Origin: Moraxella sp.
GTDB lineage: Bacteria; Pseudomonadota; Gammaproteobacteria; Pseudomonadales; Moraxellaceae
DNA length: 47,103 bases
Reading direction: 5' to 3'
Assembly: GCF_030525845.1 (NCBI RefSeq)
Contig: NZ_JAUNDY010000014.1
Coordinates: 1 to 47,103, forward strand
In this document: piece after piece, positions 1 through 47,103 of the stretch
Layout: the number at the start of each line of letters is the position of its first letter
Position numbering within the stretch: position 1 is the first letter of the stretch
Program-made: the position numbers and the translations under genes
Notes under the pieces: generated by a model
What the model saw: only the letters and a program-made list of their open reading frames with translations
Database searches by the model: none
Told to the model about the DNA's origin: nothing

Positions 1-522
1 ATGGACGGCTGGACGGCTCGTCATTTGGGGCAAGCCTATGATAAAAATGGCGACTGGGCAAGGGGTGGCGTGGTTGATGAAAAGCTATTAAACGAATTGT
101 TAAAACACCCATTTTTAAGCCAATCCACCCCAAAATCCACAGGGAGAGAGGAGTTTAATTTAGACTGGTTGGACGGTGTTTTAACAAATTTTGACACCTC
201 CCCCCAAGATGTACAAGCCACCTTATGCGAATTTACCGCCTTAACCGCAGGGCGTGAAATTGCCAAATTTGCCAAAGCGGACAACGCTCTATATGTCTGT
301 GGCGGTGGGGCGTACAATGGCTATTTATTGGAACGCTTGCAAGTGCATTTACCCACTTGGCAAATCGCCGCCACCAACAGCGTAGGACTTGCCCCCACTT
401 GGGTGGAAAGCGTGTGTTTTGCGTGGCTGGCTCGCCAAACCATCTTGGGGCAACCTGCCAACCTGCCAAGCGTTACAGGGGCAGAAAAAGGCGTGGTGCT
501 GGGGGTGGTGTGTTTTGGGTAA
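1..522 (+). CDS. anmK: Anhydro-N-acetylmuramic acid kinase, C-terminal part (5' end outside window)
   Basis: AnmK phosphorylates 1,6-anhydro-N-acetylmuramic acid with ring opening to MurNAc-6-phosphate, a cytoplasmic step of cell-wall recycling. The visible 173 residues match the C-terminal half of the family: a region with the family's DxNG and VDE pattern near residues 15-27, then the sugar-kinase glycine-rich stretch CGGGAYNG (about 100-107) and the closing block SVGLAPTWVESVCFAWLA. The family is about 370 residues long, so roughly 200 residues lie upstream. The ATG at base 1 is an internal methionine, not a start. The gene converges on lptG with only a short gap and no clear terminator. 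Family call is confident; the start is not in view. Confidence 0.9.
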   Translation: MDGWTARHLGQAYDKNGDWARGGVVDEKLLNELLKHPFLSQSTPKSTGREEFNLDWLDGVLTNFDTSPQDVQATLCEFTALTAGREIAKFAKADNALYVCGGGAYNGYLLERLQVHLPTWQIAATNSVGLAPTWVESVCFAWLARQTILGQPANLPSVTGAEKGVVLGVVCFG

Positions 523-536
523 ATAAACACACGCCC

Positions 537-1607
537 TTAGGTGCATCTTTGTAATAAATAAAACCCAATCATGGCACTAATCACGATGGGTGATAATGCC
601 ATCAAAAACGGCGAAATCCCCATTGCGATTGCCACAAATCCTGATAAATCCGTCAAATAACTAAACAGCAATCCTGACAATAACGCCATCACGATTCTCA
701 CGCCAAGTCCCTGTGAGCGCAGAGAACCAAACACAAACGAAGATGCCACAAGCACCAAAGACAACACCGCAAAAGGAGAAAGTAGCTTTTGCCAAAAGGC
801 AACTTCATGACGCAACGAACGCTTACTCTGAGACTTCATCAGCTGACCATGAGCATACAGGTCGCTAAGTGATAAATCTTCTGCTTCTTTGGTTAATAAA
901 TGCACGTCCGTTGGAGCAATCGGCAATGACAACATGGCATAATCATCAAAAGAGCGTTGCACGCCTCGTCCGCCAATATCAAGCTGTGCCACCTCTGTCA
1001 GTTGCCAGCCCTCCCCCGCAAAGACACCGCTTTTGGCATGCGTTACCCCAACAAGATTGCTATCCACGTCCAAACGATAACGCTTGGTAACCCCCAACTT
1101 ACCCTCCGAGTCTGCATAGCTGATATAGACAACCTCCCGTCCCTTATCTGTATGATTGACCGACCAATATCCATTGACACTAAACAATCTTGTATCATCG
1201 AGGCGATTGACGATTTGGGAGGCTTTATCGTTGGTAACGGGCAAGATGAATTGATTTATGCCCAACGCAATCAGCACAAATAAAAACGCTGGCAACATCG
1301 CGTAGCTGATGATTCGATAAACGCTAACCCCGCCTGCTCGCATGACCACAAGCTCGCTATTACCCGCCAAAAGCCCAAGCCCAATAACCGCCCCCAATAA
1401 TGCCCCCGTAGGGATAAATTGCACCAAAAAATAAGGGGAGCGATACAAAATAAACATCAAAGCATCTTTGACCGTATAAGTCTCTGACAGGTTTTCAAGC
1501 TCAGACAAATAAGCAAAAACCATCTGCAAAAGCCATAAGCCTACCACCGCTCCCATCATGGCAAAAAAGGCAAAACGAATGACATAACGAGGCAGTATCC
1601 ATGTCAT
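537..1607 (-). CDS. lptG: LPS export ABC transporter permease LptG
   Basis: LptG is one of two inner-membrane permeases of the LptB2FG transporter, which extracts lipopolysaccharide (lipooligosaccharide in Moraxella) from the inner membrane and passes it to the Lpt bridge. The 356 residues show the family plan: three N-terminal membrane segments (about 9-34, 50-80, 98-122), a large periplasmic jellyroll-type region (about 123-270), and three C-terminal segments (about 277-298, 305-326, 332-353). The start overlaps the lptF stop by 4 bases (ATGA), so the two are translationally coupled as lptF-lptG. Length and layout are normal. LptF and LptG are distinguished here by gene order and the shorter C-terminal tail. 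Confidence 0.93.
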   Translation of the reverse strand: MTWILPRYVIRFAFFAMMGAVVGLWLLQMVFAYLSELENLSETYTVKDALMFILYRSPYFLVQFIPTGALLGAVIGLGLLAGNSELVVMRAGGVSVYRIISYAMLPAFLFVLIALGINQFILPVTNDKASQIVNRLDDTRLFSVNGYWSVNHTDKGREVVYISYADSEGKLGVTKRYRLDVDSNLVGVTHAKSGVFAGEGWQLTEVAQLDIGGRGVQRSFDDYAMLSLPIAPTDVHLLTKEAEDLSLSDLYAHGQLMKSQSKRSLRHEVAFWQKLLSPFAVLSLVLVASSFVFGSLRSQGLGVRIVMALLSGLLFSYLTDLSGFVAIAMGISPFLMALSPIVISAMIGFYLLQRCT

Positions 1608-2785
1608 GACTTATCCCCCTTAGTGCGTGTCAGGCGTGCTTTTGTCATGAGACGCTCGTGATAATTAAGATACACGGCAAATGCCACAAAAATCGCCACC
1701 GCCAAAGGATATACGGCAAGTCCCACCTTGCCCTTAGAAATCGTCTCTTTGAGGGATATTAAAATCAACACATTTGCTACAAACACAAAAATTGCAGGAA
1801 TGAGTTTTAACCATCTGCCCTGACGTGGTCTTGTGGTCGCAAGCGGTGTTGCCAGTAGCACAGCAATGACAATCAAAAACGGCAACGCAAATCGATAACC
1901 AAGCTCTGCACGCACTTGATTGATATTAAATGAAGCGGACATGGTCATACCATCATTTAATGCCAAAAGCTCACCTGTGGCGACACCTTCGATTTTTATG
2001 GGTCTGTCATTGCCCTGCTTGCCTGTCAGATGAATGCGATAACGCCCAAAACCAACTTGGCTATACTGCTGGCTTGTCGTATCAACCTCATAACGCCTAC
2101 CATCATGCAAATCAAGCACCACCGAGCCATCACTTGATGCTGTGGGTACTTGGGTGGCAAGCCTTGCAAAAATCACGGTGTCTTTATTAAAAATCGCTGT
2201 TTGATGGGTATCCGCCGACTCTTTTGATTGATGTCTTTGGGTGGTTGAGCTACCCATTTGAATAACAATCACGTCTTTTAAAAATTCACGCTCATCGCCC
2301 ACTTCGCCGACATACAAATGATAGTCGCCACTGCTGATAAATTCTTTGGTGCGAATCAAGTCAAAAACTTCTACCACCGACTGCTCTTGCCAAAGATTGG
2401 TCGCCTTTGCCACGCCCCATGGTTTAGCAATGATTGTGATAAATAGCTGAATAACAAAAATCACCACCACCAGTGGCACAAGCAGTCTTGATAATGCACC
2501 TCGACTGACCCCGCCTGCATTTAATACCGCCATTTCATGCTCGGCGTGCATTCGCCCAAAAACAAGCATCAGCCCAATAAAAAATGACAACGGTAAAATC
2601 AGCTCCAAAAAATACGGTAGGTTATAGCCGATGAGCGTCCAAAGCACGCCTGTATTTAGCCCGCCTTCGGCAGCAATCCCAAAATAACGAATCAATCGCC
2701 CACCAAGCAAAACAACCACCAAAAACCCCAATACAAGGGCGGTGGTCAGAGCAACTTGGCTTGTGATATAACGGCGAAGAATCAC
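1604..2785 (-). CDS. lptF: LPS export ABC transporter permease LptF
   Basis: LptF is the partner permease of LptG in the LptB2FG lipopolysaccharide exporter of the inner membrane. The 393-residue protein opens with the typical MILRRYITSQ amphipathic start, followed by N-terminal membrane segments (about 12-32, 48-75, 100-121), a periplasmic domain (about 122-290) and C-terminal segments (about 300-375). It is the first gene of the lptFG pair and is divergent from pepA; the 190-base gap between them must hold both promoters. lptF beside pepA is a common gammaproteobacterial arrangement. Nothing unusual is seen. Confidence 0.93.
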   Translation of the reverse strand: MILRRYITSQVALTTALVLGFLVVVLLGGRLIRYFGIAAEGGLNTGVLWTLIGYNLPYFLELILPLSFFIGLMLVFGRMHAEHEMAVLNAGGVSRGALSRLLVPLVVVIFVIQLFITIIAKPWGVAKATNLWQEQSVVEVFDLIRTKEFISSGDYHLYVGEVGDEREFLKDVIVIQMGSSTTQRHQSKESADTHQTAIFNKDTVIFARLATQVPTASSDGSVVLDLHDGRRYEVDTTSQQYSQVGFGRYRIHLTGKQGNDRPIKIEGVATGELLALNDGMTMSASFNINQVRAELGYRFALPFLIVIAVLLATPLATTRPRQGRWLKLIPAIFVFVANVLILISLKETISKGKVGLAVYPLAVAIFVAFAVYLNYHERLMTKARLTRTKGDKS

Positions 2786-2976
2786 GTTAAAAATACCGAT
2801 AAAATAAACCTCTTATTATAGCAAAATTTTAGGGTGTGTTGAACTTTTATATTACTCTTTGTCAGCCCATCAAGCCCATCAAAGATATTTTGTCAATTTT
2901 TGCATTCATTCCCCCATCACTTCACAAAAATATGCTACAATCTGAAACGGTTCGTATTTATAATTAGGAGCTTAAT

Positions 2977-4476
2977 ATGTCAAAATCTACCCTCGATTTT
3001 AACGTCTTAGATGAATTTACCCCCCAAAAATCCAAAGCCACTCCCCACATCGTGCTGTTTGCCGATAATCACGGCAAAGTGTTGGGAGATGCCCTACCCA
3101 TCATCTCGCCAGAGCTAGAACGAGCCACCGCTCTAATTAAGGCAAGCGGATTTAAGGGCGAAGCTGGCGAGTGCGTGAGCGATTTTGGACTAAACGGAGG
3201 CGGTACACTTAGCGTGATTGGCACAGGCGTACCAAATAAGCTTTCAAACCAACTTCCAAAACTTGCCAAAACCACCTTTAACACCATCAAAAACAGCAAA
3301 ACTGCGGTTGTGATTTTAGGTGATGTGCTTTGTCAGCGACAGTTTGAACAATTTGTACGTGCCATGCTCCACGCTGAGTATCGTTTTGAGACTTATAAAT
3401 CCAAAAAATCCGACAAACTCCCCCTAAGCACCATCACATTTATCAGCAACAAAGACAGTCAAAGCGATTACCAAAACGCCCTCGCCATCGCCATCGCTAC
3501 TGCCATCGGTCAGAGCCTAACTCGTGATGTCGCCAATGACGCTCCCAACATCATGACCCCAAGCCACCTTGCCAAAGTCGCCCAAAAACTAGGCAAAGAT
3601 TATAAAGATGTTGTTAATGTCAATGTCTTAGGCGAAAAAGAGATGGGTAAATTAGGCATGGGCTGTTTCTTGGCGGTGTCTGCTGGCTCAAACAACGAAG
3701 GCAAACTTGCTGTCATCGAATACTACGGCAAATCGGACAAGAAAAAAGGCAAACTAAAAGACCCCATCGCATTGGTTGGCAAGGGGATTACTTTTGATAC
3801 AGGGGGCATTTCTCTAAAACCTGCCGCTGGCATGGAAGAGATGAAATATGACATGGGGGGTGCAGCCGCCATGCTAGGCACGATTAAGGCTGTCTGCGAG
3901 GCAAAATTACCCATTGACATCGTGGTGGTACTCGCCTGTGCTGAAAACATGCCATCTGGCACAGCAACTCGCCCATCAGACATCGTTACCGCCATGAACG
4001 GTATGAGCGTTGAAATCCTAAACACCGATGCCGAAGGTCGCCTCGTTCTATGCGATGCTCTGTGCTATGTCCAAGAAACCTACAAGCCACGCACCATCAT
4101 CGATGCTGCCACGCTCACAGGTGCTTGTGTGATTGCATTAGGCTCTGTTCGCTCTGGCTTATATACCAACGATGAAGATACGTTATTTGCCCTAGAAGAT
4201 GCAGGCGAGTACACAAATGACCTCGTATGGCAAATGCCCCTAGACGATGCCTATGATGACCAGCTCAAATCCACCTTTGCAGATGTCCAAAACATCGGTG
4301 GGCGTGAGGGAGGATCTATCACAGCAGCATGCTTCTTAAAACGCTTCATCAAAGAGGGGCAAGCATGGGCTCATCTTGACATCGCAGGTACTGCGTGGGT
4401 AAGCGGTGGCGAAAACAAAGGGGCAACAGGTCGTCCTGTACCGATGCTTGTGCGTTATTTAGCCAATCAAGCTTAA
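2977..4476 (+). CDS. pepA: Leucyl aminopeptidase (M17, cytosol aminopeptidase)
   Basis: PepA is a two-metal cytosolic aminopeptidase that removes N-terminal residues from peptides; in E. coli it also binds DNA at cer sites and at carAB. The 499-residue length is normal. The M17 catalytic C-terminal domain is intact: GKGITFDTGG with metal and catalytic residues K269 and D274, a second metal-site block near 290-300 (MKYDMGG), and the signature NTDAEGR at about 349-355. A good AGGAG ribosome site lies just before the ATG. The gene is followed by a clear intrinsic terminator, so it appears to be transcribed alone. Confident call. Confidence 0.95.
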   Translation: MSKSTLDFNVLDEFTPQKSKATPHIVLFADNHGKVLGDALPIISPELERATALIKASGFKGEAGECVSDFGLNGGGTLSVIGTGVPNKLSNQLPKLAKTTFNTIKNSKTAVVILGDVLCQRQFEQFVRAMLHAEYRFETYKSKKSDKLPLSTITFISNKDSQSDYQNALAIAIATAIGQSLTRDVANDAPNIMTPSHLAKVAQKLGKDYKDVVNVNVLGEKEMGKLGMGCFLAVSAGSNNEGKLAVIEYYGKSDKKKGKLKDPIALVGKGITFDTGGISLKPAAGMEEMKYDMGGAAAMLGTIKAVCEAKLPIDIVVVLACAENMPSGTATRPSDIVTAMNGMSVEILNTDAEGRLVLCDALCYVQETYKPRTIIDAATLTGACVIALGSVRSGLYTNDEDTLFALEDAGEYTNDLVWQMPLDDAYDDQLKSTFADVQNIGGREGGSITAACFLKRFIKEGQAWAHLDIAGTAWVSGGENKGATGRPVPMLVRYLANQA

Positions 4477-4491
4477 ATATTTAAAGCACCC

Positions 4492-4520
4492 AACGACCAT
4501 TCCATGAGTGGTCGTTTTTA
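4492..4520 (+). terminator. Intrinsic terminator after pepA
   Basis: Arms AACGACCA (4492-4499) and TGGTCGTT (4509-4516) pair perfectly around a 9-base loop and run into a T tract. Position directly after the pepA stop supports a rho-independent terminator. Confidence 0.8.
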
Positions 4521-4632
4521 TTTAGATGACATTTGTACATGAAAATTGTTCACACTTTTTGTACAAAAAATGGTATAGTTATCGTATTTTGTGAATTGTG
4601 TTATTTTATTGTTTTGTTTTGAGGATTTTGAT

Positions 4633-5847
4633 ATGCGTAAACTGGTTGAGGCGTACATGCGTGTAGGACTTGTACCATTGATTGTTATTGCTTTGGTACT
4701 TGGAGCGATTATCGGTCAGACCAATGCCAGCTTGGGGTTATCTTTGGGGGTGCTTGGCAATGTGTTCGTTGGTGCGTTAAAGGCGGTTGCCCCTATTTTG
4801 GTATTTGTGTTGGTACTATCGGCAGTTTCAGGCTTTAAAGGCGGTAATGACGCCAGAATCAAGCCTGTCATGCTTCTTTATGTGGCAGGAACATTTACCG
4901 CCGCACTGACCGCCGTGCTGGCAAGTTTCGCTTTTCCTACTGAACTGGTTGGATTAGCCGACATGACTGCCGTTGAGCAGTCTGCCCCACAGTCGTTGCG
5001 TGAAGTCCTAAAAAATCTACTCATGAACCTAGTCGCCAACCCTGTTACCGCTCTAAGCAGTGGCAACTATCTAGGCATCTTGACATGGTCAATCCTGATC
5101 GGTCTAGGCTTACGCCATGCCTCAGAAACCACCAAAACAGTCGTACATGACGTGTCGGTCGCTGTCTCTGCGGTGGTTAAGTGGATTGTCGCCATCGCTC
5201 CTTTTGGTATTTTGGGGTTGGTATCATCTACCGTTGCCGAAACAGGATTTGAGGCGTTAGCAAGTTATGGTCGTCTGCTTGGGGTGCTGGTGGGCGCGAT
5301 GGCATTTATTGCTTTTGTGGTAAATCCGCTCATCGTCTTTATCAAGACTCGCAAAAACCCCTATCCGCTCGTCATTGCTTGCCTAAAAGAATCAGGCGTA
5401 ACGGCGTTTTTTACCCGCTCATCAGCCGCCAATATCCCCGTAAACATGAACCTTGCCAGAAAACTGGGACTCAACGAAGATACTTATTCACTAACCATTC
5501 CTCTTGGGGCAACCATCAACATGGCAGGGGCAGCCATCACCATTAACATCTTGACGCTTGCCGCTGCTCATACATTAGGCATTGAGGTTGGTTTCTTTCA
5601 AGCCTTACTACTTGCTATTGTTGGCTCGGTCAGTGCTTGCGGTGCCTCAGGCGTAGCAGGTGGTTCATTGCTACTCATTCCGCTAGCATGTAGCTTATTT
5701 AATATCCCAAATGATGTCGCCATGCAGGTGGTTGCCATTGGCTTTATCATTGGCGTGGTACAAGACTCAGCAGAGACAGCACTCAACTCGTCAACAGACG
5801 TGCTATTTACCGCTGCTGCCGACCCTAAATACGCCCACAAGGGTTAA
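4633..5847 (+). CDS. sstT: Serine/threonine:sodium symporter SstT (DAACS family)
   Basis: SstT imports serine and threonine with sodium across the inner membrane. It belongs to the dicarboxylate/amino acid:cation symporter family. The 404-residue protein has about eight hydrophobic segments plus the two family hairpin regions: the serine-rich FFTRSSAAN block near residue 257 and the NMAGA motif at about 296-300. I chose the ATG at 4633 because the conserved start [15 protein letters not shown] begins there and a GAGG site lies 8 bases upstream. The upstream in-frame start at 4591 would add 14 poorly conserved residues. The gene stands alone between two terminators. Confidence 0.92.
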
Positions 5848-5860
5848 TTTGGACAGATTC

Positions 5861-5884
5861 AAGGGGCGTGCGATACGCCCTTTT
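5861..5884 (+). terminator. Intrinsic terminator after sstT
   Basis: Arms AAGGGGCGT (5861-5869) and ACGCCCTTT (5875-5883) form a 9-pair stem with one G-T pair and a 5-base loop. The stem grades into a T run just after sstT. Confidence 0.8.
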
Positions 5885-5911
5885 GGTGGATTTAATATTT
5901 AAGGATAATTT

Positions 5912-6334
5912 ATGAAAAACCTCTCCATCGCCCTACTCATGGCGTTTACGCTTATCGGTTGTGCCAGCAAGCCTGCTACTGAGCAAGTCATACCATCACT
6001 ACTGATTAACCCCAATACCCAAAAATCCGACCAGCCCCTCTCCCCTGATGCCTATGTGGATGGCGTGGGCATGCTCCATTTTAAGGAATATCACACCAAA
6101 ATCTCCCACCAAGACAGATGGTATCTGCTAGATAGTTATGTTATCCCCTTAGAGCAACCTTTTTATGTTCATGTACGCACTACTGATGACACTCCCATCA
6201 TGAGGGAGACAGCAGTAAGCATTGCAATGGACTACATCACACCCAGAGGTTGCACCGAACCTCCAATTCGCCGCCCAGAACTCGACAAAACCACGAGCGA
6301 TCTAAGCGAATGGATTATTGGCGTGGCATGCTAA
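5912..6334 (+). CDS. Predicted lipoprotein of unknown function
   Basis: The 140-residue product opens with a lipoprotein signal: MKN, a hydrophobic core, then the lipobox LIGC, with Cys17 the likely lipidated residue. The mature part is small and soluble-looking, with two further cysteines (about 114 and the last residue, 140) that could form a disulfide in the periplasm. I do not recognise the family. The start is supported by AAGGA upstream. It lies between the sstT terminator and a bidirectional terminator shared with yggX, so it is a one-gene unit. It is probably anchored in the outer membrane, because no Asp follows the lipid Cys. Confidence 0.75.
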   Translation: MKNLSIALLMAFTLIGCASKPATEQVIPSLLINPNTQKSDQPLSPDAYVDGVGMLHFKEYHTKISHQDRWYLLDSYVIPLEQPFYVHVRTTDDTPIMRETAVSIAMDYITPRGCTEPPIRRPELDKTTSDLSEWIIGVAC

Positions 6335-6341
6335 AACCAAA

Positions 6342-6366
6342 AAATCGGACATTTACTGTCCGATTT
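6342..6366. terminator. Bidirectional terminator between lipoprotein gene and yggX
   Basis: A perfect 10-base inverted repeat, AAATCGGACA (6342-6351) and TGTCCGATTT (6357-6366), has a 5-base loop and A/T-rich flanks on both sides. It sits between two converging genes, so it can serve both. Confidence 0.8.
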
Positions 6367-6371
6367 CTATT

Positions 6372-6662
6372 TTAGGCTTTGGGTTTAAAACCTGCTGGGC
6401 GTTCGTAGTCGCCATTATCCAAAAATAACTCTCGCTGTTCGGCGATGTATTTTTTTGCCTCTTTATCCACCATACTCAGATGCTTTTCGTTAATGAGCAT
6501 GGTTTGTAGTTCAAGCCATTCATCCCATGCTTTTTTTGAGACGGTGTTAAAGATTTCTTCGCCTTTGGCATTGGGAAAGGGCGGAGCGGGTAATTTTGGT
6601 AGGTTTTCTTGGTATTTACGACAAAATACAAGGTTGGCTTTGGGGTTAAAAACTTCGGTCAT
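6372..6662 (-). CDS. yggX: Probable Fe(2+)-trafficking protein YggX
   Basis: YggX is a small cytosolic protein that protects Fe-S clusters from oxidation and is linked to iron handling. The 96 residues align well with the family: [13 protein letters not shown] with the single conserved Cys at 14, then PPFPN and a [11 protein letters not shown] helix, ending in the usual [10 protein letters not shown] pattern. In many genomes yggX follows mutY. Here it follows a VapC toxin gene 11 bases upstream on the same strand, so it may be carried on the argH-antitoxin-toxin transcript. Confident family call. Confidence 0.93.
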
Positions 6663-6673
6663 AAGCTTGCCTT

Positions 6674-7075
6674 TTAGTTAATCAGTTTATGGTGTAATTC
6701 TTGATATAAAGGAAATTTGGTTTCCACACTCGCCAAATAGCAGCCATGAATTAACGCGGTGGCGATGATGAGTCTGTCGGCAGGGTCTTTGTGATGTTCG
6801 GACAATTCAACCGACAAACTGGCAATTTCTGGCATGATGTTTAAAAATTCAATGTCAGTTAATTGCCGAACGCGTGCTATCCAAGTGGCATAATCAAGCC
6901 CATTTGGCAAAATAATCCTGTTATGACGAACAAGCCAATTGATTTCAAAACACGAAATTGCCGAAACGCATATTTTATCATAAGTTGCAATGGCTTGTTT
7001 TATCTTATCGGAAAGCAAATTAGGTTCATTGGTATACCACAATAAAATATGCGTATCCAATAAAAGCATTTTCAC
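6674..7075 (-). CDS. VapC-like PIN-domain toxin
   Basis: PIN-domain ribonucleases of the VapC type cut RNA, often initiator tRNA or rRNA, and are held in check by a cognate antitoxin. The 133-residue protein keeps the acidic metal-binding set: D7 in [11 protein letters not shown]44 in SCFEIN, D97 and D100 in DPADRLI, and E118 in place of the usual fourth Asp. The DTHxLLW start is typical of the subgroup close to MtVapC and Synechocystis PIN toxins. It overlaps the upstream small gene by 4 bases, the usual antitoxin-toxin coupling. The module sits between argH and yggX, an insertion into an otherwise housekeeping stretch. Confidence 0.85.
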
Positions 7076-7380
7076 TTAAAATATCCCCATTCTTGCCAGC
7101 TTTCGGACATATCAAAAATATCGCCCACAATTTGCATTTGCCCTTGCAATTCTTTTGGGGGAGTGCGTTTGGGTTTTAAATTAGTAATATCACCTGTATC
7201 CATAATATCGCCATTTTCTTGCCCAAGCCCCTTTAAAGATGCTGGGATTTGGTGTTTTGGCTTGGGAATGTCTTGGTTTTGTTTTGGTAAAATCAAGACA
7301 TCGACATCGGACACATCGGGCGGTGCGTCTATCCAATGGATTTGATTGCCTGTGATTTTGGCTTGGTATGCAACAAGCAT
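7072..7380 (-). CDS. Putative antitoxin partner of the VapC-like toxin
   Basis: This 102-residue protein begins one base after the argH stop codon and ends in a 4-base overlap with the PIN toxin start. The N-terminal 35 residues look like a small beta-rich fold (MLVAYQAKITGNQIHWID). The middle is Pro/Lys/Gln-rich and probably disordered. The C-terminal end, ELQGQMQIVGDIFDMSESW, resembles the toxin-wrapping tail of PIN-partner antitoxins, which often carry a GDI motif followed by acidic and Trp residues. I do not see a clear ribbon-helix-helix or AbrB DNA-binding domain. The antitoxin role is inferred from position and the tail. Confidence 0.65.
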   Translation of the reverse strand: MLVAYQAKITGNQIHWIDAPPDVSDVDVLILPKQNQDIPKPKHQIPASLKGLGQENGDIMDTGDITNLKPKRTPPKELQGQMQIVGDIFDMSESWQEWGYFK

Positions 7381-7381
7381 A

Positions 7382-8770
7382 TTATCCCTCTATTCTTTCC
7401 CACCCTTTGGTAATCGCCAATTTCACCGCCTGTGGGGCTGTTCCACCAATATGGTTACGAGCATTAAGCGAACCTTCCAGCGTTAGGCAGTCAAACACAT
7501 CATCGCCAATCAAGTCGCTAAATTGTCGCAGTTCGTCCAATGACAATTCCGCCAAATCCACGCCTTTTGCCACGCCAAGAGACACCGCCTTACCCACGAC
7601 TTCGTGAGCATCACGAAACGGCAAGCCTTTTTTGACCAAATAATCCGCCAAATCGGTAGCGGTGGCATAGCCTTTTAGGGTGGCTTGTCGCATATTTTCC
7701 TTGTTGGGGACAAGGTTGGGCAGCATATCGGCAAAGGCAAGGAGCGAACCTGTCAGCGTATCCACAATATCAAAAAGTGGCTCTTTATCTTCTTGGTTGT
7801 CTTTGTTGTAAGCAAGCGGTTGATTTTTCATCAAGGTTAAAAGCGTGGTTAAATCGCCAAACACCCTTGATGCCTTACCCCGCACAAGCTCAGGTACATC
7901 AGGGTTTTTCTTTTGGGGCATAATCGATGAACCTGTACAAAAGCGGTCAGGTACTTGTACAAAGCCAAATTGAGCCGACATCCATAGGATAATCTCTTCG
8001 CTCATACGAGATAGGTGCATCATTAAAATACTGGCATTGCCGGCAAATTCAATGGCAAAATCACGGTCAGAAACTGCGTCCAATGAGTTTTGGCAAATGC
8101 CTTCAAAGCCAAGCAATTTGGCGGTAATGGTGCGGTCAATCGGATAAGTTGTCCCCGCTAACGCTGCCGAGCCAAGTGGCATTTGGTTAATGCGTTTACG
8201 AGTGTCCGTCAATCGCTCGCTATCACGAATGAGCATTTCAAACCACGCCATCAAATGATGAGCGAACGAAATGGGCTGGGCGGTCTGCAAATGGGTAAAG
8301 CCCGGCATAATGGTGTCAGTGTGTTTTTCTGCCAAATCCAAAAGCCCACTTTGCAGGCGTTTTAATAGTGCCAAAATGTTGTCGGTTTCGTCTCGTAACC
8401 ATAGGCGAATGTCGGTCGCTACTTGGTCGTTACGACTTCTGCCCGTATGGAGCTTTTTGCCAACATCGCCAATCAGGGCGGTCAGACGGCTCTCGACATT
8501 CATATGCACATCTTCAAGCTCGACTTTCCACACGAACGCACCGCTTTCAATCTCGGCTTTGACTTGATTAAGTCCGTCAATGATTTTTTGACTTTCGTCT
8601 TTTGTGATAACCCCACACTCGCCAAGCATTGTGGCGTGGGCGATGGAGCCTTGTATGTCTTGGTTTGCCATGCGTTTGTCAAAATTCACGGATGCGGTAA
8701 ATTCGGCAACAAATTTGTCGGTGGCTTCGGAAAAGCGTCCGCCCCACATTGATGATGTTTGGTTTGTCAT
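7382..8770 (-). CDS. argH: Argininosuccinate lyase
   Basis: ArgH splits argininosuccinate to arginine and fumarate, the last step of arginine synthesis. The 462-residue enzyme has the fumarase/aspartase superfamily signature [12 protein letters not shown], which carries the catalytic serine loop, together with HTGRSRNDQ and a [10 protein letters not shown] block with the catalytic His. I chose the ATG at 8770, giving [20 protein letters not shown], because the family begins close to the MWGGRF motif. A longer frame to 8833 adds 21 hydrophobic residues with no family match. argH lies back to back with the algR-like gene, as in Pseudomonas, where fimS/algZ sits between them. Confidence 0.95.
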
Positions 8771-8956
8771 AAAATAACTCGAAAATAAACAAAAAATTAC
8801 GCTTATCTTAACAACGAACACCGCAGAGTACAAGAAGTTTTGAGAAAAGATAGCAAAAATAAGGATAATTTTTTAGAAAATCTGATATATTTTTGTGAAT
8901 TTATTAAAATTATTGTAGTAATTGTACAAAAATTAGCCAATATTGAAAAACAACTG

Positions 8957-8984
8957 TTGTCTTTTCGTGTATAAATGTTATAAT
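8957..8984 (+). promoter_or_regulatory. Possible sigma-70 promoter for the algR-like gene
   Basis: TTGTCT (8957-8962), a 16-base spacer and a perfect TATAAT (8979-8984) fit a sigma-70 promoter on the plus strand. If it is used, the transcript has a leader of almost 200 bases that includes the poly-C/poly-T tract. Confidence 0.45.
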
Positions 8985-9123
8985 ACTAAAGGATAGCAAT
9001 TTTTATGCCATTCTCACTTCAAACCATTCAATCCATCATAAAAATACCTCATTTCATCTATTTTTTGATGTAGATATTCTTCGGCTGATAAATTGTGTGA
9101 ATTTAGGGTGCCAGTCAGTGTCG

Positions 9124-9145
9124 CCCCCCCCCCCCCTTTTTTTTT
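9124..9145 (+). repeat. Homopolymer tract C13 followed by T9
   Basis: Thirteen C residues (9124-9136) are followed at once by nine T residues (9137-9145), ending 38 bases before the algR-like start codon. Such tracts are prone to slipped-strand change during replication. Here the tract is outside coding sequence, so any effect would be on transcription or on leader folding. Confidence 0.9.
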
Positions 9146-9183
9146 GATTTAGGGGATTTCATTGAATTATCAAGGAAATACTG

Positions 9184-9918
9184 ATGAATATTCTGATTTG
9201 TGAAATAGAGCCATCTTTGGGCAAACACTTGACAACTCTAATCACACTTCTTGGACATGAAGTGGTTGGATTGACTAATCGCCTAGATGAAGCATACAAG
9301 CTAACTTTACAGTACCACCCCGAGATTGTGCTGATAAATGCACATCTGCCACATACCCATGAATTTACCCAAAAACTATCTGACGATTTGACAGCACCGC
9401 CCGCTTTCATCTTTTTTGGCTTAGATGATAGTCATCTTTTGCTAAATGCCTTTAAATGTGAGGCGAGCGATTATTTACTCATTCCTGTTCATGAAAAAAA
9501 CCTGCACCACGCCATACAAAAATGCACTCGCATTAACGCTGCCCAAGAGCAGGCACTAAGCAAACAAGACGAAGACAGCCCTCGCACTCGTCAGTACATC
9601 GCTGCTCGCACTCATCGTGGCGTAGAGCTTATCTCGCTTGCCGATGTATACTACTTTACCGCCGACCAAAAATACGTTAAAGTTCGCCATAAAGGTGGCG
9701 TGGTACTCATCGATGAAACCCTAAAAGATCTAGAAGAAGAGTTTTCAGGCATGATGTTTCGTATTCATCGAAATGCCCTCATCAACCTCAGCTATCTTGA
9801 CTTGTTGGAGACGGTTGATAGCGGACAATACCGAGTGCGTTTTCGGGGCATGTCAGAGACACTCTCTGTATCACGTCGCCATCTGCCAACACTCAGAGAA
9901 AAAATCCAAAACATCTAA
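9184..9918 (+). CDS. algR: AlgR-like LytTR response regulator with a degenerate receiver
   Basis: The 244-residue protein has a receiver-like domain (1-118) and a C-terminal LytTR DNA-binding domain (138-244; RTHRGVELISLADVYYF, then MFRIHRNALINLSYL and SVSRRHLPTLREKI), the AlgR layout. It probably acts as a transcription factor; in Pseudomonas AlgR controls alginate and type IV pilus genes. The receiver lacks the canonical active site. The acidic pair reads C6-E7-I8-E9, the phosphoacceptor Asp is N52 (VLINAHLP), the Thr/Ser position is G79, and the conserved Lys is I100. Phosphorylation is therefore unlikely. The next genes are hemC and hemD, matching Pseudomonas order, but the kinase gene fimS/algZ is absent. 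The symbol marks homology, not proven function. Confidence 0.85.
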   Translation: MNILICEIEPSLGKHLTTLITLLGHEVVGLTNRLDEAYKLTLQYHPEIVLINAHLPHTHEFTQKLSDDLTAPPAFIFFGLDDSHLLLNAFKCEASDYLLIPVHEKNLHHAIQKCTRINAAQEQALSKQDEDSPRTRQYIAARTHRGVELISLADVYYFTADQKYVKVRHKGGVVLIDETLKDLEEEFSGMMFRIHRNALINLSYLDLLETVDSGQYRVRFRGMSETLSVSRRHLPTLREKIQNI

Positions 9919-9925
9919 AACATAC

Positions 9926-9947
9926 AGGGCGAGATTATCGCCCTTTT
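9926..9947 (+). terminator. Intrinsic terminator after the algR-like gene
   Basis: GGGCGA (9927-9932) and TCGCCC (9938-9943) form a 6-pair stem with loop GATTA, followed by TTTT. It separates the regulator from hemC, which must then have its own promoter. Confidence 0.75.
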
Positions 9948-10044
9948 CATTGTCCGTTTGAACATCATCAAACGTGAAATTTCATTTGGCATTTTTGGGT
10001 AAATGTGATTAAATAGACAAAACACAAACCAGACACCAACAACA

Positions 10045-10974
10045 ATGAACACACTAACCATAGCCACACGCCAAAGCCCGCTTGCTCTTTGGCAAGCCCA
10101 TTTTGTCAAAGAGCAGCTCCAAGCCCTCTATCCAAACCTAAACATCAAACTGCTAGAACTGGTAACCAAAGGCGACAAAATCCTAGACACCCCACTTGCC
10201 AAGATAGGTGGAAAGGGCTTATTTGTCAAAGAATTAGAACACGCCCTACTCTCAGGTCAAGCCGACATCGCCGTGCATTCTCTAAAAGATGTACCCATGA
10301 TGCTACCAGATGGACTTGTCATTGGTGCATATCTTGACCGTCACAGTCCTTTTGATGCTTTTGTCAGCAACCATTTTGCAAACCTTGATGACCTACCACA
10401 AGGAGCAAAAGTTGGCACATCAAGCCTACGCCGTGAATGCCAACTGCGAGCCTACCGCCCTGACCTAGACATCATCAGTTTGCGTGGCAATGTCGGCACT
10501 CGCCTATCCAAACTCGACAATGGCGACTATGACAGCATTATCCTCGCCCAAAGTGGCTTGGAGCGGTTGGGGCTAAATGAACGCATTCGCCACAGCATTT
10601 CTACTGACATTTGTCTGCCTGCGGTGGGTCAAGGGACGCTTGCCATCGAGTGCCGAGACGATGAGATTAAAGAACTCATCAAACCTTTAAATCATGAAAC
10701 CTCCGCCCTAAAAGCCATCTGCGAACGGGCGATGAATCATGCCTTAGAAGGAGGTTGCCAAGTTCCCATTGCAGGGTTTGCAAACTTAGAGGGTCAAACC
10801 ATCAATTTGGAGGGCAGAGTTGGCTCGCCTGACGGCAAAACATTACTCAAAGTCATCAAATCCGCCACCTTAGGGGATAATCCCCACCAAGATGCCACAG
10901 CACTTGGGGAGGCGGTCGCCACTTCGTTATTATCGGCGGGGGCTGATGAGATTTTAAAAAACATCTACACATGA
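10045..10974 (+). CDS. hemC: Hydroxymethylbilane synthase (porphobilinogen deaminase)
   Basis: HemC joins four porphobilinogen units into hydroxymethylbilane for heme and siroheme synthesis. The 309-residue length is normal. Visible family blocks are [14 protein letters not shown] at the N-terminus, [29 protein letters not shown], and the cofactor loop [10 protein letters not shown] with C238, which carries the dipyrromethane primer. The stop overlaps the hemD start (ATGA), so hemC, hemD and hemX form one operon. Confidence 0.96.
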
Positions 10975-11756
10975 GCCACCCTGTTTTTATCAATACTCGC
11001 CCCAATGTACATTATCACATCGATGGTATGGCTGTATTTGATTTGCCGTTATTGGAGCTGTCAACACGTCCGCTGGCAGATGATGAGCTTCATCTATTAT
11101 CAAGGCTGATACAGGGTCAATTTAAAGTGGTGATTGCTGTTAGCGTGATGGCGGTAACTTGTGCGATGTCTTGGCTAAAAAAACAAGGCATCTGCCACGT
11201 GCGTGACTTAAAAAACCCCCCTGCCTTTATCGCCGTAGGCGATGCCACTGGGCAAGCACTCAAAGAATGGGGCATCACACCCATCATTCCTGACACCCAA
11301 AACAACGAAGGCATGTTGGAGCTACCCATCATCAAACACCTAAGCCCTAACGATGACATCTTAATATGGCGTGGCGTGGGCGGACGCAGACTGCTCGCCG
11401 ATACGCTTATCAAGAGAGACATTGGTGTGCATGCCATTGCTTTTTATGAGCGAAAAGTCTCGCCTCATCTTCCCCAACGCTTTCATGAGTTATTAGCCAT
11501 ACTCCTAGACTCACCGCCCCAGCTCATCACAGTGCTCATTTCTAGTGAGGCAAGCCTAAACGCATGGCGTGATGTTTGTCAGGAAAATGCCCCAGATGGT
11601 ATGTTTTCTGCCAAAAATGTGATATATTTGACGCTAGGCGAAAGGCTTGCCGCACTCACCAGTCAGTATTATCCTGATTTTGGGGTGTGGCGTATTGAGA
11701 ATTTAGATAAAGCCACTTTGCACCAAGCCTTACACACCATTACTCAATCACAATAA
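10971..11756 (+). CDS. hemD: Uroporphyrinogen-III synthase
   Basis: HemD cyclises hydroxymethylbilane with inversion of ring D to give uroporphyrinogen III. The family is poorly conserved in sequence. The 261-residue length, the two-lobe alpha/beta pattern (PVFINTRPN at the start, [15 protein letters not shown] near 85-98, [17 protein letters not shown] near 125-140) and a position translationally coupled to hemC with hemX after it make the call secure. Confidence 0.93.
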
Positions 11757-11769
11757 CCATCTCATTGCC

Positions 11770-12714
11770 ATGTCAGCACCAAACATCAGTCCAGACCCAA
11801 ACACCGCACCAAAGACCGCCTATGCCAAGTCGGACGATAAAGAAGAACTCAAAAAACAAACCGAGCAAGCACGCATTGTTCTAATGAGACTACAATGGCT
11901 GGTTATTATTTTATTGACTGGGGGGCTGGTTTGGCTTTATTTTTCTTTTTTATCTGTTGTTGATAAAGTCGATGAACGCCTCGTCAAAATAGATGCAGTA
12001 GACACACGCCTAAATGACATCGATGATAGGCTATTTGCCATCACACCCACCCACGACACCCACAAAAAATCTGAAACTACCGACACCACCAATAACACCA
12101 AACTCATTAAAATCGAGCTTGCCATGGCAGACCGCCTCTACAAACAAGGCAATCACGAGGACGCGTTGACTGCCCTACGTGCCATCGATTATCAGCTTAC
12201 CCAAGCAAATCTCTTATCATCATCGCTTGGTGCAGCCCTAAGTGCCTCCATCAAGGCAGACATTGCTCACATCAACACCCTAAAAGCCCAGCCTGACGCA
12301 TGGCAAGCTCACACCATTAAAATGCGAGACTTACAAACTTTTTTGCGTGGCAAACAAACCGAGCACACCCAAAACGCACCGCTAAACCGCAGTGATATTC
12401 TGCTTCACGATGCCAACATGATGCTCTCTCTTGCTATTAGTGCCTCAGGCATGCGAGATAGAGGACTGATGACAAGTTATTTACAAGAAGTGCGTTCACA
12501 GCTTGAAAGTCATATCGTGCTACACGGTGGCAAAATCGATGCTGAAAACCTCAAAAAACAAAGCCAAGAACAAACCAACCAATCTCCCAATCCAGATGAA
12601 CCACCCCAAAAAACAACGCTAAACACCACAGAAGACGCCCTGCTGTGGGTGTATGATTTGCTTGCCAATACCCCAAAAAACAAAGAACTTACCAGCGTAG
12701 AAATGTTACAATGA
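11770..12714 (+). CDS. hemX: HemX-like membrane protein (uroporphyrinogen-III C-methyltransferase-like)
   Basis: This 314-residue protein follows hemD by 13 bases, the classic HemX position. It has a short cytoplasmic N-terminus, one membrane segment (about 43-64), a coiled-coil-like stretch (about 65-90, VDKVDERLVKIDAVDTRL), then a helical periplasmic domain with the YKQGNHEDALTALRAID pattern. HemX proteins are often labelled as methyltransferases, but they lack a SAM-binding domain. The true role is unknown, possibly organisation of heme enzymes at the membrane. It is shorter than the E. coli protein of about 390 residues. Confidence 0.85.
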   Translation: MSAPNISPDPNTAPKTAYAKSDDKEELKKQTEQARIVLMRLQWLVIILLTGGLVWLYFSFLSVVDKVDERLVKIDAVDTRLNDIDDRLFAITPTHDTHKKSETTDTTNNTKLIKIELAMADRLYKQGNHEDALTALRAIDYQLTQANLLSSSLGAALSASIKADIAHINTLKAQPDAWQAHTIKMRDLQTFLRGKQTEHTQNAPLNRSDILLHDANMMLSLAISASGMRDRGLMTSYLQEVRSQLESHIVLHGGKIDAENLKKQSQEQTNQSPNPDEPPQKTTLNTTEDALLWVYDLLANTPKNKELTSVEMLQ

Positions 12715-12750
12715 TATCACTTTAACTGTGCTTAACACCAAAGGAACGCC

Positions 12751-13215
12751 ATGACACAGCCAGCTTTTAAAAACACCCTCACAGGCGATGACCGCCCTAC
12801 CGCCCTTGTCAATTACCCCATTGTTCACGTCCAGCCTGTGATGTGGGGCGAGATGGACGCTTTTAATCACGTCAATAATGTCGCCTATTACCGCTACGCT
12901 GAGTCTGCTCGTATTAGCTATATGCACTCGCTTGCCATGTTTAAGGACGAAACTTTAACCATCTTGGCAGGTTCATCGTGCAACTACCTACGCCCCGTGC
13001 ATTATCCTGATACCCTACTTATCGGGGTCAAATGCACCAAAATCGGCAATACCAGCCTATCAATGGCTTATGAATATTACAGCACCGCCCAAAATGCCAT
13101 CGTTGCCAATGGTACCGCCACCATCGTCCGCACCGACAAAGACGGCAATAAGCAGGCGTGGACAGCCAATGAACGAAAACTCATCAGCGACTTTGAGGGA
13201 GTGGACTTCTCATGA
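12751..13215 (+). CDS. 4HBT-family acyl-CoA thioesterase
   Basis: A 154-residue hot-dog-fold thioesterase of the YbgC/4-hydroxybenzoyl-CoA thioesterase type, which hydrolyses short acyl-CoA esters in the cytosol. The key block WGEMDAFNHVNNVAYYRYAESAR (residues about 31-53) has the catalytic Asp and the HVNN pattern. The C-terminal half shows the beta-strand series typical of the fold. The stop overlaps the tusA start by 4 bases (ATGA). The substrate cannot be read from the sequence. No symbol is given because the family has several paralogues. Confidence 0.85.
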   Translation: MTQPAFKNTLTGDDRPTALVNYPIVHVQPVMWGEMDAFNHVNNVAYYRYAESARISYMHSLAMFKDETLTILAGSSCNYLRPVHYPDTLLIGVKCTKIGNTSLSMAYEYYSTAQNAIVANGTATIVRTDKDGNKQAWTANERKLISDFEGVDFS

Positions 13216-13451
13216 GCGAAAATACCATTCATCACTTAGACACCACAGGGCTTATCTGCCCTGAACCTGTCATGCTTCTTCATCAAACCATTCGCCGTGC
13301 CAAAGGAGGCGATGAGATTCACATCATCGCCACTGACCCTGCCACCACGAGGGACATTCCCAATTTTTGTCGCCATTTGGGGCATACCCTCGCCAGCCAA
13401 GAAACCAGCGATGAGGGCAATTATCGGTTTGTCGTGGTTAAAAAGGGCTAA
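13212..13451 (+). CDS. tusA: TusA-family sulfur carrier protein
   Basis: TusA-type proteins pass persulfide sulfur from IscS towards tRNA 2-thiouridine or other targets. The 79-residue protein has the defining CPEP motif with C16 (GLICPEPVML) and the usual core of about 75 residues. It is translationally coupled to the thioesterase gene and converges on rarA with a 2-base gap. The family has paralogues (TusA, YedF), so the exact delivery target is inferred. Confidence 0.85.
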   Translation: MSENTIHHLDTTGLICPEPVMLLHQTIRRAKGGDEIHIIATDPATTRDIPNFCRHLGHTLASQETSDEGNYRFVVVKKG

Positions 13452-13453
13452 TT

Positions 13454-14713
13454 CTACCCATTTTGAGACTTTAACCAATTCATAAACGCAAAACTTGCTT
13501 GTTCCTTTTGATTATCGCCAAAGTGATAAAACTGCATTCCTACTAAATTATCAGGCAAATAATTTTGCGGATAATAATGGTTGGGATAATCGTGTGGATA
13601 GACATAATCTATGCCATAGCCGTCTTTTTTCATTTGCGTGGTTACGCCGTTTCTTAGGTGGAGTGGCACGGGCGAGCCGTCCGTTTTGGCAAAATCTAGG
13701 GCTTTGTTAATCGCCTTATAGCTTTCGTTGGATTTTGGCGAAGTTGCCAAATAAATCGCCACTTGCCCCAAAATTATCCTTGCTTCGGGCATGCCAATGC
13801 TTTGCACGCTTCTAAGGGCGGTATCCGCCAGTAGCAGGGCGTTGGGATTGGCAAGCCCGATGTCTTCACTTGCCAAAATCACAAGTCGCCTTGCAATAAA
13901 CGCAGGGTCTTCGCCCGCCACGAGCATTCGTGCCAACCAATAAACGCTGGCATCAGGGTCAGAGCCACGCACCGACTTGATAAAGGCGGAGATGATGTCG
14001 TAGTGCATATCGCCGTCTTTGTCGTAGCGGACGAGCGTTTGCCCTGCAACGGCGGTGATGGTTTGGTAATTGATGACGATGGGTTCGGCTTGGCTTTGAA
14101 TGCAAATTTCTAATAAATTCAAGGCTTTGCGTGCGTCCCCTTGTGCCAGTTTGATAAGGGCGGTGGTGTCGGCAAGGGCGATGTTTTTGGTTTTTAACAG
14201 GGGGTCGGTGTGGACGGCACGGTTTAGTAAAGTATTGATTTCATTATCATTTAACGGCTCTAAGCGGTACACCTGACAGCGAGACAATAGGGCATTATTG
14301 ACGCTAAATGACGGATTTTCGGTGGTCGCTCCGATAAGCGTAACTGTGCCATTTTCTACCGCTCCCAAAAGGGCGTCCTGCTGAGCTTTGTTAAAGCGGT
14401 GGATTTCATCAATAAACAGCACGGGCGGTTCGGCAAACAGCCCCGTGTCGGGCGTGATGGCGTCTTTTAGCTCTTTGACCCCGCTACTTATGGCGGATAG
14501 GGATTTGAAGGGGCGACCGACCACTTTGGCAAGGAGTGTTGCCAGCGTGGTTTTGCCAATGCCTGCCGTGCCGTGCAAAATCATAGACGGCAAAAAGCCT
14601 TGACGGACAAGGGTGCGAATGGGGGCATTTTCGCCCAAAAGGTGTGTTTGTCCGATAATGTCGTCAAGGGATTGGGGGCGTAGGCGTTCGGCTAGGGGGA
14701 TAAAATTGTCCAT
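13454..14713 (-). CDS. rarA: Replication-associated recombination protein A (AAA+ ATPase)
   Basis: RarA (MgsA) is an AAA+ ATPase related to clamp-loader proteins that acts at stalled replication forks. The 419-residue length is normal. It starts with PLAERLRPQSLDDIIGQ, then Walker A GTAGIGKTTLA (about 49-59), Walker B LFIDEIHRFN (about 98-107), sensor 1 IGATTENPSFS and the arginine-finger region LLSRCQVYRLEPL. The C-terminal tetramerisation domain contains GSDPDASVYWLARML. The start overlaps the 3' end of the next minus-strand gene by 22 bases. Confidence 0.95.
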   Translation of the reverse strand: MDNFIPLAERLRPQSLDDIIGQTHLLGENAPIRTLVRQGFLPSMILHGTAGIGKTTLATLLAKVVGRPFKSLSAISSGVKELKDAITPDTGLFAEPPVLFIDEIHRFNKAQQDALLGAVENGTVTLIGATTENPSFSVNNALLSRCQVYRLEPLNDNEINTLLNRAVHTDPLLKTKNIALADTTALIKLAQGDARKALNLLEICIQSQAEPIVINYQTITAVAGQTLVRYDKDGDMHYDIISAFIKSVRGSDPDASVYWLARMLVAGEDPAFIARRLVILASEDIGLANPNALLLADTALRSVQSIGMPEARIILGQVAIYLATSPKSNESYKAINKALDFAKTDGSPVPLHLRNGVTTQMKKDGYGIDYVYPHDYPNHYYPQNYLPDNLVGMQFYHFGDNQKEQASFAFMNWLKSQNG

Positions 14714-15444
14714 TTTGGGGTTTTACACCAATAATATTCAAGGATTGAATTAACAAAAAACAATAAAGGAATAAACAAGAACATGAAATAAAAATTATCA
14801 TATGAATATTTTATCACAAAAAACATTAAAATATAGCTAACAATAAACTTATAAGTATTGATGTTTTTTAGTTTTGGATTTAATATAAATTTAATATGGC
14901 AATTTTGGCAGTTAAATTCATCAATCTTTTGATGAAGTCTTTGCGAATGACAATTTGGACAAAAAGGGTCGAATGCATTAAATTGTGCCTTTAAATCTTC
15001 CAAGGCAACCGAAACATGAAAATCATCTTTAACCAAATCACAAGTATCTACACCCTTTAAAATGGGTTTATTTTTTAATCTGTCATAATGATAATTTTGT
15101 AAATTTTTTTCTATAAAATAAATGGAAATACCAAGCAATATCAAGGCAAACACCGATAGCGTTATCCAAAATCCTGCCCCTAAATTTATTTTGTCAAAAT
15201 TAGCAACCACTTCAATTATGGCGATAAAAAATGCAAACATGATAGCCGTAACTGCGTATACCTTCCATTGATTTTTGGTAAAGCGTTTTGCAAATTGCCT
15301 AAATGTCATCTTTTCTAATTCTGACAAAAAAGGATTAACCAACAAACTTTTTTGGCAATGCGGGCAAAAAACAACGCCGTGATGATAATCTACATGGGTA
15401 AAATTTTTTCCGCAATCATGGTGGGGGCAAGTGCATTCATTCAT
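14692..15444 (-). CDS. Membrane protein with two zinc ribbons, unknown function
   Basis: A 250-residue protein of no family I recognise. The N-terminus is a zinc-ribbon-like set (CTCPHHDC near 4-11, then CPHC near 32-35). Two membrane segments follow at about 61-82 and 92-111. A second four-cysteine ribbon (CPNC and CQNC, about 169-190) comes next, then a long hydrophobic C-terminal region (about 204-238) with one or two membrane passes. The DNA is clearly richer in A+T than rarA downstream and the genes upstream, which suggests transfer. It is probably an inner-membrane protein with cytosolic metal-binding heads. It overlaps the start of rarA by 22 bases. Confidence 0.6.
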   Translation of the reverse strand: MNECTCPHHDCGKNFTHVDYHHGVVFCPHCQKSLLVNPFLSELEKMTFRQFAKRFTKNQWKVYAVTAIMFAFFIAIIEVVANFDKINLGAGFWITLSVFALILLGISIYFIEKNLQNYHYDRLKNKPILKGVDTCDLVKDDFHVSVALEDLKAQFNAFDPFCPNCHSQRLHQKIDEFNCQNCHIKFILNPKLKNINTYKFIVSYILMFFVIKYSYDNFYFMFLFIPLLFFVNSILEYYWCKTPKWTILSP

Positions 15445-15467
15445 TTTTGAGCATCATTTAAAGTTTG

Positions 15468-15845
15468 TTATTGATTAAAAGGGTTGATTATTGTTAAGTC
15501 ATCAATCCATTCAAAGTCTTTGCTATTTCTAGTCATTAATGGCAAATGATAAATGACGGCAGTCGCCAAAATAATCGCATCGCCCAAACTCATCTTTTTG
15601 GCTTGGCGAAGTTTAGTGGCTTTTTGGATGATGGGGTCGGTAATATCACAATAATCAAATAGCGAAATTAGCTTTTCTATTTTGCTCTTTTCGGGTTCTT
15701 GCAATTTATGATAACCAAGCGTTTCTATAATACTAATTTTTGAAATATAAATCTCAAAATCCAATAATGCCTTGCGAATATGGGCGTATTCAGGTTGAAT
15801 TGTATAAATAATGATATTGCTATCCAGTAGGATTTTTGATTTCAT
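15468..15845 (-). CDS. VapC-like PIN-domain toxin (second module)
   Basis: A 125-residue PIN ribonuclease. The acidic residues are in place: D8 in ILLDSNIIIY, E41 in SIIETLG, D89 in MSLGDAIILA, and an acidic end at D110 in TRNSKDFEW. It overlaps the upstream small gene by 4 bases, the typical antitoxin-toxin coupling. It is a different subgroup from the toxin at 6674-7075 (DSNxIIY rather than DTHxLLW start), so the two modules are probably of independent origin. The surrounding DNA is A+T-rich. Confidence 0.85.
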   Translation of the reverse strand: MKSKILLDSNIIIYTIQPEYAHIRKALLDFEIYISKISIIETLGYHKLQEPEKSKIEKLISLFDYCDITDPIIQKATKLRQAKKMSLGDAIILATAVIYHLPLMTRNSKDFEWIDDLTIINPFNQ

Positions 15846-16126
15846 CTGATAATTTCCCTATCTTGACGGCTTTTTTCAAAATCGTCTATATCAATTTTTC
15901 TACCTGATTTTTGAAAATCATCAGAAATTTCGCACATTAACTGATAGATTTTTTCTGATTTATCAGCACTGTTAGCCTGTTGTGATTGTGGCGAAAAATT
16001 TTCTTGCACGCTGTCTTTTTTGCGTCCAAAACGAGCCTTAATCATATTGATATAACCAAATACTTCAAGGCGTTCGCTTTCGGTTAAATCATAACTGGAT
16101 TGATGAATAAGTTCAATCGTATTCAT
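15842..16126 (-). CDS. Putative antitoxin partner of the second VapC-like toxin
   Basis: A 94-residue protein starting at 16126 with a strong GGGAG ribosome site 5 bases upstream; a longer frame to 16171 lacks such a site. The N-terminal helix block MNTIELIHQSSYDLTESERLEVFGYINMI is like small antitoxins that dimerise. The middle is polar, Ser/Gln-rich and likely disordered. The C-terminal end (IDIDDFEKSRQDREIIR) is a charged helix of the kind that wraps PIN toxins. The 4-base overlap with the toxin supports the pairing. I do not recognise the exact antitoxin family. Confidence 0.65.
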   Translation of the reverse strand: MNTIELIHQSSYDLTESERLEVFGYINMIKARFGRKKDSVQENFSPQSQQANSADKSEKIYQLMCEISDDFQKSGRKIDIDDFEKSRQDREIIR

Positions 16127-16185
16127 TTTTACTCCCAAATCAAAATCTGCTACAATAACCTTATTATACACCTTTTTGAGCGTTT

Positions 16186-16665
16186 ATGAAGTTAAAACCC
16201 CCACGCCCCATTCGCCCCCTAACCGCAGGCGAACAAGCCATCGCCCACTCGGTCTTTGGCGAGTCGCTGACTCTTGATGACATTCGCCTAACCACAGCGT
16301 GGTGGGTGCTTAGGGGTTATGCGGTGTCGCCCAATGGCTGGGTGTATTTTCATCAGGACGATTTTTGTGAGGATTTTAGTGATAAACCCTTGCACATCAG
16401 AGCATGGCTTGTTCACGAACTGACCCACGTTTGGCAAATTCAGCAGGGCATGGCGGTGGTTCGCCGAGCGATTTTTAATCGTCAATATAGTTATACTTTT
16501 AAAGAGGGCAAATCATTCTTTAAATACGGCATTGAGCAACAAGCCAAAATGGTCGAGGATTTTTATGTTAGGCGGGAACTTGGCAAAGATTGTACGGCTT
16601 GGCAGGAGTGTGTGCCGTTTTTGGATAATTTCGATGGCGAAACGAAAAATAACTTGATAAAATAA
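16186..16665 (+). CDS. HExxH-motif protein (Vgr-related / zincin-like), unknown function
   Basis: A 159-residue cytosolic-looking protein with no signal peptide. It carries H77-E78-L-T-H81 followed by VWQIQQG, the pattern of a zinc metallopeptidase active-site helix. A further conserved acidic cluster (QAKMVEDFY, about 120-128) could supply the third metal ligand. The N-terminus PPRPIRPLTAGEQAIAHSVFG resembles proteins annotated as Vgr-related in Acinetobacter and relatives, although no type VI secretion gene is nearby. Peptidase activity is inferred from the motif only. It is followed by yqiA with a 22-base gap, so the two are probably co-transcribed. Confidence 0.65.
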   Translation: MKLKPPRPIRPLTAGEQAIAHSVFGESLTLDDIRLTTAWWVLRGYAVSPNGWVYFHQDDFCEDFSDKPLHIRAWLVHELTHVWQIQQGMAVVRRAIFNRQYSYTFKEGKSFFKYGIEQQAKMVEDFYVRRELGKDCTAWQECVPFLDNFDGETKNNLIK

Positions 16666-16687
16666 ACCATTTTATGGATAAACTAAC

Positions 16688-17296
16688 ATGCCTACCATCA
16701 TCTATCTGCACGGACTTGACTCCGACCCCAATGCAAGCAAAGCCGTCATTACTGCCGAGCATGCCAAGACACTTGGTATTGACACCATTCGCCCTGATTT
16801 GAACTGTCCGCCTGACGAAGTGGTAACAAAAATATCGGCACTTATCCATGATAACCCCAACTGTGTGCTGGTCGGCTCATCGCTGGGCGGTTATTTTGCC
16901 ACCTTGCTGTCCGACATGACAAGCACGCCTTGCGTACTGCTAAATCCAAGCATTCGCCCTGACCTTAGCTTTCGGCGGTTTTTAAAAGACAATTTTGATG
17001 AGAAAAACTTAACCGACAAGACAGTGATTTATACCACCGTCAAGGGTTGGCAAATCAAATTTGGCGATTTGGCGTGGTTTGAGAGCCATCGCCTGCACGC
17101 CAAACACCCTCACAAAATCAAAGTCCTACTTAAAATGGGCGATGAGCTTCTAGATGCCCACGCCACCCAAGCCTTTTATGAAAATTCAGGGGCGTTTGTA
17201 CTTGCCCAAGACGGAGGCGACCACCGTATCAGTGATTATGACACGCAAGTACCTATGGTACTATCATGGGTAAACGAGTTTTATCCATCAAAATAA
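16688..17296 (+). CDS. yqiA: YqiA/YcfP-family alpha/beta-fold esterase
   Basis: A 202-residue alpha/beta hydrolase of the UPF0227 (YqiA/YcfP) family. The N-terminal strand ends in IIYLHGLDSDPNASKA, the oxyanion-hole loop. The nucleophile elbow is GSSLGG with Ser65. The C-terminal GGDHRISDY holds the catalytic His (about 181), and an Asp in the preceding strand (DELLDAH) completes the triad. E. coli YqiA cleaves short acyl esters; the natural substrate is unknown. A 3' fragment of a similar gene lies about 2 kb downstream at 19246-19362. Confidence 0.85.
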   Translation: MPTIIYLHGLDSDPNASKAVITAEHAKTLGIDTIRPDLNCPPDEVVTKISALIHDNPNCVLVGSSLGGYFATLLSDMTSTPCVLLNPSIRPDLSFRRFLKDNFDEKNLTDKTVIYTTVKGWQIKFGDLAWFESHRLHAKHPHKIKVLLKMGDELLDAHATQAFYENSGAFVLAQDGGDHRISDYDTQVPMVLSWVNEFYPSK

Positions 17297-17318
17297 CCAA
17301 GCCCTAATCGAGTCAATC

Positions 17319-19127
17319 ATGAGTAACTTTCACAACACCCCTGCCTCAGCCAGAGTCAAGCGTTTAGACGCCATCAGAGCCATTTTAACTGCACACAACA
17401 TATCTGCCCTCATCATTCCCTCATCTGACCCACATCTGTCAGAATATCTGCCAGAGTATTGGCAAGGCATGTCATGGGTTTCTGGGTTTACAGGCTCGGC
17501 AGGCACGCTGGTTATTACCCTAGATAATGCAGGCTTGTGGACAGACAGTCGCTACTGGGTGCAAGCAACTTTACAACTAGACGGTACAAGCATTAACCTG
17601 CACAAAATCACAAAAGATACGCCCTCTTATGCCAGATTCTTAGCCGATACGCTACCACAGGGGGCAAGTGTCGCCATCGATGGTGCGGTACTATCGCTGT
17701 CTGAACACAAAAACCTAAGTGCTACTTTTGACCCCAAAAACATCACACTCATCACGGATTTGGACATCTTGGGCGAAGTTTGGCAAGAACGCCCTAACCT
17801 ACCCATAAGCCCCATCTATCCACATCAGCGTGAATTTACCGACCTAACCACTCTTGATAAACTTACCAATATTCGCCATGCCATGACAAGGTCTGGGGCG
17901 GATTATCATTTTATCAGTAGCCTAGATGACATCGCCTATATTACCAACCTAAGAGGTGGCGATGTTGATTATAACCCCGTATTTTTATCGCATCTGCTCA
18001 TCAGTCATCAACATGCCACGCTGTTTGTCGATGAGACTAAGCTGACCGCTGATGCTCACTTGGTGTTACATGAGGCAGGCATAACCATCTGCCCTTATGA
18101 TAAAATGGGGGAGGCACTTGGCAAATTGGCTGGCACACTGCTCATTGACCCCGCCAAAATAACCATTGGCACGCTTTCTTGTTTATCCCAACAAGCCACC
18201 TTGTTATCCGCTACCAACCCTAGCACCACCCTAAAAGCCATCAAAACCCCCAAAGAAATCAAACACATCAAATCTGCCATGAGGCAAGACGGGGTTGCGT
18301 TATGCAATTTTTTTGCATGGCTTGAAAAACGACTGACAAACGGCGAAGCACTAAGCGAGTTAGACATTGATGACATGCTTATCCAGACCAGAAGTCGCCA
18401 GCCACACTATGTCTCGCCTAGCTTTGCCACCATCGCAGGCATGGGTGCTAACGGAGCCATCGTGCATTACCGTGCCACCGATGAGCATTTTAGCTATCTT
18501 GATGGCGATGGTTTGCTACTCATTGATTCAGGAGGTCAGTACCAAAACGGCACGACCGACATCACACGCATGGTTGGTATTGGCGACATCACGGACGCCC
18601 AAAAACAAGACATCACATATGTGCTAAAAGCCCATATCGCCCTTGCCAGAGCCCATTTTCCAGCAGGCATATCAGCCCCCCTACTTGATGTGTTGGCACG
18701 CAATCAACTGTGGCAACAAGGTCTTGACTACGGTCATAGTACAGGTCATGGCATTGGCTATTTTTTAAATGTCCATGAAGGTCCTCAAAGCATCTCCTAC
18801 CACGCCCCAGCCACCACCGAACGCACCATGCGTGTTGGCATGATTACCAGTAACGAGCCAGGTCTATACCGAGAAAATCAATGGGGCATTCGTCTTGAAA
18901 ACCTCATGCTGTGCGTACCTGCTGGTCGTAGCGAGTTTGGGGAGTTTTTAAAATTTGAAACACTGACCCTATGTCCATTTGACACACGTCTTATCCTGCC
19001 TCATCTACTTAGCCCAACCGAAAAAGATTGGCTAAATGCCTATCATCAGCATGTTTATGATGAACTCATCAACGAACTAAGTGATGATGCCAAAGCATGG
19101 CTAAATGCACGCACACAGGCAATTTAA
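17319..19127 (+). CDS. pepP: Aminopeptidase P family protein (Xaa-Pro aminopeptidase, M24B)
   Basis: A 602-residue cytosolic metallopeptidase that removes an N-terminal residue preceding proline. It has the three-domain layout of the longer, eukaryote-like aminopeptidase P: two creatinase-like N-terminal domains (about 10-150 and 165-310) and the pita-bread catalytic domain (about 325-545). Metal ligands are visible: LIDSGG (D403), GTTDITR (D about 414), HSTGHGIG (His about 479), TSNEPG (Glu about 515) and RLENL (Glu about 529). A C-terminal tail of about 60 residues follows, as in the human cytosolic enzyme. The symbol is by family; it is not the short E. coli PepP form. Confidence 0.88.
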   Translation: MSNFHNTPASARVKRLDAIRAILTAHNISALIIPSSDPHLSEYLPEYWQGMSWVSGFTGSAGTLVITLDNAGLWTDSRYWVQATLQLDGTSINLHKITKDTPSYARFLADTLPQGASVAIDGAVLSLSEHKNLSATFDPKNITLITDLDILGEVWQERPNLPISPIYPHQREFTDLTTLDKLTNIRHAMTRSGADYHFISSLDDIAYITNLRGGDVDYNPVFLSHLLISHQHATLFVDETKLTADAHLVLHEAGITICPYDKMGEALGKLAGTLLIDPAKITIGTLSCLSQQATLLSATNPSTTLKAIKTPKEIKHIKSAMRQDGVALCNFFAWLEKRLTNGEALSELDIDDMLIQTRSRQPHYVSPSFATIAGMGANGAIVHYRATDEHFSYLDGDGLLLIDSGGQYQNGTTDITRMVGIGDITDAQKQDITYVLKAHIALARAHFPAGISAPLLDVLARNQLWQQGLDYGHSTGHGIGYFLNVHEGPQSISYHAPATTERTMRVGMITSNEPGLYRENQWGIRLENLMLCVPAGRSEFGEFLKFETLTLCPFDTRLILPHLLSPTEKDWLNAYHQHVYDELINELSDDAKAWLNARTQAI

Positions 19128-19245
19128 ACCAACACCAAACACAGCATGTGGCAATACAGACTTTAAGAACCACACCCATAAGCACAGCCAATAAACCAAA
19201 ACCCCACTCAAAATAAGCAATGAACCGCCAAATACTTGACTGCCA

Positions 19246-19362
19246 AAGCCCTCCAAAAACAAAGGTGTTTTGCAAGCCCAAGACGGAGGCGACCACCGCA
19301 TCAGCGACTATGACGACCAAGTGGAGCAAGTGGTGGCGTGGGCTGTATCACTGACCAACTAA
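19246..19362 (+). pseudogene. Decayed 3' fragment of a yqiA-like gene
   Basis: Downstream of the aminopeptidase gene, an open stretch ending in TAA at 19360-19362 reads GVLQAQDGGDHRISDYD and then VEQVVAWAV. This matches the C-terminal end of the yqiA product at 16688-17296, which reads FVLAQDGGDHRISDYD. A 23-base stretch (gcc caa gac gga ggc gac cac cg) is identical in both, while flanking codons differ. A TGA lies in frame just upstream and no start or upstream half of the gene is present. It is best read as the remnant of a second or replaced yqiA copy. Confidence 0.75.
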
Positions 19363-19380
19363 CCCAAATCGGAGCATACC

Positions 19381-19977
19381 ATGCACACTTTATACCTCAG
19401 TACCACCTCGCCTTATACTCGCATTTTGCTTATGATTGCTAAGTTAGAGCAAGTGGATTTGGCATTAAAATTCGTTACCCCTTGGGACAACCCTGCCGAG
19501 CTGACCGCCGTCAATTCGTTCAGCCAAGTGCCAGCCCTCCTACTTGATACAGGCGAGGTCATCACCGAAACACCACTCATCATTCAAGCCATCGCCCCAC
19601 AAGTCTATACCAACACCACCACCGATTTGCCAAACATCGCCAAAGCCTTTGGGATTTTGGCACAGGGCGTGCGTGCGTTTTCTACCGAGCGATTTACCCC
19701 AGAAGGGCACGATTTGCACCCCTTTGTGGCACGCTCCACCGAGCTGTTACAGACCACTTTGCCAAACCTACCCACCTTATCAGCGACCAGCACCGCTTGG
19801 GGCGATAGGGTGCTGATGTCGGCACTCATTTGGATTGGCGTACGACTGCCTCATGTGTTTGAGACATTGAGCGACACCAACAAACAAGCGGTAAACGAAT
19901 TTCATCAAAGTCCACTCATGCAAAGACTCAATGCTGATGTGTTAGAAAATAAGCCAAGTTGGGTGGGGGATTTGTAA
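19381..19977 (+). CDS. Glutathione S-transferase family protein
   Basis: A 198-residue soluble protein with the two-domain GST layout: a thioredoxin-like N-terminal domain (1-75) with the TTSPYTRILLMIA start, the SQVPALLL cis-Pro loop and ETPLIIQAI (the ESxxI glutathione-binding position, here ET), then an all-helical C-terminal domain. The start at 19381 follows GGAG by a few bases. The substrate is unknown. The gene ends before a weak hairpin (19992-20015) and converges on the broken recQ-like gene. Confidence 0.82.
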   Translation: MHTLYLSTTSPYTRILLMIAKLEQVDLALKFVTPWDNPAELTAVNSFSQVPALLLDTGEVITETPLIIQAIAPQVYTNTTTDLPNIAKAFGILAQGVRAFSTERFTPEGHDLHPFVARSTELLQTTLPNLPTLSATSTAWGDRVLMSALIWIGVRLPHVFETLSDTNKQAVNEFHQSPLMQRLNADVLENKPSWVGDL

Positions 19978-20053
19978 TCTCTTGCCCTAAAACCACCATG
20001 TGAGAATATGGTGGTGTTGTCGCACCACAAAATACACACCAAACCCTAAACGG

Positions 20054-23000
20054 TTAATGATATTTTTGCAAATAAACCATTGGCAACACAATACGAATCT
20101 TCTGATGTTGCTTGTCTTTGTTTTGCCAAAGTACGATAAAATTGACTTTTGCACCTACGAGCTGATAACCTTTATTAAAATACCCTGCCAATTCATTTTT
20201 GAATTTTTTAGAAAAAACAGCCACTTGGTTGCCATGCTCATCACAACAGCCCTGATAATATTGGTTTGCAAACACACTCAAAGTTGCCCCCGCCCTAAGT
20301 GGTTCAATGGCAATTTGAGATTTATAAAACCAATCCAAATACACATCATCAAGCTTCAAATACCGCACCAACTCCCTAAATTCTAGGGGATTGCCTTGAT
20401 AAGTTAGCCAATCAACACCCTCTTTGGGCAACAGCTCGTTCACCGCCATACTGTTCGACACAACCGTCAAATGCGATTTGGCACGAGAGAACGCCACATA
20501 AAATTCACGTTTTTTGACATCATCAAGTTTGCCGTATGGTAGGTGTTTGGGTTGAATGTTTTTGTGGTCAATCAGCACAAACACGCTGTCAAACTCACGT
20601 CCTTTGGCTTTATGAATGGTGGATAGCGTTACCACGCCTTTTTCAGGGTGATAAAAATGCTCCAATTTGGATTCTTTGATGAACACTCGCCAATCCGAAA
20701 CGTATTTGCGGTTGGGGCAACTTTGTTCAAACGCACGCATGATGTTTTGCAATAAAGACAAACGTACGCTGGTTGCAAGATAATTTACCGCTTGCTGTTT
20801 GGCGTTTGCCCACATACCTTGATTGAAAGCGTGTTTTAATTCGCCCACCGAAAAATTGACCTCAATCCAGTCGTTGTGAATTTTGTCAGATTGTTTGGAC
20901 AGCTCCGATATATGACGCACAACAAATTCGCCCAGCACCGCTTTGCGAGCGAGTATGTTATTTAAGCTTTGCAAATCCTGTTTTAGGACAAATTCAGCAC
21001 CATTTTCTTCGTCTCGCCCCAGATGGTTTTTAATCCGCCAAAAGTTAATGAGCGTGTTGATGTGTTTGGGCGTGGCTTGGGGAAAACGGTCTTGGACTTG
21101 TTGGGCAAACTCTTTGAGCGACCAGCTTGGGTGATGATAAGCAAAAACGTCCAGCATGGCTTTTTCCACATGAAGCCAACGGTTAAGCTGAGTCATGCTG
21201 TCGCTGGTACGGGTGTTTTTACCGATAAAGGCTTGCAAATCCTGCTGATTTGCCAAAATCCCCTCTTCGGTGAGCCACGTTACGATTCGCACGACTCGTT
21301 CTATTTTTAGCCCCAAAACATCCGCCAAATAATCCACCCGAGATTCACCGTCTTCATCGGTGCTGGCTTGGCTTTTTTGAGAAAATAGCTTTTTGATGAT
21401 TCGCCGAGCGGATTCTTTTTCGTCAGGGTAAATGAGCGTGGATGCGTTGATTTTATCAATCGCTTCTATGGCGTTTTTGCTGATGATACTCGTGGCAAAC
21501 ACACGAGGCATATTTTGTCCACGTTTGATATAGCCTGCGTCTTCAAGTGCCAAAATGGCAGTTTTGACACGAGTTTCTATCTCATCAGGACGTCCATCAT
21601 TCCAGCCTGCCTGTCGTGCGATTTGTAAGGCAGATTCACAAATGCGAGGACGCACACCACACAGCTCTTTGATGGCTCGCCAGATTTGTTTGATTTCACT
21701 GACTGAAAGTTTGGTTTGGTTGAGTAGGGTAAAATGCTTATCCAAATCCTCAGAGGCATTAAACAGCACATAACAATCCGCCAAAATCCCCTCATCACGC
21801 CCTGCTCGCCCTGCCTCTTGCACATAATTTTCCAACGAATCAGAAATATCATAATGCACCACCAAACCCACATTGGGTTTGTCCACCCCCAATTTGAGCT
21901 TCGTCCGCCTTAAAGGCATTTTGGTTGGCGATTTTTTCGTCCACACTCATTTTGCCATGATATGCCAACGCCCCAAAACCGTCTTTTTGCAAACGCTCAC
22001 TCAGCGATGTCGTGCGTGTGGTGTAAGATACATAGACGATGGTTGGGCAATGATGAGATTCTATCAACTGGCGTAAGACTTGGTATTTTTCATCTTCGTC
22101 TTTTTGAGCAAGCACTTGATAACGCAGATTTTTGCGAGTTACAGGGGCAATGAACTTGGTCAAGGTCAGTCCCAATTCACGCTCAAAATACGCACAAATA
22201 TCCTTGATGACTTGGATTTTGGCGGTGGCGGTAAAGCACGAAACAGGAATGGGGTGGGTAAGTTGTTTCTTGGCTTGCAACGTGCGAATAAACTCGCCAA
22301 TATACAAATAATCCACCCGAAAATCCTGTCCCCACGCCGAAAAACAATGTGCTTCATCAATGACAAATCGTGCGATGTTCCGCCCAAGCAATAATCGCTC
22401 TATCGTGCGTGAACGCAAACTCTCAGGCGATAGATACAGTAGGCTTGCCGAGCCGTCTGCCACTCGTTCCACCGACTTTTGACGTTCAATGGGGTCAAGC
22501 AGTCCATTGATGGTAACTGCTTCACTGATACCTTTTTGTTCTAGGTTGTCCACTTGGTCTTTCATAAGAGACAACAAAGGCGAGATGACCACCGTTAGGG
22601 CTTTGGCTCGCTCGCCTGCAATGAGAGCTGGCACTTGAAATGTAACCGATTTGCCACCCCCAGTCGGAAAAACCGCCAACAGCGAACCGCCTTGTATGGC
22701 GTGCTGGGCGGTTTGCTCTTGTAGGGGTTTGTCATCATATTGGCGAAAACTGGGGAATTTAAAATAGCGTTTTAAGCCATTGATGGCACTGAGTTCGGTT
22801 TGGCAATAAGCACATGAAAGGCAAGGCGTGTTTCTTAGTTGGTTTAATATCGGTTCAATTTTAGGGTATTGATGTTGCAACCACGCAGGCGTGATTGAAT
22901 AACGGCTCTGACTATGAATGAGTGCCAGTGCATAAGCCAACTCCACAGGCGAATGCTCAATCATCTCATCAAGCGGGGCATTTTGACAAATGTGCGTTTG

Positions 23001-23510
23001 AAAAGCATCAACAATCAGCGAAGCTAACTCTTCATCAATGTCTTCAAATTTTATAAAATCAAAAAACGCCCCAAAACCTGCCTGATGACGTAGCAACTGA
23101 TAAAAAATCCGCTCCACACCAATAGGCAACTCGCCAAAGGCTCGGATTTGGTCATCGAGCAAGGCTTGGGTAATCAGGCAGTCATTTAGGGGGTTGTTGG
23201 ATTCTTCTAGTTGGATTTTATAATCTTTGTCCAACGCATGATAAGGACGAGCAGGAAATAATAAAGGCGATAACAACAACGTATCAATGACATGCATTTT
23301 GTTTTTGCCAATGGCAGTCAAATCACCTTGCAGATAATGAAAATCATGTGCCAAAAAATTATGACCGCAGATGAATTTGGCGGACTTGATGAAGTTGATG
23401 AGTTCATGCGGTCGGTTTTGATGAAAATGATGCTGTCCACAAACCGCCCCAATATCCGCAATCTTATTTTTACTGTCAATTTCCAAATCCACAAAGGCAA
23501 TGCTTATCAT
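20054..23510 (-). pseudogene. Exonuclease-RecQ-UvrD_C fusion helicase gene, frameshifted by a 26-nt deletion
   Basis: Two overlapping minus-strand frames together encode one protein of about 1150 residues. The N-terminus is a DEDDh-type 3'-5' exonuclease (FVDLEID; GHNFLAHD; YHALDKD). Next comes a RecQ-type helicase core with motif I PTGGGKS (K about 287), motif II DEAH (about 383) and, after the break, motif VI QEAGRAGRD. A UvrD/Rep-like C-terminal block follows (LSTIHKAKGREF; YVAFSRAKSHLTV). At 21890/21891 the frame breaks: codons for AQI are joined through one spare base to those for GVDKPNV. RecQ proteins have nine residues here, the VATxAFGM core of motif V. So 26 bases appear lost, removing motif V and shifting the frame. 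The rest of both frames is open, so the loss looks recent. The start at 23510 has a GGAG site. Confidence 0.85.
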
Positions 23511-23670
23511 GAGTTACTCCAATTTTTGGGTATGATAGCAAATTTATGATGGTTTAAAAAGCAATTAGGCACATCATACCCACCTTATGATATCATCTTC
23601 AACGACCGCCATTATGAAAATTGCCAAAAATCGGTTACAATACCACCCAAATTTTATGTTAAGAACGACG

Positions 23671-25575
23671 ATGACCAACACTTCCCAAAACTACACTACC
23701 CAAAACCTAGAAGTCTTAGAAGGGCTAGAACCCGTCCGCCGTCGCCCTGGTATGTACACCGACACCACTCGCCCCAATCACTTGGCGGCAGAAGTGATTG
23801 ACAACTCGGTGGACGAAGCCTTGGCAGGACACGCCAAACACATCACGGTAACGCTCCACACAGACGGCTCGCTCTCCGTGCTTGATGACGGGCGGGGCAT
23901 GCCCACCGACATTCACCCAGAGTTTAAGCAGTCGGGCATTGAGCTGATTCTTACTCGCCTGCACGCAGGGGGCAAATTCTCCACCGACAATTACGCCATT
24001 TCAGGCGGTTTGCACGGCGTGGGCATCAGCGTGGTCAATGCCTTATCCAAAAAAGTAGAAGTCATCGTGTGGCGAGACGGCACAGAATACCAGATGAATT
24101 TTGACAATGCCGTCCCCATCGCTCCCTTAGCCAGCACGCCTGCCCCCACCAAGAAAAAACGAGGGACGCAGGTGCGGTTTTGGGTGGACGAAAAATACTT
24201 TGATAACCCCAAATTTGCCATCAAAGCCCTAAAACACAGCCTAAAAGCCAAAGCGGTGCTTTGTACAGGGTTAAAAATTGACTTTATTAATGAAATTGAA
24301 CCAAGCGAGAGTGAGAGCTGGCAATACACGGACGGCGTGGTGCAGTATTTGACCGAAGAGATTGGCGATTTGGCGATTTTGCCCGATGTGCCGTTTTATT
24401 TTAGTGCCGAGCCGACCGCAGGCGAGCGGGGCGGGGCAACCTTTGCCATTGCGTGGCTCCCTGACGGTGGCACGCCCATTACCGAAAGTTATGTTAATCT
24501 AATTCCCACCGCACAAGGTGGCACGCACGTCAATGGGCTACGCACGGGGATTACGGACGCCTTGCGAGAATTTTGTGAAATTCATAACCTACTGCCCAGA
24601 AATGTCCGTCTGACGGGCGATGATGTGTGGGACGGGGTTAATTATATTTTGTCCTTAAAATTTGCCGAACCGCAGTTTAGCGGACAAACCAAAGAACGCC
24701 TATCCAGCCGTGAAGCGTCGCCCCTTGTGCAAGCTCTTGCCAAAGATGCGTTTAGCCTGTGGCTAAGCTCCCACCCAGACACCGCCAAAGCCATTGCCGA
24801 GCTTGCCATCACCAAAGCGGGAAAAAGGCTCAAATCCGCCCAAAAAGTCGCCCGCAAAAAAATCACCCAAGGCCCTGCCTTACCGGGAAAATTAGCCGAT
24901 TGTAAGGGCGAATTTAAGGACGGAGCGGAGCTGTTTTTGGTAGAAGGTGACAGTGCAGGCGGGTCAGCCAAGCAAGCACGAGACCGCCATTTTCAGGCGA
25001 TTTTGCCTTTGCGGGGTAAAATCCTAAACACGTGGGAGGTCTCACACGACACCGTGCTATCCAGCCAAGAGATTCACGACATCGCCATCGCCATTGGCAT
25101 TGACCCCAATTCTGACGACTTATCCGAGCTTCGTTATGAAAAAGTGTGCATTTTGGCGGACGCAGACTCGGACGGCTTGCACATTGCCACGTTGATTTGT
25201 GCGTTGTTTGTCAAACATTTTAGGGCTTTGGTGGAAGCAGGGCATTTGTTTGTGGCAATGCCCCCACTTTATCGGGTGGACATTGGCAAGGACGTGCATT
25301 ATGCCCTTGATGACGATGAATTACAAAGCATTCTTAAAAAGACTAAAAACAAGGGCAAACCCCAAATCACCCGCTTTAAGGGCTTGGGCGAGATGAACCC
25401 CGACCATTTGCGTGAAACAACCATGAACCCCGACACCAGACGACTGGTTCAGCTGGATTTGGACGATTTTGCCAATACCAATAGCGTGATGGACATGCTC
25501 CTTGCCAAAAAAAGAAGTGGCGACCGCAAAGCGTGGCTAGAACAAAAGGGCGATTTGGCGGATTTGGGGGTATAA
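23671..25575 (+). CDS. parE: DNA topoisomerase IV subunit B
   Basis: ParE is the ATPase subunit of topoisomerase IV, which unlinks daughter chromosomes with ParC. The 634-residue protein starts its conserved part with YTTQNLEVLEGLEPVRRRPGMY. It has the GHKL ATP site (EVIDNSVDEALAG, DDGRGMP, GGLHGVG), the transducer domain, and the TOPRIM domain with EGDSAGGSAKQARDR (about 424-438) and DADSDGLHI (about 496-504). DSDGLHI rather than DVDGAHI distinguishes ParE from GyrB. I chose the ATG at 23671 (MTNTSQNY) because family members begin within a few residues of this point; earlier in-frame starts at 23587 and 23656 add unconserved residues. Confidence 0.95.
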   Translation: MTNTSQNYTTQNLEVLEGLEPVRRRPGMYTDTTRPNHLAAEVIDNSVDEALAGHAKHITVTLHTDGSLSVLDDGRGMPTDIHPEFKQSGIELILTRLHAGGKFSTDNYAISGGLHGVGISVVNALSKKVEVIVWRDGTEYQMNFDNAVPIAPLASTPAPTKKKRGTQVRFWVDEKYFDNPKFAIKALKHSLKAKAVLCTGLKIDFINEIEPSESESWQYTDGVVQYLTEEIGDLAILPDVPFYFSAEPTAGERGGATFAIAWLPDGGTPITESYVNLIPTAQGGTHVNGLRTGITDALREFCEIHNLLPRNVRLTGDDVWDGVNYILSLKFAEPQFSGQTKERLSSREASPLVQALAKDAFSLWLSSHPDTAKAIAELAITKAGKRLKSAQKVARKKITQGPALPGKLADCKGEFKDGAELFLVEGDSAGGSAKQARDRHFQAILPLRGKILNTWEVSHDTVLSSQEIHDIAIAIGIDPNSDDLSELRYEKVCILADADSDGLHIATLICALFVKHFRALVEAGHLFVAMPPLYRVDIGKDVHYALDDDELQSILKKTKNKGKPQITRFKGLGEMNPDHLRETTMNPDTRRLVQLDLDDFANTNSVMDMLLAKKRSGDRKAWLEQKGDLADLGV

Positions 25576-25587
25576 CCATCATCAGTC

Positions 25588-27060
25588 ATGAAACCTTGCC
25601 CGATACTGACCGCTCTTGCTCCCCTTGCTCACATCGACCGTCCACTCTATGTGGCGTGTAGTGGTGGGCGAGATTCGCTTGCTTTGGCTTATGGCTGTTT
25701 TTTGCTTTATAAACAAGGCAAATTATCCGCCTTGCCGACCTTACTTCATGTTCATCATGGCATGCAAAAGGCGAATGACGATTGGGCGGATTTTGTGGCA
25801 AATTGGGCGAGCAGTCATGGGTTTTCTTGTCAAATTTTACCCTTAAATTTAAACAAAAAAACCGAAACCACCGCCCGCCACGCACGTTATCACACCTTAG
25901 CCAACGCCATGCATGAGGACGGCGTATTACTGGTGGCTCATCACAGCGATGACCAAGCCGAAACCGTACTTATGCGACTTATCAATGGAGCAGGCGTGCA
26001 GGGTTTGTCAGGCATGAGGGCGTGGCAGGTGCGTACTGTGGGCGACAGAGAGCTTGCCATTCATCGTCCGCTCTTGTCCGTCTCTCGGGGGGACATTACC
26101 GCCTTTGCTCATGCCCACGCCCTAGCCTATGTGGACGACCCCACCAATGAAGAGAGTGATAATGCCAGAAGTTTTATCAGAAATGAGATTTTGCCACGCC
26201 TAACTGTCCTAAACCCCAAAACCACCCAAAACATCGCTCGTAGTGCCGCCCTCATGGCTGATGCTCATGCTCTTATCAGCAAGACGGCTTTTGAGCTGTT
26301 TTGTCAATGCGTGATTGCAACCCCTCACACACCTTTTGTAAATCGCCTAAGCGTCAGCAAAATACAAAAGCTTGCAAAACACCAACAATCGGCGATAATA
26401 CGGTATTTTGTACAAGGGGGCGAGCCATTACCACCCAACCATCAGACCGTTACCGATGTTTTACACCTCATCGCTCGCACCGACGGCGACCATCAGACGA
26501 GGATTTTTTGGCAAAATGATGGCGTACAAGACGGTCAGGATTATACCATTTGTCGTTATCAAGACACCCTTTATCGCTATCATCATAAGCTGTTTTTGTT
26601 GTTACAAGATGAGCCATACTGTGATGGCGTGTTGCTTGGCGATGATGAAAAAATTCTTTTAAAAAGAAATGCTCAATTTTGTCTGTTTTTTCATTATCAT
26701 GATGAAGTCAAAGCCCTTTTTTATGGTAAATCTGCCCTGATGAAACCCATCACTCGCACCGATGTGTTATTTATTTATCAGCCCTATGTGGACAAGGAGG
26801 GTTATGAGCAAATTGGCTTCATCAAATTGCAAGGTAAAAAACTCTATCAGCACCTACACATTCCCTCATGGCAACGCAAAAGCCTGTGGGCAATTTATGT
26901 GAGTGATGAACCTGTGATGATGATGAGTATGGAGCAGATGTGGCTGACAAAAAGTGCAATATTTGATGAGCTAAACCAAGCATTTGCCAGTGGCATGGGG
27001 CAGACATGGTTGGCGGTGGATTTATCAAAAAAGCACAGGGCGGATTTGATAAGCGTATAA
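25588..27060 (+). CDS. tilS: tRNA(Ile)-lysidine synthase
   Basis: TilS attaches lysine to C34 of the tRNA-Ile CAU anticodon so that it reads AUA, an essential step. The 490-residue protein has the PP-loop ATP motif SGGRDS (residues 25-30), the HVHHGMQ block near 56-62, AHHSDDQAETVLMRLINGAGVQGLSGM (about 114-140) and a C-terminal region of the TilS type. The consensus is SGGxDS, so Arg at the variable position is acceptable. It starts 12 bases after parE, so the two are likely co-transcribed. Confidence 0.93.
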   Translation: MKPCPILTALAPLAHIDRPLYVACSGGRDSLALAYGCFLLYKQGKLSALPTLLHVHHGMQKANDDWADFVANWASSHGFSCQILPLNLNKKTETTARHARYHTLANAMHEDGVLLVAHHSDDQAETVLMRLINGAGVQGLSGMRAWQVRTVGDRELAIHRPLLSVSRGDITAFAHAHALAYVDDPTNEESDNARSFIRNEILPRLTVLNPKTTQNIARSAALMADAHALISKTAFELFCQCVIATPHTPFVNRLSVSKIQKLAKHQQSAIIRYFVQGGEPLPPNHQTVTDVLHLIARTDGDHQTRIFWQNDGVQDGQDYTICRYQDTLYRYHHKLFLLLQDEPYCDGVLLGDDEKILLKRNAQFCLFFHYHDEVKALFYGKSALMKPITRTDVLFIYQPYVDKEGYEQIGFIKLQGKKLYQHLHIPSWQRKSLWAIYVSDEPVMMMSMEQMWLTKSAIFDELNQAFASGMGQTWLAVDLSKKHRADLISV

Positions 27061-27084
27061 GCTTGACAATTTTTAGGTAAAGTT

Positions 27085-27113
27085 TTGCACAATCGGTGCA
27101 TTTTAGGTACAAT
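27085..27113 (+). promoter_or_regulatory. Sigma-70 promoter candidate for proC
   Basis: TTGCAC (27085-27090), a 17-base spacer and TACAAT (27108-27113) give a good match to sigma-70 consensus, ending 35 bases before the proC start. Another TTGACA at 27063-27068 has no matching -10 element at the right distance. Confidence 0.6.
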
Positions 27114-27148
27114 AGCAGACGGTTTTTGTTTTAAAATTAGGAAAAATA

Positions 27149-27979
27149 ATGACGGATTTTTTGGCATTAGACGGTAAAAGCATTGTCTTTATCGGTGGTG
27201 GCAACATGGCAGGGGCGATGATTGGTGGACTTATAAACGCCAGAGACTCACATGAGTTGAATTTGACCATCGGCGTCTCTGATAAGCACACAGATAAACT
27301 GGCACATTTTGCCAAACAAGGCGTACAGACTGCCATGCCTGACACCGCCCACACACTGATTGAAAAAGCTGATGTGGTGGTGCTTGCGGTTAAGCCCCAA
27401 GTACTGGCTGATGTCGCCCCCACGCTTGCCCCTTATTTGGCAGATAAGTTGGTTTTGTCAGTACTGGCAGGTGTGAGTGTGGCGACATTGACAAATGCTT
27501 TGGGAACAGCTCATGTGGTGCGTGCCATGCCAAACCTACCTGCTTCTGTTGGGGCTGGGGCGACAGGATTGTACGCTTCTGCTGATATTAATGAGGGGAG
27601 CCGTGCGATATGCGAGGCAATCATGTCAAGCTGTGGCGTGGCGGTATGGGTGGCAGATGAGGATAAGCTCCATGCAGTTACAGCGGTGTCAGGCTCTGCA
27701 CCTGCCTACTTTTTTTATGTGTTAGAACACATGACCTCAGAAGCGGTGGCGATGGGATTACCTGTCGATGTCGCACACAAGCTTGCTGTACAAAGCATGA
27801 TTGGGGCAGGTCTACTTGCCAGACATGGTAATCCCACCGCCTTGCGTGAGGCAGTTACCTCAAAAGGTGGCACAACCGCACAAGCAATCAACTCTTTAAG
27901 CCATGACGATGTCGGCGGTGCGTTTGGGCGTGCGATGAGAGCGTGCTACGAGCGAAGTGTGGAGCTAGGAAAACTATAA
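27149..27979 (+). CDS. proC: Pyrroline-5-carboxylate reductase
   Basis: ProC reduces pyrroline-5-carboxylate to proline with NAD(P)H. The 276-residue protein begins its Rossmann fold with IVFIGGGNMAGAMIGGL (about 11-27), followed by VLAVKPQVL and VRAMPNLPASVGAGATGLY. It closes with the family signature LREAVTSKGGTTAQAI near residues 231-246. It is followed after 53 bases by a yggT-family gene, a very common bacterial pairing. Confidence 0.95.
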   Translation: MTDFLALDGKSIVFIGGGNMAGAMIGGLINARDSHELNLTIGVSDKHTDKLAHFAKQGVQTAMPDTAHTLIEKADVVVLAVKPQVLADVAPTLAPYLADKLVLSVLAGVSVATLTNALGTAHVVRAMPNLPASVGAGATGLYASADINEGSRAICEAIMSSCGVAVWVADEDKLHAVTAVSGSAPAYFFYVLEHMTSEAVAMGLPVDVAHKLAVQSMIGAGLLARHGNPTALREAVTSKGGTTAQAINSLSHDDVGGAFGRAMRACYERSVELGKL

Positions 27980-28032
27980 TCATCGCCCATTAGACAATTT
28001 TAATCATTAATAAAACCAAGTTAAAACCACTT

Positions 28033-28602
28033 ATGAATCAGCCGATTACCATTTTATTTAATATTGTTGTCAATTTTGCCTTAATCATTTGTTTTTTAAG
28101 GTTCATGTTTCAGTTTGCCGAGATTGATAAGCACCACCCCTACGCCAAAGTTACCTACACGCTCTCAGCCATCGTAACAGTATTTGGGCGGATTTTTCCT
28201 GATTTGTCCAAAGGTCGATTTAGCACCTCTGCGGTGGTTTTGATGATTTTGCTGACTTTTATTAAAATTGCAGGCATGGCGAGCATTCTGGGTAAGAGCA
28301 TTACCCCCCTAGTACTGTTTTTAAGTGGCACACTCACAGCGATACTCTCACTCATTGACATGTTTCAGTACATCATCATCGCATCTGTCATCATCAGCTG
28401 GATTATCATGCTTGCTCAGGTCATGCACCCACTCATGGACCTCATCACACAGATGGCAGAACCCATCGTTGCTCCATTTCGTAAAATCACCCCCAATTTA
28501 GGCATGTTCGATTTCTCAACTTTGGTGGCGATTTTGGCGTTATCACTCTTAGAGATTATCATTCGAATCATCGGTGGAAATATCTTACACATGCTAACCT
28601 AG
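28033..28602 (+). CDS. yggT: YggT-family integral membrane protein
   Basis: A 189-residue inner-membrane protein made of two YggT repeats, each a pair of hydrophobic helices (about 7-28 and 63-85; about 90-112 and 116-140, with a last helix near 165-185). The second repeat has the typical MHPLMDLITQMAEPIVAPFRKITPNLG sequence. Family members have been tied to cell-division site or osmotic functions, but the molecular role is not settled. Position after proC is conserved in many bacteria. Confidence 0.88.
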   Translation: MNQPITILFNIVVNFALIICFLRFMFQFAEIDKHHPYAKVTYTLSAIVTVFGRIFPDLSKGRFSTSAVVLMILLTFIKIAGMASILGKSITPLVLFLSGTLTAILSLIDMFQYIIIASVIISWIIMLAQVMHPLMDLITQMAEPIVAPFRKITPNLGMFDFSTLVAILALSLLEIIIRIIGGNILHMLT

Positions 28603-28611
28603 CACCAAAAA

Positions 28612-28641
28612 ACAAAAATCGGCAACAAGTCCGATTTTTGT
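28612..28641. terminator. Bidirectional terminator between yggT and ribB
   Basis: ACAAAAATCGG (28612-28622) and CCGATTTTTGT (28631-28641) form a perfect 11-pair stem with an 8-base loop. A and T runs flank both sides between two converging genes. Confidence 0.82.
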
Positions 28642-28664
28642 GTAAATAAAGGATAGAAAATGAG

Positions 28665-29753
28665 TTAATTTTTCTCGACCATCTCCACGATGTTTAGGTT
28701 AAAGCCAGAGATGTTAAACCTCGCCGAACTTGACAAAAGTCGCATGTCACTCACGCCAAGCAGTCGTAAAATCTGCGACCCCACGCCGATGGTGCGATAT
28801 GGCTCGCTCCCCTCATGAACGCTTGCCCCTGTGTTTGCCTTATCCAACGCACCACTCACATCAAGGGCTTGACCACCATCTATCCACACGAAAACGCCCT
28901 GCTCACTACCAGCAATCTCACGCAGAGCCGATTGCATGTCCCAACCACCCTTTATGGTCGCCCCAAACAAATCTTTTAAGGGATTTAGGCTATGTACTCG
29001 CACGGTACTGACACCGTTTTTTGGGTCGCCTTTGACTAGGGCGATGTGGGTTTCGCTTGCCCCATATTCTCTAAAACGGTGCAAATCAAAAGTGCCAAAT
29101 TCGGTATCTAACGTACCACTATCAACCAGCTCAACGGTTTGTTCGTTGGTCATGCGATAATGAATGAGGTCAGCAATCGTGCCAATTTTTAGCCCATGCT
29201 CTTTGGCAAATATCTCTAAATCATCACGGCGTGCCATCTCGCCATTTTCTTTGATGATTTCACAAATCACAGCGGAGGGTTCAAGCCCTGCCAGCCGTGC
29301 CAAATCACAGCCAGCCTCTGTATGCCCTGCTCTGTGCAAGACACCGCCTTTTTTGGCGATGATGGGGAAAATATGACCAGGGCTGACAATGTCGGTAGGC
29401 TTGGCATAAGGAGCGATGGCTCTTTGGATAGTCAATGCCCTATCAGCTGCCGAGATGCCTGTGGTTACACCCTCAGCGGCTTCGATGGAGACAGTAAAGT
29501 TGGTGCTAAACTGCGAGCCGTTTTTATCACTCATCAGCCCCAAGTTTAGCTGTTTTGCACGCTCCTGCGTGATGGTAAGACACACCAAACCTCGTGCATG
29601 TGTAATCATAAAATTAATCGCCTCAGCACTGATGTGGCTGGATGCAATGACGATATCGCCTTCGTTTTCACGGTCTTCATCGTCCATTAAAATCACCATC
29701 TTACCTGCTTTGATGTCGGCGATAAGCTCTTGGGCGGTGTTTAAGGTTGCCAT
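28665..29753 (-). CDS. ribB: 3,4-dihydroxy-2-butanone-4-phosphate synthase with degenerate GTP cyclohydrolase II-like domain
   Basis: RibB converts ribulose 5-phosphate to the four-carbon unit of riboflavin. The first 200 residues are a complete DHBP synthase domain: DDEDRENEGD near 24-33 (metal and substrate site), FMITHARGLVCL, and HTEAGCDLARLAG near 148-160. Residues 205-362 follow the GTP cyclohydrolase II fold, but the zinc motif (C-x2-GD-x8-C-x-C in true RibA) has become SLNPLKDLFGATIKGG with no cysteine. So only the RibB activity is expected and a separate ribA must exist elsewhere. The same degenerate layout is known in Pseudomonas RibB. No FMN riboswitch is visible upstream. Confidence 0.9.
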   Translation of the reverse strand: MATLNTAQELIADIKAGKMVILMDDEDRENEGDIVIASSHISAEAINFMITHARGLVCLTITQERAKQLNLGLMSDKNGSQFSTNFTVSIEAAEGVTTGISAADRALTIQRAIAPYAKPTDIVSPGHIFPIIAKKGGVLHRAGHTEAGCDLARLAGLEPSAVICEIIKENGEMARRDDLEIFAKEHGLKIGTIADLIHYRMTNEQTVELVDSGTLDTEFGTFDLHRFREYGASETHIALVKGDPKNGVSTVRVHSLNPLKDLFGATIKGGWDMQSALREIAGSEQGVFVWIDGGQALDVSGALDKANTGASVHEGSEPYRTIGVGSQILRLLGVSDMRLLSSSARFNISGFNLNIVEMVEKN

Positions 29754-29885
29754 AAATCATCTCTTTTTAAAATTTGCCCTTTAATGGGGGCATATTTAAT
29801 GGATTAAAGTAAAAAAATAAAAATGATGACTTTAATTTTTGGCATGTTTTGTTACAATAACCAAAATTTTAGCAGTCATACCATC

Positions 29886-30833
29886 ATGAGCAAAGTTCGT
29901 GCCACCAAACCACGCCTACCATCATTAACCACCACCGAATCCGACCCAGAATTTTTGACACAATTTCGCATCAATATGCTTGCTCGTGGGCTATCTACTC
30001 GCACACGCAATGCCTACATCAGGGATTTGCGAATTTGTATGGCAAGCTCGCCCACTCCTCTACCAAAATGGCAAGAGACGCATGTGGCGTCATGCCTAGT
30101 GTACCTACAAGGGCAAGGCAAATCTCCCAGAACACAGGTGCGAGTGCTTGCAAGCCTGCGTCAGTTTTTTTTGTGGCAAGTGGGCGAGGGCTTTCGTGAT
30201 GATAATCCCTGCCAAAACATCAAAAACCCCAAAACCGACAAGCCCCTCCCCAAAACCCTAAGCGAAAACGACATCACTCGGCTACTAAACTCGCCTGACA
30301 CCACTACGATTTTGGGACTTCGTGATAAAGCCATGCTAGAAGTCATGTATGCGTGCGGTCTGCGTGTCTCAGAGCTGGTCAATCTCTCGCTTAGCGAACT
30401 CAACATGAACGCAGGCTGGCTACAAATCACAGGCAAGGGTAACAAAACCAGACTGATTCCACTAGGCGAATACGCCCTAAATGCCCTCAATGATTACCTT
30501 GCTCATCGCCATGAGCTGACCTTAGGCAAAAGCGGACAATTGTCAGACACAGAATGTCAGGCGGTGTTTTTGACTGAGCAAGGAGGCTACATGACAAGAC
30601 ATAATTTTTGGCATTTAATCAAAAAATACGCAACATGGGCAAACATCGCCATCGACATCTCGCCTCACACGCTCCGCCATGCTTTTGCCACACACCTACT
30701 CAATCATGGAGCTGACTTACGCAGTGTTCAGCTTTTGCTGGGGCACAGCGACTTATCCACCACGCAGATTTATACCCATGTCGCCACAGCCAGACTGCAA
30801 ACTCTGCATGCCGAGCATCACCCCAGAGGCTAA
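29886..30833 (+). CDS. xerD: Site-specific tyrosine recombinase XerD
   Basis: XerD acts with XerC at dif to resolve chromosome dimers. The 315-residue protein has the core-binding domain (about 20-105; FRINMLARGLSTRTRNAYIRDL) and the catalytic domain with all expected residues: Arg in ACGLRVSELV, Lys in ITGKGNKTRLIPLG, HTLRHAFATHLL, LLGHSDLSTTQIYTHV with His and the nucleophile Tyr. I chose ATG 29886 (MSKVRATKP); the longer frame from 29823 adds 21 residues unlike the family. XerD is preferred over XerC because of the QTRRNALSAL-like GKSPRTQVRVLASLRQFF block; the split is moderately sure. The end overlaps avtA (convergent) by 4 bases. Confidence 0.87.
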   Translation: MSKVRATKPRLPSLTTTESDPEFLTQFRINMLARGLSTRTRNAYIRDLRICMASSPTPLPKWQETHVASCLVYLQGQGKSPRTQVRVLASLRQFFLWQVGEGFRDDNPCQNIKNPKTDKPLPKTLSENDITRLLNSPDTTTILGLRDKAMLEVMYACGLRVSELVNLSLSELNMNAGWLQITGKGNKTRLIPLGEYALNALNDYLAHRHELTLGKSGQLSDTECQAVFLTEQGGYMTRHNFWHLIKKYATWANIAIDISPHTLRHAFATHLLNHGADLRSVQLLLGHSDLSTTQIYTHVATARLQTLHAEHHPRG

Positions 30834-32128
30834 ATACCGTAGGCTTCTTTGACGGTCTTAGCGATGACTGCAATGCCCTGTTCTAGCACCTCATCTGATT
30901 GGGCGATACTCATGCGAATGCACTCATGAGCATGCCTAAACTCACTAATATCCACTCCCACAAAAAAATGTTCGCCTGGTATAATCAGCGTGCCTTGTTG
31001 TTTTAGTCTCTCGTACAGCTCTTGGGTACTGATGGGCAGCCCCTCAAACCAAATCCACAAAAATATCGCCCCTTCTGGCTTGTGGATTTTTACCTGTGGT
31101 AAATCGCCAAAAGCTTGCTTTAATAGACAAATGGCGGTATTTGCTTGTTTTTTATAAAACGGACGGATATGCTCTAAGGATAGTGATTTTAGGCGGTCAT
31201 CACGCAAAAGCGGTGCGGCAATCGCACCCCCAAAACGACTTGGGGCAAGATTAACGATGGCATTTAGACTGCTGATGGCTTTGATGATGTCAGGACGTGC
31301 CACCACAATGCCAGTTCTTACCCCAGCAAGCCCTATCTTTGACAAACTAAAACACAAGATAATGTTATCATGCCATGTCAGCATCGCATGACTATGAATG
31401 ATATTAGGAAAAGGCATGCCATAGGCATTGTCAATGATGAGCGGAATGTCATACTGCTGGGCGATGGCATCTAACCGTACCATTTCGTCGTCGGTTAGGA
31501 CATTGCCTGTGGGGTTGGTGGGGCGAGAGACACAAATCGCTCCGATTTTATTGTTTTTAAGTTCATCTAAATTCTCCAACGCCTCAAAATCCACCACGTA
31601 CTTAAAAAATCCCGCCTGTCCATCATGCTCACAAAGTTGGATATGAGGCTTGATGCCAATAAAATGCTTGCCCGCCACATGAGCATCGGCATAGCCCACA
31701 TACTCAGGTGTCAAGGGCAATAAAATGGATTTATCGCCATCATCAAACGCACCCCCAAATAAATTAAACAAATAAAAAAAGGCGTTTTGCGAGCCGTTGG
31801 TTAGAGCGATATTATCCTTTGTGATGTGCCAATCATAATGACGATTAAAAAACGCCACCAACGCCTCAATAAACTTAGCATCCCCTTGCGGTGTCGAATA
31901 ATTACCCACGCTGTCTAGGGCGATGTTTTTGGCGGTGTCTTGCTCGCTTTGGACGATGTTGCCTAACACCTCATGATACACCCTGCTAACCTCCTCGATG
32001 TAAGCAGGGTTGCCACCGCCTAGCATGTTGATGGGCTTGTTGCTGTTTAGGGCATTGCCCAAATCGTCCATGAGTTGCAAAATACCGCTGTTTTGGGTGA
32101 ATTTTTTACCAAATTTTGAAAAATGCAT
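30830..32128 (-). CDS. avtA: Valine-pyruvate aminotransferase
   Basis: AvtA is a PLP-dependent class I/II aminotransferase that makes valine or alanine by transfer between valine and pyruvate. The 432-residue protein begins MHFSKFGKKFTQNSGILQLM, the family's distinctive N-terminus, followed by MLGGGNPAYI. Further blocks are NGSQNAFFYLFN, CVSRPTNPTGNVLTD, and the PLP lysine in CFSLSKIGLAGVRTGI. The longer open frame to 32389 would add 87 residues and run over the start of the divergent methyltransferase gene, so ATG 32128 is preferred. Confidence 0.92.
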   Translation of the reverse strand: MHFSKFGKKFTQNSGILQLMDDLGNALNSNKPINMLGGGNPAYIEEVSRVYHEVLGNIVQSEQDTAKNIALDSVGNYSTPQGDAKFIEALVAFFNRHYDWHITKDNIALTNGSQNAFFYLFNLFGGAFDDGDKSILLPLTPEYVGYADAHVAGKHFIGIKPHIQLCEHDGQAGFFKYVVDFEALENLDELKNNKIGAICVSRPTNPTGNVLTDDEMVRLDAIAQQYDIPLIIDNAYGMPFPNIIHSHAMLTWHDNIILCFSLSKIGLAGVRTGIVVARPDIIKAISSLNAIVNLAPSRFGGAIAAPLLRDDRLKSLSLEHIRPFYKKQANTAICLLKQAFGDLPQVKIHKPEGAIFLWIWFEGLPISTQELYERLKQQGTLIIPGEHFFVGVDISEFRHAHECIRMSIAQSDEVLEQGIAVIAKTVKEAYGI

Positions 32129-32240
32129 GATTGAACCCCAGATGAGAAATGGGGCTATTTTAACATTTTTCTTGGGGCGTTGTCTTGTTTTGAGGGTGGA
32201 TTGGGTTATAATATGGCAATTTTTATGACTTGGAAAAATC

Positions 32241-32846
32241 ATGCACATCATTGACCCAGTTTTATTAGAAAAATCAAATGCTTGGCGAAAGGATATCAGC
32301 TTTACCCAAGAAGTTTTGGGTAAACCCTTTACCTTTAACAGCACTTGGGGGGTTTTTAGCCCTGAAAAGCTGGACGAAGGTAGCCTCATGCTTCTTGATT
32401 ATATTGATTTTAAGGCAGACGATAACTCCATTGATTTAGGCTGTGGTGTGGGCGTGCTGGGCATGACTGCCAGCCGTGAATGCCCAAAGGGTCAACATTT
32501 GCTCATTGATAAAGACTTTGTGGCGGTGGAGTACGCTCGCCTAAATTGCCAAAAAAATGGGCTGACCAATACCGAAGTCATGCTCTCCAACGGCTTTGCT
32601 CATGTACCAAAAGAGCGAAAATTTAGCCTTGTGATGAGCAATCTACCTGCCAAAGCGAGCAAAGAACAGCATTATCTGTATCTACTAGATGCCTATGAAC
32701 GCATGGAAGTGGGTGGGCGATTTTATGTTGTTACCATCAATGGGCTTAGGGATTTTATGAAACGCTCGTTTAGTGAAGTCTTTGGTAATGCCGATAAACT
32801 AAAACAAGGCAAGACTTACACAGTAACGGTGGCAGTCAAAGAATAA
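32241..32846 (+). CDS. Class I SAM-dependent methyltransferase (RsmC-like small methyltransferase)
   Basis: A 201-residue single-domain methyltransferase. Motif I is DLGCGVGVLGM (about 67-77), an acidic residue follows in LLIDKDF, and the catalytic motif reads SNLPAK (about 132-137), a variant of the N-P-P motif seen in RsmC/RlmG rRNA guanine methyltransferases. The N-terminal strand FNSTWGVFSPEKLDEGS resembles the RsmC C-terminal half, so a duplicated N-terminal domain is absent. An RNA base target is likely but not proven. The gene converges with the DUF1615 lipoprotein gene with 3 bases between. Confidence 0.75.
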   Translation: MHIIDPVLLEKSNAWRKDISFTQEVLGKPFTFNSTWGVFSPEKLDEGSLMLLDYIDFKADDNSIDLGCGVGVLGMTASRECPKGQHLLIDKDFVAVEYARLNCQKNGLTNTEVMLSNGFAHVPKERKFSLVMSNLPAKASKEQHYLYLLDAYERMEVGGRFYVVTINGLRDFMKRSFSEVFGNADKLKQGKTYTVTVAVKE

Positions 32847-32849
32847 ACA

Positions 32850-34001
32850 CTAAGGCAACTTATCCGCCAGCGTCATGCACGCTTCATAACGGCGATTGAC
32901 GTTGGTGGCATACCAGTTGGTATTTTTATCCTGTTTCATCTTGGTGCTACTGATGACCACCTCTGGCATGATGGCATAAGTGGGCTGTCTTTGGTATTTG
33001 GCAACAAACATCTCATTGACCGCAGTGTAGGTGGCCGTGGTCTCAAAACTTGCCTTTTTTTCTTTTTTTAGGTCATGGCGGATTTGGGCGGGCGATAGCG
33101 GTGTTTTAGCGGTGGCAAGTAGCTTAACCAAGGCTCGCTCCGTCTGCGAAGTTTGGGAGCTGATACCGCTACCGCTGTATATCAATAAATCTCCATCTAA
33201 CGCCAAACGCTCCCCTGTCAGGCTTGCCACACGTTTTTGAAAAGCGGCGTTACGACTAGAATACACCCCAGAATTATAATCTGCAAAACGATATAAGGGC
33301 TTATCATAATTGGCTTCATATTTCATCAGTCTATGAATGCCATAATACAACCCCCCATACTGTCCATATAGGTCAGCACGAAGGGTGCGGTCATTCATGT
33401 TCGCTCGCCTGTTAGCACGAGCATAGTTAATATGCACCTGCATAGAACCTAGTGTGGTGATGGGGTTTAGGCGTTCGTCCACACTCTCGCCAGTCATCTT
33501 AGTGAGTGTGTTTAGCCCTGAGACCTTATAGGTGCTCGCAAAATGGTCAAAAATCCGCCAGTATAGCTCATCGAGTTCTTTTTCGGTTTTTACCGCCTTA
33601 ATCTGACTCATGAAATTTCGCTCTTTGGTGGGGGCGGTGGCAAGCATGGTACGAAACACGCCTGCAAGTGGCTTACCAAGTTTGGATTCTAATTTTTCAT
33701 CAATGGCTTTTAGGGAAACCTCTCCTAAATTTGGGACGGCAGGGTTGGCATGAAAATTGGATTCTTGGTCAATGACAGCGATGACGGTGCAGATGTTTTG
33801 CTTGTCTTTATGCAGTTTTAATTCATCAAAAACCGATGCGATGTCTGATGCCCAGCTTGCCTTATCCTGCGAGCGAGAAGGCATGATTTTGGCGATGTCA
33901 GCAGTAGAGAGTGTTGGCGTGGTTGGCACTTCATCGGTGCAAGCACTTAGCACACCCGCCAAAGACAACACAACTGGCAAAAAACAGCGATTTTTTATCA
34001 T
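32850..34001 (-). CDS. DUF1615-family lipoprotein, lysozyme-like
   Basis: A 383-residue lipoprotein. I chose ATG 34001 (MIKNRCFLPVVLSLAGVLSAC) because it gives a clean signal with lipobox LSAC (Cys21) and has GGAGG upstream; a longer frame would overlap tesB. The mature protein has the DUF1615 pattern: NICTVIAVIDQESNFHANPAVPNLGE, in which the Glu of QESNF sits where lytic transglycosylases have their catalytic acid, and later SMQVHINYA and YYGIHRLMKYEANYD. A role in peptidoglycan is suggested by this resemblance but is inference. No enzymatic assignment is known to me. Confidence 0.8.
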   Translation of the reverse strand: MIKNRCFLPVVLSLAGVLSACTDEVPTTPTLSTADIAKIMPSRSQDKASWASDIASVFDELKLHKDKQNICTVIAVIDQESNFHANPAVPNLGEVSLKAIDEKLESKLGKPLAGVFRTMLATAPTKERNFMSQIKAVKTEKELDELYWRIFDHFASTYKVSGLNTLTKMTGESVDERLNPITTLGSMQVHINYARANRRANMNDRTLRADLYGQYGGLYYGIHRLMKYEANYDKPLYRFADYNSGVYSSRNAAFQKRVASLTGERLALDGDLLIYSGSGISSQTSQTERALVKLLATAKTPLSPAQIRHDLKKEKKASFETTATYTAVNEMFVAKYQRQPTYAIMPEVVISSTKMKQDKNTNWYATNVNRRYEACMTLADKLP

Positions 34002-34038
34002 CACAGCCTCCACAATAAATTTAGACCAAACCGCCCAT

Positions 34039-34974
34039 CTAGGAAGTCGTGGTGTAGCATTCTGCATCAATGAGCCTCATTAGACCCTCTTGCTGGGTGG
34101 TGGCGACAAGCCTACCATCTTGCCAAAACTGTCCGTGATTTAGCCCCTTAGCATGACTTGTGGTATCGCTCCACATGTCGTACAACAGCCACTCATTGAT
34201 GTCAAAGGGGCGATGAAAATGCATGCTGTGGTCGATACTCGCCACTTGTAGCCCTTTGGTCATATAACTAAGCCCATGAGACATCAGCCCTGTCCCCACC
34301 AAATAAAAGTCCGAAGCAAACGCAAGCAGAGCCTGATGGATAGCCACAGGTTTATCACCTAGACCATTTACCCTAAGCCAATTGGCTTGGCGTGGTCGCA
34401 TGGGCTTGGGGTGTATGGGATCTCTTGGTTCAACAGGCTTTATCTCAATATGTCGTTTACGCAGATAACGCATTTTTAGAGCCTCTGGAATCTTACCGAC
34501 ATGCTCATCTTTGAGTTCTTGTTCGTTTTTTAGGGTGTCAGGGTGCGGATAGATGGGCATTGGCTCTTGATAATCTAACCCACCCTCCATTGGCGAAAAT
34601 GACGCAATCATACTAAAAATAACCTGCTCAGTCGTGCCTAAGTCAGGATTGGCTGGGTCGATTGGGACATTTTGTACCGCCACTATCTCCCTTGCCGACA
34701 GACTTCTGCCATCTCGTAGACGGCGAACTTGATAAATAACGGGCAGTCTGACATCGCCCCCTCTTAAAAAATACCCATGAAAACTATGACATGGCTTATC
34801 CTCCACCAGCGTCAAAGCCCCTGCCATCATCGCTTGGGCAAGCACCTGACCGCCAAATACCCTCGCCCCCACATAGTCAAAACTGGGTGCTTGATACACA
34901 TTAGGAGCAAGCTCGGTAAGCGTTAGTGTATTCATCAAATCATCAATCAGGCTTTGTTGGGTGGCGTTCGGCAT
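34039..34974 (-). CDS. tesB: Acyl-CoA thioesterase II
   Basis: TesB hydrolyses medium- to long-chain acyl-CoA. The 311-residue protein is a double hot-dog thioesterase: the first half holds YVGARVFGGQVLAQAMMAG (about 34-52) and CHSFHGYFLRGGD, the second half KGLQVASIDHSMHFHRPFDINEWLLYD with the catalytic Asp in ASIDHS. The ATG at 34974 has GGA upstream; an earlier TTG at 34986 is less likely. It is 37 bases upstream of the DUF1615 gene on the same strand, and divergent from plsB, another acyl-chain enzyme. Confidence 0.93.
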   Translation of the reverse strand: MPNATQQSLIDDLMNTLTLTELAPNVYQAPSFDYVGARVFGGQVLAQAMMAGALTLVEDKPCHSFHGYFLRGGDVRLPVIYQVRRLRDGRSLSAREIVAVQNVPIDPANPDLGTTEQVIFSMIASFSPMEGGLDYQEPMPIYPHPDTLKNEQELKDEHVGKIPEALKMRYLRKRHIEIKPVEPRDPIHPKPMRPRQANWLRVNGLGDKPVAIHQALLAFASDFYLVGTGLMSHGLSYMTKGLQVASIDHSMHFHRPFDINEWLLYDMWSDTTSHAKGLNHGQFWQDGRLVATTQQEGLMRLIDAECYTTTS

Positions 34975-35127
34975 AAGATTTTCCAAATAAAAATTAAGCT
35001 TTTTAAGTATAACAAATTTTTTATCTATTTTTTATTTAAAAATGGTAAAATAAATTAAGGCATGCTAAGTATTTATTGCACAAGTTTGCAGTACGCTATT
35101 TTTTATTTTTAAATCATGTGATGTTTT

Positions 35128-37755
35128 ATGCTAAAACTCCCGAACCTATCCCAAATCTTTGGCAAAAAAACCAAAAACGCCCCTCTACTCGCTGAACAAA
35201 CCGCCAAAAAAATAGAAAACAAGCCCTCCACCTATCGCCACCTATCAGGCAAGGGGTTATCGCTTGCAGTCAAGGCACAAGTGCTGGGCGAGATTCCCTC
35301 CATTGATGATGATATCCCCACATTTTATGTTCTGCGAGAGTACTCTCGCTCCAACAGTCTGCTTGTGGACATAAAAACTCGTGAGCTTGGCTTGCCATCG
35401 GCTCTTGCCTCCACACGCACTGGCAGTATCCATGAAAGTGCCTCTGTGATTTTTTTAAAACATCGTCACAGCTCATCTCATGTGCCATCGCCACGCCTTG
35501 AAAGACTGGTCGAGGCATGCCTAAATGACCCTAGCCTAAACATACGCCTCATTCCCGTAACTATCCTATGGGGTCGTGCCCCTGATAAAGAAGACAGCCT
35601 GCTTCAACTGCTCATGGCGGACGAATGGGATAGCCCCAGTATCCCCAAACAGCTCTTTAACATCGGCGTGATGGGGCGTGATACGGTGGTGCAATTTGCC
35701 ACCCCAAAAGATTTACAAACCCTCATACACGACACCCAAACCGCCGAAGATGACAATGACATCAGCGCCAGAGCTTTGACGCAGTCCATTTGTGTTCGCC
35801 TAAAAGGTTTTTTGGATAAGCAACGCACCAGCATCATCGGTCCTGACTTGTCTGACAGACGCAACGTTACCGAACAAATCCTGTCATCTGCTACCGTCCA
35901 AAATGCCATCGAACATGAAGCACGTGTCAGCCACAAATCCATCAATGAAATCAAAAAAGAAGCCTCAAATTACATCGGCGAGATTACCAGCGACTATTCA
36001 CATTCTACCGTGCGACTGTTTGACCAATTTTTAACACGACTGTGGACTAGGCTATATGACGGCGTAGAGGTTAGGCATTTTGAGCGTGTTCGCCAGCTTG
36101 CACCCGACCATCAAATCATCTATGTGCCGTGCCACCGTAGCCACATGGATTATTTGCTATTGTCTTATGTCATCTATAAGCGTGGACTTCGTATCCCTCA
36201 CATCGCTGCTGGCGACAACCTAAACATTCCCATCGTGGGTGGACTGCTCAGAAGTGGCGGTGCGTTTTTTATGCGTCGTAGTTTTAAGGGTAATGCCCTA
36301 TACAGCACCGTTTTTAAAGAATACCTACACACGCTCATGCAACGAGCCGCCCCTATTGAGTATTTTGTGGAAGGGGGGCGTTCTCGTTCAGGTCGCCTGC
36401 TACCGCCCAAGCTGGGTATGCTCGCCATGACCGTAGGTAGCTATCTAAGAGACCCTGCCAAACCTGTGGTGTTTATCCCCACCTACATCAGCTATGAGCG
36501 AATCATGGAAGGGGCAACTTATGTGGGCGAACTAAAAGGCAAACCCAAAGAGTCCGAAAATCTCCTTAGCCTCATCAAGACCGCCCAAAAAATCGAGCGT
36601 ATTTTTGGTACAGTACATCTATCCTTTGGCGAACCGCTTTATTTGGCAAATTTTTTAGAAAAATTTAATGTCAAAACCAACCAAGAAGCCTCCACACTAA
36701 GCCTTGATGACCAAGAAACCAACACCGAGCAAACGCACGCCATGATTGCCAACATCGGCGTAAAAATCATGCAACACATCAATAAGGCAGCGGTAGTAAA
36801 TCCTGTCTCACTGCTTGCTTTGGTGCTACTCTCCACCCCAAAATCCGCCCTAGACGAAGAAGGGGCTATCGAGCAAATCGCCCTATATCAGCGTATCGCC
36901 CAAGCCCTACCTTACGATGACGACACCTTTGTAACCGACATGTCACCGAAGGATATTTTGGCGTATGGCTTACAACTCAAACTCATCGAACGCACCCCTC
37001 ATATCTTGGGCGACGTGATACGAGTGGCAGACAAGCAAGCTCCTCTGCTTAGTTATTTTAAAAACAACATCTTACATGTGTTTATCCTAGCTAGCCTCAT
37101 CGCTGCCCTCATCCAAAGAAATGGGCGCATGCACCAAAGCGAGCTTTTGAATATTGGCGAGCTACTCTATCCCTTTTTGCAGACCGAGTTGTTCTTAAAG
37201 TTCCCCCAACGCAATATCCATCAAACCATCGACAACATTCTAAGTGTCCTAATCGCCGAAAATGTCGTGGTAAAATGGGAAGATGGACTGTTTAGCACGC
37301 CTGAGACCAACTCCTTAGCCTACCAACAACTCATGACGCTTGCCAGCTCCGCCCAGCAGAGCCTTGAACGCTATTTTATGGCATTAACCCTCCTGTCTGA
37401 GCAAGGTAGTGGTCGCCTAAACAGCGAACAGGTCGTAAACCTCTGTTATTTCTTGGGTCAGCGTGTCTCGGTGCTGTATGCTGATGATTTGCCTGACATG
37501 TTTGATAAGGCATTATTTAAGAGCTTTATTGACACATTAGTGCGTATGGATTATGTACAAATTGACACCAAAACAGCCATGATTCATTTTGATGAGCGTA
37601 TTGACAAAATCGCAGAACACGCCAAATTTGTCCTAAATCCTGACATGATAGAGCTACTACGCCACAGTGCTCATCTTAGTCATGATGACATCAGTACCGT
37701 CATGAATCAAATGAACTCAAAACATAAATTCGGACGCACACCCACAGGTAAATGA
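35128..37755 (+). CDS. plsB: Glycerol-3-phosphate 1-O-acyltransferase
   Basis: PlsB adds the first acyl chain to glycerol 3-phosphate at the inner membrane, starting phospholipid synthesis. The 875-residue length fits the family. The acyltransferase motifs are clear: HRSHMD at about 335-340, GGAFFMRRSF, FVEGGRSRSGRLLPPKLGM (about 412-430), and VFIPTYISYERIMEG. A variable N-terminal region precedes them and a long C-terminal helical domain follows. The leader (34987-35127) is A/T-rich and holds no clear promoter match. PlsB and TesB being divergent neighbours may be coincidence. Confidence 0.94.
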   Translation: MLKLPNLSQIFGKKTKNAPLLAEQTAKKIENKPSTYRHLSGKGLSLAVKAQVLGEIPSIDDDIPTFYVLREYSRSNSLLVDIKTRELGLPSALASTRTGSIHESASVIFLKHRHSSSHVPSPRLERLVEACLNDPSLNIRLIPVTILWGRAPDKEDSLLQLLMADEWDSPSIPKQLFNIGVMGRDTVVQFATPKDLQTLIHDTQTAEDDNDISARALTQSICVRLKGFLDKQRTSIIGPDLSDRRNVTEQILSSATVQNAIEHEARVSHKSINEIKKEASNYIGEITSDYSHSTVRLFDQFLTRLWTRLYDGVEVRHFERVRQLAPDHQIIYVPCHRSHMDYLLLSYVIYKRGLRIPHIAAGDNLNIPIVGGLLRSGGAFFMRRSFKGNALYSTVFKEYLHTLMQRAAPIEYFVEGGRSRSGRLLPPKLGMLAMTVGSYLRDPAKPVVFIPTYISYERIMEGATYVGELKGKPKESENLLSLIKTAQKIERIFGTVHLSFGEPLYLANFLEKFNVKTNQEASTLSLDDQETNTEQTHAMIANIGVKIMQHINKAAVVNPVSLLALVLLSTPKSALDEEGAIEQIALYQRIAQALPYDDDTFVTDMSPKDILAYGLQLKLIERTPHILGDVIRVADKQAPLLSYFKNNILHVFILASLIAALIQRNGRMHQSELLNIGELLYPFLQTELFLKFPQRNIHQTIDNILSVLIAENVVVKWEDGLFSTPETNSLAYQQLMTLASSAQQSLERYFMALTLLSEQGSGRLNSEQVVNLCYFLGQRVSVLYADDLPDMFDKALFKSFIDTLVRMDYVQIDTKTAMIHFDERIDKIAEHAKFVLNPDMIELLRHSAHLSHDDISTVMNQMNSKHKFGRTPTGK

Positions 37756-37807
37756 TTGCAATTCACATCTGGATATTATATAGTAACCCAAAACACCACG
37801 AGGATAA

Positions 37808-38260
37808 ATGATGAACATGCAACCTTGGCAATGGCTGATTTTTGGCTTAGTTTTGATGATACTTGAAATCTTTGTGCCGACATTTTTCTTGTTGTGGTTT
37901 GGACTATCAGCAGTCATCATTTCGCTTTTTGCGTGGATGATTGGCATGTCATTGACCATCAGCGTCATCGCTTGGCTTATCTTGTCAGTCATTATCTGTA
38001 TTTTATGGTTTAAATTTATCCAGCCCCACATCAAAAACCGCACCACCGCAGGGCTAGGTGGTAGCGTCATCATCGGTGAGATTGGTATGCTAACCCACGC
38101 CCCCACATCGGACAGACTAGGCAAGGTACGATTTAGCGTCCCAAAAGTCGGCTCTGATGAATGGGCTTGCCGTGCCGTTGATGGCGAAATGCTAAACGCA
38201 GGCGATAGAGTGATTGTTACGGCTGTATTGGGCAATGAATTGGTTGTCAAACGAAAATAA
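37808..38260 (+). CDS. NfeD-family membrane protein (short form)
   Basis: A 150-residue protein of the short NfeD (NfeD1b) type: two or three membrane helices (about 10-45 and 50-76) and a C-terminal OB-fold domain (about 85-148) with GEIGMLTHAPTSDRLGKVRF and the closing DRVIVTAVLGNELVVKR. Short NfeD proteins pair with SPFH proteins, and such a gene follows 36 bases later here. The pair probably forms a membrane microdomain complex in the inner membrane. Confidence 0.88.
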   Translation: MMNMQPWQWLIFGLVLMILEIFVPTFFLLWFGLSAVIISLFAWMIGMSLTISVIAWLILSVIICILWFKFIQPHIKNRTTAGLGGSVIIGEIGMLTHAPTSDRLGKVRFSVPKVGSDEWACRAVDGEMLNAGDRVIVTAVLGNELVVKRK

Positions 38261-38296
38261 TGGGGATAGCCCCTCACTTATAAATTAGGAGTAAAA

Positions 38297-39145
38297 ATGT
38301 CAGTATTATTTGTATTAGTCGCTTTTGTGGTGTTTACCATCTTTAAAGGGGTACGCCTTGTCCCTCAGGGCTACAAATGGGTCGTACAACGACTGGGTAA
38401 ATACCACCAAACCCTAGAACCCGGTCTTAACTTCATCATTCCCTTTGTTGATACGGTCGCCTACAAAATCACCACCAAAGACATCGTGCTTGACATTCCA
38501 AGCCAAGAAGTCATCACACGAGATAACGTGGTCATCATTGCCAACGCTGTCGCCTACATCAACATCATTCAGCCTGAATACGCCGTCTATGGTATTGAGG
38601 ATTATGAATATGGTATCCGCAATTTGGTACAAACCTCGCTACGTTCCATCATTGGCGACATGGATTTTGATGCCGCCTTATCCAGTCGAGACCAAATTAA
38701 AGCACAACTTAAACACGCCATCTCTGATGACATCGCAGATTGGGGCATTACCCTAAAAACAGTCGAAATCCAAGACATCAGACCCTCACACACCATGCAA
38801 ATGGCAATGGAAGAACAAGCCGCCGCCGAACGCCAGCGCCGTGCGATGGTAACACGTGCCGACGGTCAAAAACAAGCCGCCATCTTAGAGGCAGATGGTC
38901 GCTTAGAAGCCTCTCGCCGTGATGCCGAAGCACAAGTAGTGCTAGCTCGTGGTTCAGAAGAGTCTATCCGCCTCATCTCATCAGCGATGGACGGCAAAGA
39001 AATGCCTGTGGTGTATCTACTTGGCGAACAATACATCAAAGCCATGAATGAAATGGCACAATCTGACAACGCCAAAACCGTCGTCCTACCCTCCGATATC
39101 CTAAACACCGTCAAAGGACTGGTGGGCGATAAATTAAAAGGCTAA
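38297..39145 (+). CDS. SPFH/band 7 (stomatin-like, paraslipin/QmcA) membrane protein
   Basis: A 282-residue stomatin-type protein: one N-terminal membrane segment (about 2-19), then the SPFH domain (VRLVPQGYKWVVQRLGKYHQTLEPGLNFIIPF, residues about 20-51; DIVLDIPSQEVITRDNV), and a C-terminal coiled-coil region rich in Glu, Ala and Arg (AMEEQAAAERQRRAMVTRADGQKQAAILEADG). It forms oligomers on the inner membrane and is linked to membrane protein quality control in related bacteria. It follows nfeD and is closed by a strong terminator, so the two make a two-gene operon. Confidence 0.9.
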   Translation: MSVLFVLVAFVVFTIFKGVRLVPQGYKWVVQRLGKYHQTLEPGLNFIIPFVDTVAYKITTKDIVLDIPSQEVITRDNVVIIANAVAYINIIQPEYAVYGIEDYEYGIRNLVQTSLRSIIGDMDFDAALSSRDQIKAQLKHAISDDIADWGITLKTVEIQDIRPSHTMQMAMEEQAAAERQRRAMVTRADGQKQAAILEADGRLEASRRDAEAQVVLARGSEESIRLISSAMDGKEMPVVYLLGEQYIKAMNEMAQSDNAKTVVLPSDILNTVKGLVGDKLKG

Positions 39146-39154
39146 CCCAATACA

Positions 39155-39181
39155 CAAACCCACCAACGTGGGTTTGATTTT
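39155..39181 (+). terminator. Intrinsic terminator after the SPFH gene
   Basis: CAAACCCAC (39155-39163) and GTGGGTTTG (39168-39176) form a perfect 9-pair stem with tetraloop CAAC, followed by ATTTTAT. It closes the nfeD-SPFH operon before the NYN gene. Confidence 0.82.
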
Positions 39182-39227
39182 ATCATAACACCATCTTAAT
39201 AATGGCTTTTCTCGGAAAATTAAAATC

Positions 39228-40810
39228 ATGTTTAACAACATTGCCGTACTCATCGATGCTGATAACATCAGTGCCAATAAAGCAGATTGGATTTTTAATA
39301 AAATCAGTGAATTAGGCACAATCGGCATTAAGCGAATTTATGGCGATTTTACAAAGTCGCATTTATTACCTTGGGAGACACCCACCCTAAAATACGCCAT
39401 CGAAAAACAACACCAAACCAGTTATAGCACAGGCAAAAATTCCAGCGATATTGCATTGGTTATTGATGCCATTGACTTATGGCACACCAAAAATTATGAC
39501 GCTTTTTGTATTATTTCATCTGATAGTGATTTTATCAGATTGACGGTACGCCTAAGACGTAATGGCGTGCAGGTTTTTGGATTTGGCGAGGACAAAACCA
39601 ACACAGCGTTTCGCCAAGCCTGTTCAAAATTTTTTAATGTCAGTAGCATTACAACACCCAGCAACCCCCCCCTCTCACTTCCTTAACCACATCAACCAAA
39701 CAATCTGCAAAACACACCAAAACTCAACTCAAAGGCGACACCAAATTACTAAACGCCCTGCGTGATAGCATTCAAAAAAATAAAGCCGATGAAAATGGCT
39801 GGGTAAATTATGCTGTTTTTTCATCATATCTACAAAAACACCATTCAGACATTAACCCTCAAAATTATGGCTATGATAAGTTTTATGAGATTATTGATCG
39901 AATAGACTTATTTGAAGGCAAAAAAGAAAACTCTACCATATTTATTAGACAAAAACCCACTCAAAACAATGGTGTCAATAGCCAATATTCAAAAGAAAAA
40001 TTATTACAAGACACCAATTTAATAAACGCCATCAAAGATGGTATTACCAAAACTTCGGTAAATGGCTGGGCAAATTTTACCAATTTTACCCAATACCTAA
40101 ATGTCAATTACCCAAACATCAAACCCAAAAATTATGGCTATAAAAAATGGCAAAGTCTCATTAATAAAATAGACTTATTTGAAATAAAAAAAGAGGATAA
40201 TGTGCCATTTATCCGTGAAATCTCAAATGATAAATCCACAGTAGCCAATACCAAAATCCACAACCAAAAATTGCTCGATGACATCACACAAATCATCAAT
40301 GAAAACACCACTCGCACTGATGAATGGGTACATATCGGCTATCTAGGAAGTCAATTAAAAAACAAAGGATACAACCCAAAAGACTTAGGCTTCAAAACAT
40401 TTGGACTGCTACTTGCAAATGCTTGGGGTATTACTCACAAAAAGGTAGGTAGCGGTGATTATTTTACGCTCGCCGACCAGTCAAACATACAACCTGCCAA
40501 TAAAACAAAAGCCATAAAACCCAAATATAATCTGGATTTACAATCAACGCATTTTTATCAAATTTTATTAAGAAATAAGATGGTCATCAGCCATAAAATT
40601 CAGCAGTTTTTAGATGGCGGTCAAGAGATTGATATTAATGATTTTTTAAATTTGATTATTAAAAACATACCAAAAGAGATGATGTTAGATGATAAATCAA
40701 ATCATGAGTGTTTTTTGATGTTTATTGAATATGAATTGATACAATTTAAATTAATATACAAAGACAATAAAGCCATCTTTGCCCACGAATACACCATTAA
40801 GCCTCATTGA
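39228..40810 (+). CDS. NYN-nuclease / triple OST-HTH (LOTUS) protein, out of frame in this copy at a C8 tract
   Basis: The first frame (39228-39686) encodes a complete NYN domain of the PIN-like RNase fold: VLIDADN with D10, SSDIALVIDAID with D74 and D80, and ISSDSDFIRL with D99 and D101. It then reaches C8 (39665-39672) and soon stops. One base shifted, the reading is open without a stop from the tract to 40810. It encodes three LOTUS-like repeats (about 39746-39950, 40018-40218, 40271-40490), each with the NGW(V/A)N...NYGYxKxxxLI or equivalent pattern, then a helical tail. With nine Cs (or six) the gene would give one 527-residue protein. A start at 40202 could express the last LOTUS repeat alone, but no good ribosome site precedes it. 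NYN-LOTUS proteins are thought to act on RNA. Confidence 0.8.
39665..39672 (+). repeat. Coding poly-C tract (C8) at the NYN/LOTUS frame break
   Basis: Eight consecutive C residues lie exactly where the NYN frame must shift to join the LOTUS frame. Slippage by +1 or -2 restores the full protein; with 8 the NYN frame ends at 39686, and with 7 it ends after about 33 codons in another frame. Confidence 0.9.
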
Positions 40811-40814
40811 CAGA

Positions 40815-41408
40815 TTAATGGTTGGAGTTACCCCCAAATGCGGCAGGAGATTTGGTGTTGTCCGCCCCCAAAATCTGCACCCAATAATACTTATATTGGC
40901 TTTTTGGGGCATACACCAACCCCATGCCGATTTTGGTATGATTGGCATTCATCATGGCATGATAATGCGTTGGACTGTTTTTAAACTGCAAGATAACATC
41001 GCTGGCACGTGCCTTGCCTGCTGCGATATTTTCATTAGCACCCCTACCGACACTCATGCTCGTATAATACATTTCACCATTGGGTCGCTCATGGTCAAAT
41101 TTTTGAACAATCTCATAAGCTCGCAATTGGGCATAAGCAGATAAATTTTCGTCATAGCGAAGTACAGACAAGCCGTTTTTGGCACGCAGGGCATTGGTAA
41201 GATTGATGGCTTTTAGGATTTCAGCGTGTTGGTTGTCGGTGGGTCGCTCCACAAATAGACTAATCGGCACAGCTGGCGTGGGTGGTGGCATGATAATCAC
41301 GTAGGGCTGATAAATAGCGACAACGCTTTGTTGGTATTTAATAAACTCGGCATTGGCAATACCAAAAGTAGCAAGCACCGCCACCAATAAGACAGGTTGT
41401 AATTTCAT
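40815..41408 (-). CDS. Secreted CAP-domain (SCP/PR-1-like) protein
   Basis: A protein of about 197 residues with a Sec signal peptide (MKLQPVLLVAVLATFGIANA, cleavage after ANA). The mature part has a CAP domain: LTNALRAKNGLSVLRYDENLSAYAQLRAYEI, then FDHERPNG (His and Glu of the CAP cavity), SVGRGANENIAAG, SPTHYHAMMNANHTKIGMGLVY and YYWVQILGA. Bacterial CAP proteins are extracellular or periplasmic with mostly unknown roles. A start 12 bases upstream (41420) would also give a signal peptide, and I cannot decide between the two. It converges on the NYN-LOTUS gene with a 4-base gap. Confidence 0.83.
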   Translation of the reverse strand: MKLQPVLLVAVLATFGIANAEFIKYQQSVVAIYQPYVIIMPPPTPAVPISLFVERPTDNQHAEILKAINLTNALRAKNGLSVLRYDENLSAYAQLRAYEIVQKFDHERPNGEMYYTSMSVGRGANENIAAGKARASDVILQFKNSPTHYHAMMNANHTKIGMGLVYAPKSQYKYYWVQILGADNTKSPAAFGGNSNH

Positions 41409-41431
41409 CACAAAATCCATCAATCTTACCA

Positions 41432-41461
41432 ATAAAAAGCAAGGCATCAATACCTTGCTTC
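41432..41461 (-). terminator. Intrinsic terminator after queH (minus strand)
   Basis: Read on the minus strand, GCAAGGTATTGATGCCTTGC forms a stem of 7 or 8 pairs with a short loop and is followed by a T run. It lies 12 bases past the queH stop and before the CAP gene start. Confidence 0.72.
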
Positions 41462-41473
41462 ATCGCTTTACCA

Positions 41474-42223
41474 TTACTTGTCATCATCGCCATAATATTT
41501 GACACCGATTTTAATTGGCTCTCTTCCTTGACTACGGCGAAAATTATTGGTATCACGCAAAGAGTAGGCACAGCCACAATATTCTTGTTGGTAAAAATGC
41601 TCACGCTTACTAATTTCAATCATACGACTGCTACCACCGCCTTTTCGCCAGTTAAAATCCCAATAATCGAGACCCTCATAAGGGGCAACGGCACGGTGTC
41701 CGCAATCGTTGATTTGTGCCATGTTTTTCCAGCGACTGATGCCAAGCGAGCTGGTCATCACAGGAAAGCCATGCTCATGGGCGTATAGGGCGGTGCGTTC
41801 AAACCGCATATCAAAACACATGGTGCAACGGCGACCCCGCTCTGGGTCTTGCTCCATGCCTTTGGCACGGGCAAACCAATTATCCATGTCATAATCAGCA
41901 TCAATAAATGGTATGCCGTGTTTTTCGGCAAAGGCGATGTTTTCGTTTTTGCGGATTTCGTATTCTTTTTTGGGGTGAATGTTGGGGTTATAAAAATAAA
42001 TGGTAAATTCAATACCGCTTGCCAGCATTGCCTCCATGACTTCGCCCGAGCAGGGGGCACAGCATGAGTGCAGTAGCACTTTTTTGTGTCCGTTTGGCGG
42101 AATCAAAATTTCACGGTCAATGGGCGTTAGGTGTGGGTTGGTTGGGTCGGCTTTGGCAATTTGGGGCTTGCCTTTTTTTTGTCCGTTTTGGGATTGTTGG
42201 GGGGTGTGGGTTTGTACAGTCAT
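41474..42223 (-). CDS. queH: Epoxyqueuosine reductase QueH
   Basis: QueH (DUF208) reduces epoxyqueuosine to queuosine in tRNA, the last step of the pathway, and replaces QueG in many bacteria. The 249-residue protein keeps the iron-sulfur and metal cysteines: [11 protein letters not shown] (about 66-76), [10 protein letters not shown] (about 135-144), and YCGCAYS near the C-terminus. The SSLGISRWK block is also typical. I chose ATG 42223 (MTVQTHTP); a longer frame to 42565 would cover iscX on the other strand completely and has no family match. About 35 N-terminal residues before IDREIL are low-complexity. Confidence 0.93.
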
Positions 42224-42328
42224 GATTTTTAAAGATAATGATGATAAATTAAAATGGCGGTTATTATAGCATTGATTAAAAAAATTTGTTAAAATTTGTA
42301 TAACTTTCACTTTAAAAAAAGGTTTTTT

Positions 42329-42529
42329 ATGAAACTTAACTGGCACGACAGCCTTGACATCGCCATTGCGTTGGCAGAAAAGCACCCCGATGTCGATGTG
42401 CAATATATCCGCTTTACCGATTTGCACCGTTATGTCTGTGAACTGGACGACTTTGTTGGTGAGCCTGACAAGTCCAACGAAGCAATTTTGGAAGCCATTC
42501 AAATGGCGTGGCTTGATGAGTTGGACTGA
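42329..42529 (+). CDS. iscX: Fe-S cluster assembly protein IscX
   Basis: IscX (YfhJ) is a small acidic protein that binds IscS and modulates Fe-S cluster assembly, possibly as an iron-dependent regulator. The 66-residue product [21 protein letters not shown] through [21 protein letters not shown] matches the family throughout, including the DxxxVxFTDLHxYVxEL pattern. The ATG at 42329 is preceded by AAAGG. It is usually the last gene of the isc operon, but here it stands alone next to queH, which is also a metal-cluster enzyme gene. Confidence 0.93.
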
Positions 42530-42831
42530 TACCACCCAGACAAAATATCTCCGATTGATAAACAAACTTCATATTATTGTAATATCAATTAAACAAAAAT
42601 GATAAATTTATGATAGAATAGACAGCCGAAGGTTGCCCAGCCGTTTTTATTAGTAAATAACCAGCAAGGCAATTGCATGAATTTTATGTGGTTTTGGGCA
42701 ACTTTCGCCCCCCCCCCCCCCGTATTTAATCCGATGAGTGCATTGAGTGGTATGGCTGTTTTTCATGACTTATCAACACCCTTATATAGCCTCTGTTGGC
42801 ATTCATCATTATTGACATTGATGAGAAAATT
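42530..42831 (+). other. Leader region with inverted repeat and C14 tract upstream of the sensory cassette
   Basis: About 300 bases hold no gene. They contain an inverted repeat, CGAAGGTTGCCCA (42627-42639) and TGGGCAACTTTCG (42695-42707), 12 of 13 matching with a 55-base loop. Directly after it comes a run of 14 C (42708-42721). A weak -35-like AACTTT (42700-42705) and TATTTA (42723-42728) would flank the C tract with 17 bases between, but the match is poor and is only a suggestion. Confidence 0.6.
42708..42721 (+). repeat. Homopolymer tract C14
   Basis: Fourteen C residues preceded by TTTCG lie 110 bases before the binding-protein start. The flank resembles the C13 tract at 9124, which is preceded by TGTCG. 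Such a run is long enough to slip at high rate in replication. Confidence 0.9.
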
Positions 42832-43830
42832 ATGATAAAGACAGTGCTAAGTGTTGCTATTGCCACACTAATCTTGACCGCATGTGGTCAAGCTCCTACC
42901 CCAACCAACCCCCAAGATATCGCCTATCCGACCGCTAATGTAGGGGTTAGCATTACTAATATCACCAACCCATTTTTTAAGAGTGCATTTGATGCTTATC
43001 AATCCGAAGGAGATGCTAATCCCTCTTTGACCCTTATCGTTGAACAGGCGGATAATGACCAAAACACCCAAAATACCCAAATTGAAACGATGATCTCCAA
43101 AGGTGCAAAAGCCCTAGTACTCAATCTTGCCGATGTATCACAAGGCAAAGCAATCATTGATAAATATTGTGGTCAGGTTGCTCTTGTGTTTTTTAATCGC
43201 AATCCAGGCGATAAAGCTCTTGCCCAGTGTGATAGAGCCTACTTCGTAGATGGAGATGCCACCCAAGCAGGAGTGCTACAAGGACTAAAAGTTTTGGAAT
43301 TATGGAAAGCCAACCCCAACTGGGACAAAAACAACGATGGTAAAATCCAGTTTGCCATGCTAAAAGGCATTCCAGGCCACGCAGGCGCACAGGCTCGCAC
43401 CAAATGGGCTATTGGTACCATGGAAAACTATCCAACCTTGGGTATTGATGTAGAAGAGATATATGCTGATTTTGCCATGTTTGATAAAGAGCAAGCTCAT
43501 GCATTGGTGTCATCATGGATAACAGAACCAAAGTTTCCCAATGTGGAGATAATTCTTGCCAATAACGACGCAATGGCACTGGGGGCAGCAAAAGCCCTAG
43601 ATGAGGCTCAAATTAAGCTACCAATTTTTGGCATTGATGCCACCGCTGATGGATTAAATGCAGTCAAATCTGGTCAAATCACCGCAACCGTACTCAATGA
43701 TGCCACAGAACAAGCCAAAGTCTCGCTACGTCTTGCTGCTAATCTTGCTGCTGGTACCGACCCATTAGAGGGCATCGACCACAAACTACAACACAAAACC
43801 ATCAACGTGCCTTACCAAGAAGTAAAATAA
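42832..43830 (+). CDS. MglB-like periplasmic sugar-binding lipoprotein
   Basis: A 332-residue periplasmic binding protein of the galactose/glucose MglB class. The start ATG 42832 gives MIKTVLSVAIATLILTAC with lipobox LTAC (Cys18), so it is membrane-tethered, unlike soluble E. coli MglB. The two-lobe fold is evident: VGVSITNITNPFF, KALVLNLAD, a calcium-loop-like DKNNDGKIQF, LKGIPGHAGAQARTKWA, ILANNDAMALGA, FGIDATADG and ATVLNDA. Ligand residues Asn, His, Arg and Asp of MglB are largely kept, but the MglB aspartates at the 14 and 154 positions read Asn and Gly and the Trp reads Phe. So the ligand may not be galactose. No ATPase or permease gene is near; a kinase gene follows 37 bases later. Confidence 0.85.
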   Translation: MIKTVLSVAIATLILTACGQAPTPTNPQDIAYPTANVGVSITNITNPFFKSAFDAYQSEGDANPSLTLIVEQADNDQNTQNTQIETMISKGAKALVLNLADVSQGKAIIDKYCGQVALVFFNRNPGDKALAQCDRAYFVDGDATQAGVLQGLKVLELWKANPNWDKNNDGKIQFAMLKGIPGHAGAQARTKWAIGTMENYPTLGIDVEEIYADFAMFDKEQAHALVSSWITEPKFPNVEIILANNDAMALGAAKALDEAQIKLPIFGIDATADGLNAVKSGQITATVLNDATEQAKVSLRLAANLAAGTDPLEGIDHKLQHKTINVPYQEVK

Positions 43831-43867
43831 CAGGCATATTGACACCAAATATTCAAGAGATAACATA

Positions 43868-46093
43868 ATGACTAATACACATCATAATAACGACACCAAG
43901 CTAAAAGGCTTGGCAAAATACCGCTCTTTAATTCTATTGGCGACCAGCTTTTTTGGTTTGGTTGCGGTACTCTCTGGTGTAACTTATCTAACCACGAACA
44001 AAATCGCAAACGCCACCAAGGAGCTAGAACTCGCCTCCCAACAAACCATCTTGGTGCAACAGCTCTCCAAAAACTTACTTGACCTAAATCTATATCTGAA
44101 TGATTTGACCAACCAAGATATCAACATCTCTGATACAACAGTCTTTGACCCAGAGCAACAAGCCTTGCCACATGGCACTTATTCACTTGATTTGTTACCA
44201 CAGACAGGGATTTATCAATTAGAAGAAATCGGCAAACAAACCCAAACCTTTACCAACATGCTAAATGCCCTAAAACATGGCGGTGTCGCACAAGATGTTT
44301 TGGGTAATGCTGTCAATATCAACACCGTTACCGACCCCAAACTCAAAAAAATACTTGACGAAATTGAAACCATTTGGACACCGTTTTTGGGTCTTTTAAA
44401 TAACTTCGTCAATGACACCAAACAAGGCATCATCAAAAAACAAACCTCCGATTATTTGGTGGACTATGCTCGCCAATACAATCTATCCTTGCAAGCTGAA
44501 ACCATTGAATTTTCAGGTCGCCAAAACGAGCTGATTCAGTCTGTGGCACACCAACTACGCTTGGGGCAAATCGGTGGTATCAGTGTTGCATTCTTGTTAT
44601 TTTTGGCCATCGTCTTTGGTTCTCTTCGTCAGCTGGTTCGCACCGATAAACAGCTTGCTGTTGCCCAAAAACAAACCGATGACATCATGCACACGGTAAA
44701 CGAAGGTCTGTTTTTGATTGACAAAAATCTCATCATCTCCGACCAACACTCCGCCAAGCTAGAAGAGATTTTACACAAACAAAATATCGCTGGACAAAAT
44801 CTCTACGATATCTTAGAAGGCATGATTAGCGAAAAAGACATGGGTACCACCAAACGTTTTATTGAACAGCTGTATAATATTTGGGTGGTTGAAGAGCTAA
44901 TCCAAGACCTAAACCCCCTAAAACAAGTCTCGTTGTCATACATTGCCGACAATGGCGTACCTGCCACTAAGTTTTTAGCATTTAATTTCCTTCGGGTGCT
45001 TGACGAAGGCACCGAAGACATCAAGAGTGTATTTGTCAGTGTTACCGACATCACCAAAGAGGTAAATCTCCAAAATCAAATGCAAAAAGACAAAGAACAA
45101 CACAATCGCCAAATTGAAATGATTAGTTACCTATTGAGTGTTGATGGCAGTCAGCTGACTTACTTTATCAATGAAACCAAAGGACGCATCGAGCGAATGA
45201 ACGATGTGCTTAAAAACCAAAATACAGACAACCCAAAAGCAAAAGCCCAACTGCTGTATCGTGAAATGCACAGCCTAAAAGGCGATGCGTCTGCGGTCAA
45301 TCTAAACGCACTGGTAGACATTGCTCACAGACAAGAAACCACTCTAAAGCAACTTTTGGAACATACCGACCTAAAAGGCAACGACTTTCTGCCCTTTACC
45401 ATCGGTCTAAACGAAATGATGGACATGGTGTCATTTATTGAAAGCCTGATTGGACGACTAAATATCGGTAGTAACCCCCAAAACCTCCCCAATCTTGATG
45501 TACCCACCAACAACGCCCAAACCACCCAACCCCCAAAAGACCACTGGCAAGGGTATTTTACACAATATGCTAATGACATCGCCAAGCGTCAAAACAAGCA
45601 GATCAAAGTACATATAGCAGGCTTTGATGAAGTCAATATCCCAAATGATTTGATGTCTGCCTACAAAGACATTGCCACCCAACTACTCAAAAATGCCATC
45701 GTACATGGTATTGAAAATACTGAAGAACGAACCCATAAAAACAAAGACATTACAGGTCAAATTACCCTCAACCTTAGCGAAGATGCCAAAAATCAAAAAC
45801 TCACCATCAAAGATGATGGTGCTGGCATTAACTGGGAAAAAATCCGCCAAAAAGCTGTGGAGATTGGACAAGCCACCACCGACACCGCCCACAACCTTAC
45901 CCAAAAAGACCTTGTACGCATCATGTTTTTATCAGGCGTATCCACCGCCAAGACAGTAGATGAAGATGCAGGTCGTGGCGTAGGCATGGACATCATCAAA
46001 GCACTGGCAAACAAATACCATGCTAAGATTGGTGTCAGTAGTAAGGCAGACCACTTTACCCAAATTAGCATTACTTTCCCAAAAGACATTTAA
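43868..46093 (+). CDS. Membrane-bound CheA-like histidine kinase with periplasmic sensor, PAS and Hpt domains
   Basis: A 741-residue sensor kinase. Membrane segments at about 18-42 and 233-253 enclose a periplasmic domain of about 190 residues. Then come a PAS-like domain (about 272-395; VNEGLFLIDKNLIISD), an Hpt domain with the phosphorylatable His468 in YREMHSLKGDASAVNL, and a CheA-type ATPase. The ATPase shows LLKNAIVHGIENTEER (N box, about 606-621), DDGAGINWEKI, and FLSGVSTAKTVDEDAGRGVGMDIIKAL. There is no ordinary DHp domain with an H box and no CheW-like domain, so it resembles the Hpt-plus-catalytic part of CheA placed on a receptor. It lies between a sugar-binding protein and a CheY-like gene, so those are its likely input and output. 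I do not recognise a named family with this layout. Confidence 0.85.
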   Translation: MTNTHHNNDTKLKGLAKYRSLILLATSFFGLVAVLSGVTYLTTNKIANATKELELASQQTILVQQLSKNLLDLNLYLNDLTNQDINISDTTVFDPEQQALPHGTYSLDLLPQTGIYQLEEIGKQTQTFTNMLNALKHGGVAQDVLGNAVNINTVTDPKLKKILDEIETIWTPFLGLLNNFVNDTKQGIIKKQTSDYLVDYARQYNLSLQAETIEFSGRQNELIQSVAHQLRLGQIGGISVAFLLFLAIVFGSLRQLVRTDKQLAVAQKQTDDIMHTVNEGLFLIDKNLIISDQHSAKLEEILHKQNIAGQNLYDILEGMISEKDMGTTKRFIEQLYNIWVVEELIQDLNPLKQVSLSYIADNGVPATKFLAFNFLRVLDEGTEDIKSVFVSVTDITKEVNLQNQMQKDKEQHNRQIEMISYLLSVDGSQLTYFINETKGRIERMNDVLKNQNTDNPKAKAQLLYREMHSLKGDASAVNLNALVDIAHRQETTLKQLLEHTDLKGNDFLPFTIGLNEMMDMVSFIESLIGRLNIGSNPQNLPNLDVPTNNAQTTQPPKDHWQGYFTQYANDIAKRQNKQIKVHIAGFDEVNIPNDLMSAYKDIATQLLKNAIVHGIENTEERTHKNKDITGQITLNLSEDAKNQKLTIKDDGAGINWEKIRQKAVEIGQATTDTAHNLTQKDLVRIMFLSGVSTAKTVDEDAGRGVGMDIIKALANKYHAKIGVSSKADHFTQISITFPKDI

Positions 46094-46178
46094 TACGCCA
46101 AGCAAACTTAAAAATTACTACAAAGTTTCTTAGACTTTGACCTTTATGCACAAAAACATTCTCATGCAATAGAAGTTT

Positions 46179-46197
46179 AGCCTGATACTAACAGGCT
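46179..46197 (+). other. Small hairpin in the kinase/receiver intergenic gap
   Basis: AGCCTG (46179-46184) and CAGGCT (46192-46197) can form a 6-pair stem with a 7-base loop, in the 168-base gap between the kinase stop and the receiver start. There is no T run, so it is not a standard terminator. It may trim or attenuate the transcript. Confidence 0.35.
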
Positions 46198-46261
46198 TAT
46201 CAGTCTAACAACGTGTAGTAAATTTCTACTATGGTAGATATAACATCACAGGAAACCAACA

Positions 46262-46639
46262 ATGACATACAAACTTATGATTGTTGATGATTCTAACATC
46301 ATCAGAAACCGCATTGAAAAAAGCTTCAAACACAGCGAAATCCAAATCGTTGGTACAGCCACTAATGGCGTAGAAGCCCTCCAAAAATTCTCCGAACTAA
46401 ATCCAGATTTTGTTACGATGGATTTGACCATGCCCGAAATGGACGGATTAGAATGCATTCAACGTATCGTAGCACAAGGCACAGGTGTAAGTATTTTGGT
46501 AGTCTCTGCTCTAACGGATAAAGACACCGCCCTAGAAGCCCTACAATACGGTGCTAGAGGATTTATCTGCAAACCATTTGGCGAAGAGGAGCTAAATGCC
46601 GCCATCACACGCATGATTAATCTTAAAAAGAAAAAATAA
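46262..46639 (+). CDS. CheY-like single-domain response regulator
   Basis: A 125-residue lone receiver. All active-site residues are in place: D9 and D10 in IVDDS, phosphoacceptor D54 in TMDLTMPEMDG, S82 in VVSA, and K104 in CKPF. There is no DNA-binding or enzyme output domain, so it must act by binding a partner when phosphorylated, as CheY or PilG/PilH do. A GGAAACC ribosome site lies upstream. It follows the CheA-like kinase after 168 bases and is closed by a terminator, so it is the likely phosphoryl acceptor from Hpt His468. The target is unknown; the type IV pilus twitching machinery is one possibility in Moraxella. Confidence 0.92.
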   Translation: MTYKLMIVDDSNIIRNRIEKSFKHSEIQIVGTATNGVEALQKFSELNPDFVTMDLTMPEMDGLECIQRIVAQGTGVSILVVSALTDKDTALEALQYGARGFICKPFGEEELNAAITRMINLKKKK

Positions 46640-46647
46640 TCTTACCT

Positions 46648-46674
46648 AGCTGACGTGCATTGCGTCAGCTTTTT
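46648..46674 (+). terminator. Intrinsic terminator after the CheY-like gene
   Basis: AGCTGACG (46648-46655) and CGTCAGCT (46663-46670) make a perfect 8-pair stem with a 7-base loop, followed by TTTT. It closes the sensory cassette. Confidence 0.82.
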
Positions 46675-46900
46675 GACTCTTGCAAAAACCCAAAAAAAGC
46701 CAATAATGACGATTTTTGGCGTGTAAATACAGATTTGACCCACCAAATAAAGGATAGCCACCCATCTCACTGGCACGCTTTAACTTCTTATCTCAACAAA
46801 AAGAAACTCATGTCTTTGATAAATTATTTAAATTAAAATCGTTCATTTATTAAAAATTTTTAATTTAAAAAATCAAATCAAAATATCAGATTAATGCAAT

Positions 46901-46928
46901 TTACCAAATCATCAATCTTCGCTAGAAT
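46901..46928 (+). promoter_or_regulatory. Possible sigma-70 promoter for katG
   Basis: TTACCA (46901-46906), a 16-base spacer and TAGAAT (46923-46928) lie 57 bases before the katG start. The match is moderate. OxyR control would be expected for katG, but I cannot identify an OxyR site with confidence. Confidence 0.4.
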
Positions 46929-46967
46929 ACCAATCATACAACAGGCATTTGCCAAAAACATTTTTAA

Positions 46968-47103
<136 letters not shown>

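Follow-up and report, generated by a model that had tools for sequence, protein, structure and literature searches.

An MglB-like lipoprotein, a receptor kinase with a CheA-type core and a lone CheY encoded side by side in Moraxella: a probable CheW-free chemosensory relay

In the MglB-Trg-CheW-CheA-CheY pathway MglB is a binding protein that also serves an ABC transporter; it docks on a receptor with a four-helix fold, the receptor, CheW and CheA being three distinct proteins. Among kinases that are themselves served by binding proteins, LuxQ and TorS are HisKA-type hybrid kinases with neither a CheA-type core nor a lone CheY, and LytS, the regulator of which binds DNA, has a core of another kinase class. 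PMC6321045 describes sensor kinases with a bound periplasmic binding protein (LuxP-LuxQ, TorT-TorS) and, in XylFII-LytS, a sugar-binding protein of periplasmic type that binds the periplasmic domain of the kinase; kinases fed by binding proteins are also known from P. aeruginosa (PMC11113362). According to a survey of 13,673 CheA sequences, P1, P3, P4 and P5 (CheW) occur in all of them and none has a sensor domain of its own (PMC10782961), and the Pil-Chp system directs chemosensory output to non-flagellar motility (PMC12632253). Searches of one open-access library, including passages of PMC11113362, PMC6321045, PMC8789113, PMC10782961 and PMC12632253, turned up no account of a receptor kinase that has a CheA-type core and takes its input from a binding protein, or of a kinase-CheY-CheX family, which is no proof of absence.

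The locus described here lies on a 47,103-nucleotide stretch of Moraxella DNA (the window), which is one whole contig of a 1.89 Mb genome that comprises 44 contigs and is 93.65% complete. Its three genes lie on one strand, with intergenic gaps of 37 bp between lipoprotein and kinase and 168 bp between kinase and cheY (Table 1). An earlier note on this DNA had described them as adjacent genes for an MglB-like lipoprotein, a receptor kinase and a lone CheY, an assignment that is confirmed by profile and PDB matches; the start that it gave for the block, 42532, falls in upstream non-coding DNA, and the block has its first ATG at 42832. Promoter-like sites of the type listed in Table 1 number 13 in the window versus 11.0 in shuffled sequence, and terminator-like hairpins 5 versus a shuffle mean of 4.2, i.e. 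the latter are not enriched. Beyond the cassette, an open reading frame at 46986-47103 is truncated by the contig end; by eye it resembles the start of a catalase-peroxidase, and its 39 residues matched no model in Pfam.

Table 1. Positions of the cassette and its surroundings in the window
Feature	Position	Strand	Details
queH		-	PF02677; precedes cassette
iscX-like gene	42329-42529	+	PF04384; upstream of cassette
Promoter-like site TAAACA-18-TAGAAT, TG before second hexamer	42590..42619	+	consensus match only
C14 homopolymer	42708..42721	+	110 bp before lipoprotein ATG; candidate phase-variation tract
MglB-like substrate-binding lipoprotein, 332 aa	42832..43830	+	lipobox LTAC18 (by eye)
Receptor kinase, 741 aa	43868..46093	+	
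Sensor module: TM1 aa 18-42, periplasmic four-helix bundle, TM2 aa 230-258	43868..44656	+	hydropathy, AlphaFold2 model, fold matches
Family-conserved cytoplasmic stretch, aa 264-415	44657..45112	+	PAS-like by eye
Hpt, aa 430-494	45155..45349	+	putative phospho-acceptor H468 at 45269-45271
CheA P4-type ATPase, aa 564-741	45557..46090	+	N609/H613, DDG649-651, GRGVG702-706
CheY-like single receiver, 125 aa	46262..46639	+	D54 at 46421-46423
Terminator-like hairpin, 10 pairs	46648..46670	+	3' of cheY

The kinase combines a receptor and a chemotaxis-type catalytic core on one chain. Profile searches place an Hpt match (1.8e-07) at residues 430-494 and an HATPase_c match (4.7e-10) at 603-740; residues 564-738 align to CheA P4 structures with E 6e-27, all 12 of the PDB matches being CheA, and hydropathy gives two hydrophobic runs (18-42 and 230-258). 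The proposal that receptor and kinase are merged in one protein is thus borne out by two transmembrane runs, a periplasmic domain, an Hpt and a CheA-type ATPase on a single chain. In all 27 aligned kinase relatives, the window kinase among them, the Hpt is present and H468 invariant, and none of the 27 matches H-kinase_dim, HisKA or CheW at E 0.05. The region between Hpt and P4 is a variable linker only, and the chain stops shortly past P4 (17 aligned kinases); HMMER is reported to miss many P3 domains (PMC10782961). By its domain content the kinase is not a CheA, because it is without a CheW domain and has its own sensor; it would instead act like a receptor and a CheA in one chain. Of the domains that had been assigned to it, the periplasmic domain, the Hpt with H468 and the CheA-type ATPase stand, as does the lack of a DHp or CheW match, and the PAS domain is not confirmed by sequence: residues 257-415 are conserved among family members (over 21 sequences the column identity averages 51%), three PAS models each match one of the 27 kinases, weakly, and a profile of this stretch found no PAS in the PDB. 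The sensor domain is predicted by AlphaFold2 to be a four-helix bundle (pLDDT 81), and fold matches of the model include PilJ, NarQ and the LytS-N chain of XylFII-LytS (5xsj); designed helical bundles match it too, at similar Z. PilJ-type sensors occur in 10 of the 27 kinase relatives.

The third gene encodes the complete CheY-like receiver that had been recognized in it, matching Response_reg at 1.4e-29 with D54 invariant in 11 of 11 sequences. Neighbourhood reading gives several versions of the family to which kinase and CheY belong: (a) MglB-like lipoprotein, kinase and CheY; (b) SBP_bac_3 lipoprotein, kinase, CheY and CheX, in Moraxella and Psychrobacter; (c) kinase, CheY and CheX; and (d) a kinase that adjoins a small GTPase and a Roadblock protein, CheY being present in some cases. 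A census of named loci took the best 80 of at least 561 confirmed loci from GTDB genomes and counted neighbours by tblastn. Among these best 80 of at least 561, 45 are kinase-CheY-CheX, 24 SBP_bac_3-kinase-CheY-CheX, seven MglB-like-kinase-CheY without CheX, one kinase-CheY and three kinase alone; a CheY-like match lies no more than 1.5 kb downstream of the kinase in 77, and CheX lies near the kinase in 69, never in the MglB-like version. The seven MglB-like loci of this set are from Moraxella macacae, M. oblonga, a Moraxella MAG, Alysiella crassa, a Conchiformibius MAG and two other Neisseriaceae MAGs, and in the Neisseriaceae loci that were read CheY follows immediately 3' of the kinase, with no CheX, in 6 of 6. 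The genome of the window has two further full-size family kinases (contigs C13 and C39), and within the genus CheX is found in 7 of 22 genomes, exactly those seven that have full-size family kinases; a contig scan with a single kinase as query confirmed nothing. The window kinase belongs to a branch of a larger kinase-CheY-CheX family, which the earlier note had not recognized and in which SBP_bac_3 lipoproteins are the partners of other branches.

Two details of related loci deserve record. At a conserved locus without a binding protein (L021:7523-8536, L026, L027), the kinase is directly preceded by genes for a Roadblock/LC7 protein and for a small GTPase-like protein; pairs of this kind serve in polarity control elsewhere. 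In one genome (G002, L026:7072-7851) an insert of ~0.78 kb, whose open reading frame is transposase-like by eye, breaks the start of cheY, which is intact in G001 and G018.

Whether such a kinase needs CheW bears on a reading in which it is a CheA that acquired a sensor and operates in a Pil-Chp array via CheW. CheW domains are found in 10 of 22 genus genomes, in nine of which one copy lies within a long PilL/ChpA-like frame; the genome of the window has such a frame, of 2,749 aa, on contig C15. All seven genus genomes with full-size family kinases have CheW, mostly within a PilL/ChpA-like system, as do 3 of the 15 other genomes, which speaks for this reading. Against it, no CheW or P3 match is found in any of the 27 kinase relatives, and sensor relatives occur in 27 of 82 Neisseriaceae genomes, in a family where CheW matched in 0 of 82 genomes (control genomes were positive in 7 of 14). 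The kinase family occurs without CheW; dependence on Pil-Chp was rejected on the contrast between 7/7 genus carriers and 0/82 Neisseriaceae, and the reading of the kinase as a CheA in a Pil-Chp array is regarded as highly improbable. A flagellar output was likewise rejected for the genus, as FliM is found in 0 of 22 genomes, and CheY must therefore act there on a target other than the flagellar switch. One may guess at a type IV pilus or polarity protein, the pili by analogy with PilG in Pil-Chp (PMC12632253).

The binding protein and the sensor domain of the kinase belong together as a unit. In the 22 genus genomes both are present in five, adjacent in 5/5, and neither is present in 17. Across 299 genomes of the window's family the binding protein occurs in six, plus one stop-bearing fragment (G082), and the six sensors with E <1e-47 sit in the same six genomes, adjacent to it in 6/6; G117 has two diverged sensors of the same clade (E 1e-26 and 2e-20) with no binding protein alongside, and 33 more family genomes have one weaker sensor match each (E 3e-8 to 1e-3), none with a binding-protein match. 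In the 82 Neisseriaceae genomes 15 sensors score at E 3e-46 or better, followed by a gap down to 3e-18. The binding-protein gene is adjacent in 14 of these 15 (same-strand and upstream in 12, divergent in 2) and in none of 15 weaker sensors examined as loci, the flanks of which reach at most 1.5 kb either way, so that a more distant binding protein would escape. The profiles used (A5 for the sensor, A8 for the binding protein) include four Neisseriaceae cassettes, and with these excluded adjacency is 10/11. Fisher values for the counts take no account of relatedness. The second Alysiella copy (L206) is a sensor without a neighbouring binding protein, and in G368 (L212:6578-8614) the kinase-adjacent binding protein, divergent from the kinase, consists of two tandem Peripla_BP_4 domains in one chain. 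The earlier note had inferred a signal path from the binding protein to the periplasmic domain and had made its reading depend on co-occurrence of the three genes in relatives. The genes do occur together in relatives (the Moraxella group and Neisseriaceae), and lipoprotein and periplasmic domain behave as a unit in co-occurrence, in a module swap and in matched divergence.

The swap is visible at a locus common to G001 and G018, where flanking DNA is 93-96% identical, CheY 96%, and the kinase core 85% in DNA and 88% in protein. The stretch that finds no match in place begins where the Roadblock gene ends, extends to kinase codon 260 and comprises the binding-protein gene and the sensor with both transmembrane segments; the sensors of G001 and G018 are 17% identical in protein, and that of G001 is 53-54% identical to the sensors of the window, G003 and oblonga. 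In G015 (L028:4559-11950) two kinase-CheY pairs lie in tandem, with a binding protein only at the first; the first kinase and its tandem neighbour are 72% identical in the core and 19% in the sensor, and the paired sensor is 38-44% identical to other paired sensors of the Moraxella group. These alignments indicate that the binding-protein gene and the sensor coding sequence moved together, in a natural domain swap. A 165-bp piece 5' of the G001 binding-protein gene (L025) is an exception, being 80% like the G018 kinase-cheY spacer, and may be a relic of the exchange of the module.

Trees of sensor and core, as computed, conflict. They were built quickly from 30 kinases less two (G036 and G024) dropped beforehand, and the groups for AU tests were picked after viewing the alignment. 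In the sensor tree 12 sensors (10 with a binding-protein gene and the two from G117) form one branch with support 99, and a single clade of the 10 paired kinases is rejected in the core tree (p 8e-5). In the sensor tree a group of G001 with G018 and G002 is rejected (p 1e-10), and one of G015 with its tandem neighbour weakly so (p 0.027); the sensor tree also weakly rejects the 10 paired sensors minus the G117 pair (p 0.030), which counts against strict pairing, and it has long branches, G015b foremost. For nine cassettes (one of two near-identical Neisseriaceae MAG cassettes being omitted) binding-protein distances track those of the sensor (r 0.78, p 0.0015), not those of the core (r 0.13, p 0.31). 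For 19 cassettes, omitting G368 with its tandem binding protein and L206 with none, they correlate with both sensor (0.83) and core (0.65), and the partial r values are 0.68 versus -0.17.

The lipoprotein itself matches Peripla_BP_4 at 8e-43, its top PDB matches are glucose/galactose-binding proteins (E 5e-74), and it scores 274.6 bits against the MglB equivalog model, under the cut-off of 420. That MglB is its closest similarity lends itself to another explanation, in which it is an ordinary transport binding protein using an unlinked permease and its adjacency to the kinase reflects co-regulation only. Alysiella indeed has an mgl-like operon (binding protein, ABC ATPase and PF02653 permease) on a different contig, and the genome of the window is 94% complete, so that a transporter could be missed. 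No cognate mglA/mglC pair was found in that genome, however, and the sole PF02653 permease found there adjoins an ABC_sub_bind lipoprotein and an ATPase-like frame; a permease of that sort is present in 21 of 22 genus genomes, cassette or not (neighbourhood read in G000 and G004), and Peripla_BP_4 matches above cut-off in the 22 genomes are the five cassette proteins only. A cognate mgl transporter for the lipoprotein was accordingly rejected as far as the 94% complete genome shows, in line with the earlier view of a binding protein without transporter genes, the one permease found belonging to another transporter. The Alysiella transport protein is, moreover, a separate gene: in the binding-protein tree a branch with support 100 unites 18 of 19 cassette proteins and excludes both that protein and Salmonella GBP; the remaining cassette protein (G375b) is closer to transport proteins. 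Together with the co-occurrence of the lipoprotein with the sensor domain and the joint movement of the two, these findings leave the explanation by an unlinked permease very little room.

As to the ligand, the lipoprotein was aligned with GBP and compared at ten sugar-contact positions of the latter. Seven of the ten (F16, N91, H152, R158, N211, D236 and N256) and the Ca loop are retained in the window protein, and those at the D14, D154 and W183 positions are altered in all six Moraxella-group lipoproteins; in the Alysiella crassa cassette protein (L116:4946-5974) the Ca-binding loop is intact and one of ten contacts is left, its sensor still falling within the family. From this pattern a sugar-like ligand is likely and glucose/galactose specificity unlikely. 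The term sugar may itself be mistaken, given three of ten contacts altered and most of them lost in the Alysiella protein. In a rival explanation the lipoprotein partners the kinase but not as a sugar sensor, having another ligand or serving as a ligand-free envelope reporter, like QseG with QseE. Retention of the seven residues in all six Moraxella-group proteins would be odd if no small ligand were bound, and this rival is judged unlikely.

The three genes probably encode a CheW-free chemosensory relay that runs from lipoprotein to four-helix sensor to Hpt to CheY; ligand, docking, signal direction, phosphotransfer and target are what we infer. In this relay the lipid-anchored, MglB-derived protein would capture a small ligand, most likely some sugar or a derivative of one, and dock at the membrane-distal tip of the four-helix periplasmic bundle of the kinase. 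The signal would then cross TM2 and the PAS-like stretch and control how fast the CheA-type ATPase phosphorylates H468 in the kinase's own Hpt; from H468 the phosphoryl group would move to D54 of the adjacent CheY, which would act on a protein target elsewhere.

Expression of the cassette may be variable, as is suggested by a C tract that the earlier note had missed. Runs of 11 C do not occur in 100 shuffles of the window, compared with the observed C14 at 42708-42721, and the G015 orthologue (L028) has a G11 tract 96 bp 5' of the binding-protein gene; the other four of six Moraxella-group cassettes show no such tract within 300 bp upstream. The two tracts at a similar place suggest phase-variable expression. 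A role of the C tract as promoter spacer was dropped on sequence grounds, because the promoter-like site just upstream would place the tract in the 5' leader. Elsewhere on the contig, a C13 tract (9124-9136), with a run of T after it, lies 47 bp 5' of a LytTR-domain gene (9184-9918) whose receiver match is below cut-off and which is another candidate for a phase-variable regulator, and in G003 a G14 tract (L034:3550-3563) lies ~400 bp 5' of an SBP_bac_3 lipoprotein-kinase-CheY-CheX cluster.

More broadly, and tentatively, these loci might represent a chemosensory class that does without CheW and unites receptor and CheA-type kinase in a single protein. Its modules, each a sensor with its own lipid-anchored MglB-like or SBP_bac_3-like protein, would be interchangeable on a shared Hpt-ATPase core accompanied by CheY and in many cases CheX. 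Such a class would direct motility by type IV pili in Moraxellaceae and Neisseriaceae, and some of its cassettes would be phase-variable in expression via a poly-C/G tract. If the relay proposed above is correct, it is a minimal CheW-independent relay of chemotaxis type, present also in a family, the Neisseriaceae, with CheW in 0/82 genomes. The apparent natural domain swap ties binding protein to sensor, and ligand, receptor docking and CheY target are therefore testable with few proteins.

Compared with known systems, the cassette appears closest in its input to XylFII-LytS, in that the binding-protein gene adjoins and co-occurs with that of a sensor kinase; judging from the model, the sensor domain may also be helical like that of LytS. 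It differs in its core, an Hpt with a CheA-type ATPase, and in its output, a single-domain CheY. With MglB-Trg chemotaxis it shares an MglB-family protein, a predicted four-helix receptor and CheY at the end of the proposed path, but receptor and kinase are one chain. The kinase resembles CheA in its Hpt, its P4-type ATPase and the CheY encoded next door, and is distinguished from CheA by a sensor of its own and by having no detected P3 or CheW domain. In Pil-Chp the MCP, CheW and multi-Hpt CheA (ChpA) are separate, and the corresponding frame of this genome is on another contig, C15, than the cassette.
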